A DNA stretch of 64,000 nt from Paracoccaceae bacterium. GTDB taxonomy: Bacteria; Pseudomonadota; Alphaproteobacteria; Rhodobacterales; Rhodobacteraceae. The position numbers and the translations under genes were made by a program. The stretch spans positions 1-64,000 of the forward strand of contig JALUYI010000042.1 in NCBI GenBank assembly GCA_027013095.1. The letters run 5' to 3'. Positions 1 through 64,000 of this stretch are shown piece by piece. The notes under the pieces are model-generated. The model was given only the letters and a program-made list of their open reading frames with translations. It searched no databases and had not been told where the DNA came from. The stretch's first letter is position 1. Each line of letters starts with the position of its first letter.

Positions 1-63
1 AACAATCTGTCGAGCGACATTCAGACCCAGCTGTCCGGCCAGAAAATCTCGACAACCTTCTAA
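1..63 (+). CDS. 3' end of an unidentified gene
   Basis: An open frame runs in from the left edge and stops at TAA (61-63), giving a 20-residue tail rich in Ser, Gln and Thr that ends in ISTTF. A hairpin follows within 20 bases, which supports this as a true gene end. The tail is too short to identify the protein. Confidence 0.5.
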   Translation, partial: NNLSSDIQTQLSGQKISTTF

Positions 64-79
64 GGTTTCAGGGATACTG

Positions 80-121
80 CCAAACGAGAGCCTCGCTTCT
101 GCGGGGCTCTCTGGCGTTTGG
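80..121. terminator. Hairpin between convergent genes
   Basis: CCAAAC (80-85) pairs with GTTTGG (116-121). Inside it an 11-bp arm (86-96) pairs with 101-111 around a TTCT loop, with one G-T wobble. It sits between the convergent ends of the unknown gene and dacB. There is no strong T-run on either strand, so it is either a weak bidirectional terminator or an RNA-stabilising 3' structure. Confidence 0.6.
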
Positions 122-160
122 GGGGTGCCTTATCGTCATTCGCATGGGTTGCGACTGTCG

Positions 161-1681
161 TCAGCCGTCATAGGCCCGGGCCCAACGCGCGAGCAGGTCC
201 TGCTGCAATTTCTTGGCTCGGTGATTCCATGCCCGCGCACCACGAGGCCGCTCTTTTTGGGATTTCGGAATTTTAGCCCGGCGCGGCAGGTCGGCGCAAA
301 AGATCGCAAAGACCAGTTTGCGCCCTTTGCGGGTTTTGGCATAGCCGGCAAGCGCCGAGACGAAATTCAGGGTTCCGGTCTTGGCCACCACCTGCACTGG
401 AGGGGAGCGCATCGGTCGTCCCCTCTTGTCGTGAAAGGGGATTTTCTTCATCAGGGGCCGCAGCGGACCGTCCCAGCCCTCGCGCAGCAAAAGGCTGACC
501 ATATCGCTGGCTGAAATCCGGTTCGCCGCCCCCAGACCCGAATGATCGACGAAATACGCGTGCTGCGTCCCTGTGGCCGTGTTGGCCCAGCGGGTCATCT
601 CGCGCGCCGAAGCCCGCAGACTGTCCGGCCGCCCGTTGCGCTTGGTGCTGGCCGTCAAACCGACGGTTTCGGCGGTCAGGTTGGTCGAGTATTTCAACAT
701 TCGCCGCAGCACCTCGCGTAGCTCGCGGCTCTGCCATGTGGCAATCACCTGCGTCTCAGGTTCCTTGGGAATGTGCAAAGCGACGCGGAAATCCGGCAAC
801 GCGATCCCGAAAGAGCGGGCAATCGTCTGAAACACCCCGGCCGCATAAATCGCCGGTTTGCGCACCGGTAGCCAGCGCCCGCCCCGGCGTCCCAACGCAC
901 GTCGGGCAACGGTCCAGTCCTCATGTCCGGGCGTCATATTCAGAGAAAACACCGGCATGTGCCGATCCACCACCCGGATGCTGGGCTGCTGCACGCGCGG
1001 GCGGAATTTCAGGGCGCGAGCGTCCATTGTCGTCTCATAGCCCCCCTTGCGGCGCGTCCATTCGAAAAACACCCGGTTGTAATTCAGGTTCAAACCCGAA
1101 ACCGAAGGGTTATAGCCCAGATAAACCGGCTGCCCCGGATCGATTGCCGGCGTATAAGGCAGCGCGCCCTGAACGACATAGGTTTGACCGCTGATCCCAA
1201 CCACACCCGCGGCCTTGATCTGGCGCACGAGATCCGCCAGCGCATCGCTGTCCAGCGTCGGGTCTCCGCCCCCCACCAGATAGAGGTCACCGTTGAGCGT
1301 CCCATCAACCAGCGGCCCCGTCGCCACCAGACGGGTGGTAAAGCGGAACTTGTCTCCCAATGTCTCCAGCCCGTAAAGCGTAGTCACAGTCTTGGTGACG
1401 CTCGCCGGAGGAAAGGTCAGAACCGGATTGTGGCTTTCCAGAATGTCGCCGCTATTGGCGTCCGCCACCACGAACCCCACCTTGCCGTCCAACCGCGCCC
1501 GGGCAATGATCTCAGAAACCGGGCGGGCGGTGGCCAGACGCAGTTTCAGGCTGCGGGGCTGCGGGCGGATCGAGTGCAGCGGAGCCCCGGCCATGACCAC
1601 CGAGGCAAAGCAGACCGCCAGCGCCGCCAAAATCAGCCGGCGGCCCGGATGTTGAAACCTACTGCTGCTTGCCATGGCCAT
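161..1681 (-). CDS. dacB: D-alanyl-D-alanine carboxypeptidase/endopeptidase (PBP4 type)
   Basis: Periplasmic class C penicillin-binding protein that trims stem peptides and cleaves cross-links in peptidoglycan. A hydrophobic segment at residues 14-32 looks like a signal peptide. The three active-site motifs are visible: SVTK at 94-97 with the nucleophilic Ser94, S381-G-L (degenerate SxN, in a SGLGAANRIS context), and KTG at 434-436. The large insert between motifs one and two is normal for PBP4. Length 506 aa is close to the family (about 480). It is last in the leftward run yhhQ-queF-nadD-dacB. A start two codons downstream (ATG at 1675) is equally possible because neither has a clear ribosome site. 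Confidence 0.93.
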   Translation of the reverse strand: MAMASSSRFQHPGRRLILAALAVCFASVVMAGAPLHSIRPQPRSLKLRLATARPVSEIIARARLDGKVGFVVADANSGDILESHNPVLTFPPASVTKTVTTLYGLETLGDKFRFTTRLVATGPLVDGTLNGDLYLVGGGDPTLDSDALADLVRQIKAAGVVGISGQTYVVQGALPYTPAIDPGQPVYLGYNPSVSGLNLNYNRVFFEWTRRKGGYETTMDARALKFRPRVQQPSIRVVDRHMPVFSLNMTPGHEDWTVARRALGRRGGRWLPVRKPAIYAAGVFQTIARSFGIALPDFRVALHIPKEPETQVIATWQSRELREVLRRMLKYSTNLTAETVGLTASTKRNGRPDSLRASAREMTRWANTATGTQHAYFVDHSGLGAANRISASDMVSLLLREGWDGPLRPLMKKIPFHDKRGRPMRSPPVQVVAKTGTLNFVSALAGYAKTRKGRKLVFAIFCADLPRRAKIPKSQKERPRGARAWNHRAKKLQQDLLARWARAYDG

Positions 1682-1741
1682 TCACGATCATGCCTGCATG
1701 TCTTTTCCATAAAAAGGGCGCGGCCCCTGAATCCGAACCGA

Positions 1742-2347
1742 TCACAAGGCCCATTCGCCTCTGCTTCGGATCGCGCTTGAGGACAGGCCGACCGTCGGCC
1801 CCGACACAAGACACCAGCAAGGCGGCGGGCACAACGGTAAAATTGGCGAAAACCCCGCAGGCAGGCGGGCCTGATCAAAAATTTGCGCCGCAGGCGATAA
1901 CCCCGCGGCCAGCATATGGCCCGGACGCGCCAGAATGCCGACGGGAATGCGGCCAAGGATGCCGCGCCAGTCCTGCCACAAGTGAAACGTGGCCAGATTG
2001 TCAGCCCCCATCAGCCAGACAAACCGCACCCCCGGGTACAGCCTCTGCGTATGATTCAGGGTTTGGGCGGTCAAGCGCGTGCCCAGTCGCCGCTCAAGAT
2101 CGCTGACGACGATCCGCGGATCATCGGCCAAGGCACGACCGGCGGCAATCCGGCGATCCAGCCGCGCCGGCTCTTCGCGTTTCAGCGGATTCCCCGGCGA
2201 CACCAGCCACCAGACCTGATCGAGGTGGAAGCGCTTCAGTGCCTCCTTGCTGATATGGACATGTCCCCAATGCGGCGGATCAAACGATCCACCCAACAGG
2301 CCGATCCGCTGGCCTGCTTCGGCATAGGGAAAATTATGACGCATCAC
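1742..2347 (-). CDS. nadD: Nicotinate-nucleotide adenylyltransferase
   Basis: Transfers AMP from ATP to nicotinate mononucleotide, making deamido-NAD in NAD biosynthesis; cytoplasmic. The nucleotidyltransferase signature GGSFDPPHWGH lies at about residues 19-29, followed by the family features SPGNPLK and a WLMGADN segment. Length 201 aa is typical. GTG at 2347 is taken as the start because AAGGAG lies 10 bases upstream; ATG at 2344 is the alternative. It follows queF by 93 bases. The spacer and the queF 3' end contain three close copies of TATCCGC. Confidence 0.93.
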   Translation of the reverse strand: MMRHNFPYAEAGQRIGLLGGSFDPPHWGHVHISKEALKRFHLDQVWWLVSPGNPLKREEPARLDRRIAAGRALADDPRIVVSDLERRLGTRLTAQTLNHTQRLYPGVRFVWLMGADNLATFHLWQDWRGILGRIPVGILARPGHMLAAGLSPAAQIFDQARLPAGFSPILPLCPPPCWCLVSGPTVGLSSSAIRSRGEWAL

Positions 2348-2440
2348 GCTCGTTTGGCTCCTTCGGGCACAGGGGGCATGGTCCCAGCTTGGCCCAAGCC
2401 CCGTCTGGCCTCAATGCCTATATCCGCGCCTTTATCCGCT

Positions 2441-2905
2441 TTATCCGCGCCCGCGATAGCCCGGCACACCTTGATCCGGCAGCCACAGCCCCTCTGGCGG
2501 CGCACCGGTCTGCCAGAACACATCGATGGGGATGCCTCCGCGCGGATACCAGTAGCCGCCGATCCGCAGCCACCTCGGGGACAGCTCGTCCACCAAGCGG
2601 CGGGCGATTGAAACCGTACAATCCTCATGAAAGGCCCCATGGTTGCGAAACGAGGTCAGGTACAGTTTCAGGGATTTTGACTCAACCATCCACTTATCCG
2701 GCACGTAATCCAGCACCAGATGTGCAAAATCCGGTTGACCCGTCACCGGGCAGACCGAGGTAAACTCGGGAATGGTAAAGCGCACCAGAAAATCAACGTC
2801 CTGATGGGGGCTGGTGACACGCTCCAGAACCGCGAGGTCCGGCGATGCAGGCGCTTCGCTGGCCTGCCCCAGTTGCGAAAGGCCCAGTTCTTTTGCCCCG
2901 CTCAT
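2441..2905 (-). CDS. queF: NADPH-dependent 7-cyano-7-deazaguanine (preQ0) reductase
   Basis: Reduces the nitrile of preQ0 to the amine preQ1, the base inserted into tRNA on the way to queuosine. This is the short unimodular form (154 aa). The nucleophilic cysteine is Cys52 in [11 protein letters not shown], with Asp59 just after it, and the ESKSLK and FHE segments of the T-fold follow. The start ATG overlaps the stop of the upstream transporter gene as ATGA (2902-2905), so the two are co-translated. Tgt and QueA, the next enzymes, are encoded elsewhere in this window. Confidence 0.95.
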
Positions 2906-3471
2906 GCCGGCACCAGACCAAGTCGTTCATCACGTCGGCGCAGCCACGCAATCACCGGGATCGACAGCAGCACCATCCAGCCTTTTCCGATTACCTGCCC
3001 GCCAAGATAATCCAGACTGCCAAAGGCCAGTTGCAAGAACACCAGACTGTCAAACAGCAGGCCGACAAACCCCGAGGCCACCACCGCCAGAACCAGACGC
3101 CGCCGCTGCAAAGGCGTGTAAACCGCCAGATCGGTAAATTCCGAAATCAGAAAGGCCGCAACCGAGGCCACAACCAGAGCCGGTGGCGCAATCAGCCAGC
3201 TCAGCGCGCCGCCCAGCAGGATCGCGACGATCGACCAGACCAACCCCAGCCGCCGCTGCACAAGATCGCGCAGAACCAGCGCCAGCCCCACCATGACAAC
3301 CCCGCTAGGGGCCATGATCCCCGGGGCCACCGGGATCAGGCAGGGCGAGTGGGGCGGGCAAGCCGTTCCCACATGCCCCAGCATCCAGTTTGCCACCGGA
3401 ATCGATAAAATATAACTCAAAAGATAAAACACGCCCTCGACTTGCCGGCGCCTGTTCATTGAAGCGGTCAT
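2902..3471 (-). CDS. yhhQ: Queuosine precursor transporter (VUT/YhhQ family)
   Basis: Inner-membrane protein of the YhhQ (DUF165/VUT) family, which imports queuosine precursors such as preQ0 or preQ1. About six hydrophobic helices are visible, and the conserved segments [21 protein letters not shown] and [12 protein letters not shown] are present. I place the start at ATG 3471 (189 aa) because GGAGAGGAAA lies directly upstream; the frame stays open to 3579 but lacks a ribosome site there. Its stop overlaps the queF start by four bases, tying uptake to reduction. Confidence 0.88.
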
Positions 3472-3522
3472 TTTCCTCTCCACAAATTTCGCCTTCAGGC
3501 CTGTTACCTGCGCGCGCTCCGC

Positions 3523-3551
3523 CCCTAACGCAGAGACCCCTTGATTGTCAA
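3523..3551 (-). promoter_or_regulatory. Candidate promoter of yhhQ-queF
   Basis: On the minus strand a perfect TTGACA (3551-3546) is followed after 17-18 bases by a weak GTTAGG/TTAGGG -10. It lies about 55-80 bases before the yhhQ start, just downstream of the dispersed motif at 3566-3588. The strong -35 is seen directly; promoter function is inferred. Confidence 0.4.
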
Positions 3552-3565
3552 TCCGCCGCCGCCAA

Positions 3566-3588
3566 GGTCTTTTTTGCAAAAATACTCA
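3566..3588 (-). repeat. Dispersed TTTTTTGC/GAGTATTT motif, copy 1
   Basis: On the plus strand the core reads TTTTTTGCAAAAATACTC. The same core occurs at 32362-32393 and 53030-53060, with a degenerate copy at 57041-57060, always in this orientation. Here it lies upstream of yhhQ in the divergent gap with ettA. Confidence 0.7.
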
Positions 3589-3746
3589 CTGACCCGACCT
3601 GTCCGAACCCGCGGATCCTCTACTGAGGGTCCCCATCGGACTCGCACATCCCCGGCGATACGGCCGCCAAGACGCATCACCCGCCATTGCGCTTTGGCGT
3701 AGCATTGAATAAAGCATCCTGAAACAGCAACAGGGACCCCTGCATC

Positions 3747-5402
3747 ATGGCTTCTTACCAATATGTCTATCATATGAACGGCGTCTCCAAGACCTATCCC
3801 GGTGGCAAGAAATGTTTTGAAAACATCCACCTTTCCTTTCTTCCGGGCGTCAAGATCGGTGTGGTTGGGGTCAACGGCGCTGGCAAATCCACCCTGATGA
3901 AGATCATGGCCGGGCTGGACCGTGACTTTACCGGCGAAGCCTGGGCCGCCGAGGGCGCGCGGGTGGGCTATCTCCCGCAGGAGCCGCAGCTTGACGAGAC
4001 TCTGAGCGTGCGCGAAAACGTCATGCTGGGGGTTGCGGCCAAAAAGGCAATCCTTGAGCGCTACAACGAATTGGCGATGAATTACTCGGAGGAAACCGCC
4101 GACGAGATGGCGCAACTGCAGGACCAGATCGACGCCGACGATCTTTGGAACCTCGACGCCACCATCGACATCGCGATGGAGGCCCTGCGCTGCCCGCCCG
4201 ATGATGCCGACGTCAAGACCCTGTCCGGGGGCGAACGTCGGCGCGTCGCGCTCTGTCGTCTGCTGCTTGAGGCGCCCGAGATGCTGCTGTTGGACGAGCC
4301 GACAAACCACCTTGACGCCGAAACCATCGCGTGGCTGCAAAAACACCTGATCGACTATGCGGGCACCTGCCTGATCGTCACCCACGACCGCTATTTTCTA
4401 GACGACATCACCAGCTGGATTCTGGAGCTCGACCGGGGCCGTGGCATCCCCTATGAGGGGAATTATTCAAGCTGGCTGGAGCAAAAGGCCAAGCGTCTGG
4501 CGCAGGAAGCCCGCGAAGACAAGTCCAAGCAGAAAACGCTTGAGCGTGAGCTTGAATGGATGCGTCAGGGGGCCAAGGCGCGTCAGGCCAAACAAAAGGC
4601 GCGCATCAACGCCTATAATGATCTCGCCAACCAATCGGAGCGCGAGAAACTGGGACGCGCCCAGATCGTTATCCCCAACGGGCCGCGCCTTGGCGGCAAG
4701 GTAATCGAAATCACCGACCTGAAAAAAGGCTTTGGCGACAATCTGTTGATCGACGGGTTGACGTTTTCTTTGCCCCCCGGCGGGATCGTCGGCGTGATCG
4801 GCCCGAACGGCGCCGGCAAATCGACGTTTTTCCGCATGTTGACCGGGCAGGAAACGCCGGATCAGGGCTCCATCGACTTTGGCGACACCGTCAAGCTAAG
4901 CTATGTCGACCAGTCGCGCGACTCGCTGAGTGGCGAAAAAACCGTGTGGGAGGAAATCTCCGACGGTCTGGACATCATCAAGCTCGGGGATGCCGAGGTC
5001 AACAGCCGCGCCTATTGCGGGGCATTCAATTTCAAGGGCGGAGACCAGCAGAAAAAGGTGTCCCTGCTGTCAGGAGGTGAGCGCAACCGCGTGCATCTGG
5101 CCAAACTTCTGCGCGAAGGCGGTAACGTATTGTTGCTGGACGAACCGACCAACGACCTTGACGTCGAAACCCTCCGCGCGCTTGAGGATGCGCTGGTGGA
5201 TTTCGCCGGTTGTGCCGTTGTCATCAGCCACGACCGCTTTTTTCTGGACCGGATATGCACCCATATTCTGGCTTTTGAAGGCGACAGCCATGTCGAGTGG
5301 TTCGAGGGTAATTTCGAGGATTATGAAGCGGATAAGCTGCGCCGCCTCGGGGCCGATGCGCTGGAACCCAAGCGGGTCAAATACAAGAAATTTACCCGAT
5401 AG
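3747..5402 (+). CDS. ettA: Energy-dependent translational throttle protein (ABC-F ATPase)
   Basis: Soluble ABC-F ATPase that binds the ribosomal E site and gates the first elongation step according to ATP/ADP ratio. Two complete ABC domains are present. The first has a Walker A at 41-49 (GVNGAGKST), LSGGERRRVALCR and LLLDEPTNHLD; the second has a Walker A at 352-360 (GPNGAGKST), LSGGERNRVHLAKLL and LLLDEPTNDLD. Between them is a lysine/glutamate-rich linker helix (about 245-310). The length of 551 aa and the N-terminus MASYQYVYHMNGVSK match EttA rather than the related Uup or YheS. Convergent with the membrane-protein gene, 24 bases away. Confidence 0.96.
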   Translation: MASYQYVYHMNGVSKTYPGGKKCFENIHLSFLPGVKIGVVGVNGAGKSTLMKIMAGLDRDFTGEAWAAEGARVGYLPQEPQLDETLSVRENVMLGVAAKKAILERYNELAMNYSEETADEMAQLQDQIDADDLWNLDATIDIAMEALRCPPDDADVKTLSGGERRRVALCRLLLEAPEMLLLDEPTNHLDAETIAWLQKHLIDYAGTCLIVTHDRYFLDDITSWILELDRGRGIPYEGNYSSWLEQKAKRLAQEAREDKSKQKTLERELEWMRQGAKARQAKQKARINAYNDLANQSEREKLGRAQIVIPNGPRLGGKVIEITDLKKGFGDNLLIDGLTFSLPPGGIVGVIGPNGAGKSTFFRMLTGQETPDQGSIDFGDTVKLSYVDQSRDSLSGEKTVWEEISDGLDIIKLGDAEVNSRAYCGAFNFKGGDQQKKVSLLSGGERNRVHLAKLLREGGNVLLLDEPTNDLDVETLRALEDALVDFAGCAVVISHDRFFLDRICTHILAFEGDSHVEWFEGNFEDYEADKLRRLGADALEPKRVKYKKFTR

Positions 5403-5426
5403 GCACACGACCCCCGAACGCCCGTC

Positions 5427-7052
5427 TCAGTCCGGCAACCGGCGCAACAGGATGAACAGATCGTTGCGCATCACCTCGCGCAGGTTGATTTGGCCCGCGC
5501 GCTGCCGGATTTCCTGCAGCACCAGCGAACGCGCCCGCGGCGTCACCGGGCAAAGCGGCACCAGAACGTAATCGGCGCGATCCATCCCCGCGTTGCCGCC
5601 GTAGTACCACGGTGCCCCACCTTTCAGGGGCGCGGTCGAGCCGAACAGCCAGAGGTTCGAGAACGTGTCCGCTGTGAACACCGTTTTTCCCTTGATGCCA
5701 TCCACCGTCTCGAGGTCTCGAGCCATCTGATGCAAAACACCAACCAGCCCCATCGCCAGCCGGCATTTGTTGAGAGGCTGGCCAAACAGAACATCGGTGT
5801 TGCGATCAGTTGACTTCGCCACCAGCGCCGCCAGCTTTGGGTCACTGAGGGGAAAGGCTTCGCGCCGCGCCGGGGCATACATACGCGACGCCTTCATTGC
5901 GATATCGCTGTTCTTGTGGCCCGGCAGCACCTGAAAAAAGCCTTGGCGCGACAGGCGCGCATGACGGATATCGGCAAACGTCAGATTAAAAACGCTGGGC
6001 AGGATCAACGCTCCGGAAACAGCCGCCACAACCCCCATCGCGCGCCCGACATTCCAGCCAAAACCGTTGTTGATCCGCCGATCCGGACGTAGTGCAAGCA
6101 TCAGGATCATAACCAGAAACAGCCATTTCGGATCGTTTCCCCAATTCTGATAGGTCACGTAAACAAAGGCCGGCGCAAGCACCAGCAAAAGGATCCCTTC
6201 AACCCCATGGCCCGCCTGTCGCAGCAGGACGACGGCGGCAATTAGCACCAGATTGGCAGTCAGAAAAGTCGGCCCGATCAACAGCACCGCCAGCGTGGCA
6301 CTGGGCTGTGGCCGGATCCCGGATGCGCTGACAAGGCGGAGATCGCCAATATAGGCCAGCCAGTAATCCACCCCGCCAAGTGCCGTCATCACCGCTACCG
6401 CCACGGCGCCGACCAGAAACGCCACCGTCAAGCTGCGCCATTTTGCCCGCAGGATCAGGGCCAGCAGGACGGCGGGCATAAAGGCGACAAAAAAGGTGAT
6501 CTTTGACAGCGCCAGAAACGACAGCGCCAGCCCGACAACCAGACCATCGGCGGTGTCGTTCTCACGCGTCGGTAAAACCATGATCAGGATCACCAGCAGC
6601 GATGCCGCTGCCCAGGCCCAGCGGTTGTAATACATCGAGATCGAACTGACCTCGTCCTTGCCCCCATAGACCAGCGCCGTGCAGAGGATGATCACGAACG
6701 CCCCGAACAGCAGCGCGCTGGCTGTGGACAGGCGTGAATAGCCGACCCACCAGATTGCCGGCACCATGATGAGCGCCACCAGAACCATCCCGCCCGTGAT
6801 CGCATGTCCGACCCCAATCCCCAACGAGACCAGCCATGAAATCGGTGCAAAAGCCAGAATCCCGATCGGCGTGGTAAAATCCAGATGTGGCCACTCACCT
6901 GCGCCCATGCGCAGGATGATCTGGAGCAAATGCAACGCATCGCCCTCATGCTGATCGATCAGCAAAACGCCCTTTCCCAGCAACAGCGCCGCCTGAACGA
7001 TCAGAACGAAGATCAAGAATGCCAGATAACCTCCGGCTGAAGGCCTGCCCAT
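5427..7052 (-). CDS. Polytopic membrane protein of unknown function
   Basis: 541 aa with about 10-12 hydrophobic helices over residues 10-400, then a soluble C-terminal domain of about 140 residues ending in LREVMRNDLFILLRRLPD. The overall plan resembles membrane glycosyltransferase-like proteins (GT-C: many helices plus a C-terminal soluble domain). I cannot point to a defining catalytic motif, so that is only a suggestion. Acidic residues in the first loop (DQHEGDALH, DFTTPIG) fit the GT-C idea. The start has AGGGGG about six bases upstream. It is divergent from the AAA ATPase gene across 142 bases. Confidence 0.75.
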   Translation of the reverse strand: MGRPSAGGYLAFLIFVLIVQAALLLGKGVLLIDQHEGDALHLLQIILRMGAGEWPHLDFTTPIGILAFAPISWLVSLGIGVGHAITGGMVLVALIMVPAIWWVGYSRLSTASALLFGAFVIILCTALVYGGKDEVSSISMYYNRWAWAAASLLVILIMVLPTRENDTADGLVVGLALSFLALSKITFFVAFMPAVLLALILRAKWRSLTVAFLVGAVAVAVMTALGGVDYWLAYIGDLRLVSASGIRPQPSATLAVLLIGPTFLTANLVLIAAVVLLRQAGHGVEGILLLVLAPAFVYVTYQNWGNDPKWLFLVMILMLALRPDRRINNGFGWNVGRAMGVVAAVSGALILPSVFNLTFADIRHARLSRQGFFQVLPGHKNSDIAMKASRMYAPARREAFPLSDPKLAALVAKSTDRNTDVLFGQPLNKCRLAMGLVGVLHQMARDLETVDGIKGKTVFTADTFSNLWLFGSTAPLKGGAPWYYGGNAGMDRADYVLVPLCPVTPRARSLVLQEIRQRAGQINLREVMRNDLFILLRRLPD

Positions 7053-7194
7053 GTCTGCCCCCTGTTTTGTTTCGCGCGATGCTACAATGCCTGACGCACA
7101 GATGCAAAACTGTCTTTAATTTTTGTTGTTGAATTTGTGCCATATGCTTAGGGTCTGGACTGACATTCAGCAGGCGAGAACAACCGAGGCATCC

Positions 7195-8493
7195 ATGAAC
7201 ATGCAGGCAATCGACGTCAAGGCCCCTCCGCAACCCACCAGCCTGCAGGACACCGGCCTGCCGCTGGTCATGTTACGGGATATTTTCCTCAAAACCGTGT
7301 TTCGACGCAACCTGTTCACCGTATCCGCCATTGCCGAGGCCATCTGCCTGCCCATCGGCCTGACTCAGGATCTGATCGAGCTGGCGCGCGAACAAAAGCT
7401 GCTGGAAGCGATGGGAAACCGCGAGGCACACGGGGCCAGTGAAATGGTTTACGAGCTGTCGGACAGTGGCAAGTCGCGCGCCCTCGATGCCCTGAAACAA
7501 TCGGAATATTATGGCCCGGTGCCGGTGCCGCTGGAGGCCTACAAGACCCAGACCGAACGGCAAGCGGTGCGAAATATTGCCATTTCAAAACAGAAACTGA
7601 CCGAGTCTATGTCTCATCTGATCCTGCCGGACGGCCTGCTGGATGAGTTGGGGCCAGCCATCAACTCGGGCAAGTCGATCCTGATGTACGGGCCTCCCGG
7701 AAACGGGAAATCCTCGATCTCGAACGGCATTCGCGACGCGCTTGGCGACCGCATCTATGTGCCGCTGGCCATCGAATACATGGGACAGGTGATCACGGTC
7801 TATGATCCAATCGTGCATGACAAGGTCGAGGCCAGCCCCAATGACACGCTGTCTCTTAGGCGCAGCGGCAGCCGCTTTGATGCCCGCTATGTCCGCTGCC
7901 GCCGTCCCACGGTCATCACCGGGGGCGAACTGACGCTGGACATGCTGGACCTGAAATACAACGCCGTCTCGCGCACCTATCAGGCGTCGCTGCAGTTGAA
8001 ATCCACTGGTGGCGTGTTCATCGTTGACGATCTCGGACGGCAGGCCGAGCCCCCGCAGGCGTTGATCAACCGCTGGATCGTGCCTATGGAAAGCGGCTAT
8101 GACATTCTGGCGCTGGAATCGGGCGAGAAATTTATCGTACCCTTTGATACGCTGGTGATTTTCTCGACAAACTACAAGCCCTCGGAAATGTTCGACGCGG
8201 CGGCCTTGCGACGTATTGCATACAAGATCAAGATCGACGGCCCTGATCAGGAAAACTTTTTGCAAATCTTCATGCGGGTCTGTCAGGCCAAACGCGTGCC
8301 CGTCGATGAACACGCAGTGGTGCATTTGCTGAAAAATCGCTACCCCGAGGTCAACCACGTCTATGCCAACTTTCATGGCCCGTTCCTGATCGACCAGATC
8401 CTGTCGATCTGCGCCTATGAAGAGATCCCGCCGCAAATGTCACCGGAACTGATTGACCGCGCCTGGGCCAACCTTTTCGTGGACGAGGCCTGA
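7195..8493 (+). CDS. AAA-type ATPase with N-terminal helical/winged-helix region
   Basis: 432 aa. Residues 1-140 are soluble and helix-rich with no motif I recognise; the sequence then gives a Walker A at 166-173 (GPPGNGKS), a Walker B-like stretch VFIVDDLGRQ, a sensor-like LVIFSTNYKPSEMFD and an arginine-containing ALRRIAYKI. This is a genuine P-loop ATPase of AAA type, but the substrate is unknown. ATG 7195 is preferred over upstream TTG/ATG codons because GAGG lies five bases before it. Its stop TGA abuts the next gene's ATG (TGAATG), so the pair is probably co-translated. I do not recognise a named family. Confidence 0.8.
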   Translation: MNMQAIDVKAPPQPTSLQDTGLPLVMLRDIFLKTVFRRNLFTVSAIAEAICLPIGLTQDLIELAREQKLLEAMGNREAHGASEMVYELSDSGKSRALDALKQSEYYGPVPVPLEAYKTQTERQAVRNIAISKQKLTESMSHLILPDGLLDELGPAINSGKSILMYGPPGNGKSSISNGIRDALGDRIYVPLAIEYMGQVITVYDPIVHDKVEASPNDTLSLRRSGSRFDARYVRCRRPTVITGGELTLDMLDLKYNAVSRTYQASLQLKSTGGVFIVDDLGRQAEPPQALINRWIVPMESGYDILALESGEKFIVPFDTLVIFSTNYKPSEMFDAAALRRIAYKIKIDGPDQENFLQIFMRVCQAKRVPVDEHAVVHLLKNRYPEVNHVYANFHGPFLIDQILSICAYEEIPPQMSPELIDRAWANLFVDEA

Positions 8494-9357
8494 ATGGAGC
8501 TGCGCGGAATTGGTCTGGCCGGATGCGGTCGCATGGGCGCAGGGATGCTGCAGGCGCTGATCGCGGCGGGCTTTGACGCGGGCGGCTTTGATGTCCGGCC
8601 AAGGCACCAGTTTGGCCCGCTTGCGGAGCACATCGAAACCGACCCTCGGGCCTTTGCCGGCAACTTGCGAACGCTGCTGAGCGTGGTTCGGGACCGCGCA
8701 CAGACCGAAGAGGTTCTGTTTGGCGCGCAGAACTTTACCTCGATCGCCCCGAAGCTTGAGCGGATTATCATCTGCTCGACGCTGTCCCCGGCCTATGTGC
8801 GAGCCCTGCAAAGCCGGGTGCCGAAGGGGATCACGCTGATTGACGCCCCGATGTCCGGCGCCGAAATCGGAGCGCGCGAGCGCCGCCTGTCATTCATGCT
8901 AGGCGGAGACGCCGCTGATCTGGACGCGCTGATGCCTATTTTTCAGGCGATGGGCACCTCCTTTCACCGGATGGGCGGGTTTGGCAGCGGCATGGCCGCC
9001 AAGGTCCTGAACAACCTGCTGGCGGCCTCCAACACGGTCATGACGCGTCTGGTTCTGGAATGGGCGCGCGCAGGAAATCTGAATCCCAACCGCCTGCTGG
9101 ATCTGATCGCCGCCAGTTCCGGACAAAACTGGTTTGCCTCGGGCTTTAACGAAATCGAATTTTCCCGCGACGGCTTTGGCCCGGACAATACGATCGGGAT
9201 TCTTGAAAAGGACGTTCTGGCCGCCCTTGACGATGCACCAGAAGGAGCCGACACACGCCTGCCCCGCCTGCTGGTCGAGATGATCGGCACGCTGGCCCCG
9301 ATTGATTGGGACATCAGGTCAGGCGCAAAGCCGACTAACGGAACGGACCCCTTGTGA
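8494..9357 (+). CDS. NAD(P)-binding reductase of the 3-hydroxyisobutyrate dehydrogenase family
   Basis: 287 aa beta-hydroxyacid dehydrogenase fold. The N-terminal Rossmann motif is GLAGCGRMGAGM (residues 7-18), the substrate-binding motif is DAPMSGAEIGA (about 117-127), and the catalytic lysine is Lys170 in GSGMAAKVLNN. Members reduce or oxidise small hydroxyacids or semialdehydes; the substrate cannot be read from sequence. It directly abuts the AAA ATPase gene (TGAATG), an unusual partner for a metabolic dehydrogenase. Convergent with folD, 70 bases away. Confidence 0.87.
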   Translation: MELRGIGLAGCGRMGAGMLQALIAAGFDAGGFDVRPRHQFGPLAEHIETDPRAFAGNLRTLLSVVRDRAQTEEVLFGAQNFTSIAPKLERIIICSTLSPAYVRALQSRVPKGITLIDAPMSGAEIGARERRLSFMLGGDAADLDALMPIFQAMGTSFHRMGGFGSGMAAKVLNNLLAASNTVMTRLVLEWARAGNLNPNRLLDLIAASSGQNWFASGFNEIEFSRDGFGPDNTIGILEKDVLAALDDAPEGADTRLPRLLVEMIGTLAPIDWDIRSGAKPTNGTDPL

Positions 9358-9427
9358 AAATACGCTTTTCGCGCGCGCACAACCGGGCAGAGTATTGGCT
9401 GGCGATCTATCCCTGTCTTTAAACCCG

Positions 9428-10330
9428 CTATGCGGTCAGCCCCTCTGGCTCATCCAGCCCGTGTGCGCGGCAGGCCGCGGTCAGGGTGTTGGCCAGAAGA
9501 CAGGCAATGGTCATGGGGCCGACACCGCCCGGAACCGGCGTTATGGCACCGGCCACCTCGCGAGCGCTGGCGAAATCGACATCGCCAACCAGCCGGGTCT
9601 TTCCTGCGCCTTTTTCAGGCGCGGGAATGCGGTTGATCCCGACGTCAAGCACCGTTGCACCCGGGCCGATCCATGCGCTGTCGATCATTTCGGGGCGGCC
9701 CACGGCGGCCACCAGAATATCGGCCCGCCGGCAGATATCCTGAATGTTCCGGGTGCGACTGTGGGCGATGGTGACGGTGCAACTGTCGCGCAACAACAGC
9801 TGTGCCATCGGTTTTCCAACGATATTCGAGCGCCCGACCACCACGGCGTTCAACCCGCTCAGCGATCCGTGATGATCGCGCAACATCATCAGGCAGCCCA
9901 AAGGCGTGCAGGGAACCATGCTTTTTTGCCCCGTGGCCAAACGCCCGACATTCAGGATGTGAAACCCGTCCACATCCTTGTCCGGATCAATCGCGTTGAT
10001 GACAAGCGCCTCGTCCAGATGTGCGGGCAGCGGCAACTGCACAAGAATACCATGCACCGCGGGATCGGCATTCAGGGCGGCGATCAATTCCAGCAACTCA
10101 GCCTCTGTGGTTGTGGCGTCCAGCTTGTGCTCAAACGAGGTCATCCCCGCCTCAACGGTCTGGCGCCCCTTGGAGCGGACGTAAACCTGGCTGGCCGGAT
10201 CCTCGCCGACCAGAACCACGGCAAGCCCCGGGCTGATCCCATGATCCGCCTTCAGACGCTCCACATGCGAGGCCACCTGTTCCCGAATTCCGGCAGCAAA
10301 CACCTTGCCGTCAATGATTTTCGCCACCAT
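9428..10330 (-). CDS. folD: Bifunctional methylenetetrahydrofolate dehydrogenase/cyclohydrolase
   Basis: Cytoplasmic enzyme interconverting methylene-, methenyl- and 10-formyl-tetrahydrofolate with NADP. The family signatures [15 protein letters not shown] (with the catalytic lysine), [25 protein letters not shown] and the [18 protein letters not shown] segment near the C-terminus are present. Length 300 aa is typical. The start is ATG 10330 (MVAKIIDGK), preceded by GGGGATAGAA; a longer reading to 10435 overlaps fhs and has no homology-like sequence. It lies 73 bases downstream of fhs on the same strand, completing a two-gene formyl-folate route. Confidence 0.96.
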
Positions 10331-10403
10331 TTCTATCCCCTTTTCGCTGGAATGCACCACCCGCGACGTCGGCCCCGTCGGGCTTGGCCGCCTTATAGCG
10401 GCC

Positions 10404-12080
10404 CTAGAACAGGCCTTCAATCTGGCCCAGATCATTCAGGTGGATGGCCTCGGCAGCAGGCTTACGCGGCAGGCCGGGCATCGTCATGATCTGCCCGCAA
10501 ATGACCACAACAAAGCCGGCGCCAGCGCTAAGGCGAACTTCGCGCACCGGCACCGAATGCCCGGTGGGCGCGCCTCTGAGGTTCGGATCGGTCGAAAAGG
10601 AATATTGCGTCTTGGCCATGCAAATCGGCAGATCGCCATACCCCGCATCTTCCCAAGCCTTCAGCTGTTCGCGGATTTTCTTGTCGGCCAGAACCTCGTC
10701 GGCACGGTATATCCGTTTGGCGATGGTCTCGATTTTTTCAAAAAGCGGCATCTCATCCCGGTAGAGCGGGGCAAATTGCGACACCGCGCTGTCGGCAATC
10801 TGCGCAACCCGGGTGGCCAATTCGGCCGCGCCTTCACCGCCCAGCTCCCAGTGGCGGCAGAGGATGGCCTCGGACCCTTGAGTCTCGACATAGTCGCGCA
10901 CCGCCTGAATTTCGGCGTCGGTGTCGGTAACAAAGTGGTTGATGGCCACGACGACCGGCACGCCAAAGGATTTCAGATTTCCGATATGACGGCCAAGGTT
11001 TGCACAACCTTCGGTGACAGCGGCAACATTTTCCGCCCCCAGATCGGCCCGCTGAACACCACCATTCATTTTCATGGCCCGCACCGTGGCCACCAGAACC
11101 ACGCAATCCGGTGACAGCCCGGCCTTGCGACATTTGATATCCATGAATTTCTCCGCCCCGAGGTCAGCCCCGAAACCCGCCTCAGTCACCACATAATCCG
11201 CCAGTTTCAGCGCCGTCGTTGTGGCGACAACAGAATTGCAGCCGTGGGCAATATTGGCAAACGGGCCGCCATGCACAAAGGCCGGGTTGTTTTCCAGCGT
11301 TTGAACGAGGTTTGGCTGCATCGCCTGTTGAAGCAGAACCGTCATCGCACCATCCGCCTTTATATCCCGGCAGGTGATCGGGGTACGGTCGCGCCGATAG
11401 GCCACGATAATGTTGCCCAAACGCTGTTGCAGATCCTCAAGATCATTGGCCAGACACAGAATGGCCATGACCTCGGAGGCCACCGTGATGTCAAATCCGG
11501 TCTGGCGCGGAAAGCCGTTCGAGACCCCCCCGAGCGAGGTCACTACATCCCTGAGCGCCCGGTCGTTCATGTCCAGAACCCGACGCCAGACAACGCGGCG
11601 CTCGTCGATTTCCAGCGCGTTTCCCCAATATATGTGATTGTCGATCATCGCCGCCAACAGGTTGTGCGCGCTGGTGATCGCATGAAAATCACCGGTGAAG
11701 TGCAGGTTCATCTCTTCCATCGGCACGACCTGCGCATAGCCCCCCCCGGCAGCGCCGCCCTTCATGCCGAAACAGGGGCCCAACGATGCCTCGCGGATAC
11801 ACAACATGGCCTTCTTGCCGATCCGGTTCAGCCCGTCGGTCAGGCCAACGGTGGTGGTGGTCTTGCCCTCGCCTGCCGGTGTGGGGTTGATCGCGGTCAC
11901 CAGAATCAACCTGCCATTCTTTTTGTCCCGTTGCGCGGCGATGAACCCGGCCGAGACCTTGGCCTTGTCATGTCCAAATGGCAACAGGTCGGCCTCGGGT
12001 ATGCCAAGCGTCGCGCCAATCTCCTGGATGGGTTTTTTCGAGGCCTCGCGCGCAATCTCGATGTCTGACTTATATCCCAT
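10404..12080 (-). CDS. fhs: Formate-tetrahydrofolate ligase
   Basis: ATP-dependent ligase making 10-formyl-THF from formate, feeding one-carbon units into purines and serine or oxidising them together with FolD. Recognised by [17 protein letters not shown] (the nucleotide-binding P-loop region), the [14 protein letters not shown] segment, and the C-terminal [12 protein letters not shown] stretch. 558 aa is the standard length. ATG 12080 ([10 protein letters not shown]) has AAAGGAAAG eight bases upstream. In marine Rhodobacteraceae this enzyme is often tied to methyl-group degradation (general knowledge). A GGCCGC/GCGGCC hairpin lies immediately after its stop, without a T-run. Confidence 0.96.
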
Positions 12081-12201
12081 TTCAGCTTTCCTTTCGGTGA
12101 CGCGACAATAATGACCTTGTTCGCGTATAACGGCAAGAACGGTGTACAACAGCACACAGCCGACATTTTCGGGATCAGAAACGCCGCTTTACCCTGTGGA
12201 C

Positions 12202-12230
12202 AAAAACGCCCGGCGCATGGTGGCCGGGCG
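12202..12230 (-). terminator. Intrinsic terminator of ftsH
   Basis: On the minus strand an 8-bp perfect GC stem (arms 12223-12230 and 12207-12214, loop of 8) is followed by TTTTT (complement of 12202-12206). It lies about 50 bases after the ftsH stop. A second hairpin, 12267-12290, spans the ftsH stop codon itself but has no T-run. Confidence 0.85.
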
Positions 12231-12279
12231 GATCTCGTCTCTTGTCTTAGGAGTCAGCGTCTTGGGCGACGGTCCGATT

Positions 12280-14196
12280 TCAGACCGTCGGGTTGGGCTC
12301 AAGATCAGTCTTTGGCGGCTTGGGCTTGGCTGTTTTGGGAATCGCCGTCACGCTGGCGGCCGATCCGCCCGAGGGGGTGTCGTCCTCACCCTCGCCCCGG
12401 TTCAGAGGCTCGCCGGCAATCACCTTGCCAATCTCGGCCCCGGTCAGGGTCTCGTATTCCAACAGGCCCTCGGCCAGACGCTTGTGCTCATCAGCGTGCT
12501 CGGTCAGGATGCGGCGCGCGGTTTCATAGCCTTCATCGACGATCCGGCGGACCTCATCGTCGATCAGCTTGCGCGCCTCAGGGCCGGCGTTAAACTGCGA
12601 ACCCTGTGGCCCCAGATAGGTTTGCTGCTCGCTGACATATTCGATATTGCCGAGCTTCTCGCTCATCCCGAACTGGGTCACCATCGCGCGGGCAATGCGT
12701 GTTGCCTGCTGGATATCCGAACTGGCCCCGGAGGTGACGTTCTCGGGCCCGAAAATCAACTCTTCGGCCACCTTGCCCCCCATCGCCATGGCGATTTTCG
12801 AGGTGTATTTCGTCTTTGTCACCGACAACTGGTCCCGTTCGGGCAAGGACATCACCAGGCCCAGCGCCCGGCCGCGCGGGATGATAGTCGCCTTGTGAAT
12901 GGGATCGTGTTGCGGCACGTTGAGGCCGACGATGGCATGGCCCGCCTCGTGATAGGCGGTCAACTTTTTCTCGTCCTCGGTCATCACCATCGAGCGGCGC
13001 TCGGCACCCATCATGACCCTGTCCTTGGCATTCTCGAAATCTTCCATGGTCACGAAACGTTTACCGGTTCGCGCCGCCATCAAGGCCGCCTCGTTCACCA
13101 GATTGGCCAGATCGGCCCCGGAAAAGCCAGGGGTGCCGCGGGCAATGATTCGCAGGTCTACATCCGGTGCCAGCGGCGTTTTGCGGGCGTGAACCCCAAG
13201 GATCTTTTCGCGCCCCTTGATGTCCGGATTGGGCACCTGAATCTGGCGATCAAACCGCCCCGGCCGCAGCAGCGCCGGGTCCAGAACATCGGGCCGGTTG
13301 GTCGCCGCAATCAGAATCACGCCCTCGTTGGCCTCGAACCCGTCCATTTCCACCAGCAGTTGGTTCAGGGTCTGCTCGCGCTCATCATTGCCACCGCCAT
13401 AGCCCGCGCCGCGGTGCCGACCGACCGCATCAATTTCGTCGATAAAGACGATACAGGGGGCATTTTTCTTGGCCTGCTCGAACATGTCGCGCACGCGGCT
13501 GGCGCCAACGCCCACGAACATCTCAACGAAATCCGACCCCGAAATGGTAAAGAAGGGCACCCCGGCTTCACCGGCAATGGCGCGCGCCAACAGGGTCTTG
13601 CCGGTGCCCGGAGGGCCAACCAGAAGCGCCCCTTTGGGGATCATTCCGCCAAGTCGGGTAAACTTGTGCGGATCGCGCAAAAATTCAACGATTTCCTCAA
13701 GTTCTTCCTTGGCCTCATCAATCCCGGCGACGTCGTCAAAGGTCACCTTGGTGGATTTTTCCGTTAGCAGCTTGGCCTTGGATTTGCCAAACCCCATGGC
13801 CCCGCCACGGCCGCCTCCCTGCATCCGGTTCATAAAGAAAATCCACACCCCGACCAGCAACAAGACCGGCCCGAACAGTGTCAGGAAGCTGAGAAAGCCC
13901 GAGGCCTGTTGCGGCACCGCCTTGATTGCAACCTTGGCGGCCAGCAGCTTGTCTGTGACCTTTTCGCCTTCGGGCTTTATGGTCACGTAATCGGTACCGT
14001 CCTTGGCGTGAACGTAAATCTTTTCGCCGTCCAGCGAGACACTCTGCACCTCGGAGCGGTTGACCTGCTCCATGAAGGTCGAAAAATTCTCGGTCCGGGA
14101 GGACAGGCCGCCCGAGCTTGAGTTGAACATGTTGAAAAGCGCCACAATCAACAAGAAAAGCACAACCCAAAAGGCGATATTTCGTGTGTTTCCCAA
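12280..14196 (-). CDS. ftsH: ATP-dependent zinc metalloprotease FtsH
   Basis: Inner-membrane AAA+ protease that degrades membrane proteins and short-lived regulators. Two membrane helices (about 5-22 and 103-122) flank a periplasmic domain. The AAA module has Walker A GPPGTGKT (194-201), Walker [12 protein letters not shown], and the second region of homology ending in RPGRFDRQ. The zinc site is H416-E-A-G-H420. Length 638 aa is normal. The start is TTG at 14196, not ATG: AAGGAG sits exactly seven bases upstream, and no better in-frame start exists. It follows tilS by 78 bases and appears to have its own promoter. Confidence 0.97.
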
Positions 14197-14250
14197 AACA
14201 CGGCTCCTTGAAATGGAACAGGTCCGCCGGGGCGAACCACAGTTGGCCCT

Positions 14251-14278
14251 AACATAGGCATCCGGTGGGCAGATTCAA
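14251..14278 (-). promoter_or_regulatory. Candidate ftsH promoter
   Basis: On the minus strand TTGAAT (14278-14273) and TATGTT (14256-14251) are separated by 16 bases. The -35 overlaps the tilS stop codon. The TTGAA core is compatible with either the housekeeping sigma or RpoH; ftsH is a classic heat-shock gene. Inference from spacing and sequence only. Confidence 0.4.
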
Positions 14279-15540
14279 TGCGTTAAAGCCAGAGGTGCGA
14301 AATCATCGCAGGCGGGAACACGCCGACAACGCCACCCCTCGGCGCGGCCCGCCAGCGGCGCTGAGATCAGGCGCTCAGCTGCCCACAGGCCGGGGCTGGC
14401 GCGCAGTTCCTCACGCAACAGGCCGGTTTCGCGCCAGTCCGGGCATTGCGCCAGACCATTGTCCCCAAGGGCGGCGATATAAAGCTCGGTGGGCGTATGC
14501 GGGGGGCCGGAAAATTCCCATCGGCCGTCCCAAAGCCGGGGCACGGGCGCGCTGAGGCTCTGAACGGCCCGGTATTCTCGCAGGATATGGAGCCGCCCGG
14601 CGCGACAGCGGATCAGACAGCCTGTCAGCGTTGTCGAGCGGCCCTGTTTTACGCTCTCCAGCGCGCGTTTCAGGCTGTCCAGGCGCGGCCGATAAGTGGC
14701 CCCCGAGACCCACATCAGACCGTGGGCAAAGAGACGGCGACGGATCTCTTCGGGCAGGGAAAAAAGGTCGGTGAGAGGCATGCTGACGCCACCCGCCGCC
14801 GAAACCGAGACCAGCCCGGCCGCCGCCCGAAAAGTGTCCAGTTCCAACGCCTGCCGCGCCAGTTGAAAGCGCGCGGCCGTGTCGGCCAACCCCGCGGGGG
14901 AAAGGCCGATCTCGGATAGAGAGGCCAGTGCCTTTCGGATCCGCACCCGCAGGTAGGTGGTGTTTTCATTGCTCGGGTCCTCGCACCAGCTCAGGCCACG
15001 GGCGCGGAGATCGGCGCGCAGGTCGGCGCGCCTCAGCCCCAGCATGGGCCGAATCCATGCGACCCCCAACGCCGAGCGGCGCGCCGCCATTGCTGCCAGA
15101 CCGTCCACGCCCGAGCCGCGCGCAAGGCGCATCAGGACGGTCTCGGCCTGATCGTCCAGCGTATGCCCCAGCGCCACCACCGAAATGCCGCTGGTCCCGG
15201 CCCAGTCGGCAATCAGCCGGCGGCGGGCATTTCGCGCCGCGGCCTGCAGGTTCCCGCTCAGTTGTGGGTGGTCCCACCTTTTGATGTCATGGGCCAGACC
15301 CATCGCCTGACAGGCGCGATGCACGGCGCGGGCCTCAGCCGCTGATTCGGGGCGCAGGCCGTGATCCACTGTTACGGCCGCAAGGCTGATCCCGAGGGCG
15401 GGCGCGGTTGCATCAAGCAGGTGCAGCAAGGCCGTCGAATCGCTGCCCCCGGAAACGGCCACGCCGATCTTGTCCGGTCGCTCCGGGCCGAGGCATTCCT
15501 GCAGACGCTGCGAAAAGACGCGCGTCAGCTCTGCCGTCAT
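14275..15540 (-). CDS. tilS: tRNA(Ile)-lysidine synthase
   Basis: Modifies C34 of the CAU-anticodon tRNA-Ile to lysidine, switching it from Met to Ile decoding; essential in most bacteria. The N-type ATP pyrophosphatase PP-loop SGGSDS is at residues 30-35, followed by GHTLDDQAETVLMRLARGSG. The C-terminal half carries the less conserved tRNA-binding region. The start is taken at ATG 15540, which forms an ATGA overlap with the cpoB stop (15537-15540); an ATG three codons earlier (15549) also exists. Length 421 aa fits. Its position between cpoB and ftsH is, to my knowledge, common in Rhodobacterales. Confidence 0.95.
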   Translation of the reverse strand: MTAELTRVFSQRLQECLGPERPDKIGVAVSGGSDSTALLHLLDATAPALGISLAAVTVDHGLRPESAAEARAVHRACQAMGLAHDIKRWDHPQLSGNLQAAARNARRRLIADWAGTSGISVVALGHTLDDQAETVLMRLARGSGVDGLAAMAARRSALGVAWIRPMLGLRRADLRADLRARGLSWCEDPSNENTTYLRVRIRKALASLSEIGLSPAGLADTAARFQLARQALELDTFRAAAGLVSVSAAGGVSMPLTDLFSLPEEIRRRLFAHGLMWVSGATYRPRLDSLKRALESVKQGRSTTLTGCLIRCRAGRLHILREYRAVQSLSAPVPRLWDGRWEFSGPPHTPTELYIAALGDNGLAQCPDWRETGLLREELRASPGLWAAERLISAPLAGRAEGWRCRRVPACDDFAPLALTH

Positions 15541-16376
15541 CCGCTGCATCCAAGGGCGGTCATCTTGGTCTTGGCGTTGGTCTCAGACTCCGAGCCGGGA
15601 TAACGGACCCCGACCTCGTTCAGGGTCAGGCAGGCTTCGTCTCGCTGGCCGATCTTGTCCAGACTGACCCCAAGGCGAAACAGGGCCTTGGGTGCAAAGG
15701 GGCTGTCGGGAGTGGCGCTGAAGCTCTGCAAAAAGCTGCGGGCGGCGTTGCTCCAGTCGTTCAACTCAGCCAGAGCCTGACCGCGCCAATAATAGGCTTC
15801 GGCGGTCAGGCTGCCGCCGGGATAGGTGGTGCCATAGGCCGCAAACAGATCGGCGGCCTTCTTGTAGTCGCCCTTGTCATAGGCCGCTTTTGCCGCGTCA
15901 AAGTCGCCCTTTTCGGCCACTGCAAGGTCTTGGGTGCCGGGCTGTGGCTGCGGCACGACCGGCACGACGACCTTTGATGCATCCCCACCAAGGGTCGTGG
16001 TCTCGCCCAGTTTGGACACGTCACCGCCCTCCAGTTTGACCAGACGGTATTCCAGATCGCCAATCCGGTTGGTGCCATCCTTGACGATCCGGTTGACGCG
16101 AAACTGCAGCTTTTCGACCTTGCCCGTGAGGCGCTGCAATTCGGCCTCAAGCGCATCGAGGCGCTGGATTTCGGTGTCACCCCCAGTGGTCAACGTCTGC
16201 GTCACCCCGGTGGTGGATTGCTCGCGCTTCAGGTTCTGGATTTCCACATAGAGAAAGCTCAGCTCTTGACGGATGTCGGCAAGGGTCTCTTTGCGGGTCT
16301 GTGCGCTTGCCGACAGTGGAGTCAGCAACATCACCGCCACAAGCGCAACCCAGACGGGGCCTCTGTTCACCGCCAT
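15537..16376 (-). CDS. cpoB: Cell division coordinator / Tol-Pal accessory protein CpoB (YbgF)
   Basis: Periplasmic TPR protein that links Tol-Pal outer-membrane constriction to peptidoglycan synthesis by PBP1B in E. coli. A signal peptide ends near SASAQ (about residue 26). Next comes a coiled-coil segment (about 30-115, heptad-like with many Leu and Gln), a Pro/Val linker, and a C-terminal TPR region (about 155-275) containing AYDKGDYKKAADLF, YYWRGQALAEL and FRLGVSLDK. 279 aa is typical. It lies four bases downstream of pal and overlaps tilS as ATGA. Confidence 0.93.
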   Translation of the reverse strand: MAVNRGPVWVALVAVMLLTPLSASAQTRKETLADIRQELSFLYVEIQNLKREQSTTGVTQTLTTGGDTEIQRLDALEAELQRLTGKVEKLQFRVNRIVKDGTNRIGDLEYRLVKLEGGDVSKLGETTTLGGDASKVVVPVVPQPQPGTQDLAVAEKGDFDAAKAAYDKGDYKKAADLFAAYGTTYPGGSLTAEAYYWRGQALAELNDWSNAARSFLQSFSATPDSPFAPKALFRLGVSLDKIGQRDEACLTLNEVGVRYPGSESETNAKTKMTALGCSG

Positions 16377-16380
16377 CGGA

Positions 16381-16860
16381 TCAACTGCTCGCGCCGGCGC
16401 GCACCACGGTCACGGCACGGCGGTTCTGAGACCAGCATTTCTCGGCCGAGCACAGGGCGATCGGGCGCTCTTTGCCATAGCTGACGGTTGTAATCCGGTT
16501 CGCGCTGACCCCCTTGCTGACAAGATAGGCCTTGACCGCACTGGCGCGCCGCGCCCCAAGCGCCAGATTATAGGCTCGGGTGCCGCGCTCGTCAGCGTGT
16601 CCTTCAACGGTGATCGAATAGACCGTGTTCTTGATCAGCCATGCGGCTTGTGCATCAAGAACCGAAATTGCCTGCGCATCGAGGGTGCTTTGATCGACGG
16701 CGAAATGAACCCGGTCGCCCACCGTGGTGTTGAAATAGTCAACCGTGTCGGACTTGTAGGACCCGTTGGCCCCGGACAGCCCGCTGTTGGGGATGGCGTT
16801 GCTGCAGGCGGCAAGCGCCAGCCCGCCGGCCACCAGAATCAGTGCAAGTCTTGCTCTCAT
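16381..16860 (-). CDS. pal: Peptidoglycan-associated outer-membrane lipoprotein Pal
   Basis: Lipoprotein anchored in the outer membrane whose OmpA-like domain binds peptidoglycan and TolB. The lipobox LAAC follows a short hydrophobic signal (Cys at about residue 19). The OmpA-like domain has the diagnostic VEGHADERGTRAYNLALGARRA with the meso-DAP-binding Asp/Arg, then SYGKERP. ATG 16860 is chosen because AGGGG is eight bases upstream; ATG 16866 is only two bases from it. Length 159 aa is normal. Last of the tol genes before cpoB. Confidence 0.96.
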   Translation of the reverse strand: MRARLALILVAGGLALAACSNAIPNSGLSGANGSYKSDTVDYFNTTVGDRVHFAVDQSTLDAQAISVLDAQAAWLIKNTVYSITVEGHADERGTRAYNLALGARRASAVKAYLVSKGVSANRITTVSYGKERPIALCSAEKCWSQNRRAVTVVRAGASS

Positions 16861-16941
16861 AATCATCGCCCCTTTTTGGGTTTGCCGCCATTGGCGCCCG
16901 GATCATGGCTCCCTGCGGTCATCTTGTGAAATCTCCCGCCG

Positions 16942-18285
16942 CTACTTTCGTTCGCGCGACCACGACGGGTCCGAAGCATAGGCGGGCGTCGGAATCTTTT
17001 TCAGGTTTCGCCCGCTGATATCGACCGAATAGATGGACGGTGCCCCCGAGACGCCACGGGTTTCCCGAAAAAACATTAGAACCCGGCCATTGGGCGCCCA
17101 TGTCGGACCCTCATCCAGAAAGGACGAGGTCAACAGGCGCTCTTCGCTGCCATCGACCCGCATCACGCCAATGTGAAAGCGGCCGTTGTTGATATTGGTA
17201 AACGCGATCAGATCTCCTCGCGGAGACCAGACCGGCGTTCCGTAGCGCCCGGCACCAAAGCTGATGCGCTGCGCCTCACCGCCGCCCGCCGGCATGATAT
17301 AGATCTGCTGCGCCCCCGAGCGGTCGCTTTCGAAGGCGATCTGCTTGCCATCCGGGGAAAAGCTGCCTGCCGTCTCGATTGATGGTGCCACCGTCAGGCG
17401 CGTGCGTTTGCCAGAGGCCAGATTCTCGACGTAAAGATCGGTGTTGCCCGCCTCGGACAGGGACAACAGAACCCGCTTGCCATCAGGCGAAAACCGCGGG
17501 GCAAAGCTCATCCCCTTGGTATCGGCCAGACGGCGGCGGCGCATGGTCCGAGTGTTCAGCACAAAGACCTGCGGCGTACCGGTTTCATAAGAGGTATAGA
17601 GAACGCGAGTGCCGTCGGGCGAAAACCGCGGTGCCAGCACGATCGAGCGATCGTCGGTCAGCGCCCGGTAATTCGCGCCATCGTAATCCATCAGCGCCAA
17701 ACGCCGCATCCGCTGCCCCTTGGGGCCGGTCTCGGAGACAAAGGCCACGCGGCTGTCGAAATAGCCCTGTTCACCGGTCAGGCGCGAATAGACCGTGTCC
17801 GCGACCTTGTGGGCAATGCGCCGCCAGTCCTTGCGGCCGCCGCTGAATTGCAGGCCACCGCCCATCGAGGTCTGGGCAAAGACGTCAAACAGGCGGAATT
17901 TAACTGTCAGCCGCCCCCCCAGCCCTTCGCTGACGGCGCCGGTCACCAGAGCTTGCGCGTTGATCGCCTGCCAGTCAGCAAATTGCACCGGCGCATCGAA
18001 ATTGGAAATTCCCGAAATCTGCGCGTTCGGCGGAATTTCGCGAAACAGGCCCGAGCCCGTCAGATCGGAAACGATCACCCCGACGATATCCTTGGCGACC
18101 TGTTGAGACGTCGCCGTCGTGGCTACGAACGCCGGCACGGCAAAGGGCATCGGCTCAATCACGCCATTGGTGATCTCGATGCGCAAGGGCCCGGTGCGGC
18201 TCTTGCCTTGGGCCACGACCGATTGCGCCAGAAACAGCGACAAAATCGCGGCCAGAGCCGCCGGGAGGACATGCAGGGGTCTCAT
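16942..18285 (-). CDS. tolB: Tol-Pal system protein TolB
   Basis: Periplasmic protein shuttling between Pal and TolA during outer-membrane constriction. A signal peptide (about 1-25, ending SVVAQG) precedes an N-terminal alpha/beta domain (about 30-165) and a six-bladed beta-propeller whose repeats show FSPDG and [15 protein letters not shown]-type blades. 447 aa is in range for alpha-proteobacteria. The start ATG overlaps the tolA stop as ATGA (18282-18285), consistent with translational coupling. Confidence 0.97.
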
Positions 18286-19442
18286 TTGATCCTCATCTTA
18301 TCAGGGTTGAACGTCATTTCAATGTCGCGCCATCGATCATATTTCTCAATCGGCAGTTTGTAGCCACTTTTGGCACAACGCAAGATCGCACGTCGTGCTG
18401 CGCCAAATGCGCTTCTCTGTGCGGCACCCGAGCCCTTGCTGGCACGGATCAGGCGAATGGAGGACTCGATGGGCATGCCGTTTTTCTCCATCCTAACCCC
18501 GACCACAACCGTGATCCGTGCGGATTCGGATGTCGGATTGACGTTCCAGCATTCCTGAACCGCAACGATCAGCCCGTCTTTTTCCCCCTGCGTCAGGGGT
18601 GGACCCACGGGGGCGGGGGCCGGTGTTGGCGCCCGCGGACTGGGCGGTTTGGCGCGGGCGGCCGCCTGCGCGCGGGCCAGCGCCTTTTGAATGTCGCGCG
18701 CCTGACGCACGCGTCGGCTCAGTTTGGCCGGACGGCCCCGTGGTCGGCTAGTGGCCACGGGGGCAGCACTCTTGCGGGTTTTCTTGGGTTCTGTGATGAT
18801 CTCGGTGGACGCCTGATCGGGGGCTTTCTCGACCTTCGGTTTAAGCGGCTTGGTGGCGGTTGGGTCAGGGGTCGTCGATTTCTGGACCTGCCGCGATTTC
18901 AGCGCATCGCTGGGTGGTTTGGGCGCCGCCCGGGTGTCCACCTTGGGTGCCTTGGGTTGGGCCGGAATAACCATGGCAACGCGGGACTTCGGCCGGATGC
19001 CGCTGCGCTCGACCCGGTCAAGTTGGGCGCTGGGAAGGTCGAGCGCCGGGCCCTGCAGGTCTGTTTCAGCCTGCGGGGCCATCTGCGGCGCCTTGATCTG
19101 CGCCCGAGTGCGCGCCAGCCCCCTGAGCGAGGCAAGATCGGGCTTGTGGTCCGGAGTCGCCGTCGGCTGTGACGTCGGCATCAGTTGCACCGGCGCCACG
19201 TCGGTTTTTTTCGGCACAACCGGCGCCGCTGGCCCCGTTTTTGGCGCGCCGGGCTGCTTGATCTGGGTATCGGGCCTTGGCGCGCGTGAGCCAAGAGCGG
19301 CAAAACTTGCCTTTGAGATCAGTGAAACCGAGCTGACACGCAAGGTCTCAGCGGGTTTTGACGGGCTCATGGCGCTGCCCAGAACCACCCAGCCGATTAC
19401 GGCGACATGGGCAAGGCCCGATATATAGGTGCCTGTTTGCAC
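18282..19442 (-). CDS. tolA: Tol-Pal envelope protein TolA-like
   Basis: 386 aa, matching TolA in architecture more than sequence: one N-terminal membrane helix (about 9-25), a long Pro/Lys/Ala-rich periplasmic stalk (about 45-275), and a compact C-terminal domain (about 285-386) with a TonB/TolA-like pattern containing [13 protein letters not shown] and a conserved Cys pair (ECWNV...ILRCAKSGY). TolA connects the TolQR proton motor to TolB/Pal. Start is GTG at 19442; no in-frame ATG is nearby. Position between tolR and tolB makes the assignment firm. Confidence 0.92.
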
Positions 19443-19451
19443 CGCCCACGC

Positions 19452-19925
19452 CTAGTTCTGGCGCCCGTCGAGCGTCGGGCCTCCGGTGTCGGTCACCAGA
19501 CCGATATTGCGAAATCCGGCTGCGTTCAGCGCCCCCATGACCTGCATCACGACAGCATAGGGAACGGCCCCGTCCGCGCGCAGAAATATCTTGTCATTCT
19601 TGCGCTGTACGGCAATGGCGCGCAAACGCGGGATCAGAGCATCGCGCGCGATCTTGGTGCTTTGCAAAACCAGTTGCCCATCGGCCGCAATTGACAGGGT
19701 TAGGGGTGTTTCCTGCTCGCTCGGCAGCGGCGTCGCGGCGGTTTTCGGCAGCTTCAGCGGAATCCCCACGGTCAGCAGAGGTGCCGCCACCATGAAAATG
19801 ATCAACAGAACCAACGTCACATCGACAAAGGGGGTGACGTTGATCTCGGCCATCGCCCGGCGCTGCGGGCGACGTGCGCGGCGACTGCGGCGCCCTGAAC
19901 TGGTGTCGAGAGTCCCTCCAGCCAT
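19452..19925 (-). CDS. tolR: Tol-Pal biopolymer transport protein TolR
   Basis: Inner-membrane partner of TolQ in the proton-driven motor. The single membrane helix carries the essential aspartate in EINVTPFVDVTLVLLIIFMVAAPLL; the periplasmic domain follows and ends in ALNAAGFRNIGLVTD, typical of ExbD/TolR. 157 aa. The N-terminal 25 residues are unusually basic (many Arg, SGRRSRRARRPQRR). Three bases separate it from tolQ and nine from tolA. Confidence 0.96.
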   Translation of the reverse strand: MAGGTLDTSSGRRSRRARRPQRRAMAEINVTPFVDVTLVLLIIFMVAAPLLTVGIPLKLPKTAATPLPSEQETPLTLSIAADGQLVLQSTKIARDALIPRLRAIAVQRKNDKIFLRADGAVPYAVVMQVMGALNAAGFRNIGLVTDTGGPTLDGRQN

Positions 19926-19928
19926 GGC

Positions 19929-20600
19929 TCAGGCGTCCGTCTGGCGCGACAGGATGGTCGAGAATTCATCTGCCAGCCGGTCAAGACCGGCGGCCAGTTT
20001 GTCCGCATCCGCCGACAGCTTGTTGTAGAAAATGACCGCCGGGATTGCCGCCAGAAGGCCCAGCGCCGTGGCAACCAGGGCTTCGGCAATCCCCGGCGCG
20101 ACGACTGCAAGGTTGGTGCTCTGCTGCGCTGCAATCTCCTGAAACGCATTCTTGATGCCCCAGACGGTCCCGAACAAACCGACAAAAGGCGCGGTTGAGC
20201 CCACCGTGGCCAGAAAGGTCAGCCCATGATTGAGGCGCGCGACCTCTTCGGAAATTGCAATGTCCATCGAGCGATCGACACGCGCCTGCACACCGGGGAT
20301 CATCCGCCCGTCGGTGCGGCGCGAGCGCTCCCATTCGGTCATGCCCTTGCAAAAGACGCGCTCAGAGGCTCCACGCGGCGTCTCGCGGATTCGGCCAAAT
20401 AGCAGATCCAGCGGCTCTCCGGACCAAAAGGCCTGCTGGAACATTTTGGCGTCGCGCTTGGCAATGCGGAAATTGATGAACTTCTGGATGATGATCGCCC
20501 AGGACCAGAAGGATGACAGGATCAACGCCAGAAGCACCAGCTTGACAACGAAAGCGGCGCGCAAGAACAGCGCGAGAATTGAAAAGTCTACGGGTTGCAT
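19929..20600 (-). CDS. tolQ: Tol-Pal proton channel protein TolQ
   Basis: Three-helix inner-membrane subunit of the TolQR motor. Helices at about 8-32, 125-150 and 160-185; the second and third carry the MotA/TolQ/ExbB signature TVGSTAPFVGLFGTVWGIKNAF and IAEALVATALGLLAAIPAVIFYN. 223 aa is typical. First gene of the tol run, 104 bases after ybgC. That gap contains a tandem ATACCAAAT repeat. Confidence 0.96.
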   Translation of the reverse strand: MQPVDFSILALFLRAAFVVKLVLLALILSSFWSWAIIIQKFINFRIAKRDAKMFQQAFWSGEPLDLLFGRIRETPRGASERVFCKGMTEWERSRRTDGRMIPGVQARVDRSMDIAISEEVARLNHGLTFLATVGSTAPFVGLFGTVWGIKNAFQEIAAQQSTNLAVVAPGIAEALVATALGLLAAIPAVIFYNKLSADADKLAAGLDRLADEFSTILSRQTDA

Positions 20601-20654
20601 CAGCCTGCTCTATCTGGAGGTCCGCCGGTCTGGCATTCTCCGTTTTGGGACGTC

Positions 20655-20683
20655 ATACCAAATCTCAGCGGGCAATACCAAAT
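20655..20683. repeat. Tandem 9-bp direct repeat upstream of tolQ
   Basis: ATACCAAAT occurs at 20655-20663 and again at 20675-20683, exactly 20 bases apart, about two helical turns. It lies 55-83 bases before the tolQ start, in the ybgC-tolQ gap. Same-face spacing suggests a dimeric or tandem regulator site; the regulator is unknown. Confidence 0.5.
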
Positions 20684-20704
20684 TTTTGCGCCGGGAACAG
20701 CCGT

Positions 20705-21115
20705 TTATTCCACTGCCTGGGTCAATTTTTGGCGAATTTCCGCCGGAATCCGCCGAGCACGCCCATTCTGGGCAAGGCAGACAAGGGTCACGGCAGCCGA
20801 AAACAGCCGGGTCTGCGCCCTTGACACCGTTTGCTGCAGAAAGATCCGTGCGCCGGTCAGGGCGCGAATGCGGCTGTGGACCACGAGATCATCTTCAAAC
20901 TGGGCGCTGGCCAGATAATCCGCTTCGATATGCCGGACCGCAAACACGATCCCATCCGCAGCCTTCAGGCCCAGTTGATCCACCCCGAGGGCGCGAATGT
21001 ATTCGCTGCGCGCGCGCTCGATGAACTTCAGGTAATTGGCGTAATAAACGATACCGGCCAGATCTGTGTCCTCGTAATAGACCCGCAGCCTAAACCGATG
21101 CGTCTTGTCGGTCAT
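20705..21115 (-). CDS. ybgC: Tol-Pal-associated acyl-CoA thioesterase YbgC
   Basis: Hotdog-fold thioesterase (136 aa), commonly encoded at the head of tol-pal clusters and thought to act in phospholipid-related acyl transfer. The signature YYEDTDLAGIVYYANYLKF is at residues 13-31, with the presumed catalytic Asp18. ATG 21115 has GGAGGGG exactly seven bases upstream. The start overlaps the 3' end of the preceding hypothetical gene by 26 bases. Confidence 0.94.
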   Translation of the reverse strand: MTDKTHRFRLRVYYEDTDLAGIVYYANYLKFIERARSEYIRALGVDQLGLKAADGIVFAVRHIEADYLASAQFEDDLVVHSRIRALTGARIFLQQTVSRAQTRLFSAAVTLVCLAQNGRARRIPAEIRQKLTQAVE

Positions 21116-21770
21116 CCTCAAGCCCCTCCAACAATTTGCCGGCCCTTGCCGCCAGCCGTATCGCGTGGCTGCGATCGGTCGCCGAGGGGGGCAGCGCCGG
21201 GTCATACGCCGCCCGGATCACCGCCGCATAGGCGGGTTTCACGATACACATGCCGTTGCCCGGAACGATAGCGATGGGGCTGTCCTCGTCAAAGGCCTCG
21301 TCCCCCCACAACAGGATGCACTGGGTCATCTGCCCGACGCCCAGCGTCTGGATCGGTGTCTCGGCCATGTAGTCGTCATAGCGCAGCAGCACGATGCAGA
21401 CCTTGATCGCGCCGTTTTCGTCGAACGAGAAGGTCCGGTATTGTGTTGCCCCGGTGCGTTTCAACGAGCCTTTCAGGATGTCGAAATCCGGCAGCAGCTT
21501 GTCCAGATTCGGCACCATGTCCAGTTCATCCCAGTCCTGACAGAAAAAGAACATCAGATTGGCGCCCAGTTCGGGGTCGGTCTCAACAAAGGCCATGTCG
21601 GCAATTCCCAGCACCGAGGTCATGGCATCCTTGAGGTGGTCCAGCGTCTCATCGTCCACGCCAAAAACCACCGGGGCAATCGGGCGGCCCCAGCGCGAGA
21701 AACGATAGGTGCCGTCCTTGGCGCGAAACAGCGCCTCGATACGGTCGGCAGGCAGGGTGTCATCGCTCAT
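21090..21770 (-). CDS. Conserved-looking cytoplasmic protein of unknown function
   Basis: 226 aa, acidic, no signal peptide or membrane helix. Notable segments are FRAKDGTYRFSRWGRPIAPVVFGVD near the N-terminus, FFFCQDWDEL (about 95-104) and IVPGNGMCIVKPAYAAVIRAAYDP (about 170-193). I do not recognise the family. It starts directly at the ruvB stop (TGAATG) and overlaps ybgC by 26 bases, so it is embedded in a translationally coupled ruvB-orf-ybgC chain. Confidence 0.8.
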   Translation of the reverse strand: MSDDTLPADRIEALFRAKDGTYRFSRWGRPIAPVVFGVDDETLDHLKDAMTSVLGIADMAFVETDPELGANLMFFFCQDWDELDMVPNLDKLLPDFDILKGSLKRTGATQYRTFSFDENGAIKVCIVLLRYDDYMAETPIQTLGVGQMTQCILLWGDEAFDEDSPIAIVPGNGMCIVKPAYAAVIRAAYDPALPPSATDRSHAIRLAARAGKLLEGLEDDRQDASV

Positions 21771-22802
21771 TCAGTCGTCTCCAAACAGATCGGGTTCAGC
21801 CCCGTCCACAGGAGGCTCCAGCCCAAGATGGCGCCACGCCCGGGCCCCCAACATCCGCCCGCGGGGGGTGCGTTGGATCAGGCCCTGTTGCAGCAGATAG
21901 GGTTCAACCACCTCTTCTACAGCATCGCGCGCCTCAGACAATGCGGCAGAAATGGTCTCAACCCCCACCGGGCCGCCGCCATAATGTTCGGCCAAAAGCC
22001 GCAAATAGCGCCGGTCGGCCCCGTCCAGGCCGATCTTGTCAACCCCCAACCGGTTGAGGGCATGATCGGCAACCTTGCGTGTGATCTTGCCGTCTCCCTC
22101 CACAACGGCGAAATCCACGACCCGCCGCAATAGCCGGCCTGCCACCCGCGGCGTGCCACGCGACCGGCGGGCAATCTCGCGCGCGCCGTCAGGCAGGGCC
22201 TTTATCCCCAAAAGTCCGGCGGCTCGGGTGACGATCTGCAACAACTCGTCCTCGGTGTAGAACTCCAGCCGGATCGGAATGCCAAAGCGGTCGCGCAGCG
22301 GCGTTGTCAACAGGCCCAGACGCGTCGTCGCCCCGACCAGTGTGAATGGTTGCAGGTCGATCCTAACGGTGCGCGCCGCGGGCCCCTCACCGATGACGAG
22401 GTCCAGTTCGAAATCCTCCAGCGCCGGGTACAGCACCTCTTCAACCACCGGGTTGAGGCGGTGGATCTCGTCAATGAACAACACATCACCCTTGTCGAGA
22501 TTGGTCAGGATCGCAGCCAAATCTCCGGCACGCGCCAGCACCGGACCGCTGGTCATGCGGAAATTTACCCCCAGCTCGCGGGCGATGATCTGGGCGAGAG
22601 TCGTCTTGCCAAGTCCGGGCGGGCCGTGGAACAGCGTGTGGTCCATCGCCTGCCCCCGCTTTCGCGCGCTTTCGATGAATACCTTCAGATTTGCGCGCGC
22701 GGCCTGCTGTCCGGTGAAATCCTGCAACGTCTGGGGCCGCAGGGCGCGGTCCGCATCCTGTGGCTGCTCTTCAGGGCGCAAGATCGGGTCTGATTCGTCC
22801 AT
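21771..22802 (-). CDS. ruvB: Holliday junction branch migration helicase RuvB
   Basis: AAA+ motor that drives branch migration with RuvA. Walker [12 protein letters not shown], Walker [12 protein letters not shown], and the C-terminal winged-helix ending [17 protein letters not shown] are all present. 343 aa is standard. Three bases after ruvA and abutting the next hypothetical gene. Confidence 0.98.
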
Positions 22803-22805
22803 CCC

Positions 22806-23531
22806 TTATCCTTTCGGGGCCAGCAATCGCAGGCAGGCCCGGATCAGGGTCTGGGTGTTCGGCGCCTCTGACGCGGCCGTCGCCTCGGCGATGGCGCTGG
22901 CCGCCTCACCCTGCCCGTAGCCGAGGTTGACCAAGGCTGACAGGGCCTCGGCGCGGGCCGCGGCGGCGCCGCTTTTGGCCGCCTGCGCCAGTCCCGAGGA
23001 GGGCGAACCAGCCCCAGAACCGCTGGATTCTGCAGGATCGGGCGCGACGGAATCGATCACGGAGGAGGCTACCACCTCGCGGTCCGCCTGCATGGTTTCC
23101 ACCGCCCCCGCCGCCCCCATGGCAATGACCGAGGGGGCCTTGTCCTTCAATTCGATCACCACACGTTGCGCCAGCTTTGGGCCAACACCCGGCGCGGCCT
23201 TGATCGCGGCCGCATCGCCCAACGAGATCGCCCGCGCCACCCCGTCCGCGCCCAGCGTGCCTGAAATCGCCAGCGCAACCTTTGCCCCGACCCCCTGCAC
23301 GCCGGTCAGAAGGCGGTGCCATTCCTTGTCGGCAAGCGTGGGAAACCCAAACAGTTGCAGGTTGTCTTCGCGCACCAGAAGATCGGTATAAAGCGCAACC
23401 CGCCCGCCGGGGACCGGCATCAGCGCCAATGTCGGCTGGCTGCAGTAAACGATATAGCCAACACCATTCACATCGATCAAAACATGGTCCGCCCCGCGAT
23501 ATTCCAAACGTCCGCTAATCTTTCCAATCAT
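22806..23531 (-). CDS. ruvA: Holliday junction DNA-binding protein RuvA
   Basis: Forms the tetramer that holds four-way junctions for RuvB. The N-terminal OB domain ([26 protein letters not shown]) is followed by helix-hairpin-helix motifs ([14 protein letters not shown] and [19 protein letters not shown]) and a C-terminal domain that touches RuvB (about 190-241). At 241 aa it is longer than the E. coli protein (203), owing to an Ala/Ser-rich linker at about 150-190. The start overlaps the ruvC stop by four bases. Confidence 0.97.
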
Positions 23532-24043
23532 CGGCCGCGCGCCTCCGCCCGCTCAAGAGCAGCCGCCAAACGCCCGGAAAACTGTGCGTGGTGCGCATGG
23601 CACAATGCGATCGCAAGGGCATCTGCCGCATCCGGGCCGTTGATGCTGGCCGTCGGAAACTGGGTCTGCACCATGTGGATCACCTGATCTTTCTGGGCGT
23701 GCCCCACCCCGACCACCACTTTCTTGATCGTGTTGGGGGCATATTCGGCAACCTCCAGACCGTGCGCGGCCGGCACCAACAAGGCAATCGCCCGCGCTTG
23801 CCCCAGTTTCAACGTGGCTGCGCCGTTGGTGTTGACAAAGGTCTGCTCGACCGCCGCGGAATCGGGCGAATGGCGCTCAAACACCTCGTCCAGCGCGATG
23901 TGCAAACGCAACAGACGCGTCGCCAGCGGCCCTTGGCCAGAGCAGCACACCCCGTTTGCCACGTGGGTTATCCGACCGCCAGAGACATCAATGATGCCCC
24001 ATCCCATGTGGCGCAACCCCGGATCGATTCCCATGACGCGCAT
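23528..24043 (-). CDS. ruvC: Crossover junction endodeoxyribonuclease RuvC
   Basis: Resolves Holliday junctions by paired nicks. Asp7 in [10 protein letters not shown] begins the catalytic acidic set; [23 protein letters not shown] and the [15 protein letters not shown]-terminal motif complete it. The start ATG 24043 (171 aa) is preferred because the family begins exactly at this motif; the frame extends to 24094 without homology. First gene of the ruvCAB run, preceded by a LexA-box-like element. Confidence 0.97.
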
Positions 24044-24077
24044 CCTGCCCCCATCCTTCCGACATCCCTGTGGTCTT

Positions 24078-24128
24078 GTTCTTATTGTGCGCAACTAGCA
24101 CGAAACAAGAACATTTACCAGTATGTTC
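24078..24128 (-). promoter_or_regulatory. LexA-box-like operator upstream of ruvC
   Basis: On the minus strand GTTC-N7-GTGC (24112-24098) differs by one base from the alphaproteobacterial SOS box GTTC-N7-GTTC. A mirrored, looser half (GTTC at 24079-24082) lies across a 7-base centre. A perfect GAACAT/ATGTTC inverted repeat with 8-base spacer (24109-24128) overlaps the far side. The sites lie 36-85 bases before ruvC, where they would cover a promoter with a TTGTTT -35. Confidence 0.55.
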
Positions 24129-24306
24129 GGCTTTTTTTGCGCGCACGACAGGGCGTGGGAAAAAAAGTTCGACGGCCTGCAAAACCGTAATACGCCGAAG
24201 ACGAAAATTACGTCGTTTTCAGGCCGGAATTTCAGCGATTCTGTCGCTTTCAAACCTCAGCAAACCCCTATGCAATGGACGCATTCCGGCCATGCAACAT
24301 GACCAA

Positions 24307-24335
24307 TTGTCAAACCGTTACACGATCCGTAAATG
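24307..24335 (+). promoter_or_regulatory. Candidate promoter of the DUF1127 gene
   Basis: TTGTCA (24307-24312), 17 bases, then TAAATG (24330-24335). This would give a leader of about 45 bases before ATG 24386. The -10 is weak; inference from position and spacing. Confidence 0.35.
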
Positions 24336-24385
24336 CGCTTTGCGAAACCGGCGCAGCTCCGGCCAACCTGAAAAAAAGGAAGTGC

Positions 24386-24607
24386 ATGATGGCTACTTTT
24401 GAAACCTCTCGCCCGGCACCTTTCGGAGCCGTTACCGTATACCGCGTGATCTCTGCGTGCAGCGAATTCCTGACCGCGCTGCTGGCGTGGAACGATGCCC
24501 GCAAGACGCAGAAAATCCTGTCGCGTCTCAGCGCGCATGAACTGAACGATATCGGCCTGACCCCGGCAGATGTCGAGGCAATGACACGGCGCGCGCGACC
24601 CTTCTGA
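24386..24607 (+). CDS. Small DUF1127 (YjiS-like) protein
   Basis: 73 aa. The C-terminal half carries the DUF1127 pattern: WNDARKTQKILSRLSAHELNDIGLTPADVEAMTRR, an arginine-rich short helical pair. Such proteins are abundant in alphaproteobacteria; one in Rhodobacter sphaeroides (CcaF1) binds RNA, and others affect phosphate and carbon metabolism. Starts at ATG 24386 after AAGGA (five-base spacing); ATG 24389 is the alternative. The gene is a stand-alone unit with its own promoter candidate and a strong terminator. Confidence 0.88.
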   Translation: MMATFETSRPAPFGAVTVYRVISACSEFLTALLAWNDARKTQKILSRLSAHELNDIGLTPADVEAMTRRARPF

Positions 24608-24635
24608 AGGCCCCGCGTAAGATTTCAAACACCGC

Positions 24636-25007
24636 TCACGGGGGCCGCAATCGCAGGATTGTGGCCCTTTTTCGGATCAGCCCCCTGTCTTCCAGTATGG
24701 GCCGCACCGCGTCACGAAGTTTCAAGGTCAGGCTGTCGGGGCGCATGACAACCACACCGATCTGCGTGGTGACGTCGGATTTGTCATATGAGGCCAGCCG
24801 CGCCGCGTAGCGCGAGTCCCCGATCTGCAGCAGGATCGCGACCTTGAGAATCGTGATCATCAGAAAGACAACGTTGAATAGAAGCCATGGAAAGCGGATC
24901 GAGGCAATCAGGCGGAACAGAACCCCGATCCAACCAAACGGCAAAGGGCGAAAGCCGCCCCGGTTTTCCGTTCGCCCTTGCTGCCTCTTTTGCGCCACAG
25001 CCGTCAT
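24636..25007 (-). CDS. Small single-pass membrane protein of unknown function
   Basis: 123 aa from ATG 25007 (MTAVAQKRQQ). A basic N-terminus, one long hydrophobic stretch (about 27-61, RFPWLLFNVVFLMITILKV), then a soluble tail rich in Arg with DVTTQIGVVVMRPDSLTLKLRDAVRP. No recognised domain. The frame extends to 25055 without a better start. Its last codons encode the terminator hairpin of the convergent DUF1127 gene. The gene lies 63 bases from prmA, in the same direction. Confidence 0.65.
   Translation of the reverse strand: MTAVAQKRQQGRTENRGGFRPLPFGWIGVLFRLIASIRFPWLLFNVVFLMITILKVAILLQIGDSRYAARLASYDKSDVTTQIGVVVMRPDSLTLKLRDAVRPILEDRGLIRKRATILRLRPP
24642..24672 (+). terminator. Strong intrinsic terminator of the DUF1127 gene, inside the opposing gene
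   Basis: Arm 24642-24652 pairs with 24657-24667 (11 bp, one G-T wobble), loop GCAG, then TTTTTC. It lies 35 bases after the DUF1127 stop and inside the last codons of the leftward gene ending at 24636, so the hairpin doubles as coding sequence on the other strand. Confidence 0.88.
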
Positions 25008-25070
25008 GAGTCGTCCCTGTCCTGTCCGCCATATCGGCGACAGGATAGGCGACAATCTGTAACCAGGTGT

Positions 25071-25949
25071 TTAACGCGCCGATTTTTTCAGCGTCAGCGT
25101 GCTCCACCCCTGCAGCGTGTCGTGATGGATCATCCCAAAACCCTCGGCGGCATAGGCGGCCATAACCTCGTCAGCCTGCTCATCGAGGATCCCGGACAAG
25201 ATTAGGATCCCCCCGTTCCGGCTTGTGCGGCCCATGTCGTGGGCAAGCTCCAACAAGGGGGCCTTCAGGATGTTGGCAAAGATCAAATCAAAGGGAGCAG
25301 CCCCGGCGAGCGTCGGATCGTCAAAACCGGCGCAGGTCACGCAGGGGAAGGCGCCGTCCATATCGTTAAAGCGCAGGTTGGCCGTGGCAGTCTCCACCGC
25401 AACCGCATCAATGTCGCTGGCAATGATCGCCGCCTCGGGCCAGAGCTTGGCCGCCGCCATTGCAAGGACCGCTGTGCCGCAGCCGATATCGGCCACCGTG
25501 ACCGGCTGAAAGCGGTTTTCCGCCAGACGATCCAGCGCGATCAGGCAGCCTTTGGTGGTGCCGTGATGACCGGTGCCAAAGGCCATGGCCGCGTCGATGG
25601 CCAGCGCCACGACCCCATCCGGAACCTTGTCCGCATCATGGCTGCCATAGAGGAAAAACCGCCCGGCGGTGACCGGAGCCAGCTCACGCCGAACATGGGC
25701 AACCCAGTCAACCTCGGGCAGCTCGGAAACCGAGAAAGGGCGGGCCTCAAAGGCGGCGGCCAGCAACGCCAGCCCCGCTTGATCCGGGGGGGCGACGAAA
25801 TAACCGCCGACCTCCCAGACGCCCGAGCCGTCCTCGACCTTCAGCACCCCAACCCCGGTTGGCGCCGGTGTCAGCGCCTCCATGGCCTCAGCCAGCCGAT
25901 CCGCGGCCGATTTGGAGCCAAGCGTCGTCAGTGCGGTAAACGTGGTCAT
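25071..25949 (-). CDS. prmA: Ribosomal protein L11 methyltransferase
   Basis: S-adenosylmethionine-dependent enzyme that trimethylates L11. The SAM-binding motif is VADIGCGTAVLAMAAAK, the substrate loop AMAFGTGHHGTTKGCL, and the post-motif ANILKAPLLELAHD (equivalent to the usual NIL motif). 292 aa from ATG 25949 (MTTFTALTTLG); the frame continues upstream to 26096 but the added residues look non-homologous. The N-terminal L11-recognition domain is present. Confidence 0.93.
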   Translation of the reverse strand: MTTFTALTTLGSKSAADRLAEAMEALTPAPTGVGVLKVEDGSGVWEVGGYFVAPPDQAGLALLAAAFEARPFSVSELPEVDWVAHVRRELAPVTAGRFFLYGSHDADKVPDGVVALAIDAAMAFGTGHHGTTKGCLIALDRLAENRFQPVTVADIGCGTAVLAMAAAKLWPEAAIIASDIDAVAVETATANLRFNDMDGAFPCVTCAGFDDPTLAGAAPFDLIFANILKAPLLELAHDMGRTSRNGGILILSGILDEQADEVMAAYAAEGFGMIHHDTLQGWSTLTLKKSAR

Positions 25950-26031
25950 CGGTGCGCCATCCTGTTCTGTACAACTGTCAGGCCGGATACGGCGCAGCGC
26001 CCACCACGTCAAGGCGTCCGGACAGAGACTG

Positions 26032-26673
26032 CTAAGTTGCGCGCCCCGGTCCCGTCGGGCAGCGCACGCCTGTGCCGCCAAGTCCGCAATAGCCATCCGG
26101 GTTCTTGGCCAGATATTGCTGGTGATATTCCTCTGCCAGATAATAGTCGGGACGCGGGCCGATCTTGGTGGTCACCGGCCCCAGCCCCGCCTCGGCAAGG
26201 CGCCTTGCGTAAACTTCGGCCGAGGCCTTGGCCGCTGCCAGTTGTTCCGCATTGCTGGCATATAGAACCGAGCGGTATTGTGATCCTCTGTCGTTGCCCT
26301 GCCGGTCTCCCTGCGTCGGATCGTGCCCCTCCCAAAACCGGGCGAGGATATGATCCAGGACGGTTTTCTTGGGGTCAAAGACGACTTCGACCACCTCGGC
26401 ATGGCCCGTGTTGCCGGTGCAAACCTCCTCATAGGTTGGATTCGGGGTCAGACCTCCGGCATAGCCAACCGAGGTCACCCAGACACCCTTTGCGGACCAG
26501 AACAGACGCTCAGCACCCCAGAAACAGCCCATTCCAACCAGCAAGCTGTGCAGCCCATCGGGGCGCCCACCGGACAGCGGGCGACCATTAACGAAATGCA
26601 TCCGGGCGGTCGAGATCGGCTCGCTGCGGCCCGCCGGCGGAGCAAGCACCCGGGATCTGGGAAAAAGGCTCAT
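26032..26673 (-). CDS. msrA: Peptide-methionine (S)-S-oxide reductase
   Basis: Repairs oxidised methionine. The catalytic Cys50 is in GMGCFWGAE; further signatures are [26 protein letters not shown], and a C-terminal [20 protein letters not shown] with the resolving cysteines. 213 aa is the long MsrA form. AGGAGA eight bases before ATG 26673 supports the start. Confidence 0.96.
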
Positions 26674-26726
26674 GGTGGTGATCTCCTGTTCTCAACGGTC
26701 AGCATATGCACGCGCGGCGCAGGCGA

Positions 26727-28076
26727 TCAACCCCTTTCGGGCCGGGCCTTCCGCCCGAGGCGGCCGAGATAGCACCAGCAGGTCAGGACAGCGGCAATCC
26801 CGACCAGCGCGCTGACCATCGCCTGCCCGTATATTGCCCCGGGTGAGGCAAACCCGCGGCTGAACAGCAGGATCGCCGGAAACAGCAGCACACCGTCGCG
26901 CAACCAGTTCCAGGCGGTGGACCATAGCGGGTGCCCCGTGTTGTTAAAAGCGGCGTTGGCGACAAACATCCCGCCGGTAAAAACCCAGCCGAGCGCCCCG
27001 ACATGGGTAAACGCAGCAACCACCCGTGCAGCCTCGAAATCCAAACTGAACGCCCGCGTAAGCGTATCAGTCAATAGCCAAAGCAGGCCCCATGCGGCCA
27101 GCGTGTAGATCAGGCAAAACACCAGTGCATCGCGAAACACCCAGACAACCCGATCATAGAGAACCGCACCAAAATTCTGCCCGAAAATGCCGCCGATCGC
27201 CGCCGAAAGGGCAAACAAGCCGCCAAAGGCCAGAACGGTCAGGCGCGCGACCACCGCCCAACCGGCGACGGCGCTGTCGCCAAAGCCGGAAATGGCGGTG
27301 GTTACGACGTAATTCCCAAACGGGGTGGATAGTTGCGTCAGCACCACCGGCAGCGCAACCAGCACGAACGGGCCCAGCAAGCGCCGAAAATCTCGCCAGC
27401 CTATCCGCCCAACCAAATCGTGATGACCGACAACAAAATAGACAGACAGGCTGGCCGACAGCACCCGCGCCGTGGCCAGCGCAAACGCAGCCCCGTCAAG
27501 GCCGAACCCCAAGCCATAGATCAGAACCGGGTCGATGACCATTGACACGAGGCCCGAAGTCACCGTCACCATCATCGCGCGCACGCCGTCCCCTTCGGCA
27601 CGCAAAACCGCCGAGCCGATCATACCAAGCGCCATCACCGGCAGCGAGGGAACCGAAATCAGCAGATAGCGCGAGGCCGCCCGCGCGGTCTCTCCTGACG
27701 CGCCCATGAGTGCCAGCAGATCGGCGCGAAACCACAGGATCAGAGCGGCCACGCAGAACTGCACGACAAATGCTGCGATGCCGCAGACGCTGGCCTGTCG
27801 GCGCGCCTCTGCGCGATCGCTGCGGCCAATCAGATGCGAAACCGTGGCCGTGGCCGCGACACCAAAGCCGATGCCGACGGAAATCGCAAAAAATTGGATG
27901 GTCCAGGCAAACCCAAGCGCCGCAATCAGCCGCTCGACCCCCAAAAGCGAGATCCAGAACAGGTTGGCCGCATCGATCAGGAACATGAACATCACCCCGA
28001 CCGATCCGGCCAGCGTCATACGCACCACATGGCCCATGGTGGAGCCGCTGAGGAACCGTCCCTGAATTCGCGTCAT
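26727..28076 (-). CDS. MATE family efflux transporter
   Basis: 449 aa with 12 hydrophobic helices in two halves. Typical MATE features are the paired internal repeats and GIGFGVAATATVSHLIGRSDRAEARRQ in the first half, with GGIFGQNFGAVLYDRV in the second. Members export drugs or cationic metabolites using sodium or proton gradients; the substrate is unknown. The start overlaps the upstream MFS gene's stop (ATGA, 28073-28076), so the two transporters are coupled. Confidence 0.9.
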   Translation of the reverse strand: MTRIQGRFLSGSTMGHVVRMTLAGSVGVMFMFLIDAANLFWISLLGVERLIAALGFAWTIQFFAISVGIGFGVAATATVSHLIGRSDRAEARRQASVCGIAAFVVQFCVAALILWFRADLLALMGASGETARAASRYLLISVPSLPVMALGMIGSAVLRAEGDGVRAMMVTVTSGLVSMVIDPVLIYGLGFGLDGAAFALATARVLSASLSVYFVVGHHDLVGRIGWRDFRRLLGPFVLVALPVVLTQLSTPFGNYVVTTAISGFGDSAVAGWAVVARLTVLAFGGLFALSAAIGGIFGQNFGAVLYDRVVWVFRDALVFCLIYTLAAWGLLWLLTDTLTRAFSLDFEAARVVAAFTHVGALGWVFTGGMFVANAAFNNTGHPLWSTAWNWLRDGVLLFPAILLFSRGFASPGAIYGQAMVSALVGIAAVLTCWCYLGRLGRKARPERG

Positions 28077-29329
28077 CTGATAACGGGCTCGGGCGTACTC
28101 TCGCCATGGGCAAAGATCGTCTCATGCCCGGGGCTGGGGTGTCGCGGGATCAGAAATACCAAAACCAGCGAGGCCAACGCCATCGCTGCCGCCAGCGCAA
28201 ACACCAGACCCGGCGAAACGATCCAGAGATAGCCCAGCAGAACCGGCAGAAAGACAGCCGCAATATGGTTAATGGTAAAGGCGACGGCTGCAGTCGGCGC
28301 AATGTCGCGCGGATCGGCGATTTTCTGGAAATAGGTCTTGCGCGCAAAGGCCAGCGCAAAAAACAAATGATCCACGACATAAAGGCCTGCTGCCAGCATC
28401 GCCCCCCAGTCAAAATAATAAATCCCGGCATAGGACAGGAAAATGACAATCAGGCCCGAATATTCCAGAATCATCGCCAGCCGCTCGCCAAAACGACCGA
28501 CAACGCGGCCCATCAACGGCGCAAAAACGATATTGGCAATATAGTTCAGCATAAACAGCAGGGTCAGTGCATCGACCCGAAAGCCAAACCTCTCGACCAT
28601 CATGAACGCGGCAAAGACGACAAAGATCTGACGCCGCGCCCCGGCCATGAATTGCAACAGGTAGTAGAGCCAATATCGCCGCCGCAGTATCATTTTTCTG
28701 ATCTGCGGTGTATCGGACTGAAACTGCGGATAGGCCAGAAAACAAAAGATCGCCAGCAAGACCGTGCTGCCGCCACCGATCAGATATGTCGTGCTAAAAC
28801 TTAGCCCCAGATAGCGCCAGCCGAACGCGATCAGCCCATAGGCCAAGAGCGATGCCCCCGAGCCGGCCGCCACCAGCCAGCCCAGCACCTGTGGCGCCCG
28901 CCGCTTGTCGATCCACTGAAGCTGCAGCGACTGGTTCACGGTCTCGTAATAGTGAAACCCCAGCGAAGAAATCAGGGTTGTCACCAACAGCCCCTCGAAA
29001 CTGGGAAACAGTGCCGTGACCGCCACCGCCAAGCCGAGGGCAACAAGCGCAACCACCCCCAGAATCTGTTCGCGCATCACCATCAGAACGGCAATCACCC
29101 CGATGGCAAGAAAGCCGGGAATCTCGCGCACCGACTGCAGCCAGCCGATATCAGCCCCGTCAAATCCGGCTTTCTCGATGACGAAATTGTTCAGAAGCGC
29201 GCTCCAGACCGAAAACGCCAGCGGCATCGCCGCGGACATTACGAACAGCAAGCCAACCGGCCGCCGCCAGAATGGAAGCGACTGGGCCGCATCGAGCGGG
29301 AAGGTGTGAGCTGAGAAAAGACGCTTCAT
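28073..29329 (-). CDS. MFS transporter
   Basis: 418 aa, 12 predicted helices, major facilitator fold. A Pro/Asp-containing turn follows TM1-TM2 (FVIEKAGFDGADIGWLQSVREIPGFLAIG) and a basic loop lies after TM6 (RRRYWLYYLL). The substrate is not evident. It overlaps the MATE gene by four bases, so both are probably made from one message and may handle related compounds; that last point is inference. Confidence 0.85.
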   Translation of the reverse strand: MKRLFSAHTFPLDAAQSLPFWRRPVGLLFVMSAAMPLAFSVWSALLNNFVIEKAGFDGADIGWLQSVREIPGFLAIGVIAVLMVMREQILGVVALVALGLAVAVTALFPSFEGLLVTTLISSLGFHYYETVNQSLQLQWIDKRRAPQVLGWLVAAGSGASLLAYGLIAFGWRYLGLSFSTTYLIGGGSTVLLAIFCFLAYPQFQSDTPQIRKMILRRRYWLYYLLQFMAGARRQIFVVFAAFMMVERFGFRVDALTLLFMLNYIANIVFAPLMGRVVGRFGERLAMILEYSGLIVIFLSYAGIYYFDWGAMLAAGLYVVDHLFFALAFARKTYFQKIADPRDIAPTAAVAFTINHIAAVFLPVLLGYLWIVSPGLVFALAAAMALASLVLVFLIPRHPSPGHETIFAHGESTPEPVIR

Positions 29330-29445
29330 TCAAACGGGTTAGCCTGTTCGCGCAAAAGACGCCACCGTTATTTCACACCGCCAACATCCCCACGTGTGTG
29401 CTGCAAAACCCCGGGCCCCGCCTTTTTACGTCCCGTGTCGGAACG

Positions 29446-29473
29446 AAAAAGGGCCGCACATGACGCGCGGCCC
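29446..29473 (-). terminator. Intrinsic terminator of rpsD
   Basis: On the minus strand a 7-bp GC stem (29473-29467 with 29457-29451) is followed by TTTTT (complement of 29446-29450). It lies 40 bases after the rpsD stop. Confidence 0.85.
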
Positions 29474-29512
29474 CCAATAGTTTATGGCTCGAAAATACGT
29501 GGCTTGGCGAAA

Positions 29513-30133
29513 TCAGTTTTTCGCGTAGAACTCGACCACGAGGTTCGGCTCCATCATGACCGGATAAGGCACGTCGCTAAGCGCCGGGGTCCGTACGAAC
29601 TCGGCCGTCATCTTGCCGTGGTCAACATTCAGATATTCCGGCGTGTCCCGCTCGGGCGAGGCGGCGGCCTCCAGAACCAGCGCAATCTGGCGTGATTTTT
29701 CCCGCACCGCGATCACATCGCCCTCTTTCACCCGGTACGAGGGGATATTGACCCGCTTGCCGTTGACGGTGACATGGCCGTGGTTCACGAACTGGCGCGC
29801 GGCAAACACGGTGGGCACAAACTTTGCGCGATAGACCACCGCGTCCAAGCGGCGCTCGAGCAGGCCGATCAGGTTCTCGCCGGTGTCACCCTTGACCCGC
29901 TCGGCTTCGGCATAGATGCGGCGAAACTGCTTTTCGGTCAGGTCGCCGTAATAACCCTTCAGCTTTTGCTTGGCACGCAGCTGGATGCCGAAATCACTGA
30001 GCTTGCCCTTGCGGCGCTGGCCGTGCTGGCCGGGGCCGTATTCGCGGCGGTTGACGGGGGATTTCGGGCGACCCCAGATGTTTTCGCCCATACGGCGGTC
30101 GAGCTTGTACTTGGCAGACGTGCGTTTGGTCAC
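29513..30133 (-). CDS. rpsD: 30S ribosomal protein S4
   Basis: Primary 16S rRNA-binding protein of the small subunit body. The N-terminus [26 protein letters not shown] and the S4 RNA-binding domain ([20 protein letters not shown]) are characteristic; 206 aa. The start is GTG at 30133 with AAGGAG seven bases upstream. Single-gene unit with its own promoter, a leader of about 150 bases and a terminator. Confidence 0.98.
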
Positions 30134-30290
30134 GGCTGATCTCCTTTATGTTGGCCGCGCGGCTGAATCCGAAACCGGGACAGCCTTGTGCCGTTGCTAA
30201 AGGGCGTTGTCCTAGGGCAATAGCCCGACAGGCATCCCCTTGCGGGGGCCACCAACACCAATGGGTCCGGCGCGCGCACCGGATGGGCGG

Positions 30291-30318
30291 GTTATAGGCA
30301 TCCTGATAGCCGTGTCAA
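30291..30318 (-). promoter_or_regulatory. Strong candidate promoter of rpsD
   Basis: On the minus strand a perfect TTGACA (30318-30313), 16 bases, then TATAAC (30296-30291). The implied leader of about 150 bases contains a CCCC-GCAA-GGGG hairpin near 30231-30245 and other pairings, which could be an S4 autoregulatory leader. Confidence 0.65.
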
Positions 30319-30383
30319 TGGGGATTCCCTTGGGCCGAATTGCCCATTAAGGTCGGGCCAGAACCAGACACGGGACCGACAGA

Positions 30384-31067
30384 TTGAAAGCGGCAATCAA
30401 GAATTTTTTGCGCGGCCCGGCGGGCAGTTGGCTGATCTCGCTCTACCTGCGTTTTGTCAACCTGACCTCGCGCCATGTGCATGTGGATGGTGGGCATGAT
30501 TTCAACACCGAAAAGCCGGTCATTTACGCAACGTGGCACGGGCAGAACTTTATTTTCGCGTTTCGCTTTGCCGCCGGAAATTATCCGACCCTACTGGTGG
30601 CCCATCACGGCGATGGACGCCTGATCGGCCAAGCCATGCACAATCTGGGCGTGCCGCTGGTGTTTGGCAGCGGCAGCACCGAAGCCGGGCGCAACAAGGG
30701 CGGTGCACGCGCCTTTCTGAAACTGTTGAAAACCCTGCGGCACGGCCAATCCGTCACCTTGACAGCCGATGTGCCAAAGGTCGCGCGCGAGGTCGGCGAA
30801 GGCATCGTCCTGATGGCGCGAAAAAGCGGCGCGCCAATTGTGCCGGTTGCCATGACCACATCCCGGCGCAAGATCCTGAAAACGTGGGACCGGATGCAGT
30901 TCAACCTGCCGTTTTCGCGGATGGTCTTTGTTAGTGGCGCCCCGATCCTGATCCCGGACGACAATTCACCCCTCGCCCCGTATCAGCAGATGTTGTCTGA
31001 AGCATTGGAGGCCGCGCAGAGCCACGCCTTTGCCCTGGCCGCTGAAAAATCGATCAGGGAAGAATAA
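30384..31067 (+). CDS. Lysophospholipid acyltransferase-like protein (DUF374)
   Basis: 227 aa LPLAT-superfamily protein of the DUF374 group. VIYATWHGQNFIFAFRF and the HHGDGRLIGQAMHNLG motif (a His/Asp acyltransferase-type site) are present, with GSGSTEAGRNKGGARAFL and APIVPVAMTTSR downstream. It may acylate lipid A, cardiolipin precursors or an unknown lysolipid. The start is TTG 30384 with GGGA eight bases upstream. Its stop abuts the stop of allA on the opposite strand (TAATCA at 31065-31070). Confidence 0.82.
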   Translation: MKAAIKNFLRGPAGSWLISLYLRFVNLTSRHVHVDGGHDFNTEKPVIYATWHGQNFIFAFRFAAGNYPTLLVAHHGDGRLIGQAMHNLGVPLVFGSGSTEAGRNKGGARAFLKLLKTLRHGQSVTLTADVPKVAREVGEGIVLMARKSGAPIVPVAMTTSRRKILKTWDRMQFNLPFSRMVFVSGAPILIPDDNSPLAPYQQMLSEALEAAQSHAFALAAEKSIREE

Positions 31068-31532
31068 TCAGCTGTGAATGATCAAGGGATTCGCAAAAAA
31101 ATGCTCTTCCAGATTTTCTCCGGGGCCAGCGCGATCCACCACCAGAAAATCCTGTTCGCGATCCAGCACCAGCAACGGATGATGCCAGACACCGGAGCGG
31201 TAATTCACCCCCTGATCGCCCCGGCACAGAAACGCCCGACACGCCTTGGCGTCGGGACGCCCGGCGACAACTGCCAACCACGGCCGCGCGGAAAGCGGCA
31301 TGAAAGCCTGCGACCCAAGGGGATGGCGTTCGAGCATGGCGGCCTCAAGGGGGCGCACCCGCCCGCGAAAAATCGACAGGATCACATCCGCATCGCTCTC
31401 CACCGTGGCCAGCGAATGGTATCGCGTCGTAAACCCGGCGTTGATCTCGACCGCCTTGGCCGGATCGACAGCCAGCACCTCGCCAAAGGGAGCAAAGGCA
31501 TCCGGCGTCAGCGGTTCAGCCTGCAGGATCAC
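31068..31532 (-). CDS. allA: Ureidoglycolate lyase
   Basis: Splits ureidoglycolate to glyoxylate and urea, the last step of allantoin breakdown. 154 aa, cupin-like fold; FAPFGEV near the N-terminus, then RGRVRPLEAAMLERHPLGSQAFMPL, WLAVVAG and GVWHHPLLVLD typify the family. The start is GTG 31532, supported by GAGG five bases before it and a GTGA overlap with the upstream aminohydrolase stop. Last gene of the operon, meeting the acyltransferase gene stop to stop. Confidence 0.9.
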   Translation of the reverse strand: MILQAEPLTPDAFAPFGEVLAVDPAKAVEINAGFTTRYHSLATVESDADVILSIFRGRVRPLEAAMLERHPLGSQAFMPLSARPWLAVVAGRPDAKACRAFLCRGDQGVNYRSGVWHHPLLVLDREQDFLVVDRAGPGENLEEHFFANPLIIHS

Positions 31533-32356
31533 GGCAACCTCAGTGCCGGGTGCCGGTTGACATCCTTGTACAACAGATAGCGAAAGACACCGGGACCGGC
31601 AGCATAACAGGCCTGCGGGCAAAAGGCGCGCAACCACATGAAATCTCCGGCCTCGACCTCGACCCAGTCGGTGTTCAGCTTGTAAACCGCCTTGCCCTCC
31701 AGCACGTAAAGCCCGTGTTCCATCACATGGGTCTCCTCAAACGGGATCACACCGCCGGGCTGAAAACTGACAATATTGACCGCCATGTCGTGGCGCATAT
31801 CCGCCGGATCGACAAAGCGTGTCGTGGCCCAAGCCCCGTTCGTATCGGGCATGGCAACCGGAGCAACCGCCTGTTCATGGGTCACAAAGGCGTCGGGCGC
31901 ATCAATCCCCTGAACACACTCATAGGCCTTGCGGATCCAGTGAAACGTCGCCGGCTGATCACCACGGTTCCACAGGCGCCAGCCCGATGCGGGCGGGAGA
32001 TATGCATAGCTGCCACACGACAGCCGGTGCGAGACCCCGGCAATCTCAAGTTCCATTTCCCCCGAGGTCACGAACAGGACCGCCTCAGCCCCCTGATCCG
32101 GCTCGGGATCGTCCGAGCCTCCGTTGCAATCAAGTTCAACGATATATTGTGCGAAAGTTTCTGCAAATCCGGTCATGGGGCGGGCCAGAATCCACGCCCG
32201 CGCCCCGGACCAGTGGGGCAGCATACTGGTCACGATATCGCGCATGACCCCACGCGGGATCAGCACATAGGATTCGGTAAACACCGCCCGTCCCGTCATC
32301 AGCTCGCGCTGCGCAGGCAGACCGTCGGCGGGTTGGGCGTAGGTTGTTTCAGACAT
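31529..32356 (-). CDS. (S)-ureidoglycine aminohydrolase
   Basis: Bicupin enzyme (275 aa, plant UGHY/bacterial AllE-type) that hydrolyses ureidoglycine to ureidoglycolate and ammonia. Two cupin segments are visible: LFVTSGEMELEIAGVSHRLSCGSYAYLPP and FEETHVMEHGLYVLEGKAVYKLN...GDFMWLRAFCPQACYA with Glu/His metal ligands. ATG 32356 has AGAGGGG upstream, and that ribosome site is provided by the dispersed motif filling the 40-base gap to puuE. The allantoate amidohydrolase expected between PuuE and this enzyme is not in the window. Confidence 0.9.
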   Translation of the reverse strand: MSETTYAQPADGLPAQRELMTGRAVFTESYVLIPRGVMRDIVTSMLPHWSGARAWILARPMTGFAETFAQYIVELDCNGGSDDPEPDQGAEAVLFVTSGEMELEIAGVSHRLSCGSYAYLPPASGWRLWNRGDQPATFHWIRKAYECVQGIDAPDAFVTHEQAVAPVAMPDTNGAWATTRFVDPADMRHDMAVNIVSFQPGGVIPFEETHVMEHGLYVLEGKAVYKLNTDWVEVEAGDFMWLRAFCPQACYAAGPGVFRYLLYKDVNRHPALRLP

Positions 32357-32361
32357 GGCCC

Positions 32362-32393
32362 CTCTTTTTTGCAGAAATACTCCCGCCGGAGGC
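32362..32393 (-). repeat. Dispersed TTTTTTGC/GAGTATTT motif, copy 2
   Basis: Plus-strand core TTTTTTGCAGAAATACTC followed by CCGCCGGAGGC. It occupies nearly the whole puuE-to-aminohydrolase junction inside an operon and includes the ribosome site of the next gene. On the minus strand it reads GCCTCCGGCGGGAGTATTT, the longest match to the form I know from other Rhodobacteraceae. Confidence 0.75.
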
Positions 32394-32396
32394 CCA

Positions 32397-33290
32397 TCAC
32401 TCGGGCGCATGATGTGCTTTCCAGTGGCGAGCAATATCCATCCGGCGAGTCACCCAGACGTCCTTGTGCCCCTGCACATAATCCAGAAACCGCGCCAGCG
32501 CTGCCGCGCGCCCTGGCCGTCCAACCAGACGGCAATGCAGGCCGACCGACAACATGCGCCCGCCTTCGGCATAGAGCGTGTCAAAGCTGTCCTTGAGATA
32601 GGTGAAAAACTGATCGCCAGAGTTGAACCCCTGAGGCGAGGCAAAACGCATGTCATTGGCATCCAGCGTGTAGGGCACGATCAGAAATGGCCCATCCGGT
32701 CCGGCCACATAATAGGGCAGTTCGTCGGCATAGGAGTCGGCGGAATATTCAACTCCTGCCTCCATTGTCAGGCGCAGGGTATTCTCAGAGGTTCGCCCCT
32801 GATACAGCCCTGCCGGACGCGCGCCGGTGACTTCTTCGTGCAGGCGGAGTGCCTCGGCAATATGCTGGCGCTCGACCTCTTCGGGAACATCGCGGTATTC
32901 GATCCACTTGTAGCCGTGGCTGGCAATTTCCCAACCCGCGTCCTTCATTGCCGCGACGGCCTCGGGGTTTCTCGACAGCGCCAGAGCCACCCCGAAAACC
33001 GTGACCGGCATCTGCCGCGCCGTGAACAGGCGGTGCAAGCGCCAAAAACCGACGCGCGAGCCGAACTCGTAAATCGACTCCATGTTCATGTGCCGCTGCC
33101 CGGGCCATGGATCAGCGCCGACAATTTCCGACAGGAACGCTTCGGAGGCAGCATCACCATGCAGGATGTTATTCTCGCCCCCCTCTTCGTAGTTGATGAC
33201 AAAATTGACGGCGATTCGTGCGCCATCCGGCCAATCCGCGCGCGGCGGGTTCTGACCATAGCCAATCATGTCACGGGGATAATCAGTCAT
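32397..33290 (-). CDS. puuE: Allantoinase PuuE (polysaccharide-deacetylase fold)
   Basis: Metal-independent allantoinase of the NodB-like fold, hydrolysing allantoin to allantoate. 297 aa with the family marks DYPRDMIGYGQNPP at the N-terminus, INYEEGGE, WEIASHGYKWIEYRDV and GQGRTSENT-like segment YQGRTSENTLRL, and LHCRLVGRPGR near the C-terminus. Its start overlaps the upstream aminotransferase stop as ATGA (33287-33290). Substrate assignment rests on family and on the ureidoglycine/ureidoglycolate enzymes next door. Confidence 0.93.
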   Translation of the reverse strand: MTDYPRDMIGYGQNPPRADWPDGARIAVNFVINYEEGGENNILHGDAASEAFLSEIVGADPWPGQRHMNMESIYEFGSRVGFWRLHRLFTARQMPVTVFGVALALSRNPEAVAAMKDAGWEIASHGYKWIEYRDVPEEVERQHIAEALRLHEEVTGARPAGLYQGRTSENTLRLTMEAGVEYSADSYADELPYYVAGPDGPFLIVPYTLDANDMRFASPQGFNSGDQFFTYLKDSFDTLYAEGGRMLSVGLHCRLVGRPGRAAALARFLDYVQGHKDVWVTRRMDIARHWKAHHAPE

Positions 33291-34393
33291 TCAGTAGCCT
33301 CCTTCAAAGCATCTGGCAGAGCGGCGGCAAACAGTTCCACCAGTTCTGGCGTGCCTGCCGACACGCGGATACACCGATCCTGTGGGGCCACCAGCGGCAT
33401 CCGCACAAAGACACCGCGGGCAATCAGCCCGTCCAGGACCCGCCGGGCGAATTTCCCGTCCTGACCACAATCAATGGCCACGAAATTGGCCGCCGAGGGC
33501 ACCACTGTCAGGCCGTTTTCGGTCGCGATCGTTTCAAGGCGGCTGCGCGCCTCGGCGACATTGGCCACGGTCTGCTCAAGGTAACGCTGATCGGCAAGCG
33601 CTTCGAGGGCCCCGGCCTGCGCCAGCCGGTTCACCCCAAAATGGTTGCGCACCTTGTCAAAGGCCCCGATCAGTCCTGCCTCGCCCAGCGCATAACCGAT
33701 CCGCGCACCAGCCATGCCGTAGGCCTTGGAAAACGTCCGCAACCGGATCACACGCTTGTTTGCGACGTCAAGGGGCGGCGCGGTGTCTGCCGGGGCGAAC
33801 TCCAGATAGGCTTCGTCGAGAACAAGTAACGCGCCCTCCGGAACGGCGGCAATCATCGCCTCCATCACCGAGCCGGGCTGGTGCGTCCCCATGGGGTTAT
33901 CGGGGTTGGCGATATAGATCAGCTTGGCGTCGGCTTCGGCGGCCGCTTCGATCAGGGCGACGGGATCCTCATAATCGCCGCGATAGGGCACCGTGACCAG
34001 CTCACCACCATAGCCGGCAACATGATAGGAAAAGGTCGGATAGGCCCCGCGTGAGGTCACGACCTTGTCGCCGGGGCTGACCAACAGCCGCACGAGATAA
34101 CCCAACAGGCCGTCAATCCCCTCGCCCACCACAACATTCTCGGCAGCGATGCCGTAATGTGCGGCAAGCGCCTGTTTCAGATCGAAATTCTCGGGGTCAC
34201 CATATTGCCAGACCCCGGCCACCGCGCGCTTCATCGCCGCAATGGCCCGCGGCGATGGGCCAAAGACGTTTTCGTTGGCGCCCAGTCGGGCGGCGAAAGG
34301 CGCACCACGGGTTCGTTCCTGCGTCTCCGGCCCGACAAAAGGCACGGTCGATGGCAATGTGGCGACAAGCGCCGTATATCTTGGATCGGTCAT
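33287..34393 (-). CDS. PLP-dependent aminotransferase (HisC-like) in the allantoin operon
   Basis: 368 aa class I/II fold-type I aminotransferase. Landmarks are RLGANENVFGPSP (36-48), the phosphate-binding VVVGEGIDGLL (87-97), NPDNPMGT (163-170), DEAYLEF and the Schiff-base Lys223 in TFSKAYGMAGARIGYALG. Sequence resembles histidinol-phosphate aminotransferase, but no other his gene is near. The gene is first in and translationally coupled to the allantoin operon, so a role in transferring nitrogen from that pathway is plausible. ATG 34393 is chosen over ATG 34429 by homology-like start MTDPRYTAL. Confidence 0.87.
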   Translation of the reverse strand: MTDPRYTALVATLPSTVPFVGPETQERTRGAPFAARLGANENVFGPSPRAIAAMKRAVAGVWQYGDPENFDLKQALAAHYGIAAENVVVGEGIDGLLGYLVRLLVSPGDKVVTSRGAYPTFSYHVAGYGGELVTVPYRGDYEDPVALIEAAAEADAKLIYIANPDNPMGTHQPGSVMEAMIAAVPEGALLVLDEAYLEFAPADTAPPLDVANKRVIRLRTFSKAYGMAGARIGYALGEAGLIGAFDKVRNHFGVNRLAQAGALEALADQRYLEQTVANVAEARSRLETIATENGLTVVPSAANFVAIDCGQDGKFARRVLDGLIARGVFVRMPLVAPQDRCIRVSAGTPELVELFAAALPDALKEATE

Positions 34394-34541
34394 GCCAAAG
34401 GCATACAGGAACTGACCACTTTTCGGCAAGCGCGGCTTTCAGGATTTTCCCCGATACGGGCAGAAAATCGCCGGCGAGCGGAACGCGGAAAGGCGACGGG
34501 AAACGGAACGTCCGGGCGCCCCGCTCCCCGAACCCGGGCCG

Positions 34542-35618
34542 TCAGTTGGCCCAGGTCGTGTAGCCGAGGCGCATCGTCGTGCCGATATACCCGTTCAGGC
34601 GGAATTGCGAGATCCGCCCGGCGTTCGTTCGGACACAGACATAGGTCCCGACCGGCATCGCCCAGACCGAGATCGGAGCCGGCGAATAATGGGCCGTGCG
34701 GCACCCGGCATAGCCCCGGTTGGAGCCATTCCCCAGCGCCAGACGGGCGCCACTGCGCGGCGCAATGAACTTGTTCACTGACGAGATCGCCTTGTACCAG
34801 ATATCGGCCCCCGCGATCCCTACGTGACCATTGTCCAGATTGGCCATAAAGGTCTGGTGCAGGCTGATCAGGCCCGTTGAAAAGGTTACCGGCGCATGCG
34901 GCACCGGCGGTGGGGTCGGGGTTGGCGCGGGCGTCGGCCCGGTAAACACCACCAGCGAAGAGGTCTCATTGTTGATCGCCCCGCCAAGCACCGGACGGTC
35001 GCCGGCCAGCACCCGGCAATAGCCGCCAAGGTTGTTGCGCCGACACAGCTTGACCTTGGCGCCTCCATATACCCGCACCGAAGAAATCCGGTTGTTGAAC
35101 GACGCGTTCAGCGAATTCAGCGTTCCGGTCCCATAGCAGAACTGCGGGCCGGTATAGTTGTTATTGTTGTAAAAACAGGCCTGCGTGCCCACCGGTGGAG
35201 GGGTTGGCGTGGGTGTCGGCGTCGGCGTGGGCGTCGGCGTTGGGCCAGACGGCGTCCCCCCCGCGCCGCAATCGAGACTGAGGGTCGGCGCCCCGCCACC
35301 GCCAAGGGTCAGATGCAGCGAGCAATCGGATGGCGGCGTCCCCCCCGAGCTTGTCGGAGCCACGGTAAGATAGCTGGAACTGACCCAGCCATTGGGGCCA
35401 CTCTGAAAAATATAGCACCAGCCATCGGGGGCACATTCTCCAACATTCACCACCTCGCCGGGGTCAAGCGTGTCAACCACACTATAACTGATCCCGGGGC
35501 CGGCCCGCACGTTCAGGATTGTGGTTGATGTCGCCTCCACCGCAAATGCCCCCGAAGCCATCGTTGCCAGCCCCGCAATAGTTCCCAGCATCATCCGAAT
35601 TGTTTTGAAAAAATTCAT
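34542..35618 (-). CDS. Secreted mosaic protein: SH3 domain, beta/gamma-crystallin-like domain, C-terminal domain
   Basis: 358 aa from ATG 35618. A signal peptide ends near residue 26 (ASGAFA). Residues 28-86 form a bacterial SH3b domain (LNVRAGPGISYSVVD...WVSSSYL). A Cys-pair segment (98-117) and a Pro-Thr linker (124-143) follow. Residues 147-226 look like a beta/gamma-crystallin or peptidase-inhibitor I36 domain (ACFYNNNNYTGPQFCYG, NRISSVRVYGGAKVKLCRRNNLGGYCRVL). A second Pro-Thr linker leads to a C-terminal domain (about 245-358) with NLDNGHVG, ADIWY and GTYVCVRTNAGR. Periplasmic or extracellular; function unknown. Confidence 0.82.
   Translation of the reverse strand: MNFFKTIRMMLGTIAGLATMASGAFAVEATSTTILNVRAGPGISYSVVDTLDPGEVVNVGECAPDGWCYIFQSGPNGWVSSSYLTVAPTSSGGTPPSDCSLHLTLGGGGAPTLSLDCGAGGTPSGPTPTPTPTPTPTPTPPPVGTQACFYNNNNYTGPQFCYGTGTLNSLNASFNNRISSVRVYGGAKVKLCRRNNLGGYCRVLAGDRPVLGGAINNETSSLVVFTGPTPAPTPTPPPVPHAPVTFSTGLISLHQTFMANLDNGHVGIAGADIWYKAISSVNKFIAPRSGARLALGNGSNRGYAGCRTAHYSPAPISVWAMPVGTYVCVRTNAGRISQFRLNGYIGTTMRLGYTTWAN
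35185..35250 (-). repeat. Simple repeat encoding the Pro-Thr linker
   Basis: Runs of six-base units (GTCGGC/GTGGGC on the plus strand) encode eight or so Pro-Thr pairs in the mosaic secreted protein. A shorter related run is at about 34907-34939. Such tracts can change length by slippage in multiples of two codons without breaking frame. Confidence 0.8.
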
Positions 35619-35796
35619 TTCGTCCTCCCGCTTTTGGCGGGCCCAGATCAGCCGGGAAACCGGACGGAGCGGGACCATCGCCTCTAATAATAGACCGTAT
35701 TTTACGCCAGTTTGCGGGTTTTGTAACGTCCGATCTGCGCCGGACCGCTTTTGGCCTGGAACGGCAGCAAACCTGCCCCGACCCATTCAGGCCCGT

Positions 35797-36708
35797 TCAG
35801 ACAACCACCGACAGGTGCGCCAAAAGAGTCTTCAGGCTTTGCTCGGGAGTAGAGCCACTGGTGTCAACTGTCGCCTCGGCGCGGGCATACAGGGCCTCGC
35901 GGCTGGCAAGGATGCGCTTGAGGTCAGCCATCGCGTCGGGGTTGCCAATCATCGGGCGCTCATCGCCCTGATTTTGGACTCGTAACATGTGCTCCTCAGG
36001 GCTGGCGCGCAGCCAGATCGCCGTATAATGACGCAAGAAATAAGTGTAGGTCTCGGGCTCGGAGACAATGCCGCCGGCCACCGCAAGGATCAGGTTCTCG
36101 TGGGTGGCGACAATGCGCTCCAGAGCCTGACGCTCAAGACGTCGATAGCCCTCCTGACCGTAAAGCGAAAAGACCTCGTTGACCGGCATTCCCGAGGCGG
36201 ATTCGATCTCGGCGTCAAGCTCCAGAAACGGCAGGTTCAACCGCACCGCGGCCGCCTTGCCGAGGGTCGATTTTCCCGCCCCGCGCAGGCCGATCAGGGC
36301 AATCCGTCCGGCACGCTGGTTTGCCGGGCGACTGGTCTCCAAAAGGTCCAGAACCTGCCGCCGCTGCGCACGGGTGGCATTGGCGAACAGAAACCGCATG
36401 CTGGCGCTTTCGCTGGTCCAGGGGTCGTCCTCGGAGACCAGCCACTCGACCTTGAAGTCCAGCGCAACGGCGATTTTCAGCAGCAGCGCGATCGAGATGT
36501 TCCCCTTGCCGCTTTCCAACTGGGCGAGATAGCGTGGAGACACGCCGGAAACCTCGGACAGAACGCGGCGCGACATCCCCTTGCGCGCCCGGGCCGCACG
36601 CACACGTTCCCCCACCATGACCAGAAATTCCGCGCCCCGCCGCTGCTCTCGGCTGAGGGGGTCCTCGGGGCGGGTCACTTGCCCGCCGAATGTCACGATC
36701 TCGCTCAT
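35797..36708 (-). CDS. boxR: BoxR-type regulator: XRE HTH fused to shikimate-kinase-like domain
   Basis: 303 aa. Residues 32-92 are a Xre-type helix-turn-helix (MSRRVLSEVSGVSPRYLAQLESGKGNISIALLLKIA); residues about 132-300 are a shikimate-kinase-like domain with Walker A GLRGAGKST (140-148). This fusion is the hallmark of BoxR, the benzoyl-CoA-responsive repressor of the aerobic benzoate (box) pathway. No box genes lie here, so it acts elsewhere or on itself. ATG 36708 follows GAGG; ATG 36747 is an upstream alternative lying in an AT-rich patch with TAATGCATAAT. Confidence 0.88.
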   Translation of the reverse strand: MSEIVTFGGQVTRPEDPLSREQRRGAEFLVMVGERVRAARARKGMSRRVLSEVSGVSPRYLAQLESGKGNISIALLLKIAVALDFKVEWLVSEDDPWTSESASMRFLFANATRAQRRQVLDLLETSRPANQRAGRIALIGLRGAGKSTLGKAAAVRLNLPFLELDAEIESASGMPVNEVFSLYGQEGYRRLERQALERIVATHENLILAVAGGIVSEPETYTYFLRHYTAIWLRASPEEHMLRVQNQGDERPMIGNPDAMADLKRILASREALYARAEATVDTSGSTPEQSLKTLLAHLSVVV

Positions 36709-36795
36709 GCCTGCAGCCTCACTGGGGTGTGTGGAATTATAATGCATAATACGATGTGGAACAATAGTGCGTCTTTCCCAAGCGCGGCCCCCAGT

Positions 36796-37929
36796 TCAAA
36801 CCAGCGGCGGAATGTCCCCCGCGGCGCGTCGGTCGGCGAAATCCTGCGCGAACCGATCAAGGGTTCCGCTGCCGATAGCCGTCCGCAACCCCTCCATAAG
36901 CTCTTGATAGTAATGCAGGTTATGCCATGTCAGCAACATCGAGCTGATAATCTCCTTGGCGCGAAAGACATGGTGCAAATAGGCCCGCGAATAATTCCGG
37001 CAGGTCGGGCATTGGCAGTCGGCATCCAGCGGACGCGGATCGTCGGCGTGACGGGCATTCTTGATGTTGATCGCCCCCATGCGCGTCTGGGCCTGCCCGG
37101 TACGCCCCGAGCGGCTGGGCAGAACACAATCAAACATATCGACCCCGCGCAGGACCGCGCCAACGATATCGTCGGGCTTACCCACCCCCATCAGATAGCG
37201 CGGCTTGTCATCGGGCAACATTCCCGGCGCGTGGTCCAGAACCCTGAACATCGCCGCCTGCCCCTCACCGACCGCCAGACCGCCAATGGCGTAACCATGA
37301 AAATCAAGGGCGCGCAGGGCGGCGGCGCTTTCTTCGCGCTGATCGAGGAAAACGCTACCCTGCTGGATGCCGAACAGTGCATGGCCCGGACGATCACCAA
37401 AGGCCACGCGCGAACGTTTGGCCCAGCGCATCGAAAGGCGCATCGACGTCAGCGAATCCGCCTCGGTCGCCGGAAATGGGGTGCATTCATCAAAACACAT
37501 CACGATATCGCTGCCTAGCAGACGCTGGATTTCCATCGAGCGCTCGGGGGTCAGATGGTGGACCGAGCCGTCGATGTGGCTTTTGAAGGTCACCCCCTCC
37601 TCGGTCATCTTGCGCAAATCATTGAGGCTCATCACCTGAAAACCGCCGCTGTCGGTCAGAATCGGGCGGCTCCAGTTCATGAATTTGTGCAAGCCGCCAA
37701 GCCGGGCGATCCGCTCCGCCGTCGGGCGCAGCATCAAATGATAAGTGTTTCCCAGCAGGATATCGGCACCGGTTGCCCGCACGTTTTCGGGCAGCATCGC
37801 CTTGACCGTGGCGACGGTTCCGACCGGCATGAAGGCTGGCGTGCGGATCTTGCCGCGAGGGGTGGTGATCGTGCCGGCGCGCGCCTTGCCATCGGTTGCG
37901 TGAACTGAAAACCCGAAAGATATGGTCAT
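36796..37929 (-). CDS. tgt: tRNA-guanine transglycosylase
   Basis: Exchanges G34 for preQ1 in GUN-anticodon tRNAs, the step after QueF. TIM-barrel signatures: [22 protein letters not shown] (catalytic Asp), [15 protein letters not shown], and the zinc site [18 protein letters not shown] near the C-terminus. 377 aa from ATG 37929, with GAGG seven bases upstream; ATG 37935 would leave only one base. Divergent from sufT. Confidence 0.97.
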
Positions 37930-38064
37930 GGTCATGCCTCGTTTTTGCGCCTTGTTGCGCATTTTCCGATCAATGCCAAGACAGCAGCGGCATTTCCGCC
38001 ACTGGACGTTTCGGATTCTATTCCTTATATGTTTGCTCAGGTATTACAATCAGGACAGCAAGAC

Positions 38065-38466
38065 ATGCCCGAAACATTGCCAGAATCGGCGCCAGAATCG
38101 ACAGCCGCGCCGCAGGATATCCAGATGGAAGGCGCGCCTCTGATCAAACCGTCAAGCACGCATCACCCGCTATATGTCGATGTGATTCGCGCCTGCCGCA
38201 CGGTCCATGACCCGGAAATTCCGGTGAATATCTACGATCTCGGACTGGTCTATACGATCGAGATCAATGACGAAAACCACGTTGAAATCTCGATGAGCCT
38301 GACCGCCCCCGGCTGCCCGGTTGCTGGCGACATGCCCGGTTGGGTGGCAGACGCGGTCCTGGCGGTGCCTGGGGTGAAATCGGTCAACGTCAATCTGGTG
38401 TGGGAGCCGCAATGGGGCATGGACATGATGTCTGATGAGGCGCGGCTGGAGCTTGGCTTTATGTAG
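38065..38466 (+). CDS. sufT: SUF-type Fe-S assembly protein of the MIP18/DUF59 family (SufT)
   Basis: 133 aa. An N-terminal variable tail (about 1-30) precedes the DUF59 domain with VHDPEIPVNIYDLGLVY (48-63) and the conserved Cys84 in TAPGCPVAGDMP, then VWEPQWGMDMMSDEARLELG. SufT proteins assist maturation of Fe-S enzymes. ATG 38065 is chosen (AGGA about nine bases upstream); an ATG at 38029 is in frame. Rightward, with the core-MetE and A-type carrier genes following. Confidence 0.88.
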   Translation: MPETLPESAPESTAAPQDIQMEGAPLIKPSSTHHPLYVDVIRACRTVHDPEIPVNIYDLGLVYTIEINDENHVEISMSLTAPGCPVAGDMPGWVADAVLAVPGVKSVNVNLVWEPQWGMDMMSDEARLELGFM

Positions 38467-38526
38467 CGCGCGGGGCTTGGGCGCGACCGCCCCCGAGCAC
38501 TGGCACACCGGGCAAAGGAAACGCAG

Positions 38527-39567
38527 ATGCCACTATTGACCACCACGCTTGGCGCGTTCCCCAAGCCCGACTATGTGCCAATTCGCGACTGGTTTCACGT
38601 GGACATGGGCGAGGCCAACTATCAGGCCGATGTCGTCAACCGATGGAGCGACGCCCCCCAGCACGACGCCGCATTTCGCCGCGCCACCAAAGAGGTCGTC
38701 GCCGCGCAGATCGCCGCCGGGATCGACATCCCCACCGATGGCGAGCAGCGCCGTGAAAACTATGTTCATTACCAGTGCCGACAGATGGGCGGCTTTGACT
38801 TTACGGCGCTGGTTCGCCGGGAAATGCGCAACGGCGCCTATGTCACCGACCTGCCTGCCATTCGGGGCAAAATTTCGGCCGGCGCACCCGTTTTGCCCCG
38901 TGACTGGCGCGAGGCGCAGGCCGCAAGCCCCCGTCCCGTCAAGATGACCTTGCCCGGCCCACTGACAATCATGGACACGACAGCGGACGCTTTTTATAAT
39001 GATGACAGGGCATTGGCGCGCGACCTCGCCAGCGCCCTCAATGCCGAAGTTCTGGCACTGGCCGAGGCGGGATGCCGCCATATTCAAGTTGATGAGCCGG
39101 TCTTTGCTCGCAAGCCTGCGGCGGCGCTGGACTACGGGATCGAAATGCTCGAACGCGTCTTTCATGGACTGCCCAAAGGCGTCACGCGGGTTTCGCATAT
39201 GTGCTGTGGCTACCCCGACCGGCTGGACAACCCGGAGTATCCAAAGGCCGACCATATGGTCTATCACGATCTGGTGGCCGCGCTGGATGGCCGGATCGAT
39301 CAGCTCTCGATCGAGGATTGCCACTGTCACAACGGCACGGATCTATTTGAAAAGTTTCAGAAAACAACGGCCATCGTCGGATTTGTCGAGATCGCCAGCA
39401 GCCGTGTCGAACCAGTTGATGAGATCCGCGTCCGGATGCAAGAGGTGCTGGATGTCCTGCCCCCCGAGCGTCTGATTGCGGCGCCCGACTGCGGCCTTGG
39501 CTTTCTTGGCCGCGACCTCGCCATGACCAAACTCGGCAACCTTAGCCGTGCAGCGGCGACGCTCTGA
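38527..39567 (+). CDS. Core-MetE-like methionine synthase (MetE C-terminal domain only)
   Basis: 346 aa containing only the catalytic half of cobalamin-independent methionine synthase. The four zinc ligands are in place: His224 and Cys226 (SHMCCGYP), Glu263 (SIEDCHCHN) and Cys322 (APDCGLGFLG). The folate-binding N-terminal half of full MetE is absent. Such core enzymes use other methyl donors (methylcobalamin in one studied anaerobic group); the donor here is unknown. It sits between two Fe-S biogenesis genes, 60 bases after sufT and 63 before the carrier. Confidence 0.85.
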   Translation: MPLLTTTLGAFPKPDYVPIRDWFHVDMGEANYQADVVNRWSDAPQHDAAFRRATKEVVAAQIAAGIDIPTDGEQRRENYVHYQCRQMGGFDFTALVRREMRNGAYVTDLPAIRGKISAGAPVLPRDWREAQAASPRPVKMTLPGPLTIMDTTADAFYNDDRALARDLASALNAEVLALAEAGCRHIQVDEPVFARKPAAALDYGIEMLERVFHGLPKGVTRVSHMCCGYPDRLDNPEYPKADHMVYHDLVAALDGRIDQLSIEDCHCHNGTDLFEKFQKTTAIVGFVEIASSRVEPVDEIRVRMQEVLDVLPPERLIAAPDCGLGFLGRDLAMTKLGNLSRAAATL

Positions 39568-39630
39568 CGCCTTGTTTTGCGATCATCACGCCCCTAGATT
39601 AAAATGACACAGGACGAAAGCAGGTTCACC

Positions 39631-39996
39631 ATGTTCGGAATTCCCGGCAAGCAAGCGGTTTCCATGACCGACAGTGCGGCACGCCAGATTGCCCGCCTGA
39701 TGCAGAACGGCGGCAAGAAAGGGCTGCGTATCGGCATCAAGAAAGGCGGATGCGCCGGCATGGAATACACCATGGATTACGTAGACGAGATCGACCCCAA
39801 TGACGAGATCGTCGAGCAAGACGGTGCCCGGATCATGATTGCGCCGATGGCGCAGATGTTCCTGTTCGGCACCGAGATCGACTATCAGACGGGCCTTTTG
39901 GAATCTGGGTTTCGGTTCAATAATCCGAACGTGACCGAATCATGCGGCTGCGGCGAATCCATCAAGTTCGACGATTCACTTGGGGCAGAGTCTTAA
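39631..39996 (+). CDS. sufA: A-type Fe-S cluster carrier (SufA/IscA family)
   Basis: 121 aa HesB-like fold. The three cluster-ligating cysteines are Cys41 (KKGGCAGMEY) and Cys105/Cys107 (TESCGCGES). Carries Fe-S clusters from the SUF scaffold to apo-enzymes. ATG 39631 is chosen since CAGG lies seven bases upstream; ATG 39604 has no ribosome site. The subtype name (SufA versus ErpA or IscA) is tentative: it is inferred from the nearby sufT. Confidence 0.88.
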   Translation: MFGIPGKQAVSMTDSAARQIARLMQNGGKKGLRIGIKKGGCAGMEYTMDYVDEIDPNDEIVEQDGARIMIAPMAQMFLFGTEIDYQTGLLESGFRFNNPNVTESCGCGESIKFDDSLGAES

Positions 39997-40108
39997 ATCC
40001 GGCACCGGGTGGGCATCATCTGGACACTGGGCAGGCACCAGGGACGGGCGCGGCACACGAGGGGCAGGGTCACTCAACAAACGCGGGTTTTGAGCAAAGG
40101 GGCAGGAT

Positions 40109-40867
40109 ATGCGACGCAAGTTGGCGGCCGGAAACTGGAAAATGAACGGGCTTGGTGCGGCCCTTGACGAGGCTACAAGCCTTGCCGAAAGCCATGCCAA
40201 CACCGCAACCGAGGCCGCCACCGAGATTGTCCTCTGCCCGCCCGCAACGCTGGTTCGCGAGATGGCCCGGCGCTGTCAGGGCACCGCGGTAGTCGTCGGG
40301 GGACAGGACTGCCACGAGGCCGCCAGCGGCGCCCACACCGGCGATATCTCGGCGGAAATGCTGGCCGATGCGGGAGCGAAATACGTCATTCTGGGTCATT
40401 CCGAACGCCGCGCCGCCTATGGCGAAAGCAGCGATCTGGTCCGTCACAAGGCCCGCAGGGCATGGCAGGCAGGGCTGCGCACAATCATCTGCATCGGCGA
40501 AAGCGAAGACCAGCGCCAGACCGGAAAAACGCTGGACGTGATTGGAGAGCAACTGGCCGAATCGGTCCCCCACAACGCATCGGGGGAAACTCTGGTGATC
40601 GCCTATGAACCGATCTGGGCCATTGGCACCGGGCGTATTCCCACGCTGGATGACATCGGGGAAGTGCATGAATTCATTCGCGCGCAGCTCAAGGCGCGCT
40701 TTGGCGGCGATGCCGGGGATGCGGTGCGTCTTCTTTACGGCGGTTCAATGAAGCCCGACAACGCCGCAGAGATCGTCCGCGTGGCAAATGTTGACGGCGG
40801 GTTGGTCGGCGGGGCATCGCTGAAGGCCGCCGACTTTGGCCGGATTATCGACGCCATAAACGGCTAA
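40109..40867 (+). CDS. tpiA: Triosephosphate isomerase
   Basis: Interconverts dihydroxyacetone phosphate and glyceraldehyde-3-phosphate. Catalytic features are Lys11 in GNWKMNG, the His in VILGHSERR, and the Glu in AYEPIWAIGTG; the C-terminal phosphate-binding LYGGSMKP and GGASLKA are present. 252 aa is standard. AAAGGGGC lies before ATG 40109. A 221-base gap with regulatory signals separates it from dnaB. Confidence 0.98.
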   Translation: MRRKLAAGNWKMNGLGAALDEATSLAESHANTATEAATEIVLCPPATLVREMARRCQGTAVVVGGQDCHEAASGAHTGDISAEMLADAGAKYVILGHSERRAAYGESSDLVRHKARRAWQAGLRTIICIGESEDQRQTGKTLDVIGEQLAESVPHNASGETLVIAYEPIWAIGTGRIPTLDDIGEVHEFIRAQLKARFGGDAGDAVRLLYGGSMKPDNAAEIVRVANVDGGLVGGASLKAADFGRIIDAING

Positions 40868-40936
40868 GACGTTTGACCCCGGGCAGAACCGGGACCTTGC
40901 ACAATCCCTGATCCGCGGCAGGCCTTTGTCAGGATA

Positions 40937-40966
40937 TTGCGGAATTTCGTAGCTCTGCTACTATAT
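40937..40966 (+). promoter_or_regulatory. Candidate dnaB promoter
   Basis: TTGCGG (40937-40942), 16 bases, TACTAT (40959-40964), or CTATAT with an 18-base spacer. It predicts a start near 40972 and a leader of about 115 bases containing the two DnaA-box-like sites. Confidence 0.4.
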
Positions 40967-40991
40967 GGGGGATTTTCAGGCCGGAGCATTT

Positions 40992-41011
40992 TCATGCACA
41001 GCTTGTCCACA
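40992..41011 (+). promoter_or_regulatory. Two tandem DnaA-box-like sites in the dnaB leader
   Basis: TCATGCACA (40992-41000) and TTGTCCACA (41003-41011), each one base off TTATNCACA, same orientation and start-to-start 11 bases, about one helical turn. They lie about 20-40 bases after the predicted transcription start of dnaB. Confidence 0.5.
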
Positions 41012-41088
41012 GGATTTCCCCAGAGCTGTCCAATTGCGCCGGGCGCAGGTTTCTGGAATACCGAGACCCAGAGATTCAGGGGGCAAAG

Positions 41089-42609
41089 ATGAGCGGCATT
41101 GCAACGATCATTCCGGGGCTGACGCCCGCGACGGGGGGGGCAGCAGGCGGTGCGGGGGAAATCCCGGCGCTGCCCCATAATATCGAGGCGGAACAGGCGC
41201 TTCTCGGAGCGCTGCTGGTCAATAACGACGTCTACGACCGGGTGGCGAACCTGATCAACGAAACCCATTTCTTCGATCCGGTGCATGGGCGAATCTTTGA
41301 AATCGCCGCGCAACGCATCCAGAAGAACGCTCTGGCTTCGCCGGTCACCCTGAAAGCGTTTCTTGAGGACGACCCCGGTCTGGCCGAGCTGGGTGGCCCA
41401 GCCTATCTGGCGCGGCTGGCGGGGGCGGCGATCTCGGTCTTTGCCGCACGCGACTATGCGCAGATGATTTATGATCTGGCGATCCGACGCGAGCTGATCT
41501 CGATCGGTCAGGAAATTTCCGGCAAAGCCGCCAAGGTCGACATCCAGTCCGAACCCAAAGAGCAAATCGTCGAGGCCGAACAGCGCCTCTATAAACTGGG
41601 CGAAGAGGGCAGTTCGGACACCGGATTTCAGAGCTTTCTGAAGGCAGTCACCGACGCGGTCCAGATCGCAAATGCCGCCTATATGCGCGACGGCGGCATG
41701 GCAGGAATTTCAACCGGCCTGATCGACATGGACAAAAAGCTGGGCGGGCTACACAAATCGGATTTGCTGATTCTGGCCGGACGCCCGTCGATGGGGAAAA
41801 CCTCGCTGGCGACAAATATCGCCTATAATATCGCCAAGGCCTACAAAAAGGGGCAGTTGCCCGATGGCACAGAAGGGGCAGTCGAAGGCGGCGTCGTCGG
41901 ATTTTACAGCCTTGAAATGTCAGCCGAGCAACTGGCCGCACGGATACTGTCCGAGGCCGCCGAGGTTCCCAGCGAACAAATCCGCCGGGGCGACATGACC
42001 GAGACCGAGTTCCGCCGGTTTGTCGAGGCCGCAAAATCCCTTGAGGCCTGTCCGCTATATATCGACGATACCCCGGCCCTGCCGATCAGCCAACTGGCCG
42101 CCCGCGCCCGGCGCCTGAAACGCACCCACGGCCTTGATGTGCTGATCGTGGACTATCTGCAACTGGTCCGCCCGGCCAGCGCCAAGGACAACCGGGTCAA
42201 CGAGGTCAGCGAAATCACCCAAGGACTGAAGGCAATCGCCAAGGAGCTGGACATACCCGTGGTGGCGCTGTCGCAGCTGTCCCGTCAGGTCGAAAACCGC
42301 GATGACAAGCGCCCGCAACTCAGCGACCTGCGCGAATCCGGCTCGATCGAGCAGGATGCCGATGTGGTGATGTTCGTGTTCCGCGAGGAATATTACAAAG
42401 AACGCGAGAAACCGGGTGACCACGACGTCGAGGCGATGATGAAATGGCAGGAAGAGATGGAGCGTCTGCACGGCCGCGCCGAGGTTCTGATCGGCAAGCA
42501 GCGCCACGGCCCGATCGGCTCAATCGAGCTAAGCTTTGAGGGCAAGTTCACCCGTTTCGGCAATCTGGTAAAGGCCTATCAGCAGAATATCAGCAGTGAT
42601 TTTTCCTGA
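41089..42609 (+). CDS. dnaB: Replicative DNA helicase DnaB
   Basis: Hexameric 5'-3' helicase of the replication fork. The N-terminal DnaB domain (PHNIEAEQALLGALLVNNDVYDRV) links to a RecA-like C-terminal domain with Walker A GRPSMGKT (231-238), VVGFYSLEMSAEQL, VLIVDYLQL, LSQLSRQVENR and DLRESGSIEQDADVVMFVFREEYY. 506 aa. An N-terminal tail rich in Gly precedes the conserved start. AGGGGGC lies before ATG 41089. Convergent with lpdA, 15 bases apart. Confidence 0.98.
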   Translation: MSGIATIIPGLTPATGGAAGGAGEIPALPHNIEAEQALLGALLVNNDVYDRVANLINETHFFDPVHGRIFEIAAQRIQKNALASPVTLKAFLEDDPGLAELGGPAYLARLAGAAISVFAARDYAQMIYDLAIRRELISIGQEISGKAAKVDIQSEPKEQIVEAEQRLYKLGEEGSSDTGFQSFLKAVTDAVQIANAAYMRDGGMAGISTGLIDMDKKLGGLHKSDLLILAGRPSMGKTSLATNIAYNIAKAYKKGQLPDGTEGAVEGGVVGFYSLEMSAEQLAARILSEAAEVPSEQIRRGDMTETEFRRFVEAAKSLEACPLYIDDTPALPISQLAARARRLKRTHGLDVLIVDYLQLVRPASAKDNRVNEVSEITQGLKAIAKELDIPVVALSQLSRQVENRDDKRPQLSDLRESGSIEQDADVVMFVFREEYYKEREKPGDHDVEAMMKWQEEMERLHGRAEVLIGKQRHGPIGSIELSFEGKFTRFGNLVKAYQQNISSDFS

Positions 42610-42624
42610 TCAAGGCCCTGACGA

Positions 42625-44019
42625 TTACATGTGAATGACGCGCCCATAGGCGTCCAGAACGGATTCATGCATCATCTCCGACAGGGTCGGGTGTGCAAAT
42701 ACCGTGTCGATCAATTCGGCCTCGGTGGTCTCCAGCGAGCGCCCGATGACATAGCCCTGAATCAGCTCGGTCACCTCGGCGCCGACCATATGCGCCCCCA
42801 GCAAGGCGCCGGTCTTGGCGTCAAAAACCGTCTTGATCAGCCCCTCGGCCTCGCCCAGTGCAATGGCCTTGCCGTTGCCGATAAACGGGAATCGGCCAAC
42901 TCTGACTTCATAGCCCAGCTCTTTTGCCTTGGCCTCCGTATAGCCGACCGAGGCCACCTGCGGACGACAATAGGTACACCCCGCGATGCTCTCGGGGCGG
43001 ACCGGGTGCGCAGGCAGCCCGGCGACCAGTTCGGCCACGGCGACACCTTCGTGGCTGGCCTTGTGCGCCAACCACGGCGCCCCGGCAATATCGCCTATGG
43101 CATAGACGCCCGAAATGCTTGTGCGGCAGTGTGCGTCAACGACGATGTGGCTGCGCTCGACCGAGACGCCGATGCTCTCCAGCCCCAGATCCTCGACATT
43201 CCCGACAATCCCCACCGCTGAGATCACGGTGTCGAACTCGTGCGTTTCGGTTTTTCCGTCCTTTTCGATATGGGCAATTACCTTGCCCTTGCCGCGGTCC
43301 AGCTTTTTCACCGTGGATTTCTCGCGGATCTTCATGCCCTGCTTTTCAAACTGCTTGCGGGCAAATTTTGAGATCTCGGCATCCTCCACCGGCAGCACCC
43401 GCTCCAGCACCTCAACAACCGTGGTGTCCGTGCCCAGCGTATTGAAAAAGCTGGCAAATTCTATTCCAATGGCCCCCGAGCCAATGACCAGCAGTTTCTT
43501 GGGCATATGGGGCGGGTTCAGCGCGTGACGATAGGACCACACCAGATCGCCGTCCGCCTCAAGGCCGGGCAATTCGCGCGCCCGCGCCCCTGTTGCAATA
43601 ACGACCGCCTTGGCCCGAAGCTCATGATTGCCTGAATCGCTCTGAACCGTGACCCGATCCGGCGCAACCAGTTTTGCGACCCCCATGAACACGGTAACCT
43701 TGTTCTTTTTCAACAAATGTTTGACGCCTGCCGACAATTGTGCCGCCACCCCGCGTGAGCGCTTGACCACCGCAGCCAGATCGAAATCGATCTTGTCGGC
43801 CCGCAGCCCAAATTCCGCCGCCCGGCCCATCAGGTGAAAGACCTCGGCCGAGCGCAACAGTGCCTTGGTCGGGATACAGCCCCAATTCAGGCATATCCCG
43901 CCCAGATTTTCCCGCTCGACGATGGCCACCTTCAGACCAAGCTGCGCGCCCCGGATCGCCGCAACATAGCCTCCCGGCCCCGCTCCAATGATGATCATGT
44001 CGAATGTCTTGCCGGTCAT
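42625..44019 (-). CDS. lpdA: Dihydrolipoyl dehydrogenase (E3)
   Basis: FAD flavoprotein reoxidising dihydrolipoamide in 2-oxoacid dehydrogenase complexes. N-terminal GAGPGGYVAAIRGAQ, redox pair Cys43-Cys48 in GGICLNWGCIPTKALL, the NAD-binding VIGSGAIGIEFASFFNTLG, GDIAGAPWLAHKASHEG, and the C-terminal HAHPTLSE-like AHPTLSEMMHE. 464 aa is standard. The gene has GAGAGC close upstream and an AT-rich, palindrome-bearing region beyond. E1 and E2 genes are not in the window. Confidence 0.97.
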   Translation of the reverse strand: MTGKTFDMIIIGAGPGGYVAAIRGAQLGLKVAIVERENLGGICLNWGCIPTKALLRSAEVFHLMGRAAEFGLRADKIDFDLAAVVKRSRGVAAQLSAGVKHLLKKNKVTVFMGVAKLVAPDRVTVQSDSGNHELRAKAVVIATGARARELPGLEADGDLVWSYRHALNPPHMPKKLLVIGSGAIGIEFASFFNTLGTDTTVVEVLERVLPVEDAEISKFARKQFEKQGMKIREKSTVKKLDRGKGKVIAHIEKDGKTETHEFDTVISAVGIVGNVEDLGLESIGVSVERSHIVVDAHCRTSISGVYAIGDIAGAPWLAHKASHEGVAVAELVAGLPAHPVRPESIAGCTYCRPQVASVGYTEAKAKELGYEVRVGRFPFIGNGKAIALGEAEGLIKTVFDAKTGALLGAHMVGAEVTELIQGYVIGRSLETTEAELIDTVFAHPTLSEMMHESVLDAYGRVIHM

Positions 44020-44094
44020 TGCGCTCTCCTGCCTGAAATTGGTTTGACGCTAAACCAATCTGAACAGGAGGGCAAACCGTGTTCGCCTGCGTTA

Positions 44095-44172
44095 TTATGT
44101 TACAGTCTCACCGATGAAATAATCCGAATAATTTCATAAATCACACGAAAAATTACAGAATATTTCAAATAT
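44095..44172 (-). promoter_or_regulatory. AT-rich patch with two palindromes upstream of lpdA
   Basis: ATGAAAT (44114-44120) and ATTTCAT (44131-44137) form an inverted repeat with a 10-base centre. ATATTTCAAATAT (44160-44172) is a perfect 13-base odd palindrome. The patch lies 76-153 bases before the lpdA start and is far more AT-rich than the surroundings, so it may hold the lpdA promoter and an operator. Confidence 0.45.
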
Positions 44173-44201
44173 GCCGGAGCGGCTCGCGAATCATTTCAGC
44201 C

Positions 44202-44777
44202 CTATTTGGCCTGTATTTCGCGCAGCGTTTCGCCATAGCCACCGCCGTCCAGATAGGCCACCTCCTGCGTGGTGGGGTTGCGCTCCAGCGCCTCATTCCG
44301 ATAGGGAAAGCGGCCAAATTTCCGGATCACCTCGCGGTGGACCTTGGCGTGCAAAAGGTTGCCGGCACCGGATTCAGCCATCCGCGAAGTCATCAGACGC
44401 ACGCAGCGCTCCTGATCCGTCAGGCTTTCCGAATGCATCAGAGGAAGATAGAAAAACTGCCGCTCTGGCTCGGGGGTCCGCATGTCAAACCCTTGATCTA
44501 TAGCCTTTTTTGCCACGCACAGGGCCTTGCGGTCGGTACTGAAAGCATGTGGCAATCCGCGAAACATGTTTCGCGGGAACTGGTCCAGAAGGATGATCAG
44601 GGACAGAACCCGATCCGGGTCGCAGGCCCAGTCGTTGAACTCACCACGGCGAGCCTTTTCCCAGGTCTCGCCAAAGCGTTCCTGAATGGTTGCGTCCAGC
44701 TCTTCAGAGCCTTGGTACCACCCCTCCGGGCCGACCTCCTCGACCCAGAACCGCCTGATATATTCTGCTTCAGCCAT
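44202..44777 (-). CDS. DUF924 family protein
   Basis: 191 aa soluble helical protein. DUF924 signatures are LSLIILLDQFPRNMFRGLPHAFSTDRKAL, FFYLPLMHSESLTDQERCVRL and FPYRNEALERNPTTQEVAYL. The fold resembles TPR-like helical repeats; no activity is known to me. ATG 44777 has GGAGGG six bases upstream. It lies 71 bases downstream of an MFS gene on the same strand. Confidence 0.9.
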   Translation of the reverse strand: MAEAEYIRRFWVEEVGPEGWYQGSEELDATIQERFGETWEKARRGEFNDWACDPDRVLSLIILLDQFPRNMFRGLPHAFSTDRKALCVAKKAIDQGFDMRTPEPERQFFYLPLMHSESLTDQERCVRLMTSRMAESGAGNLLHAKVHREVIRKFGRFPYRNEALERNPTTQEVAYLDGGGYGETLREIQAK

Positions 44778-44848
44778 GGCGCCCTCCACTGCGACCCACG
44801 CGAATTTCCCTCACTGTTTGAAAAGAATCAGGCGATTTCAAGGCAATT

Positions 44849-46129
44849 TTATTTTGCCCCCTCATTTGTGTCTTCACTGTTGCCGTCTTCCTCCAACGCC
44901 ATTTCAATCGCAACCTCCTGAGCCACCTCTACTGCAATCGGTGAGGCGTTCGGCGCAACCGGCGTATAAGCGCTGAGGTCATCGACCGCCGGAGCAGCGC
45001 GCTGGGTCATGCGATAGAACGCATAGGCGGCCATCAGGCCCAGAACGCTGCCGAGATAGGCGAAAAAACTGAACGGCCCCCAGCGGTCCATCATCCAGCC
45101 CAGAATGATCGGCCCGGCAATGGCGCCGATCCCGTTGACAAAGATCAGACCGCCCGAGGCCGCCGCCATGTCGTCGATCTCGAGAAAATCATTGGTGTAG
45201 GCAATGTAGAGCGAATAAAGCGGGTTCGAAACCCCGCCGAGGACAAAGGCAACCGCCAGCAGCCACAAGAAATTGCCATGCACCAGAACCGCAGCCAGCA
45301 TGGTGATCGCCCCCAACAGGTTCAACCCGGCAATCAGGATACGCCGATCCATCCGGTCCGAGAACCACCCGATCGGATATTGCCAGATCATGCCGCCGAC
45401 ATAGATGCTAGCGACAAAGATCGAGATCCTGCTGACGTTCAGGCCGATTTCGGCGCCAAAGATCGACGACATTCCGAACAGGGCCGAGAACACCGCCCCC
45501 AGCAGGAATGCCCCGACAAAGCCGAGGGGCGACACGCGAAACAGCTGGCTCAGGGTCATCGGCTTGGTGCGGTGAAAGGCAGGCGCGGGGCTGACCGACA
45601 GCAGGATCGGCGCAAACGAGACCGAGACCAGAACCGATGAAATAATGAACAGGTCATAGCCGTTCGGGTCGGCGACATTCAGCAGGCCCTGCGCGCTGAC
45701 GATCCCGATCATCTGGACGATCAGATAGAGCGACAGGGTCTGCCCGCGGGTTTCGTTGGTCGAGGTGTCGTTCAACCAGCTTTCAGCAACCACATAGACG
45801 CCGGAGAAACAGAAACCGATGGCGGCCCTCATCAAGGTCCATGCAACCGGATCAGGGGCCACGGCGTAGAGGATAAGGATCGCCGAGATGAACGAACCAA
45901 GAGCCGCAAAGACCCGGACATGCCCGACCCGGCGGATCATCTCGGGGGCTAACCGCGAGCCTCCGAGGAACCCGACAAAATAGGCCGACATGACCAGCGA
46001 CATGGCACTGGTCGAGAACCCCTCATAGGCACCACGCACCCCCAGCAAGGTGCCTTGCAGCCCGTTTCCCAACATCAGGAACAGCATCCCGAGAAGTAAC
46101 GGCCACGAATTTCGCGCAACAGCCAGCAT
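44849..46129 (-). CDS. MFS transporter (YcaD-like)
   Basis: About 426 aa, 12 helices. N-terminal SWPLLLGMLFLMLGNGLQGTLLGVRGAYEGFS and the loop GGSRLAPEMIRRVGHVRVFAALG fit the YcaD-like subgroup; a soluble acidic tail (EEDGNSEDTNEGAK) follows the last helix. Substrate unknown. ATG 46129 is chosen by family N-terminus; GTG 46144 is an alternative with GAGG five bases upstream, so the start is not settled. Confidence 0.85.
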   Translation of the reverse strand: MLAVARNSWPLLLGMLFLMLGNGLQGTLLGVRGAYEGFSTSAMSLVMSAYFVGFLGGSRLAPEMIRRVGHVRVFAALGSFISAILILYAVAPDPVAWTLMRAAIGFCFSGVYVVAESWLNDTSTNETRGQTLSLYLIVQMIGIVSAQGLLNVADPNGYDLFIISSVLVSVSFAPILLSVSPAPAFHRTKPMTLSQLFRVSPLGFVGAFLLGAVFSALFGMSSIFGAEIGLNVSRISIFVASIYVGGMIWQYPIGWFSDRMDRRILIAGLNLLGAITMLAAVLVHGNFLWLLAVAFVLGGVSNPLYSLYIAYTNDFLEIDDMAAASGGLIFVNGIGAIAGPIILGWMMDRWGPFSFFAYLGSVLGLMAAYAFYRMTQRAAPAVDDLSAYTPVAPNASPIAVEVAQEVAIEMALEEDGNSEDTNEGAK

Positions 46130-46243
46130 GGCACAGCCTTTCACCAGAACCTCAGGCCGATCTAGCGGGGTTCCGTCAGACGTATATGCCTGTATGCGAC
46201 AGCGCGCGTGCTCATCTGCGACCCGTCGGGCTGCAAAAAGCAG

Positions 46244-47296
46244 TTACTTTGGCAAAAGAAATGATGAATCGCCGTAGGAAAAGAACCGATAGCCCTTGGT
46301 AATCGCGTGGGCGTATATTTCGCGGATGCGTTGCTGCCCCATCAGCGCCGAAACCAGCATCAGAAGGGTTGACTTGGGCAGGTGGAAATTGGTCATCAAC
46401 CCGTCAGTTATACGAAACCGATAGCCAGGGGTGATGAAGATATCTGTCTCACCGCGAAACGCACGGAGCACACCTTGCGCATCGGTGGCGGATTCGATTA
46501 GCCGCAGCGCCGTGGTTCCGACCGGGATGATTCGCCCACCCGCCGCGCGAGTCTCGGCGATCTCACGCGCCGCCGCCTCAGTCACTTCGCCCCATTCCGC
46601 GTGCATCCGATGGTTTGAAACATCATCGACCTTGACCGGCAGAAATGTGCCCGCCCCCACATGCAGGGTCACCCGGCTGCTCTGCACCCCACGCGCGGCC
46701 AGCGCCGACAAAAGCGCGCGATCAAAGTGCAAGGACGCCGTCGGCGCCGCCACCGCCCCCCGGTTCTCGGCAAAAACCGTCTGGTAGTCGGTGTCGTCCC
46801 GCCGATCGACCGGTCTCAGCGCGGCAATATAGGGGGGCAGCGGCATCATTCCTGCCCGCTCCAACGCCCGCTCAAAATCTTTGCCCTCGCAGTTGAACCC
46901 CAACGTGACCTCGCCGTCCGGCTTGTCCATAACCGTGGCCGCCAGCCCGGCGTCAAAAACGATCGTTTCCCCGACCCGCAGTCGTTTGCCGGGCTTGGCA
47001 AGGGCGCGCCAGACGCCGCCATCCATTGGGGCCAGCAAGGTGACATCCACCTTTGCCCGAGTCTCGCCCTGATCGCTCTGGCGCAGACGCAGGCCAAACA
47101 GGCGGGCCGGAATGACCTTGGTGTCGTTCAGAATCAGTCGGTCTCCGGGGCGCAACAGGGTTGGGAAATCACGGACATGAAGATCGCGGATGGTTCCGTC
47201 TTGCGCATAGAGAAGGCGCGCCGCCTGCCGAGGGCGCGCCGGACGCGTGGCTATCAGGCCCTCCGGAAGGTCAAAGTCAAAGTCTGACAGCTTCAT
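46244..47296 (-). CDS. queA: S-adenosylmethionine:tRNA ribosyltransferase-isomerase
   Basis: Transfers the ribosyl part of SAM to preQ1-tRNA, forming epoxyqueuosine. Signatures: [15 protein letters not shown] near the start, [47 protein letters not shown] and the C-terminal [19 protein letters not shown] and [12 protein letters not shown]. 350 aa. The start overlaps the yhdP stop as ATGA (47293-47296). This is the fourth queuosine gene in the window. Confidence 0.97.
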
Positions 47297-50200
47297 CTGT
47301 CCCCTCCCAGCGCGGGTTCCGGTGGCGCCGAGGCCTTTTTTTTCGCCTTTCCCGTTGCGACATCGGCAGCGGTGGGAATGGGGCGACGGAATATATCACG
47401 AAACAGGCCGGGCGTCAGGATCGACAGCGGGTTCACGCCAACCTTTGGCTTATCGACATCACCCTTCAGCGTATAGGTGAACCCAAACAGCCCCTCGCCC
47501 TTTTGCTTGCCAAAGAGCTTACCAAAAATCCTGATCCGCTCCAGCACCCCGTTCAGAAGGTATATCGGCGTCACCACCCCCTGCATATCGACGCGGTGGC
47601 TCTGCAGGTTATAGGCTCCCTCCATGGTCAACCCCATCGAGGCCCCGACGGCGCTGGATTGTTGCAGCGACACCGCCGTTGGAGACAGGCGAAATCGGGC
47701 GTTGACATCACTGAACAAGATCCCCTCTCCGCCCAGTTGCTCCAGCAGACCAACAACGCTGATCGCCGACAGGATATCGGCCAGCGCGGTGGCATTTTTC
47801 ACCCGAACCTTTTTTGCCTTGAGCGTCCCGTCGTAAACGCCAGCCTTTCCGGCCGGGGTCAAGATCATATCCAGCCGACCGCCGATTGCGGCCCCGAACA
47901 CGCCTGCATCGCGCATCACCGCCCCCGCATCCGATGAGGTAAAACGCACGGCTGTTCCGCCCTTGTTGGGGGCAATCGTTCCCTTGATCTCGGTCTTGCC
48001 ATTTACCCGCCCGGAAAATGAGCCCGTCACCCCCCCGGTCGTGTTCAGCGCCCCTTCTACCGAGGTCAGGCTGATACCCTTGCTCAGGATCAAACGGTCC
48101 AGACGCACATCGATCCGGTTTCCCTTGCGGTTGACGGACGGGGTGCTTGAAAAATGGCTTTTGCGCAAATCGATGGTGCCGCCAAGCAGCACAAATGCCG
48201 CCTGACCATCGGCGCCGGGGCGAATTTCCAGCGGAGTTTTCAGCCAGCCGCCCACGTCAAGGCTGGGGAAACTGGCAACCTCCAGCTTGCCCGAGGGCGT
48301 GATCTTGACCGCGCCCTCGGCCCGCAGCCCTTTGGTCCTGAGGACGAGCCTGGTGATTTCGGGCGGTTTTCCAAGGCGGCCGACGATTTCCATCTGCCCT
48401 TTCTCGTTCTTGGGCTTTGTCCAGCCAACCGCCGGCAACGCCAACGCCACCCGGTTCAGATCGGACAACAGGCGAAATGACGGTGCCTTGCCACGTTTCA
48501 AGCGGACAACCAGATGCGCCACACCACGTCCCCTGATCGTGCCGTCCGGCAGATTGATGCCGAATTCATCGGCAAAGGCCTTGGAGAATTCAATCTGCCC
48601 CTCAACGCGGCTTTTCCCCTTGTTTTTCTTACCAAATTTCTGCTGCCAAAGCCCTGAAACTGGCACCTTCCCGACCCGCGCTGTCCCCGATATGGTTAAC
48701 CCCGCATTGTCCACGAATCCCGTCAGGCGGCGCGCGCTCAGCCGTTTGCCCTTGATCAACCGATCCGAGGACACCTCGCGCAACTCTCCATTGACCGATA
48801 ATCGGACCTGATCGAACGTTACCCGATCAGACAGCGGAAACGTGATCGTGCCATCGGTCTGCACGGTGCCCCGGGCAATATCCGTCGCCACCCCGGATTT
48901 GCTGAGAAAGCGGAACGGCCTGAGGTCGAGCAGAGACAACAGCCCCCCAAGCGAACTCTGCGTTTGCAGATCGACCCGGGCGGGTGAGTGTTTTATCCGT
49001 GTGTCGAGAATATGAAAGCTCGAGCCCGCCATGTTGATCTGGCTGCCATTCGGGGCCGTCACTGTCCCCTGCTGCACGGTAATATGCAGCTTGTTGTCGG
49101 CCAGAACGCCATAGCCGATTCCATCCACGATTGGCGGGAAGGTTTTGATAAAGCGCACGCTGGTCTTGCGCAGATCAAACCCCAGCGAAAGCACCGGTTT
49201 TTGCCCTGGACGCAGTCGCAGCGCGCCGTGGATTTTTTCAAAAACCCCGGCCAGAACGTTTTTCTGCATCCACGCCCGGGTCTTTTCCTTGTAGCTTAAC
49301 GGCCAGAGCGCGATCATGCGCTGCGTTGACAGGCGGTTGGCCGAAAGGTCCAGCGCCATCGTCCAGCCTGGTTTGTCCGAGCTGATCTGCCCCTTGACCA
49401 CTACGCGAGTGGTGCCGTCCACCAGAACCATTTGCCCGATGTCAACCACCAGCGGGTCAATGCGCAGACGCGCGTCGATCACCACGCTGTCAAGCGTGAC
49501 CGGATGGGCGAACACGCCCTTGGGGTTCAACGATATCTTTGACAGCCTCAACTGACCAATCAGCCCGCCCACCGTGCGGTCGATCCGATCGCTGAGATAG
49601 GCCTGCCCCTCGGCCCGCAGACTGGCCGCCTCGGTCTCGACATTGATTTGCTCGAAGGTGAATCTCTGTCGTCCCGGATCATAGGAAAAATAGGCCTTGG
49701 CCCCGGAAAACAGGAACGGCTGGGACTGCGGCGATTTTCGCAAGCGCCCGGCCCCGAGATCAAGCACCCCATGCATGTTTCCAAGGCCGCCGTCCGCGCT
49801 CACGTCCAGCGTCATTGCGCCGCCGATAGGCGCCTGCAGCAACCGCAGCCAGTTGAAAACCGCCACCTGATCGGCTATATCCTCGGTTTTCAACCCATTG
49901 AAATTTGTCGAAAATTCGGACCGCTTCCCGCCCTTCTCTTTGCTCCAGCCAAATGTCACCCGGGCGACCTTGCTTCCGCTCTCGTCGCTGTGTCCACTGG
50001 CGCGCCCGGCGTTGCGGGTGTCCAGTTTGAACGTGACCGACGCGCTTAGCGTCTTTGCGCCGTTCTTGATCACGAGATTGCCGTTGCGAAACGTCCATTT
50101 GCGCCCGGACATCCGGTCATCGAGAAACACCACCGTGCCGAGACTCTGGACCTGTTTCAGCGCCGATAACAGCGGCGTTTTGAAAACGTCTTCAAAGGAT

Positions 50201-50706
50201 TGGATCAGACTGCCGATGTTCCCCTTTTCGGCCAGAATCGCGCCACCCGTCTGACCACCAATACTGACATCGAACTGCCCGTCGGCGCCGCGGGTCAACA
50301 AAACGCGCGCATCCCGTATCGACACCAGAACCGGCCGCAGGCGACCGCCCAGCAGCCCGGCGCCGGAAAACCGCCCGGTCACCCGGGGCAGAAAGGCCCG
50401 CAGGCGGTCCTTGCCATCCCGCAATTCGACGCTCAGCAGGCTAATCTGCGGGTTCAGGGCGCCATTCAGCGGCGCCAACCGGATGGCACCGATATGCAAT
50501 CGCCCCACAGGAATGGCCGCATTCAATCGGCTTTCCAGTCGAATCCGCACCCATTCTGGGGCGGTGATTCCGGTCAGGGCTACATAACCAAGCGCCACAA
50601 TCAAGCTAATGCTCAGGGCAACAAACATCGCCAGACCGCGCCACAGGTGGCGGATCTTCCGGGGCTGGCCCCGGCTGTTGCCCTGATTGTCGTTCTGAGT
50701 TTTCAT
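47293..50706 (-). CDS. yhdP: Very large AsmA-like/YhdP-family envelope protein
   Basis: 1137 aa. One N-terminal membrane helix (about 28-48) precedes a long beta-rich periplasmic region with the alternating hydrophobic pattern of AsmA/DUF3971 proteins, and a C-terminal AsmA2-like portion ([26 protein letters not shown]... [34 protein letters not shown]). Such proteins form long grooves thought to carry phospholipids to the outer membrane. It begins the yhdP-queA unit. The name is by architecture; sequence identity to E. coli YhdP is not obvious by eye. Confidence 0.85.
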
Positions 50707-51074
50707 GCCCTACCCGGATGTGGCCCGCGGTCTCAACACCAACGCCGGCCTCGCCCGCGCCACATATTCGTCTGTATGGCCGTTAAAATAGCAACATTGC
50801 CGCGGTTGCAACAGCCGCCCCCCGGCCCGTGAGCGAAAAACCGGCGACAAACCGCCGTCCCCGTGCTCCCGTTAAGGGAATATTTACCGAAAATTCGCAT
50901 CAATCCCCGCCAGACAAACCGATTGTTTCCGATTCGCCCACTCGGCGGCGATCCGCCCATCCGAAATCGTGAAAATGGTTGAAACTACGACCACATTTTA
51001 CTAAAAAACCGAGGTTCGGTCGGACAATGGATTTGCTCCGCCACACTCACAGGGGTCCACCAGGGGGCAATTCG
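50707..51074. other. Divergent gap between yhdP and the M23 peptidase gene
   Basis: 368 bases without a convincing gene. On the plus strand TTGAAA (50979-50984), 17 bases, TAAAAA (51002-51007) is a good promoter for the peptidase gene. No convincing signal for yhdP was found. Confidence 0.5.
50979..51007 (+). promoter_or_regulatory. Candidate promoter of the M23 peptidase-bactofilin pair
   Basis: TTGAAA (-35), a 17-base spacer and TAAAAA (-10). A transcript from about 51013 would leave about 60 bases before TTG 51075 but only 14 before ATG 51027, which bears on the start choice of the next gene. Confidence 0.5.
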
Positions 51075-52415
51075 TTGAAATCGCGCGTCAAACGCAAGCT
51101 CAATCATTTTGCCGAACGGTATTTCACCGAGCAACGCCTTTTCCTCCGAAATGAAAAAACCACCCGCTTTCTACGCCTGACGCCGCTGACCCAGATGGGG
51201 ATCGCGCTGGGAACGGTGCTGTTTTTCGGCTGGACCGTTTTTGCCTCGTCGGTGTTTCTGATCGACGCTCTCAGCGCCGACGGCAACCGAGTCCAGGCCC
51301 GCACCCAGCAGGTCGATTACGAAACCCGGCTAACGGCGCTGGCAAAAGAACGGGATCAGCGCGCTCGCGAGGCACGCACTGCCCAGACCAGATTTTACGT
51401 CGCGCTCGATCAGATCTCGGCCCAGCAATCCGCCCTTCTGGCCTCCGAGGACCACCGGCGCGAGTTGGAAACCGGCATAGAGGTCATCCAGCACACCTTG
51501 CAAAAGACAGTCAAGGAACGTGATCGGGCCGAAAAACAGGCCAACCGCCTACTGGCCGAACTCCAGACCGCGACCGGCTCTGCGCAGACCCGTTTCGGAG
51601 CTGCCCGCGAAACCGAGGCAACGTTGGACTACCTGAACGCCGCCCTCTCCGATACCGTAAATGAACGCGACACGCTGGCCAGAAGGACCATTCAACTGAG
51701 GCAGCGGGTGGCCGATCTCAAGCTGCGCGCCAAGCTCAGCCGCGAACGGAACCAGCGTATTTTTTCCCGCCTCGAGGACGCGGTCACGGTCTCTATGGTG
51801 CCGCTGCAAAAAGCGTTTGAAAAGGTCGGGATCTCGACCAAAAAGCTGTTAAGCGACGTTAGGCGCGGCTATTCGGGAATCGGCGGCCCGCTGCTGCCGG
51901 TGGCAGTATCCACCAAAGGCGCTCCAACCGACCCCATCTCGCTGAAAGCAAACGAATTGCTCGCCGCCATGGACAAGGTGAACCTGATGCGAATCGGGGC
52001 CCAGCAAACGCCGCTGGTCTTGCCCCTGAAAACCACCTTTCGCCTGAGTAGCCCGTTTGGCATGCGCCGTCATCCGGTGACGCACAAGCTGCGCATGCAT
52101 GAAGGTCTGGATCTTGCCGGGGCCTATGGTTCTCCCATCTATGCCACAGCCGACGGGGTGGTCGCCTTTGCCGGCTGGGCCGGTGGATATGGTCGCGTCG
52201 TCAAGATCCGCCACGCCCGCGGCATCGAAACCCGCTATGCGCATATGTCAAGAATTCGCGTAAAAAAAGGGCAAAGGGTCTCGCAAGGAGACCGAATCGG
52301 TGATATGGGAAGTTCAGGTCGCAGCACCGGTTCCCATGTCCATTATGAAATCAGGGTCGGCGGCAGACCCGTCAACCCCGCGAAATATATCAAGGCAGGC
52401 AGAGATGTTTTCTAA
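51075..52415 (+). CDS. M23/LytM-type murein hydrolase
   Basis: About 446 aa. A basic N-terminus, one membrane helix (about 37-60), a long coiled coil (about 70-250, many Glu/Arg/Gln), then a C-terminal LytM domain with the zinc motif HEGLDLAG and HVHYE. Periplasmic peptidoglycan endopeptidase or an amidase activator. I take TTG 51075, with AGGGGG seven bases upstream and a promoter candidate consistent with it; ATG 51027 (462 aa) is the alternative. Its last 11 bases overlap the bactofilin start. Confidence 0.85.
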   Translation: MKSRVKRKLNHFAERYFTEQRLFLRNEKTTRFLRLTPLTQMGIALGTVLFFGWTVFASSVFLIDALSADGNRVQARTQQVDYETRLTALAKERDQRAREARTAQTRFYVALDQISAQQSALLASEDHRRELETGIEVIQHTLQKTVKERDRAEKQANRLLAELQTATGSAQTRFGAARETEATLDYLNAALSDTVNERDTLARRTIQLRQRVADLKLRAKLSRERNQRIFSRLEDAVTVSMVPLQKAFEKVGISTKKLLSDVRRGYSGIGGPLLPVAVSTKGAPTDPISLKANELLAAMDKVNLMRIGAQQTPLVLPLKTTFRLSSPFGMRRHPVTHKLRMHEGLDLAGAYGSPIYATADGVVAFAGWAGGYGRVVKIRHARGIETRYAHMSRIRVKKGQRVSQGDRIGDMGSSGRSTGSHVHYEIRVGGRPVNPAKYIKAGRDVF

Positions 52416-52938
52416 GAGTAAGATCAACGACCCATCCCCCAAACCCGTAGCAGGCGAAAGCAGCTCGGCAACAGCACCGGGCGCACCGGCCGGAAAACCG
52501 GCAGCCCCGCAGGCCAGCGCCGCAGCGGCCAAGCCCAAACCGGCCCCCTCGTCCTTGTCCTCGGATCTGATCATCACCGGCAACCTGAAAACGACCGGTG
52601 ATCTGGTCATCGAAGGAATGGTTGACGGCGATATCCGCGCGCATCTGCTGACCGTCGGCGAAGGTGCAACCGTCAAGGGCGAGATTGTGGCTGACGATGT
52701 CGTCGTCAACGGACGCGTCGTCGGCCGTCTGCGCGGCCTCAAGGTTCGCCTGACCTCCAGCGCCCGTGTTGAGGGCGATATCATTCACAAGACCATCGCC
52801 ATCGAAAGCGGCGCCCATTTCGAGGGGTCGGTCCAGCGTCAGGACGATCCCCTGAACACCGCCGCCGGCAAACCCGCGCCTAGGGCAGCGGCTCAGAAGC
52901 CGGCCCCAAAACCCGCCGCCGCACCGGCAGGAAAATAA
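52405..52938 (+). CDS. Bactofilin
   Basis: 177 aa. A Pro/Ala/Lys-rich N-terminal tail (about 10-48) and C-terminal tail (about 145-177) flank a right-handed beta-helix (about 50-145) with repeated turns such as LIITGNLKTTGDLVIEG, VDGDIRAHLLTVGEGATVKGEIVADDVVVNGRVVGRLRG. Bactofilins self-assemble into cytoskeletal filaments that recruit cell-wall enzymes. The 11-base overlap with the M23 gene fits a scaffold-enzyme pair. Confidence 0.92.
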   Translation: MFSKSKINDPSPKPVAGESSSATAPGAPAGKPAAPQASAAAAKPKPAPSSLSSDLIITGNLKTTGDLVIEGMVDGDIRAHLLTVGEGATVKGEIVADDVVVNGRVVGRLRGLKVRLTSSARVEGDIIHKTIAIESGAHFEGSVQRQDDPLNTAAGKPAPRAAAQKPAPKPAAAPAGK

Positions 52939-53029
52939 ACAGATCCACGGGCAGGCCGCCGGTGCATCAGCGCCGCAAAGCTACGGGCGGATCATACAAG
53001 GCCCGCCCGCCGCATCAGGTGGTGGCCTG

Positions 53030-53078
53030 TTCTTTTTTGCACAAATACTCTCGGGGGTCAGGGGGCAGACGCCCCCTG
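53030..53078 (-). repeat. Dispersed TTTTTTGC/GAGTATTT motif, copy 3, with hairpin
   Basis: Plus-strand core TTTTTTGCACAAATACTC at about 53032-53050, followed by an 8-bp perfect hairpin CAGGGGGC/GCCCCCTG (53059-53078, loop AGAC). It lies between the convergent ends of the bactofilin gene and prfB. The hairpin may act as a shared transcription-end structure although no T-run follows. Confidence 0.75.
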
Positions 53079-53156
53079 TTCTCAGCTGTCCGCACAAAGC
53101 GGCCGGACCCGGTGCATGTTCCGGCGCGTGGCAGAAGCGCGACCCGGCACATCGCC

Positions 53157-54281
53157 TCAGTCGGCTTGTGCCTCGGCGCGTGACTTTCCGGCAACGTCCT
53201 GAGCAAGAACCGCGCCCATGAACGCATCCAGATCGCCGTCCAGAACTCCCTGCGTGTCCGAGGTTTCCTCGTTGGTGCGCAGGTCTTTCACCATCTGGTA
53301 GGGCTGCAATACATATGAGCGAATCTGGTTCCCCCAACCCGCATCGCCCTTGGCCTCATGCGCTTCGTGGATGGCCTCGTTGCGTTTGCGCATCTCCATT
53401 TCGTAAAGACGAGATTTCAGCGCCGCCATACAGTTCGCCCGGTTCTGGTGTTGCGATTTTTCCGAGCTGGTGACCACGATACCGGTCGGCAAATGGGTGA
53501 TCCGAACAGCTGAATCGGTCTTGTTGACGTGCTGCCCGCCAGCCCCCGATGACCGGTAGGTGTCCACCCGCAGATCGCTGGGGTTGATGTCGATCTCGAT
53601 ATTGTCATCCACCACCGGATAGACCCAAACACTGGAGAACGAAGTGTGGCGCCGGGCATTGCTGTCATAGGGCGAGATCCGCACCAGACGATGCACGCCG
53701 CTCTCACTTTTCAGCCACCCATAGGCGTTATGGCCGATAATCTTGTAGGTGACCGACTTGATTCCAGCCTCATCACCGGGGTTTTCGCTCATCAATTCGA
53801 CTTTGTAGCCGTGCTTTTCCGCCCATCGCACATACATTCGTGCCAGCATCGAGGCCCAATCGCAGCTTTCCGTTCCACCGGCCCCGGCGTTGATCTCCAA
53901 AAAGGTATCGTTGGAATCCGCTTCGCCGTTCAACAGCGCCTCCAGCTCCTTCTTGGCGGCGGTCTTTTTCAGCGCACGCAGCGCGTTTTCCGCCTCGGCC
54001 ACAACCTCGGCGTCGCCCTCCATTTCGCCCAGTTCGATCAGATCGACATTGTCCTGAACGTCTCGCTCCAACCCTTTGCAGGTCTCGATCCCGTCCACCA
54101 GCGCCTGACGTTCACGCATCAGCTTTTGGGCGCGCGAGGGGTCATCCCACAGCTTGGGGTCCTCGGACAAAGCGTTGAACTCTTCCAGTCGGTATTCGGC
54201 CGTCTCCCAGTCCAGCCGCTGCTTGAGCAAGTCAACGGATTTCCTGATATCGGCGACAATATTCTCGATTTCCGCACGCAT
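53157..54281 (-). CDS. prfB: Peptide chain release factor 2
   Basis: Recognises UGA/UAA stop codons. GGQ at 248-250 ([18 protein letters not shown]) triggers hydrolysis, and the SPF-type region and DLRVDTYR segment are in place. 374 aa in one uninterrupted frame: the autoregulatory in-frame TGA seen in E. coli prfB is absent. 75 bases downstream of mrcA, same strand. Confidence 0.97.
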
Positions 54282-54356
54282 GAAAGAGCACCTGTCAGAG
54301 GGTTAAAAAGCCACCGCTTTCTAGTCAAGCCCGCGAGCGCCGTAAAGGGCACACAC

Positions 54357-56954
54357 CTAATAAAGCCCGCCTGACGACAGTGACCCGAATGTCGCCCTCT
54401 TGGGAATCTTCTTTTTCACCCCAAGCTGGGTAATGACCTCGGGATTATCCTCGGGCACGGGCTGGTCGTTCTGGCCCGGTTCAAAGATCGGCAGGTTCGA
54501 GCCCATGGCAAATCCGCCATCTACCACGCTGAGCGCGCCGAACACCGGAACCTGACCCGGACGAAACAGTTCCGCGACCACATTTTCACCGGTGGCATCG
54601 TCAGGCAGGCGCTCACCGGTATAGCGGTCGATCTTGGCGAAAACCCCATTCGCCGGCACCTTGAAATCACTGCTGCCATAAAGCGTAACGGCCTTTTTCA
54701 TGAAATCGGTAAAGACCGGCCCGCAAAGAGTCGCCCCGTAAGCATGGCGACCCAACGGCCGGGGCAGGTCCATCCCCATATAGCATCCGGCGACGATATT
54801 AGGTGTATAACCGATGAACCACGCATCGCGCGACTGGTTGGTGGTGCCGGTCTTGCCGGCGACCGGCACATTCAGCACGACGCGCCCGGCCGCGGTGCCG
54901 CGGGTGATGACCTCCTTCATCATCGAGGTCAGCTGATAGGCGGTGATGGGGTCCATGACTCGGACACGATTGTTCTCGATCCGTGGGGATTCCCCGGCCG
55001 GAATCGATTCGACCTTGCAGTCGAGACAGCGGCGCCGATCATGGCGATAGATCGTCTTGCCGCGCCGGTCCTGCACCCGGTCCACCAGCGTCGGGATGAC
55101 CCGCTCGCCGCCATTGGCGAACATCGCATAGGCCGAAACCATCTTGTAAAGGGTGGTCTCCTGACTGCCCAGCGCATTCGCCAGATGCTGTCCCAGATGG
55201 TCGTAAACGCCGAATTTCTCGGCATAGGCAGCAACGACATCCATGCCCACCGCCTGCGCCAGACGAATCGTCATCAGGTTTCGCGAATGCACGATCCCGG
55301 TGCGCATGGGGGTTGGCCCGTAAAACTTGTGCGACGAGTTGCGCGGGCGCCATATCCCCTGCGGGGTTTTCACTTCGATCGGCGCATCGATCACAATGGT
55401 CGCCGGAGTATAACCGGAATCCAGAGCCGCGGCATAGACAAAGGGTTTGAACGCCGAGCCCGGCTGCCGGGTCGCCTGCGTAGCGCGATTAAAGACCGAC
55501 TGCTCATACGAAAATCCGCCCTGCATGGCCAGCACCCGGCCGGTCTGGGTGTCCATCGCGACAAAGGCCCCCTCGATCTCGGGGATCTGGCGAAGCGACC
55601 AGTATTTGAACTCCTGCGGGATCTTTTCGCCCTTCTTGCGCTTTTTCTTGCTGCGCACCGGCCCGAAAACCTTTTTGACAAAGACGACATCGCCGATCTT
55701 CAGCAAATCCGCCGGCACGCGCGCCTTCCTGCCGGGCTTGCCATTGGCCTTCAGCGGGCGGGCCCATTTCATGTCCTCAATCGGGATGGCGTGGCCGCCC
55801 TTGATCTCGGGCACCCCGGCAATGCCGATCCGTGCGGCCTTTTTCGACAGGTCCAGAACCACCGCCAGCGACCATTCATCGATGTCGCGCGGCGCCTTGA
55901 CCCGGGCCAGCGCGCGGCGCCAGTCGGCCTCGGTTTTCAGCTTGTCCGCGGGCAGGGTTGTCAGCGGGCCGCGCCAGATCCCCTGTCGCCGGTCATAGGC
56001 CTCGAGCCCGGCGCGCAGGGCATGGGCCGCCGTTTTTTGCAGGACCGGGTCCATGGTGGCACGAATCTTCATGCCGCCGGTAAAGAATTCATTCTGCCCA
56101 AAAGTTGTGGATAATTGCCGCCGGATTTCGTCGGTAAAATAGTCGCGCCGGGGCAGGCTGGCGTAAAACGGCTTGAAATCACCGCTCTGCACCGTCTTGA
56201 GGTCGCTCTTCATCGCCGCCTCGGCAACCGCCGGGTCGAGATAGCCGTTTTGCGCCATCTCGCGCAGCACATAGTTCCGGCGGGCAATGGCGCGCTTTTT
56301 CTGCCGCACCGGATGGTATTTTGACGGCGCCTTGGGCAGCACCGCCAGATAGGCGGCCTCGGCCGGGGTCAGCTGCTCCAAAGTCTTGTTGAAATAGGTC
56401 TGGGCGGCAGCAGTCACCCCGTAGGAGTTCTGCCCGAGGAAAATCTCGTTCAGGTACAGTTCAAGGATCTTGTCCTTGGACATCGCCTTTTCCACCCGCG
56501 AGGCCAGAATGATCTCTTTGACCTTGCGCTCGACCTTGCGCGAGCCATCCAGCAAAAAGTTTTTCATCACCTGCTGGGTGATCGTCGAGGCTCCCCGCAG
56601 GCGTTTGCCCTCGGCCGCGCTGATGACCGCTTTCAGGATGCCCAGCGGGTCATAGCCATGGTGAAAGTAAAAGTTCTTGTCCTCAGCCGAGATGAAGGCG
56701 TGCTTGACCAGATCGGGAATCTCGTCGATGGGGGTAAAGATCCGCCGCTCACGGGCGAATTCATCCATCACCCGCCCTTCGCGAGAATAGATCGTCGACA
56801 GGGTCTCGGGTTCATAATTCTTCAGACGCTCGAAATTCGGCAGATCCTGACCATAAATCCAGAAGACAGCGCCGATCCCCACCGCCACCATGACCAAACC
56901 AAGAGTTATCCAGGTAAAGATAAAGCCGAAAAAAGACAGGATGGCGCGCAGCAC
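54357..56954 (-). CDS. mrcA: Penicillin-binding protein 1A
   Basis: Bifunctional glycosyltransferase/transpeptidase. Membrane helix about 7-34, GT51 domain with Glu91 (SAEDKNFYFHHGYD), an inserted OB-like region (about 330-440), transpeptidase Ser500 (GSAFK) and K701-T-G (KTGTTNQSRD). 865 aa, typical of alpha-proteobacterial PBP1A. The start is GTG 56954; its ribosome site is weak. Lies between amiC and prfB. Confidence 0.96.
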   Translation of the reverse strand: MLRAILSFFGFIFTWITLGLVMVAVGIGAVFWIYGQDLPNFERLKNYEPETLSTIYSREGRVMDEFARERRIFTPIDEIPDLVKHAFISAEDKNFYFHHGYDPLGILKAVISAAEGKRLRGASTITQQVMKNFLLDGSRKVERKVKEIILASRVEKAMSKDKILELYLNEIFLGQNSYGVTAAAQTYFNKTLEQLTPAEAAYLAVLPKAPSKYHPVRQKKRAIARRNYVLREMAQNGYLDPAVAEAAMKSDLKTVQSGDFKPFYASLPRRDYFTDEIRRQLSTTFGQNEFFTGGMKIRATMDPVLQKTAAHALRAGLEAYDRRQGIWRGPLTTLPADKLKTEADWRRALARVKAPRDIDEWSLAVVLDLSKKAARIGIAGVPEIKGGHAIPIEDMKWARPLKANGKPGRKARVPADLLKIGDVVFVKKVFGPVRSKKKRKKGEKIPQEFKYWSLRQIPEIEGAFVAMDTQTGRVLAMQGGFSYEQSVFNRATQATRQPGSAFKPFVYAAALDSGYTPATIVIDAPIEVKTPQGIWRPRNSSHKFYGPTPMRTGIVHSRNLMTIRLAQAVGMDVVAAYAEKFGVYDHLGQHLANALGSQETTLYKMVSAYAMFANGGERVIPTLVDRVQDRRGKTIYRHDRRRCLDCKVESIPAGESPRIENNRVRVMDPITAYQLTSMMKEVITRGTAAGRVVLNVPVAGKTGTTNQSRDAWFIGYTPNIVAGCYMGMDLPRPLGRHAYGATLCGPVFTDFMKKAVTLYGSSDFKVPANGVFAKIDRYTGERLPDDATGENVVAELFRPGQVPVFGALSVVDGGFAMGSNLPIFEPGQNDQPVPEDNPEVITQLGVKKKIPKRATFGSLSSGGLY

Positions 56955-57040
56955 GATGGTTCAGCCCAATTGGAAGTCGTAGCCGCCACTATACGCCCCC
57001 CCCTTGGCGGCGTCAAAACGTGATCCCGCAAATTTAGGCC

Positions 57041-57060
57041 GTTTTTTGCCAAAATACCGG
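57041..57060 (-). repeat. Degenerate copy of the dispersed motif (copy 4)
   Basis: Plus-strand GTTTTTTGCCAAAATACCGG in the amiC-mrcA gap. It keeps TTTTTTGC and AAATAC but lacks the final CTC. Same orientation as the other copies. Confidence 0.45.
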
Positions 57061-57085
57061 CCAAAAACCCGGACAGGCAGGCACT

Positions 57086-58357
57086 TCAGCGTCGCAGCAA
57101 ACGCGCCTGCGCTGCATCCTTCAGGCTCCAGGCGTCCAGCGCCGCCAGCAAGCCATCGGCAAAGCGGGCGCGCCAGGCCTTGTTCATCAGATTCGACAGA
57201 TCTGCAGGATTGGACATGAACCCGCTCTCTATCAGGACCGACGGGATGTCCGGCGCCTTCAGAACCGAAAAGCCGGCTGACAGGCGCGGCCGGGCCCGCA
57301 GTCGGCCCATCGCCCGACCGATCCCGCTGACCAGCGCCGCCGCCAGCTTTTTTGAACGCGGCATAGTCTCGGTCCGGGCCAGATCCATCAGAACCGAGGC
57401 CACCGCGTCATCCTGCCGGTTCAAATCAACCCCGGCCAGAAGGTCTCCGCGCTCGTGGCTGGCCGCCAGATAGGCCGCGGCGGCGTTCGACGCGACCTTG
57501 GAAAGGGTATAGACTGTGGTGCCCGAGGCCGTCCCCCGGGCCAGCGCATCGGCATGCAACGAGATCAAAACGTCGGCGCCTCCCTCGCGGGCCCGGCTGA
57601 TCCGCCCCTGAAGCGACAAAAAGACATCCTCGTTGCGGGTCAGGAAAACCCGATAGCGCCCGGTCCGCACCAGTCGCTCCTTGACCTCGCGCGCAAGGGT
57701 CAGCATCAGGTTCGCCTCGCTCTGCCCCTGATATTCCGCCCCCGGATCGATACCTCCGTGACCGGGGTCAAGGGCAACAACAACCGGGCGATCGCCAGTG
57801 GGGCGGGTCTTGGGACGCGGGGTTTTGACCGGATCGGGCAAAGCCCAGATGTCGCGGGAGGCGGAACGATCCCCCAAATCGCCTGTCGTGTTGCCTGTCG
57901 CCCCGGTTGTCCCCGTGCCCCCCGTCACGGGCGACAGGTCGCGGGTCAGACGGACCCTGATCCGGGCGTCCCCGGCGCTCTTGTCGGTTTCCATGATTGC
58001 CGAATATATCGACATCGGGTGCTTCAGCAGCAGAACCATGCGCGACCAGCCGGGCCGGAACAGGCCATAACGCAGATCGCGAACCAGGTCGGTGTGAATC
58101 AGCTTTGTCTTTTGCAGCCCGTCAAAGCGGACCTCGCGGAAATCCATCACCAGACGCGCGGGCTTGCGCAGTGTAAACACCCGGTATGGCACCGCCTGAG
58201 TCAGTTTCAGAACGACATCGACATCACCAGACATTCGCGCCGTTATCGCCGAGTCCCGGGCCTCCAGTCGCGCCAGCGCCTGCAGACCCTGCGCGTCCGC
58301 CCCCCCGAGCCACGCCGACAGCACAATAAACGCCACTATAATTCCAAACTTGCGCAC
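57086..58357 (-). CDS. amiC: N-acetylmuramoyl-L-alanine amidase (AmiC type)
   Basis: Zinc amidase that splits septal peptidoglycan. Signal peptide (about 1-22), AMIN domain (about 40-135) for wall targeting, then Amidase_3 from about 190: DPGHGGIDPGA with the zinc His, then SLHADA and ESGFMSNPAD with the catalytic Glu. 423 aa. It lies upstream of mrcA, same strand; a -10-like TATACT precedes it near 58389-58394 on the minus strand. Confidence 0.95.
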   Translation of the reverse strand: MRKFGIIVAFIVLSAWLGGADAQGLQALARLEARDSAITARMSGDVDVVLKLTQAVPYRVFTLRKPARLVMDFREVRFDGLQKTKLIHTDLVRDLRYGLFRPGWSRMVLLLKHPMSIYSAIMETDKSAGDARIRVRLTRDLSPVTGGTGTTGATGNTTGDLGDRSASRDIWALPDPVKTPRPKTRPTGDRPVVVALDPGHGGIDPGAEYQGQSEANLMLTLAREVKERLVRTGRYRVFLTRNEDVFLSLQGRISRAREGGADVLISLHADALARGTASGTTVYTLSKVASNAAAAYLAASHERGDLLAGVDLNRQDDAVASVLMDLARTETMPRSKKLAAALVSGIGRAMGRLRARPRLSAGFSVLKAPDIPSVLIESGFMSNPADLSNLMNKAWRARFADGLLAALDAWSLKDAAQARLLRR

Positions 58358-58806
58358 CTGATCGCCTGCCTTGTTTTTCTTGCGTTCCAGTATATATGAG
58401 AGGCAGCGAAAAACACCATTGTCATTCTTCTCAATTTGCCGCTATTGTTCGCGCGAAGGTTCTGGGCGGAAGCGCCGTGGACTTCGAAAGCAGATTCGCT
58501 GCTTTTTTCATGTATCAGGCAGGGCCATAAGTCACGCCAAAGATCACCTCTGAAAAGACCAGCAGGCCAACCGGCCGAACAGTTTGCCCGGCAGGATCAA
58601 GAACAGTCGGGCACGTGAATTGGCATCGCACTGCGGTGTCGGAGAAAAACCGCGATGAAACGCGAGAGAACAGCAGCAACAGACGTCCGGGGGGCAATGC
58701 CCGCCGCGCTGGTGTTGCACGCATTTCCATTCGCCCAAACGAAACGGTCCATCAGACCTCTTGCACCGCAACTGTCGGCGCCAAGGTCTGGACTGCATGA
58801 GAGAAC
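58358..58806 (+). other. Long upstream region of rne
   Basis: 449 bases with no convincing gene. TTGTTT (58371-58376) and TATATG (58393-58398) with a 16-base spacer may be the rne promoter. If used, the leader would be about 400 bases, comparable in length to the autoregulatory rne leader of E. coli. A terminator-like hairpin lies at 58487-58508, and short open frames (for example 58615-58800) look like chance. Confidence 0.5.
58487..58508 (+). terminator. Terminator-like hairpin in the rne leader
   Basis: AAAGCAG (58487-58493) pairs perfectly with CTGCTTT (58499-58505) around ATTCG, followed by TTT and C. It would end transcripts starting near 58400 about 300 bases before rne, unless read through. 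Stem is short (7 bp) and AT-containing, so strength is modest. Confidence 0.45.
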
Positions 58807-61626
58807 ATGTCCAAAAAAATGCTTATTGACGCCACCCACCCGGAAGAAACCCGGGTCGTGGTGGTCGACGGAAACAAGGTCGAAGAATTCGACTTTGAGA
58901 CCGTCAACAAACGCCAGCTTGCTGGCAATATCTATCTAGCCAAGGTCACGAGGGTCGAACCCTCGTTGCAGGCGGCCTTTGTCGATTACGGTGGCAACCG
59001 GCACGGCTTTCTGGCCTTTTCGGAAATCCATCCCGACTATTACCAGATTCCGGTCGCCGACCGCGAGGCCCTGCTGGCCGAGGAAAAGGCCCTCGTCCAA
59101 CAGCAACAGGAAGAGGATGAGCGCCGCTCAAGCGGGCGTGGGCGCAAACGCTCGCGGCGCAAACCGGCGGCTGCCAAGGCTGCTGCTCAGGATGCGGTGG
59201 TCACCGAGGAGGTTGCAACACCTGCGATTCACGGCATGAATGTCGTTGACGTGGACAGCGAAGACGCGCTTGAGCCGATCATCGGCTTTACCGATCAAGG
59301 CGACTCCCAATCCGACCAGACCACCGATAATGGTGCCGACGCACCGGAAACCGACGCAGCTACAGGCCTCGCCGAGGCCCCAGCCGTCCCGGACGCCCCG
59401 GACCCGGATGCCCCGCCCCTGCACGAGGATGAGGTCAAGGAATGGGCCGAAGAGCAGGCCGCAACCGAGCGCGAGGACGACGCCAAAGACGACGACGATG
59501 ATGAGCACGATGACGAGGCCACGGAGCCGACCGACCCCGACATTGAAAGCGTTGCTCAAGAGGACGAGGCTGAGGAAATCCGCCCCCGGCGCAAGGTCCG
59601 CCCACGCCGCTACAAGATCCAAGAGGTCATCAAGGTTCGCCAGATCCTCCTGATCCAAGTGGTGAAAGAGGAACGCGGCAACAAGGGCGCGGCGCTGACG
59701 ACCTATCTGTCGCTGGCGGGGCGCTATTGCGTGCTGATGCCCAACACCGCACGCGGCGGCGGTATCTCTCGTAAGATCACCAACGCGGCGGATCGCAAGA
59801 AACTGAAAGATATCGCCAATGACATTGTGGTCCCGGAAGGGGCCGGGCTGATTATCCGCACCGCCGGCGCGAAACGCACCAAGGCCGAGATCAAGCGCGA
59901 CTATGACTACCTGTTGCGCCAGTGGGAACAGGTGCGCGACCTGACCCTGAAATCCATCGCCCCCGCCCCGATCTATGAGGAAGGCAGCCTGATCAAACGC
60001 TCGATCCGCGACCTTTACAACCGCGAGATCGACGAAATCCTGATTGAGGGCGAACGGGGATATCGCATGGCCAAGGACTACATGAAAATGCTCATGCCGT
60101 CCCATGCCAAGAACGTGAAACATTACACTGACCCGATGCCGCTGTTCGCGCGGTTTCAGGTCGAAAGCTACCTTAGCGGCATGTTCAACCCGAATGTGCA
60201 GCTGAAATCGGGCGGCTATATCGTGATCGGCGTGACCGAAGCCCTGGTGGCCATCGACGTAAACTCGGGCCGCTCGACCAAAGAGGGCTCGATCGAGGAC
60301 ACAGCGCTGAAAACCAACCTCGAAGCCGCCGAAGAGGTTGCCCGCCAGCTGCGTCTACGCGACCTCGCCGGGCTGATCGTGATCGACTTTATCGACATGG
60401 AGGACCGGCGCAACAACGCCGCCGTCGAAAAGCGAATCAAGGACAAGCTGAAAACAGACCGCGCGCGCATTCAGGTCGGCCGGATCTCGGGCTTTGGCCT
60501 GATGGAAATGAGCCGCCAACGTCTGCGCCCCGGCATGATCGAAGCCACGACCCAGCCTTGCCCGCATTGTCACGGCACCGGGCTGACGCGCTCGGACGAC
60601 AACCTTGCGCTGGCAATCCTGCGTGAGATCGAGGAAGAAGGCGTTCGCCGCCGCCACCGCGAGGTTCTGCTCACGGTTCCGGTGCCCATTGCGAACTATA
60701 TCCTGAACCAGAAGCGCGAACACGTCGCCATGATCGAGGCGCGCTATGGCCTGTCCATCCGGATCGAGGCCAACCCGACCCTGATCAGCCCGGATTTCAG
60801 CATCGAACAGTTCAAGACGGCGACCCGTAATGTCCCCGAGCCCTCGGCCGAAGTGGTGTCCATGGAAACGTCGCTGCTGGATGAGTCCGCGGAAATCACC
60901 GCCGACCCTGAGACCCCCAGCGAAGAGCCCGGCGAAGAGGCGCCGCGCAAGAAGCGTCGGCGCAGACGGCGGCGCGGCGGACGTGGGCGCAACAATGACA
61001 CGTCCCACGACCAGAGCAACGAAACTGGTGATGACAATGGTACCGATGCGGATACCGACTCGGGCACGGGCGCAAGCCCCGAAACCGCAGAGGTGACGCC
61101 CGAAACCACCGCCCCCGAGGCGTCCGCCCCGCAAACGGCCTCCGCGGTAGAGACCGCCCCGGACACGACCGAGGCCGACCCCGCCCCGGCAGAGGCTGCC
61201 AAACCTGCGGAAAAACCGAAAAAGCGCACCACGCGGCGGGCCGCCGATCGCAAGGCCAAGGCAGACCCTGAGGCCGATACCGCCGAGACAGCGCCCGAGA
61301 ACGCCGCCGAGGAGATTGACGAAAAGCCGGCACCAAAACCACGCAAACGGCGCACACGCAAAAAGCCCGAGCCGGCAACCGAGCTCGCAGCGGCAACCTC
61401 TGCCCCGCCGGCCGATGCGCCCGAGGCCTCGGGCGCCAGTGAACCCGCACCGGTGCCTGCGTCAGCGGCGGCGTCTGTGGACACGCCCACGGCACCTGAA
61501 ACCGAGTCCGCAACCGAACCAGAACCGGCACCCGAACCGGCACCCGAACCGGCCTTGGCCGAGACACAAGCTGCCCCCGAGCCGGACCGGCCCAGACGGC
61601 GTGGATGGTGGTCGCGCAAGAAATAA
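58807..61626 (+). CDS. rne: Ribonuclease E
   Basis: 939 aa endoribonuclease and degradosome scaffold. The S1 domain (about 36-310) is split by an acidic, Ala-rich insertion of about 130-165 residues (about 105-260), typical of alphaproteobacteria. The catalytic Asp484 (AIDVNSGRSTKEG) and Asp527 (VIDFIDM) bind magnesium; Cys585-x-x-Cys588 (CPHCHGTG) is the zinc link. Residues about 690-939 are disordered, alternating basic clusters (RKKRRRRRRRGGRGR) with Ala/Pro/Glu tracts, and would bind RNA and partners. Confidence 0.97.
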   Translation: MSKKMLIDATHPEETRVVVVDGNKVEEFDFETVNKRQLAGNIYLAKVTRVEPSLQAAFVDYGGNRHGFLAFSEIHPDYYQIPVADREALLAEEKALVQQQQEEDERRSSGRGRKRSRRKPAAAKAAAQDAVVTEEVATPAIHGMNVVDVDSEDALEPIIGFTDQGDSQSDQTTDNGADAPETDAATGLAEAPAVPDAPDPDAPPLHEDEVKEWAEEQAATEREDDAKDDDDDEHDDEATEPTDPDIESVAQEDEAEEIRPRRKVRPRRYKIQEVIKVRQILLIQVVKEERGNKGAALTTYLSLAGRYCVLMPNTARGGGISRKITNAADRKKLKDIANDIVVPEGAGLIIRTAGAKRTKAEIKRDYDYLLRQWEQVRDLTLKSIAPAPIYEEGSLIKRSIRDLYNREIDEILIEGERGYRMAKDYMKMLMPSHAKNVKHYTDPMPLFARFQVESYLSGMFNPNVQLKSGGYIVIGVTEALVAIDVNSGRSTKEGSIEDTALKTNLEAAEEVARQLRLRDLAGLIVIDFIDMEDRRNNAAVEKRIKDKLKTDRARIQVGRISGFGLMEMSRQRLRPGMIEATTQPCPHCHGTGLTRSDDNLALAILREIEEEGVRRRHREVLLTVPVPIANYILNQKREHVAMIEARYGLSIRIEANPTLISPDFSIEQFKTATRNVPEPSAEVVSMETSLLDESAEITADPETPSEEPGEEAPRKKRRRRRRRGGRGRNNDTSHDQSNETGDDNGTDADTDSGTGASPETAEVTPETTAPEASAPQTASAVETAPDTTEADPAPAEAAKPAEKPKKRTTRRAADRKAKADPEADTAETAPENAAEEIDEKPAPKPRKRRTRKKPEPATELAAATSAPPADAPEASGASEPAPVPASAAASVDTPTAPETESATEPEPAPEPAPEPALAETQAAPEPDRPRRRGWWSRKK

Positions 61627-61639
61627 CATTCAGCTCAAG

Positions 61640-61666
61640 CCCCCGGACATTGCTCCGGGGGTTTTT
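61640..61666 (+). terminator. Intrinsic terminator of rne
   Basis: CCCCCGGA (61640-61647) pairs with TCCGGGGG (61654-61661), loop CATTGC, followed by TTTTT. It lies 14 bases after the rne stop. Confidence 0.93.
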
Positions 61667-61697
61667 GGTTCACCCTTCCTGCCTTCAGAACACGCCC

Positions 61698-62858
61698 TCA
61701 GCCCTTCGCAAACCCGCGCGCGGACATGAATTTTTCAAGACGGGCCAGACCTTCCCTGATTTCTTCGGGCGATCTTGCATAGGAAAACCGCAGGCTCTGA
61801 CGCCCGCGCCGCGGATCAAAATCCAGACCGGGCGTAACCGCGACACCCGCCTCGATCAGGATCTCGCGCGCCAGTGCCGCACTGTCCTCGGTCATCTCGG
61901 AAACGTCAGCATAGATGTAAAAGGCGCCGTCCGGTGGCGCGATCTTGTCAAACCCGGCCCGGGGCAACCCGTCCAGCATCAGGCTGCGGTTCTGCCGATA
62001 GACCTGCAGGTTGGCCTCCAGCTCATCGGTGCACTCCAGCGCCGCCAGCGCCGCGATCTGGCTGGCGTGCGAGGCACAGATAAACATATTCTGGGCCAGC
62101 CTTTCAATCGTGCGCACAAAGTCCTCGGGCACCACCATCCAGCCGATCCGCCAGCCGGTCATGGAAAAATATTTCGAGAACGAATTGATGACCACCACCT
62201 CGTCAGACAGCTCCAACGCAGAAACCCCGCGGGCGCCGTAATGGAGGCCGTGATAGATTTCATCGGAAATGAACCGCGCGCCCCGCGCCTGACAGGCCGC
62301 GATCAGGCCGCCAAGGGCCACACGGTCCAGCATCGTTCCGATCGGGTTGGCGGGTGATGCCACCAACAGACCGTCCAGACCGGGCACCGCCGAGACCTCC
62401 TGCGGCGTCGGCTGAAAGCGGTTTTCGGCACCGGTGGCAATCCCGACCGGCACCAGATCCAGCGCCGACAAGATATTGCGATAGCTGGGATAGCCCGGCT
62501 CTCCCACAGCGACCCGCGCGCCGGGATCGAAAAGCGCCGTAAAAGCCAGCACGAACGCCGCCGAGGATCCGGCCATGACCACGATACGCTCGGGCGACAG
62601 ATCCAGACCGTACCAGCGCTGATAAAGCGCGGCAATTCCGGCCCGCAAATCCGGGCGGCCCAGCGCCACCGTATAGCCCAGAGGGTCGCTCTGCATGGCC
62701 GCGCCAAGATGCGCCACCGCTTTGCGCGGAGCCCCGGTCGCCGGCTGGCCGACCTCCATATGAATGATGTGTTGGCCGGCCTCCTCGCGTTGCCGCGCGG
62801 CCTCCATCACATCCATCACGATGAACGGAGCGACATCTCCACGTCTTGATTTCTGCAT
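61698..62858 (-). CDS. PLP-dependent aminotransferase (class I, aspartate aminotransferase family)
   Basis: 386 aa from ATG 62858 (MQKSRRGDVAPF). Fold-type I landmarks: MEVGQPATGAP, VVMAGSSAAF, EPGYPSYRNI, SPANPIGT, SDEIYHGLHYG, and the Schiff-base Lys in NSFSKYFSMTGWRIGW; the C-terminal LRFSYA carries the substrate-carboxylate Arg. Amino-acid substrate not clear. The frame extends to 63017 but the added residues overlap the divergent protease gene and look non-homologous. Confidence 0.88.
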   Translation of the reverse strand: MQKSRRGDVAPFIVMDVMEAARQREEAGQHIIHMEVGQPATGAPRKAVAHLGAAMQSDPLGYTVALGRPDLRAGIAALYQRWYGLDLSPERIVVMAGSSAAFVLAFTALFDPGARVAVGEPGYPSYRNILSALDLVPVGIATGAENRFQPTPQEVSAVPGLDGLLVASPANPIGTMLDRVALGGLIAACQARGARFISDEIYHGLHYGARGVSALELSDEVVVINSFSKYFSMTGWRIGWMVVPEDFVRTIERLAQNMFICASHASQIAALAALECTDELEANLQVYRQNRSLMLDGLPRAGFDKIAPPDGAFYIYADVSEMTEDSAALAREILIEAGVAVTPGLDFDPRRGRQSLRFSYARSPEEIREGLARLEKFMSARGFAKG

Positions 62859-62929
62859 CACTTTTTCTCTAAGCTCACCTAGGTTCGATATGTTCCATCC
62901 GCTTGTTTCAGGGGGCGAAGATAACGTCA

Positions 62930-64000
62930 ATGGTCCGTCGCTCCCACCCTTTTGCGTGCCCGCGGTTGTTGCTGTGCGTGCTGATCGGCGTCGCCCTTCT
63001 GGTGCAGGGGGGAACACCGGCCACAGCCCGCGGCCTCATCCGCGACGCCGAGATCGAAAGGACTCTGGCCCGGATTGCCCGACCGCTGTTCAACGCCGCG
63101 GGAATCAGCCCGGGGCGCATTGATGTTCTGGTCGTCGATGACCCGACACTGAATGCCTTTGTCATCGACAACCACACCATATTTCTGCACTCGGGGCTGA
63201 TCCGGCGTCTGCCCGACATCCCGATGTTGCAGGCAGTCATGGCCCACGAGCTGGCCCATATCACCAGCGGCCATACCGTGCGGCGCACCCTGAATCGGCG
63301 CAGCTCCAACACCGTCGCCGGACTGGGCATGCTTCTTGCCGCCGCAATCGCCGCCAGCGGGGGCGGCAACGCAGCCGCCGGGGTCGCGATCGGAACCACC
63401 AGCGCCGCCAACCGGAACTTTCTGGCCCACACCCGCGCCGAAGAGGCCACCGCCGATCAGATCGGCGCACAATACATGGTCCGGGCCGGGATCGATCCCC
63501 GGGCCGCGATCAAGGTTCTCGATATCTTTCGCGATCAGGCGGTGCTGTCAGCGGCGCAACAGGACCCCTACAGCCGCACACACCCGCTCAGCCGGGATCG
63601 TATCCGCGCCCTAAAGGGCGCCATCGCCGCCTATGGCGGGCGCCATTTCACACCGCCTTCGCCGGATATGACCTATTGGTTCGGGCGAATGCGCGCCAAG
63701 TTTCGCGGCTTTGTCGGCAATCCATCCGCGACCCTGCGCCATCTGAAACGCGGTGATACATCAGAGGCAACGCGCATGGCTCGGGCCATCGCCCTGCACC
63801 GTCAAGGCAAGCTGAAAGAGGCCATCGCGCTGATGGATACGCTTTTACGCGCACGCCCCAAGGATCCCTTTTATCACGAGTTGAAGGGCCAAATCCTGCT
63901 GGAAGGACGCCAACCGAAGCGGGCGGTGAAATCCTACCGGACAGCGGTTTCTCTGGCCCCGCGCCAAGCCCTGATTCGCGCCGGTCTGGGCCGCGCACTG
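62930..64000 (+). CDS. BepA-like periplasmic M48 metalloprotease, truncated by the window edge
   Basis: 357 codons remain open to the right edge. A signal peptide (about 1-38, hydrophobic CPRLLLCVLIGVALL) precedes an M48 protease domain with HELAH at 106-110 (VMAHELAHITSGH) and a Gly/Ala-rich segment; TPR-like repeats begin at about 285 (REAIALMDTLLRARPKDPFYHELKGQ). This order matches BepA, which cleans up misfolded outer-membrane proteins. ATG 62930; GGGGGC lies about 13 bases upstream. Divergent from the aminotransferase gene across 71 bases. Confidence 0.85.
   Translation, partial: MVRRSHPFACPRLLLCVLIGVALLVQGGTPATARGLIRDAEIERTLARIARPLFNAAGISPGRIDVLVVDDPTLNAFVIDNHTIFLHSGLIRRLPDIPMLQAVMAHELAHITSGHTVRRTLNRRSSNTVAGLGMLLAAAIAASGGGNAAAGVAIGTTSAANRNFLAHTRAEEATADQIGAQYMVRAGIDPRAAIKVLDIFRDQAVLSAAQQDPYSRTHPLSRDRIRALKGAIAAYGGRHFTPPSPDMTYWFGRMRAKFRGFVGNPSATLRHLKRGDTSEATRMARAIALHRQGKLKEAIALMDTLLRARPKDPFYHELKGQILLEGRQPKRAVKSYRTAVSLAPRQALIRAGLGRAL

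Follow-up and report, generated by a model that had tools for sequence, protein, structure and literature searches.

The 64,000-nucleotide stretch analysed here (the window, contig C42 of a 2.91-Mb genome whose close named RuvC relatives are Rhodobacteraceae, including Amylibacter) carries on its reverse strand a closely packed series of genes headed by ruvC, which encodes the 171-residue Holliday junction resolvase (23528-24043; PF02075, TIGR00228). The start of ruvC is placed at the ATG at 24043 and not at the TTG of a longer reading frame because the RuvC proteins of relatives align from residue 1 at this position. The ruvA gene (22806-23531; TIGR00084) overlaps the end of ruvC by 4 nt, ruvB (21771-22802; TIGR00635) follows 3 nt after ruvA, and directly behind ruvB lies the gene of a 226-residue protein (21090-21770) that has no Pfam or NCBIfam match and is matched by tblastn in 43 of 65 loci. 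This gene overlaps the ybgC thioesterase gene (20705-21115; TIGR02799) by 26 nt, and tolQ (19929-20600; TIGR02796) comes after a gap of 104 nt (20601-20704). Upstream of ruvC, on the same strand and 54 bp before its start codon, the sequence GTTC-TTGTTTC-GTGC at 24098-24112 forms a putative LexA-type operator, assigned from sequence and conservation, with half-sites GTTC (24109-24112) and GTGC (24098-24101) in the context CTGGTAAAT-GTTC-TTGTTTC-GTGC-TAGTTG. The earlier note had described this site as one base off the alphaproteobacterial SOS box GTTC-N7-GTTC, which is correct, the second half-site being GTGC. Some 50 bp farther upstream than the ruvC promoter, a T run accompanies a terminator-like hairpin (24172-24188, reverse strand), the one such hairpin found in the scanned region, where 3.9 are expected by chance; the scan of this region for terminators and the sigma-70 consensus gave no match at the ruvC box.

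As bare sequence the ruvC box is unremarkable and not above chance, since the window holds 52 sites with at most one mismatch to GTTC-N7-GTTC against 48.2 ± 6.9 in shuffled sequence, a count that would suit a functionless chance match. The number of perfect boxes in the whole genome (76) is likewise uninformative and was set aside as evidence because the reversed control pattern is no rarer (84). With a scoring matrix trained on recA, lexA and uvrA sites, ruvC sites being excluded, the ruvC site scores 13.1 bits and ranks 3rd of 127,972 window words, within the range of the training sites themselves when scored leaving one gene out (5.5 to 20.2); two other window sites score higher, so that the score by itself was rejected as proof. 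Two inverted repeats that had been noted around the box are real as letters, namely a mirrored half-site GTGC-N7-GCAC at 24087-24101 and a GAACAT-N8-ATGTTC pair at 24109-24128, but each occurs in only one of 119 ruvC upstreams, the window's own. As the window contains 209 perfect 6-bp inverted repeats with loops of 4-12 nt, these repeats are incidental and provide no evidence, and they were discarded as a second operator or as part of the site.

The evidence for function comes from comparison. The exact 17-base pattern GTTCNNNNTTYGTGCTA is matched in 274 of 296 family genomes (completeness ≥95%), usually in one copy, against about 36 of 296 for a reversed control pattern (counted by hand from the table). 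GTTC-N7-GTGC is present in all 30 ruvC upstreams L052-L081, which comprise the window genome's own and those of 29 relatives, beginning 47-93 bases upstream of the start codon. A set of 119 non-identical ruvC upstreams has it within 130 bp in 106 cases and contains no GTTC-N7-GTTC. The set of 119 leaves aside six outsiders (L119, L120, L129, L132, L136, L137), loci of other orders and duplicate sequences and includes genomes chosen because the pattern or lexA was missing, so the fraction of 106 in 119 probably understates the frequency of the box. Of the 22 genomes lacking the exact pattern, three (G094, G117, G167) still have GTTC-N7-GTGC and were scored as keeping the box, and near misses in G198 (ATTC-N7-GTGC) and G123 (GTTC-N7-GTAT) were scored as lost. 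G286 and G290 have no readable ruvC upstream. The family consensus at ruvC is roughly C-TTGGC-nnAT-GTTC-nCGTTTC-GTGC-TA. The box is thus clearly conserved beyond chance, which refutes a chance origin and leaves the probability of a functionless match practically nil, and it occupies the promoter of a DNA-repair gene in relatives as it does here, as a LexA operator would. By the strict consensus GTTC-N7-GTTC, the box fails here and in the matched relatives because of its GTGC half-site; this does not disqualify it, since one-mismatch boxes also recur at recA and uvrA, and it is a variant rather than a plain member of its class.

The same block of sequence reads as a promoter. In an alignment of the 106 upstreams, in which the GTTC and GTGC columns are invariant by construction because they were the search pattern, a putative -35 element lies at columns -9 to -4 (CTGGTA at 24116-24121, reverse strand, in the window; TTGGC in the family consensus), 18 bp before a putative -10 hexamer (TAGTTG at 24092-24097, reverse strand). 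The T, T and G of the -35 element are present in 73, 92 and 83% of the 106 upstreams, the window's own element beginning CTG; the spacer is 18 bp long, and TGC is followed by TA in at least 98%. Beyond this TA the hexamer is poorly conserved, and its last position is T in 11% of the upstreams, in agreement with the report that most alphaproteobacterial promoters analysed have no -7 T (PMC8407463). One flank alignment was restricted to the 31 ruvC upstreams with full flanks. The letters T12-G13-C14-T15-A16, from the end of the box into the downstream TA, constitute by sequence an extended -10 (TG-C-TA) whose hexamer begins 18 bases after the TTGGC-type -35; its TG, at 24099-24100 on the reverse strand, is shared by all 106 upstreams of the alignment, where the search pattern imposes it, and the G is the very base by which the half-site differs from GTTC. 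With a TTG-type -35, a spacer of 16-18 bp and TG-n-TA, the region has the features of a predicted sigma-70 promoter with an extended -10, and at ruvC half-site and promoter seem to be fused. Position 13 is G in the ruvC sites but in none of the recA, lexA and uvrA training sites, and LexA may for this reason bind the ruvC site poorly. The shared base would be held by the promoter at the operator's cost, and operator and promoter strength may be unable to vary independently, since the base that breaks the half-site would also create the extended -10.

The genome encodes one protein that matches the LexA DNA-binding family, on contig C46, and NCBIfam identifies it as LexA (TIGR00498). Perfect GTTC-N7-GTTC boxes are present upstream of its own lexA (GTTCTACAAGTGTTC and GTTCAGCCTAAGTTC) and its own recA (GTTCCTGTTGCGTTC), and a one-mismatch box is present upstream of uvrA (GATCACGGTTTGTTC). 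The encoding of LexA together with boxes at lexA and recA is what a LexA operator at ruvC would presuppose, and the comparison with recA and lexA that the earlier note had proposed comes out in its favour, as neither gene uses a clearly different box. The perfect box is found upstream of lexA in all 28 upstreams read from 30 loci, the start motif not being found in the other two. The recA upstreams of the family, 16 of which were read from 18 loci, have it in 15 cases, L197 and L202 having been left unread for the same reason. Further perfect boxes in the genome precede an MmcB-like gene and a UvrD-type helicase gene, and another stands 11 bases before a gene of the impB/mucB/samB family, which we read as ImuB-like. 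Many of the recA and uvrA boxes of relatives end in TTTTG or TTCG before the final letters, like the ruvC box, and the layout GTTC-N3-TTT is common to the ruvC box and to many recA and uvrA boxes. The placement at recA is also similar, as many relatives carry GTTCnnnTTTTGGTC, i.e., GTTC-N7-GGTC, within the 17-bp spacer of TTGAAA-N17-CATA, the corresponding site of the window genome being poorer (GTTC-N7-GGCC), and the lexA box overlaps TTGACA-N17-TAGAAC and runs into its -10, TAGAAC.

Two side observations concern boxes at other genes. At uvrA, the genus shows another fixed one-base departure from the consensus: the first half-site is changed to give GATC-N7-GTTC, with GGTC in L355, in each of the six loci whose start was read (the genome's own L347, and L351, L355, L358, L360 and L362). 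Overlapping perfect boxes, GTTCTAAAAAAGTTCTTTACAAGTTC, lie just before a small open reading frame on contig C18 (L026:1501-1526, 1536-1703; about 99019-99221 of the contig). Its product of 55 residues (or about 40) is without a match in Pfam or NCBIfam and has, as judged by eye, one likely membrane helix, making it a candidate SOS-induced small membrane protein in the manner of Caulobacter SidA.

Natural losses of lexA provide a second line of comparison. LexA is found in 290 of the 296 family genomes, two of these (G089, G159) having very weak matches only, and the LexA DNA-binding domain (PF01726) does not reach the Pfam cut-off in G061, G089, G097, G159, G164, G165, G171 and G286. Three of these eight genomes, G061, G089 and G171, lack the ruvC box and show no recA box even when one mismatch is allowed. 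The ruvC promoter of G171 is still recognisable (TGGTTAAT-GTTT-ACCATTT-GTGT-TAGTG), with the last C of both half-sites lost and the TG and TA retained. The perfect recA boxes of G164, G165 and G286 make it likely that lexA is missing only from these assemblies; of the three, G164 and G165 still have the ruvC pattern, and the ruvC upstream of G286 is cut at a contig end. In G164 some 200 bp separate the pattern from the aligned start, for which reason it was scored as kept in the Fisher test and as missing among the 119 upstreams. The absence of lexA from G097 is probably an assembly gap as well, this assembly having no recA and a retained ruvC box. G159 (loci L236 and L321), assembled in 3 contigs, is a counter-example: the box is kept as GTTC-ATGCTTC-GTGC, the TA after it reads TG and the recA box has one mismatch, a state that fits either a recent loss of lexA or a replaced regulator.

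Among the 287 evaluable lexA-positive genomes, 13 have no ruvC box (G026, G113, G123, G129, G143, G152, G194, G198, G225, G266, G271, G294 and G297). The recA box stays perfect in nine of these, so that local turnover accounts for at least nine of the losses, and four have one-mismatch recA sites only. The box is lost in 3 of 7 evaluable lexA-negative genomes against 13 of the 287 (Fisher p = 0.004, a value that ignores kinship and assumes that pattern matches lie at ruvC, their position having been read directly in the fetched loci only). Where both lexA and a perfect recA box are missing, the ruvC box is lost in three genomes of four (G061, G089, G171) and kept in G159.

These comparisons bear on a simpler account, in which the conserved block serves a different regulator or is simply a strong core promoter, and its likeness to a LexA box is coincidental. 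The block does contain -35-like and extended -10-like letters, its GTGC is a non-canonical half-site, and it persists in G159 despite the very weak lexA match there. A core promoter, for its part, would have no use for the GTTC and the T-rich run in the spacer, to which the conservation also extends, nor would it account for the occurrence of the GTTC-N3-TTT layout in many recA and uvrA boxes or for the fate of the block in G171, where the promoter letters remain and the final C of each half-site is lost along with the recA box. We regard this account as improbable.

The explanation that we consider very probable is that a LexA operator lies inside the promoter spacer of ruvC, is weakened by a base that it shares with the promoter, and places ruvC, ruvA and ruvB under SOS control. 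The earlier suggestion of a LexA operator before ruvCAB is in this respect supported by the conservation of the box, by the boxes at recA, lexA and uvrA and by the three genomes without a detected lexA that lack both the recA and the ruvC box. LexA would bind GTTC-N7-GTGC between the TTGGC-type -35 and the TA of the -10 and block RNA polymerase, and DNA damage would lead to RecA-stimulated cleavage of LexA and free the ruvC promoter, raising expression of ruvC, ruvA and ruvB and probably also of the packed genes down to ybgC. The second half-site would keep its T-to-G change throughout the family since these bases also provide an extended -10 before a poor -10 hexamer, so that the ruvC operator would give up LexA affinity in favor of promoter function. 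Whether a half-broken operator has been fixed by selection at ruvC, giving ruvCAB a weakly repressed, late or partly constitutive SOS setting, we judge to be evenly balanced.

How far such a switch would reach depends on the genes downstream. Read-through from ruvC to ybgC is likely, as judged from the gene arrangement, because each gene of the series from ruvC to ybgC overlaps or closely adjoins the next in the window; in relatives, the median gaps along this series, estimated from tblastn ends, are also short (-10, 16, 1 and -34 nt in 63, 59, 37 and 29 loci). This arrangement makes plausible the part of the earlier note in which SOS induction carries over to the hypothetical 226-residue gene and ybgC, but the proposed extension to the tol genes and envelope constriction is unsupported. 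That extension, in which the ruvC switch would also raise ybgC, tolQ and the genes behind and so couple DNA damage to envelope constriction, draws on the same packing and meets the gap before tolQ, which measures 104 nt here and has a median of 134 nt in 47 related loci (the same tblastn-end estimate, overstated where the tolQ of relatives starts earlier). Many of these gaps contain AT-rich, promoter-like stretches, as judged by eye, so that tolQ likely has its own promoter. Moreover, the ruv-ybgC-tol neighbourhood is described as widespread (PMC3403352) and needs no SOS explanation. SOS control of the tol genes is speculation, and we consider the coupling to envelope constriction unlikely. 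Several loci from other families of the class (L286-L300) have ruvC directly after a coding stretch with EDNDDVQ-like letters, which we take to be the end of YebC, and several show no sign of a separate ruvC promoter.

LexA control of ruvC is in itself already known or predicted. In Caulobacter, ruvC is reported as a LexA-regulated, DNA-damage-induced late SOS gene (PMC12700426), and putative LexA sites before ruvCAB have been reported for alphaproteobacteria (PMC3323433). The likeness to the Caulobacter crescentus ruvC promoter (PMC12700426) is drawn at the level of the gene, and the sites in PMC3323433, from Vibrionaceae and alphaproteobacteria, share LexA control of ruvCAB, predicted in the latter group, whereas the GTGC variant and the promoter overlap are absent from their description as available there. 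With the alphaproteobacterial SOS box the ruvC site shares the first half-site, the 7-base spacing, the T-rich spacer end, the promoter position and the target gene, and it differs in its second half-site. The family recA spacer site has in common with it a forward GTTC in the promoter spacer and an imperfect second half-site, and differs in having an extra perfect inverted box downstream and its imperfect base at position 12, not 13. The portions of the open-licence LexA/SOS literature covered, which was not queried for the GTGC form by name, yielded no mention of that form. As far as the literature searched reaches, the occurrence of GTGC across the family and its apparent fusion with the promoter are new; the system itself is of an ordinary type, and the variant is neat and conserved. 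A site that a plain consensus search ranks among chance matches thus turns out to be a promoter feature very well conserved in a large family, and the natural losses of lexA serve as controls that make it a clean case for the co-evolution of an operator and a promoter sharing bases. Such shared bases may bear on how the level and timing of expression of a repair operon are set.
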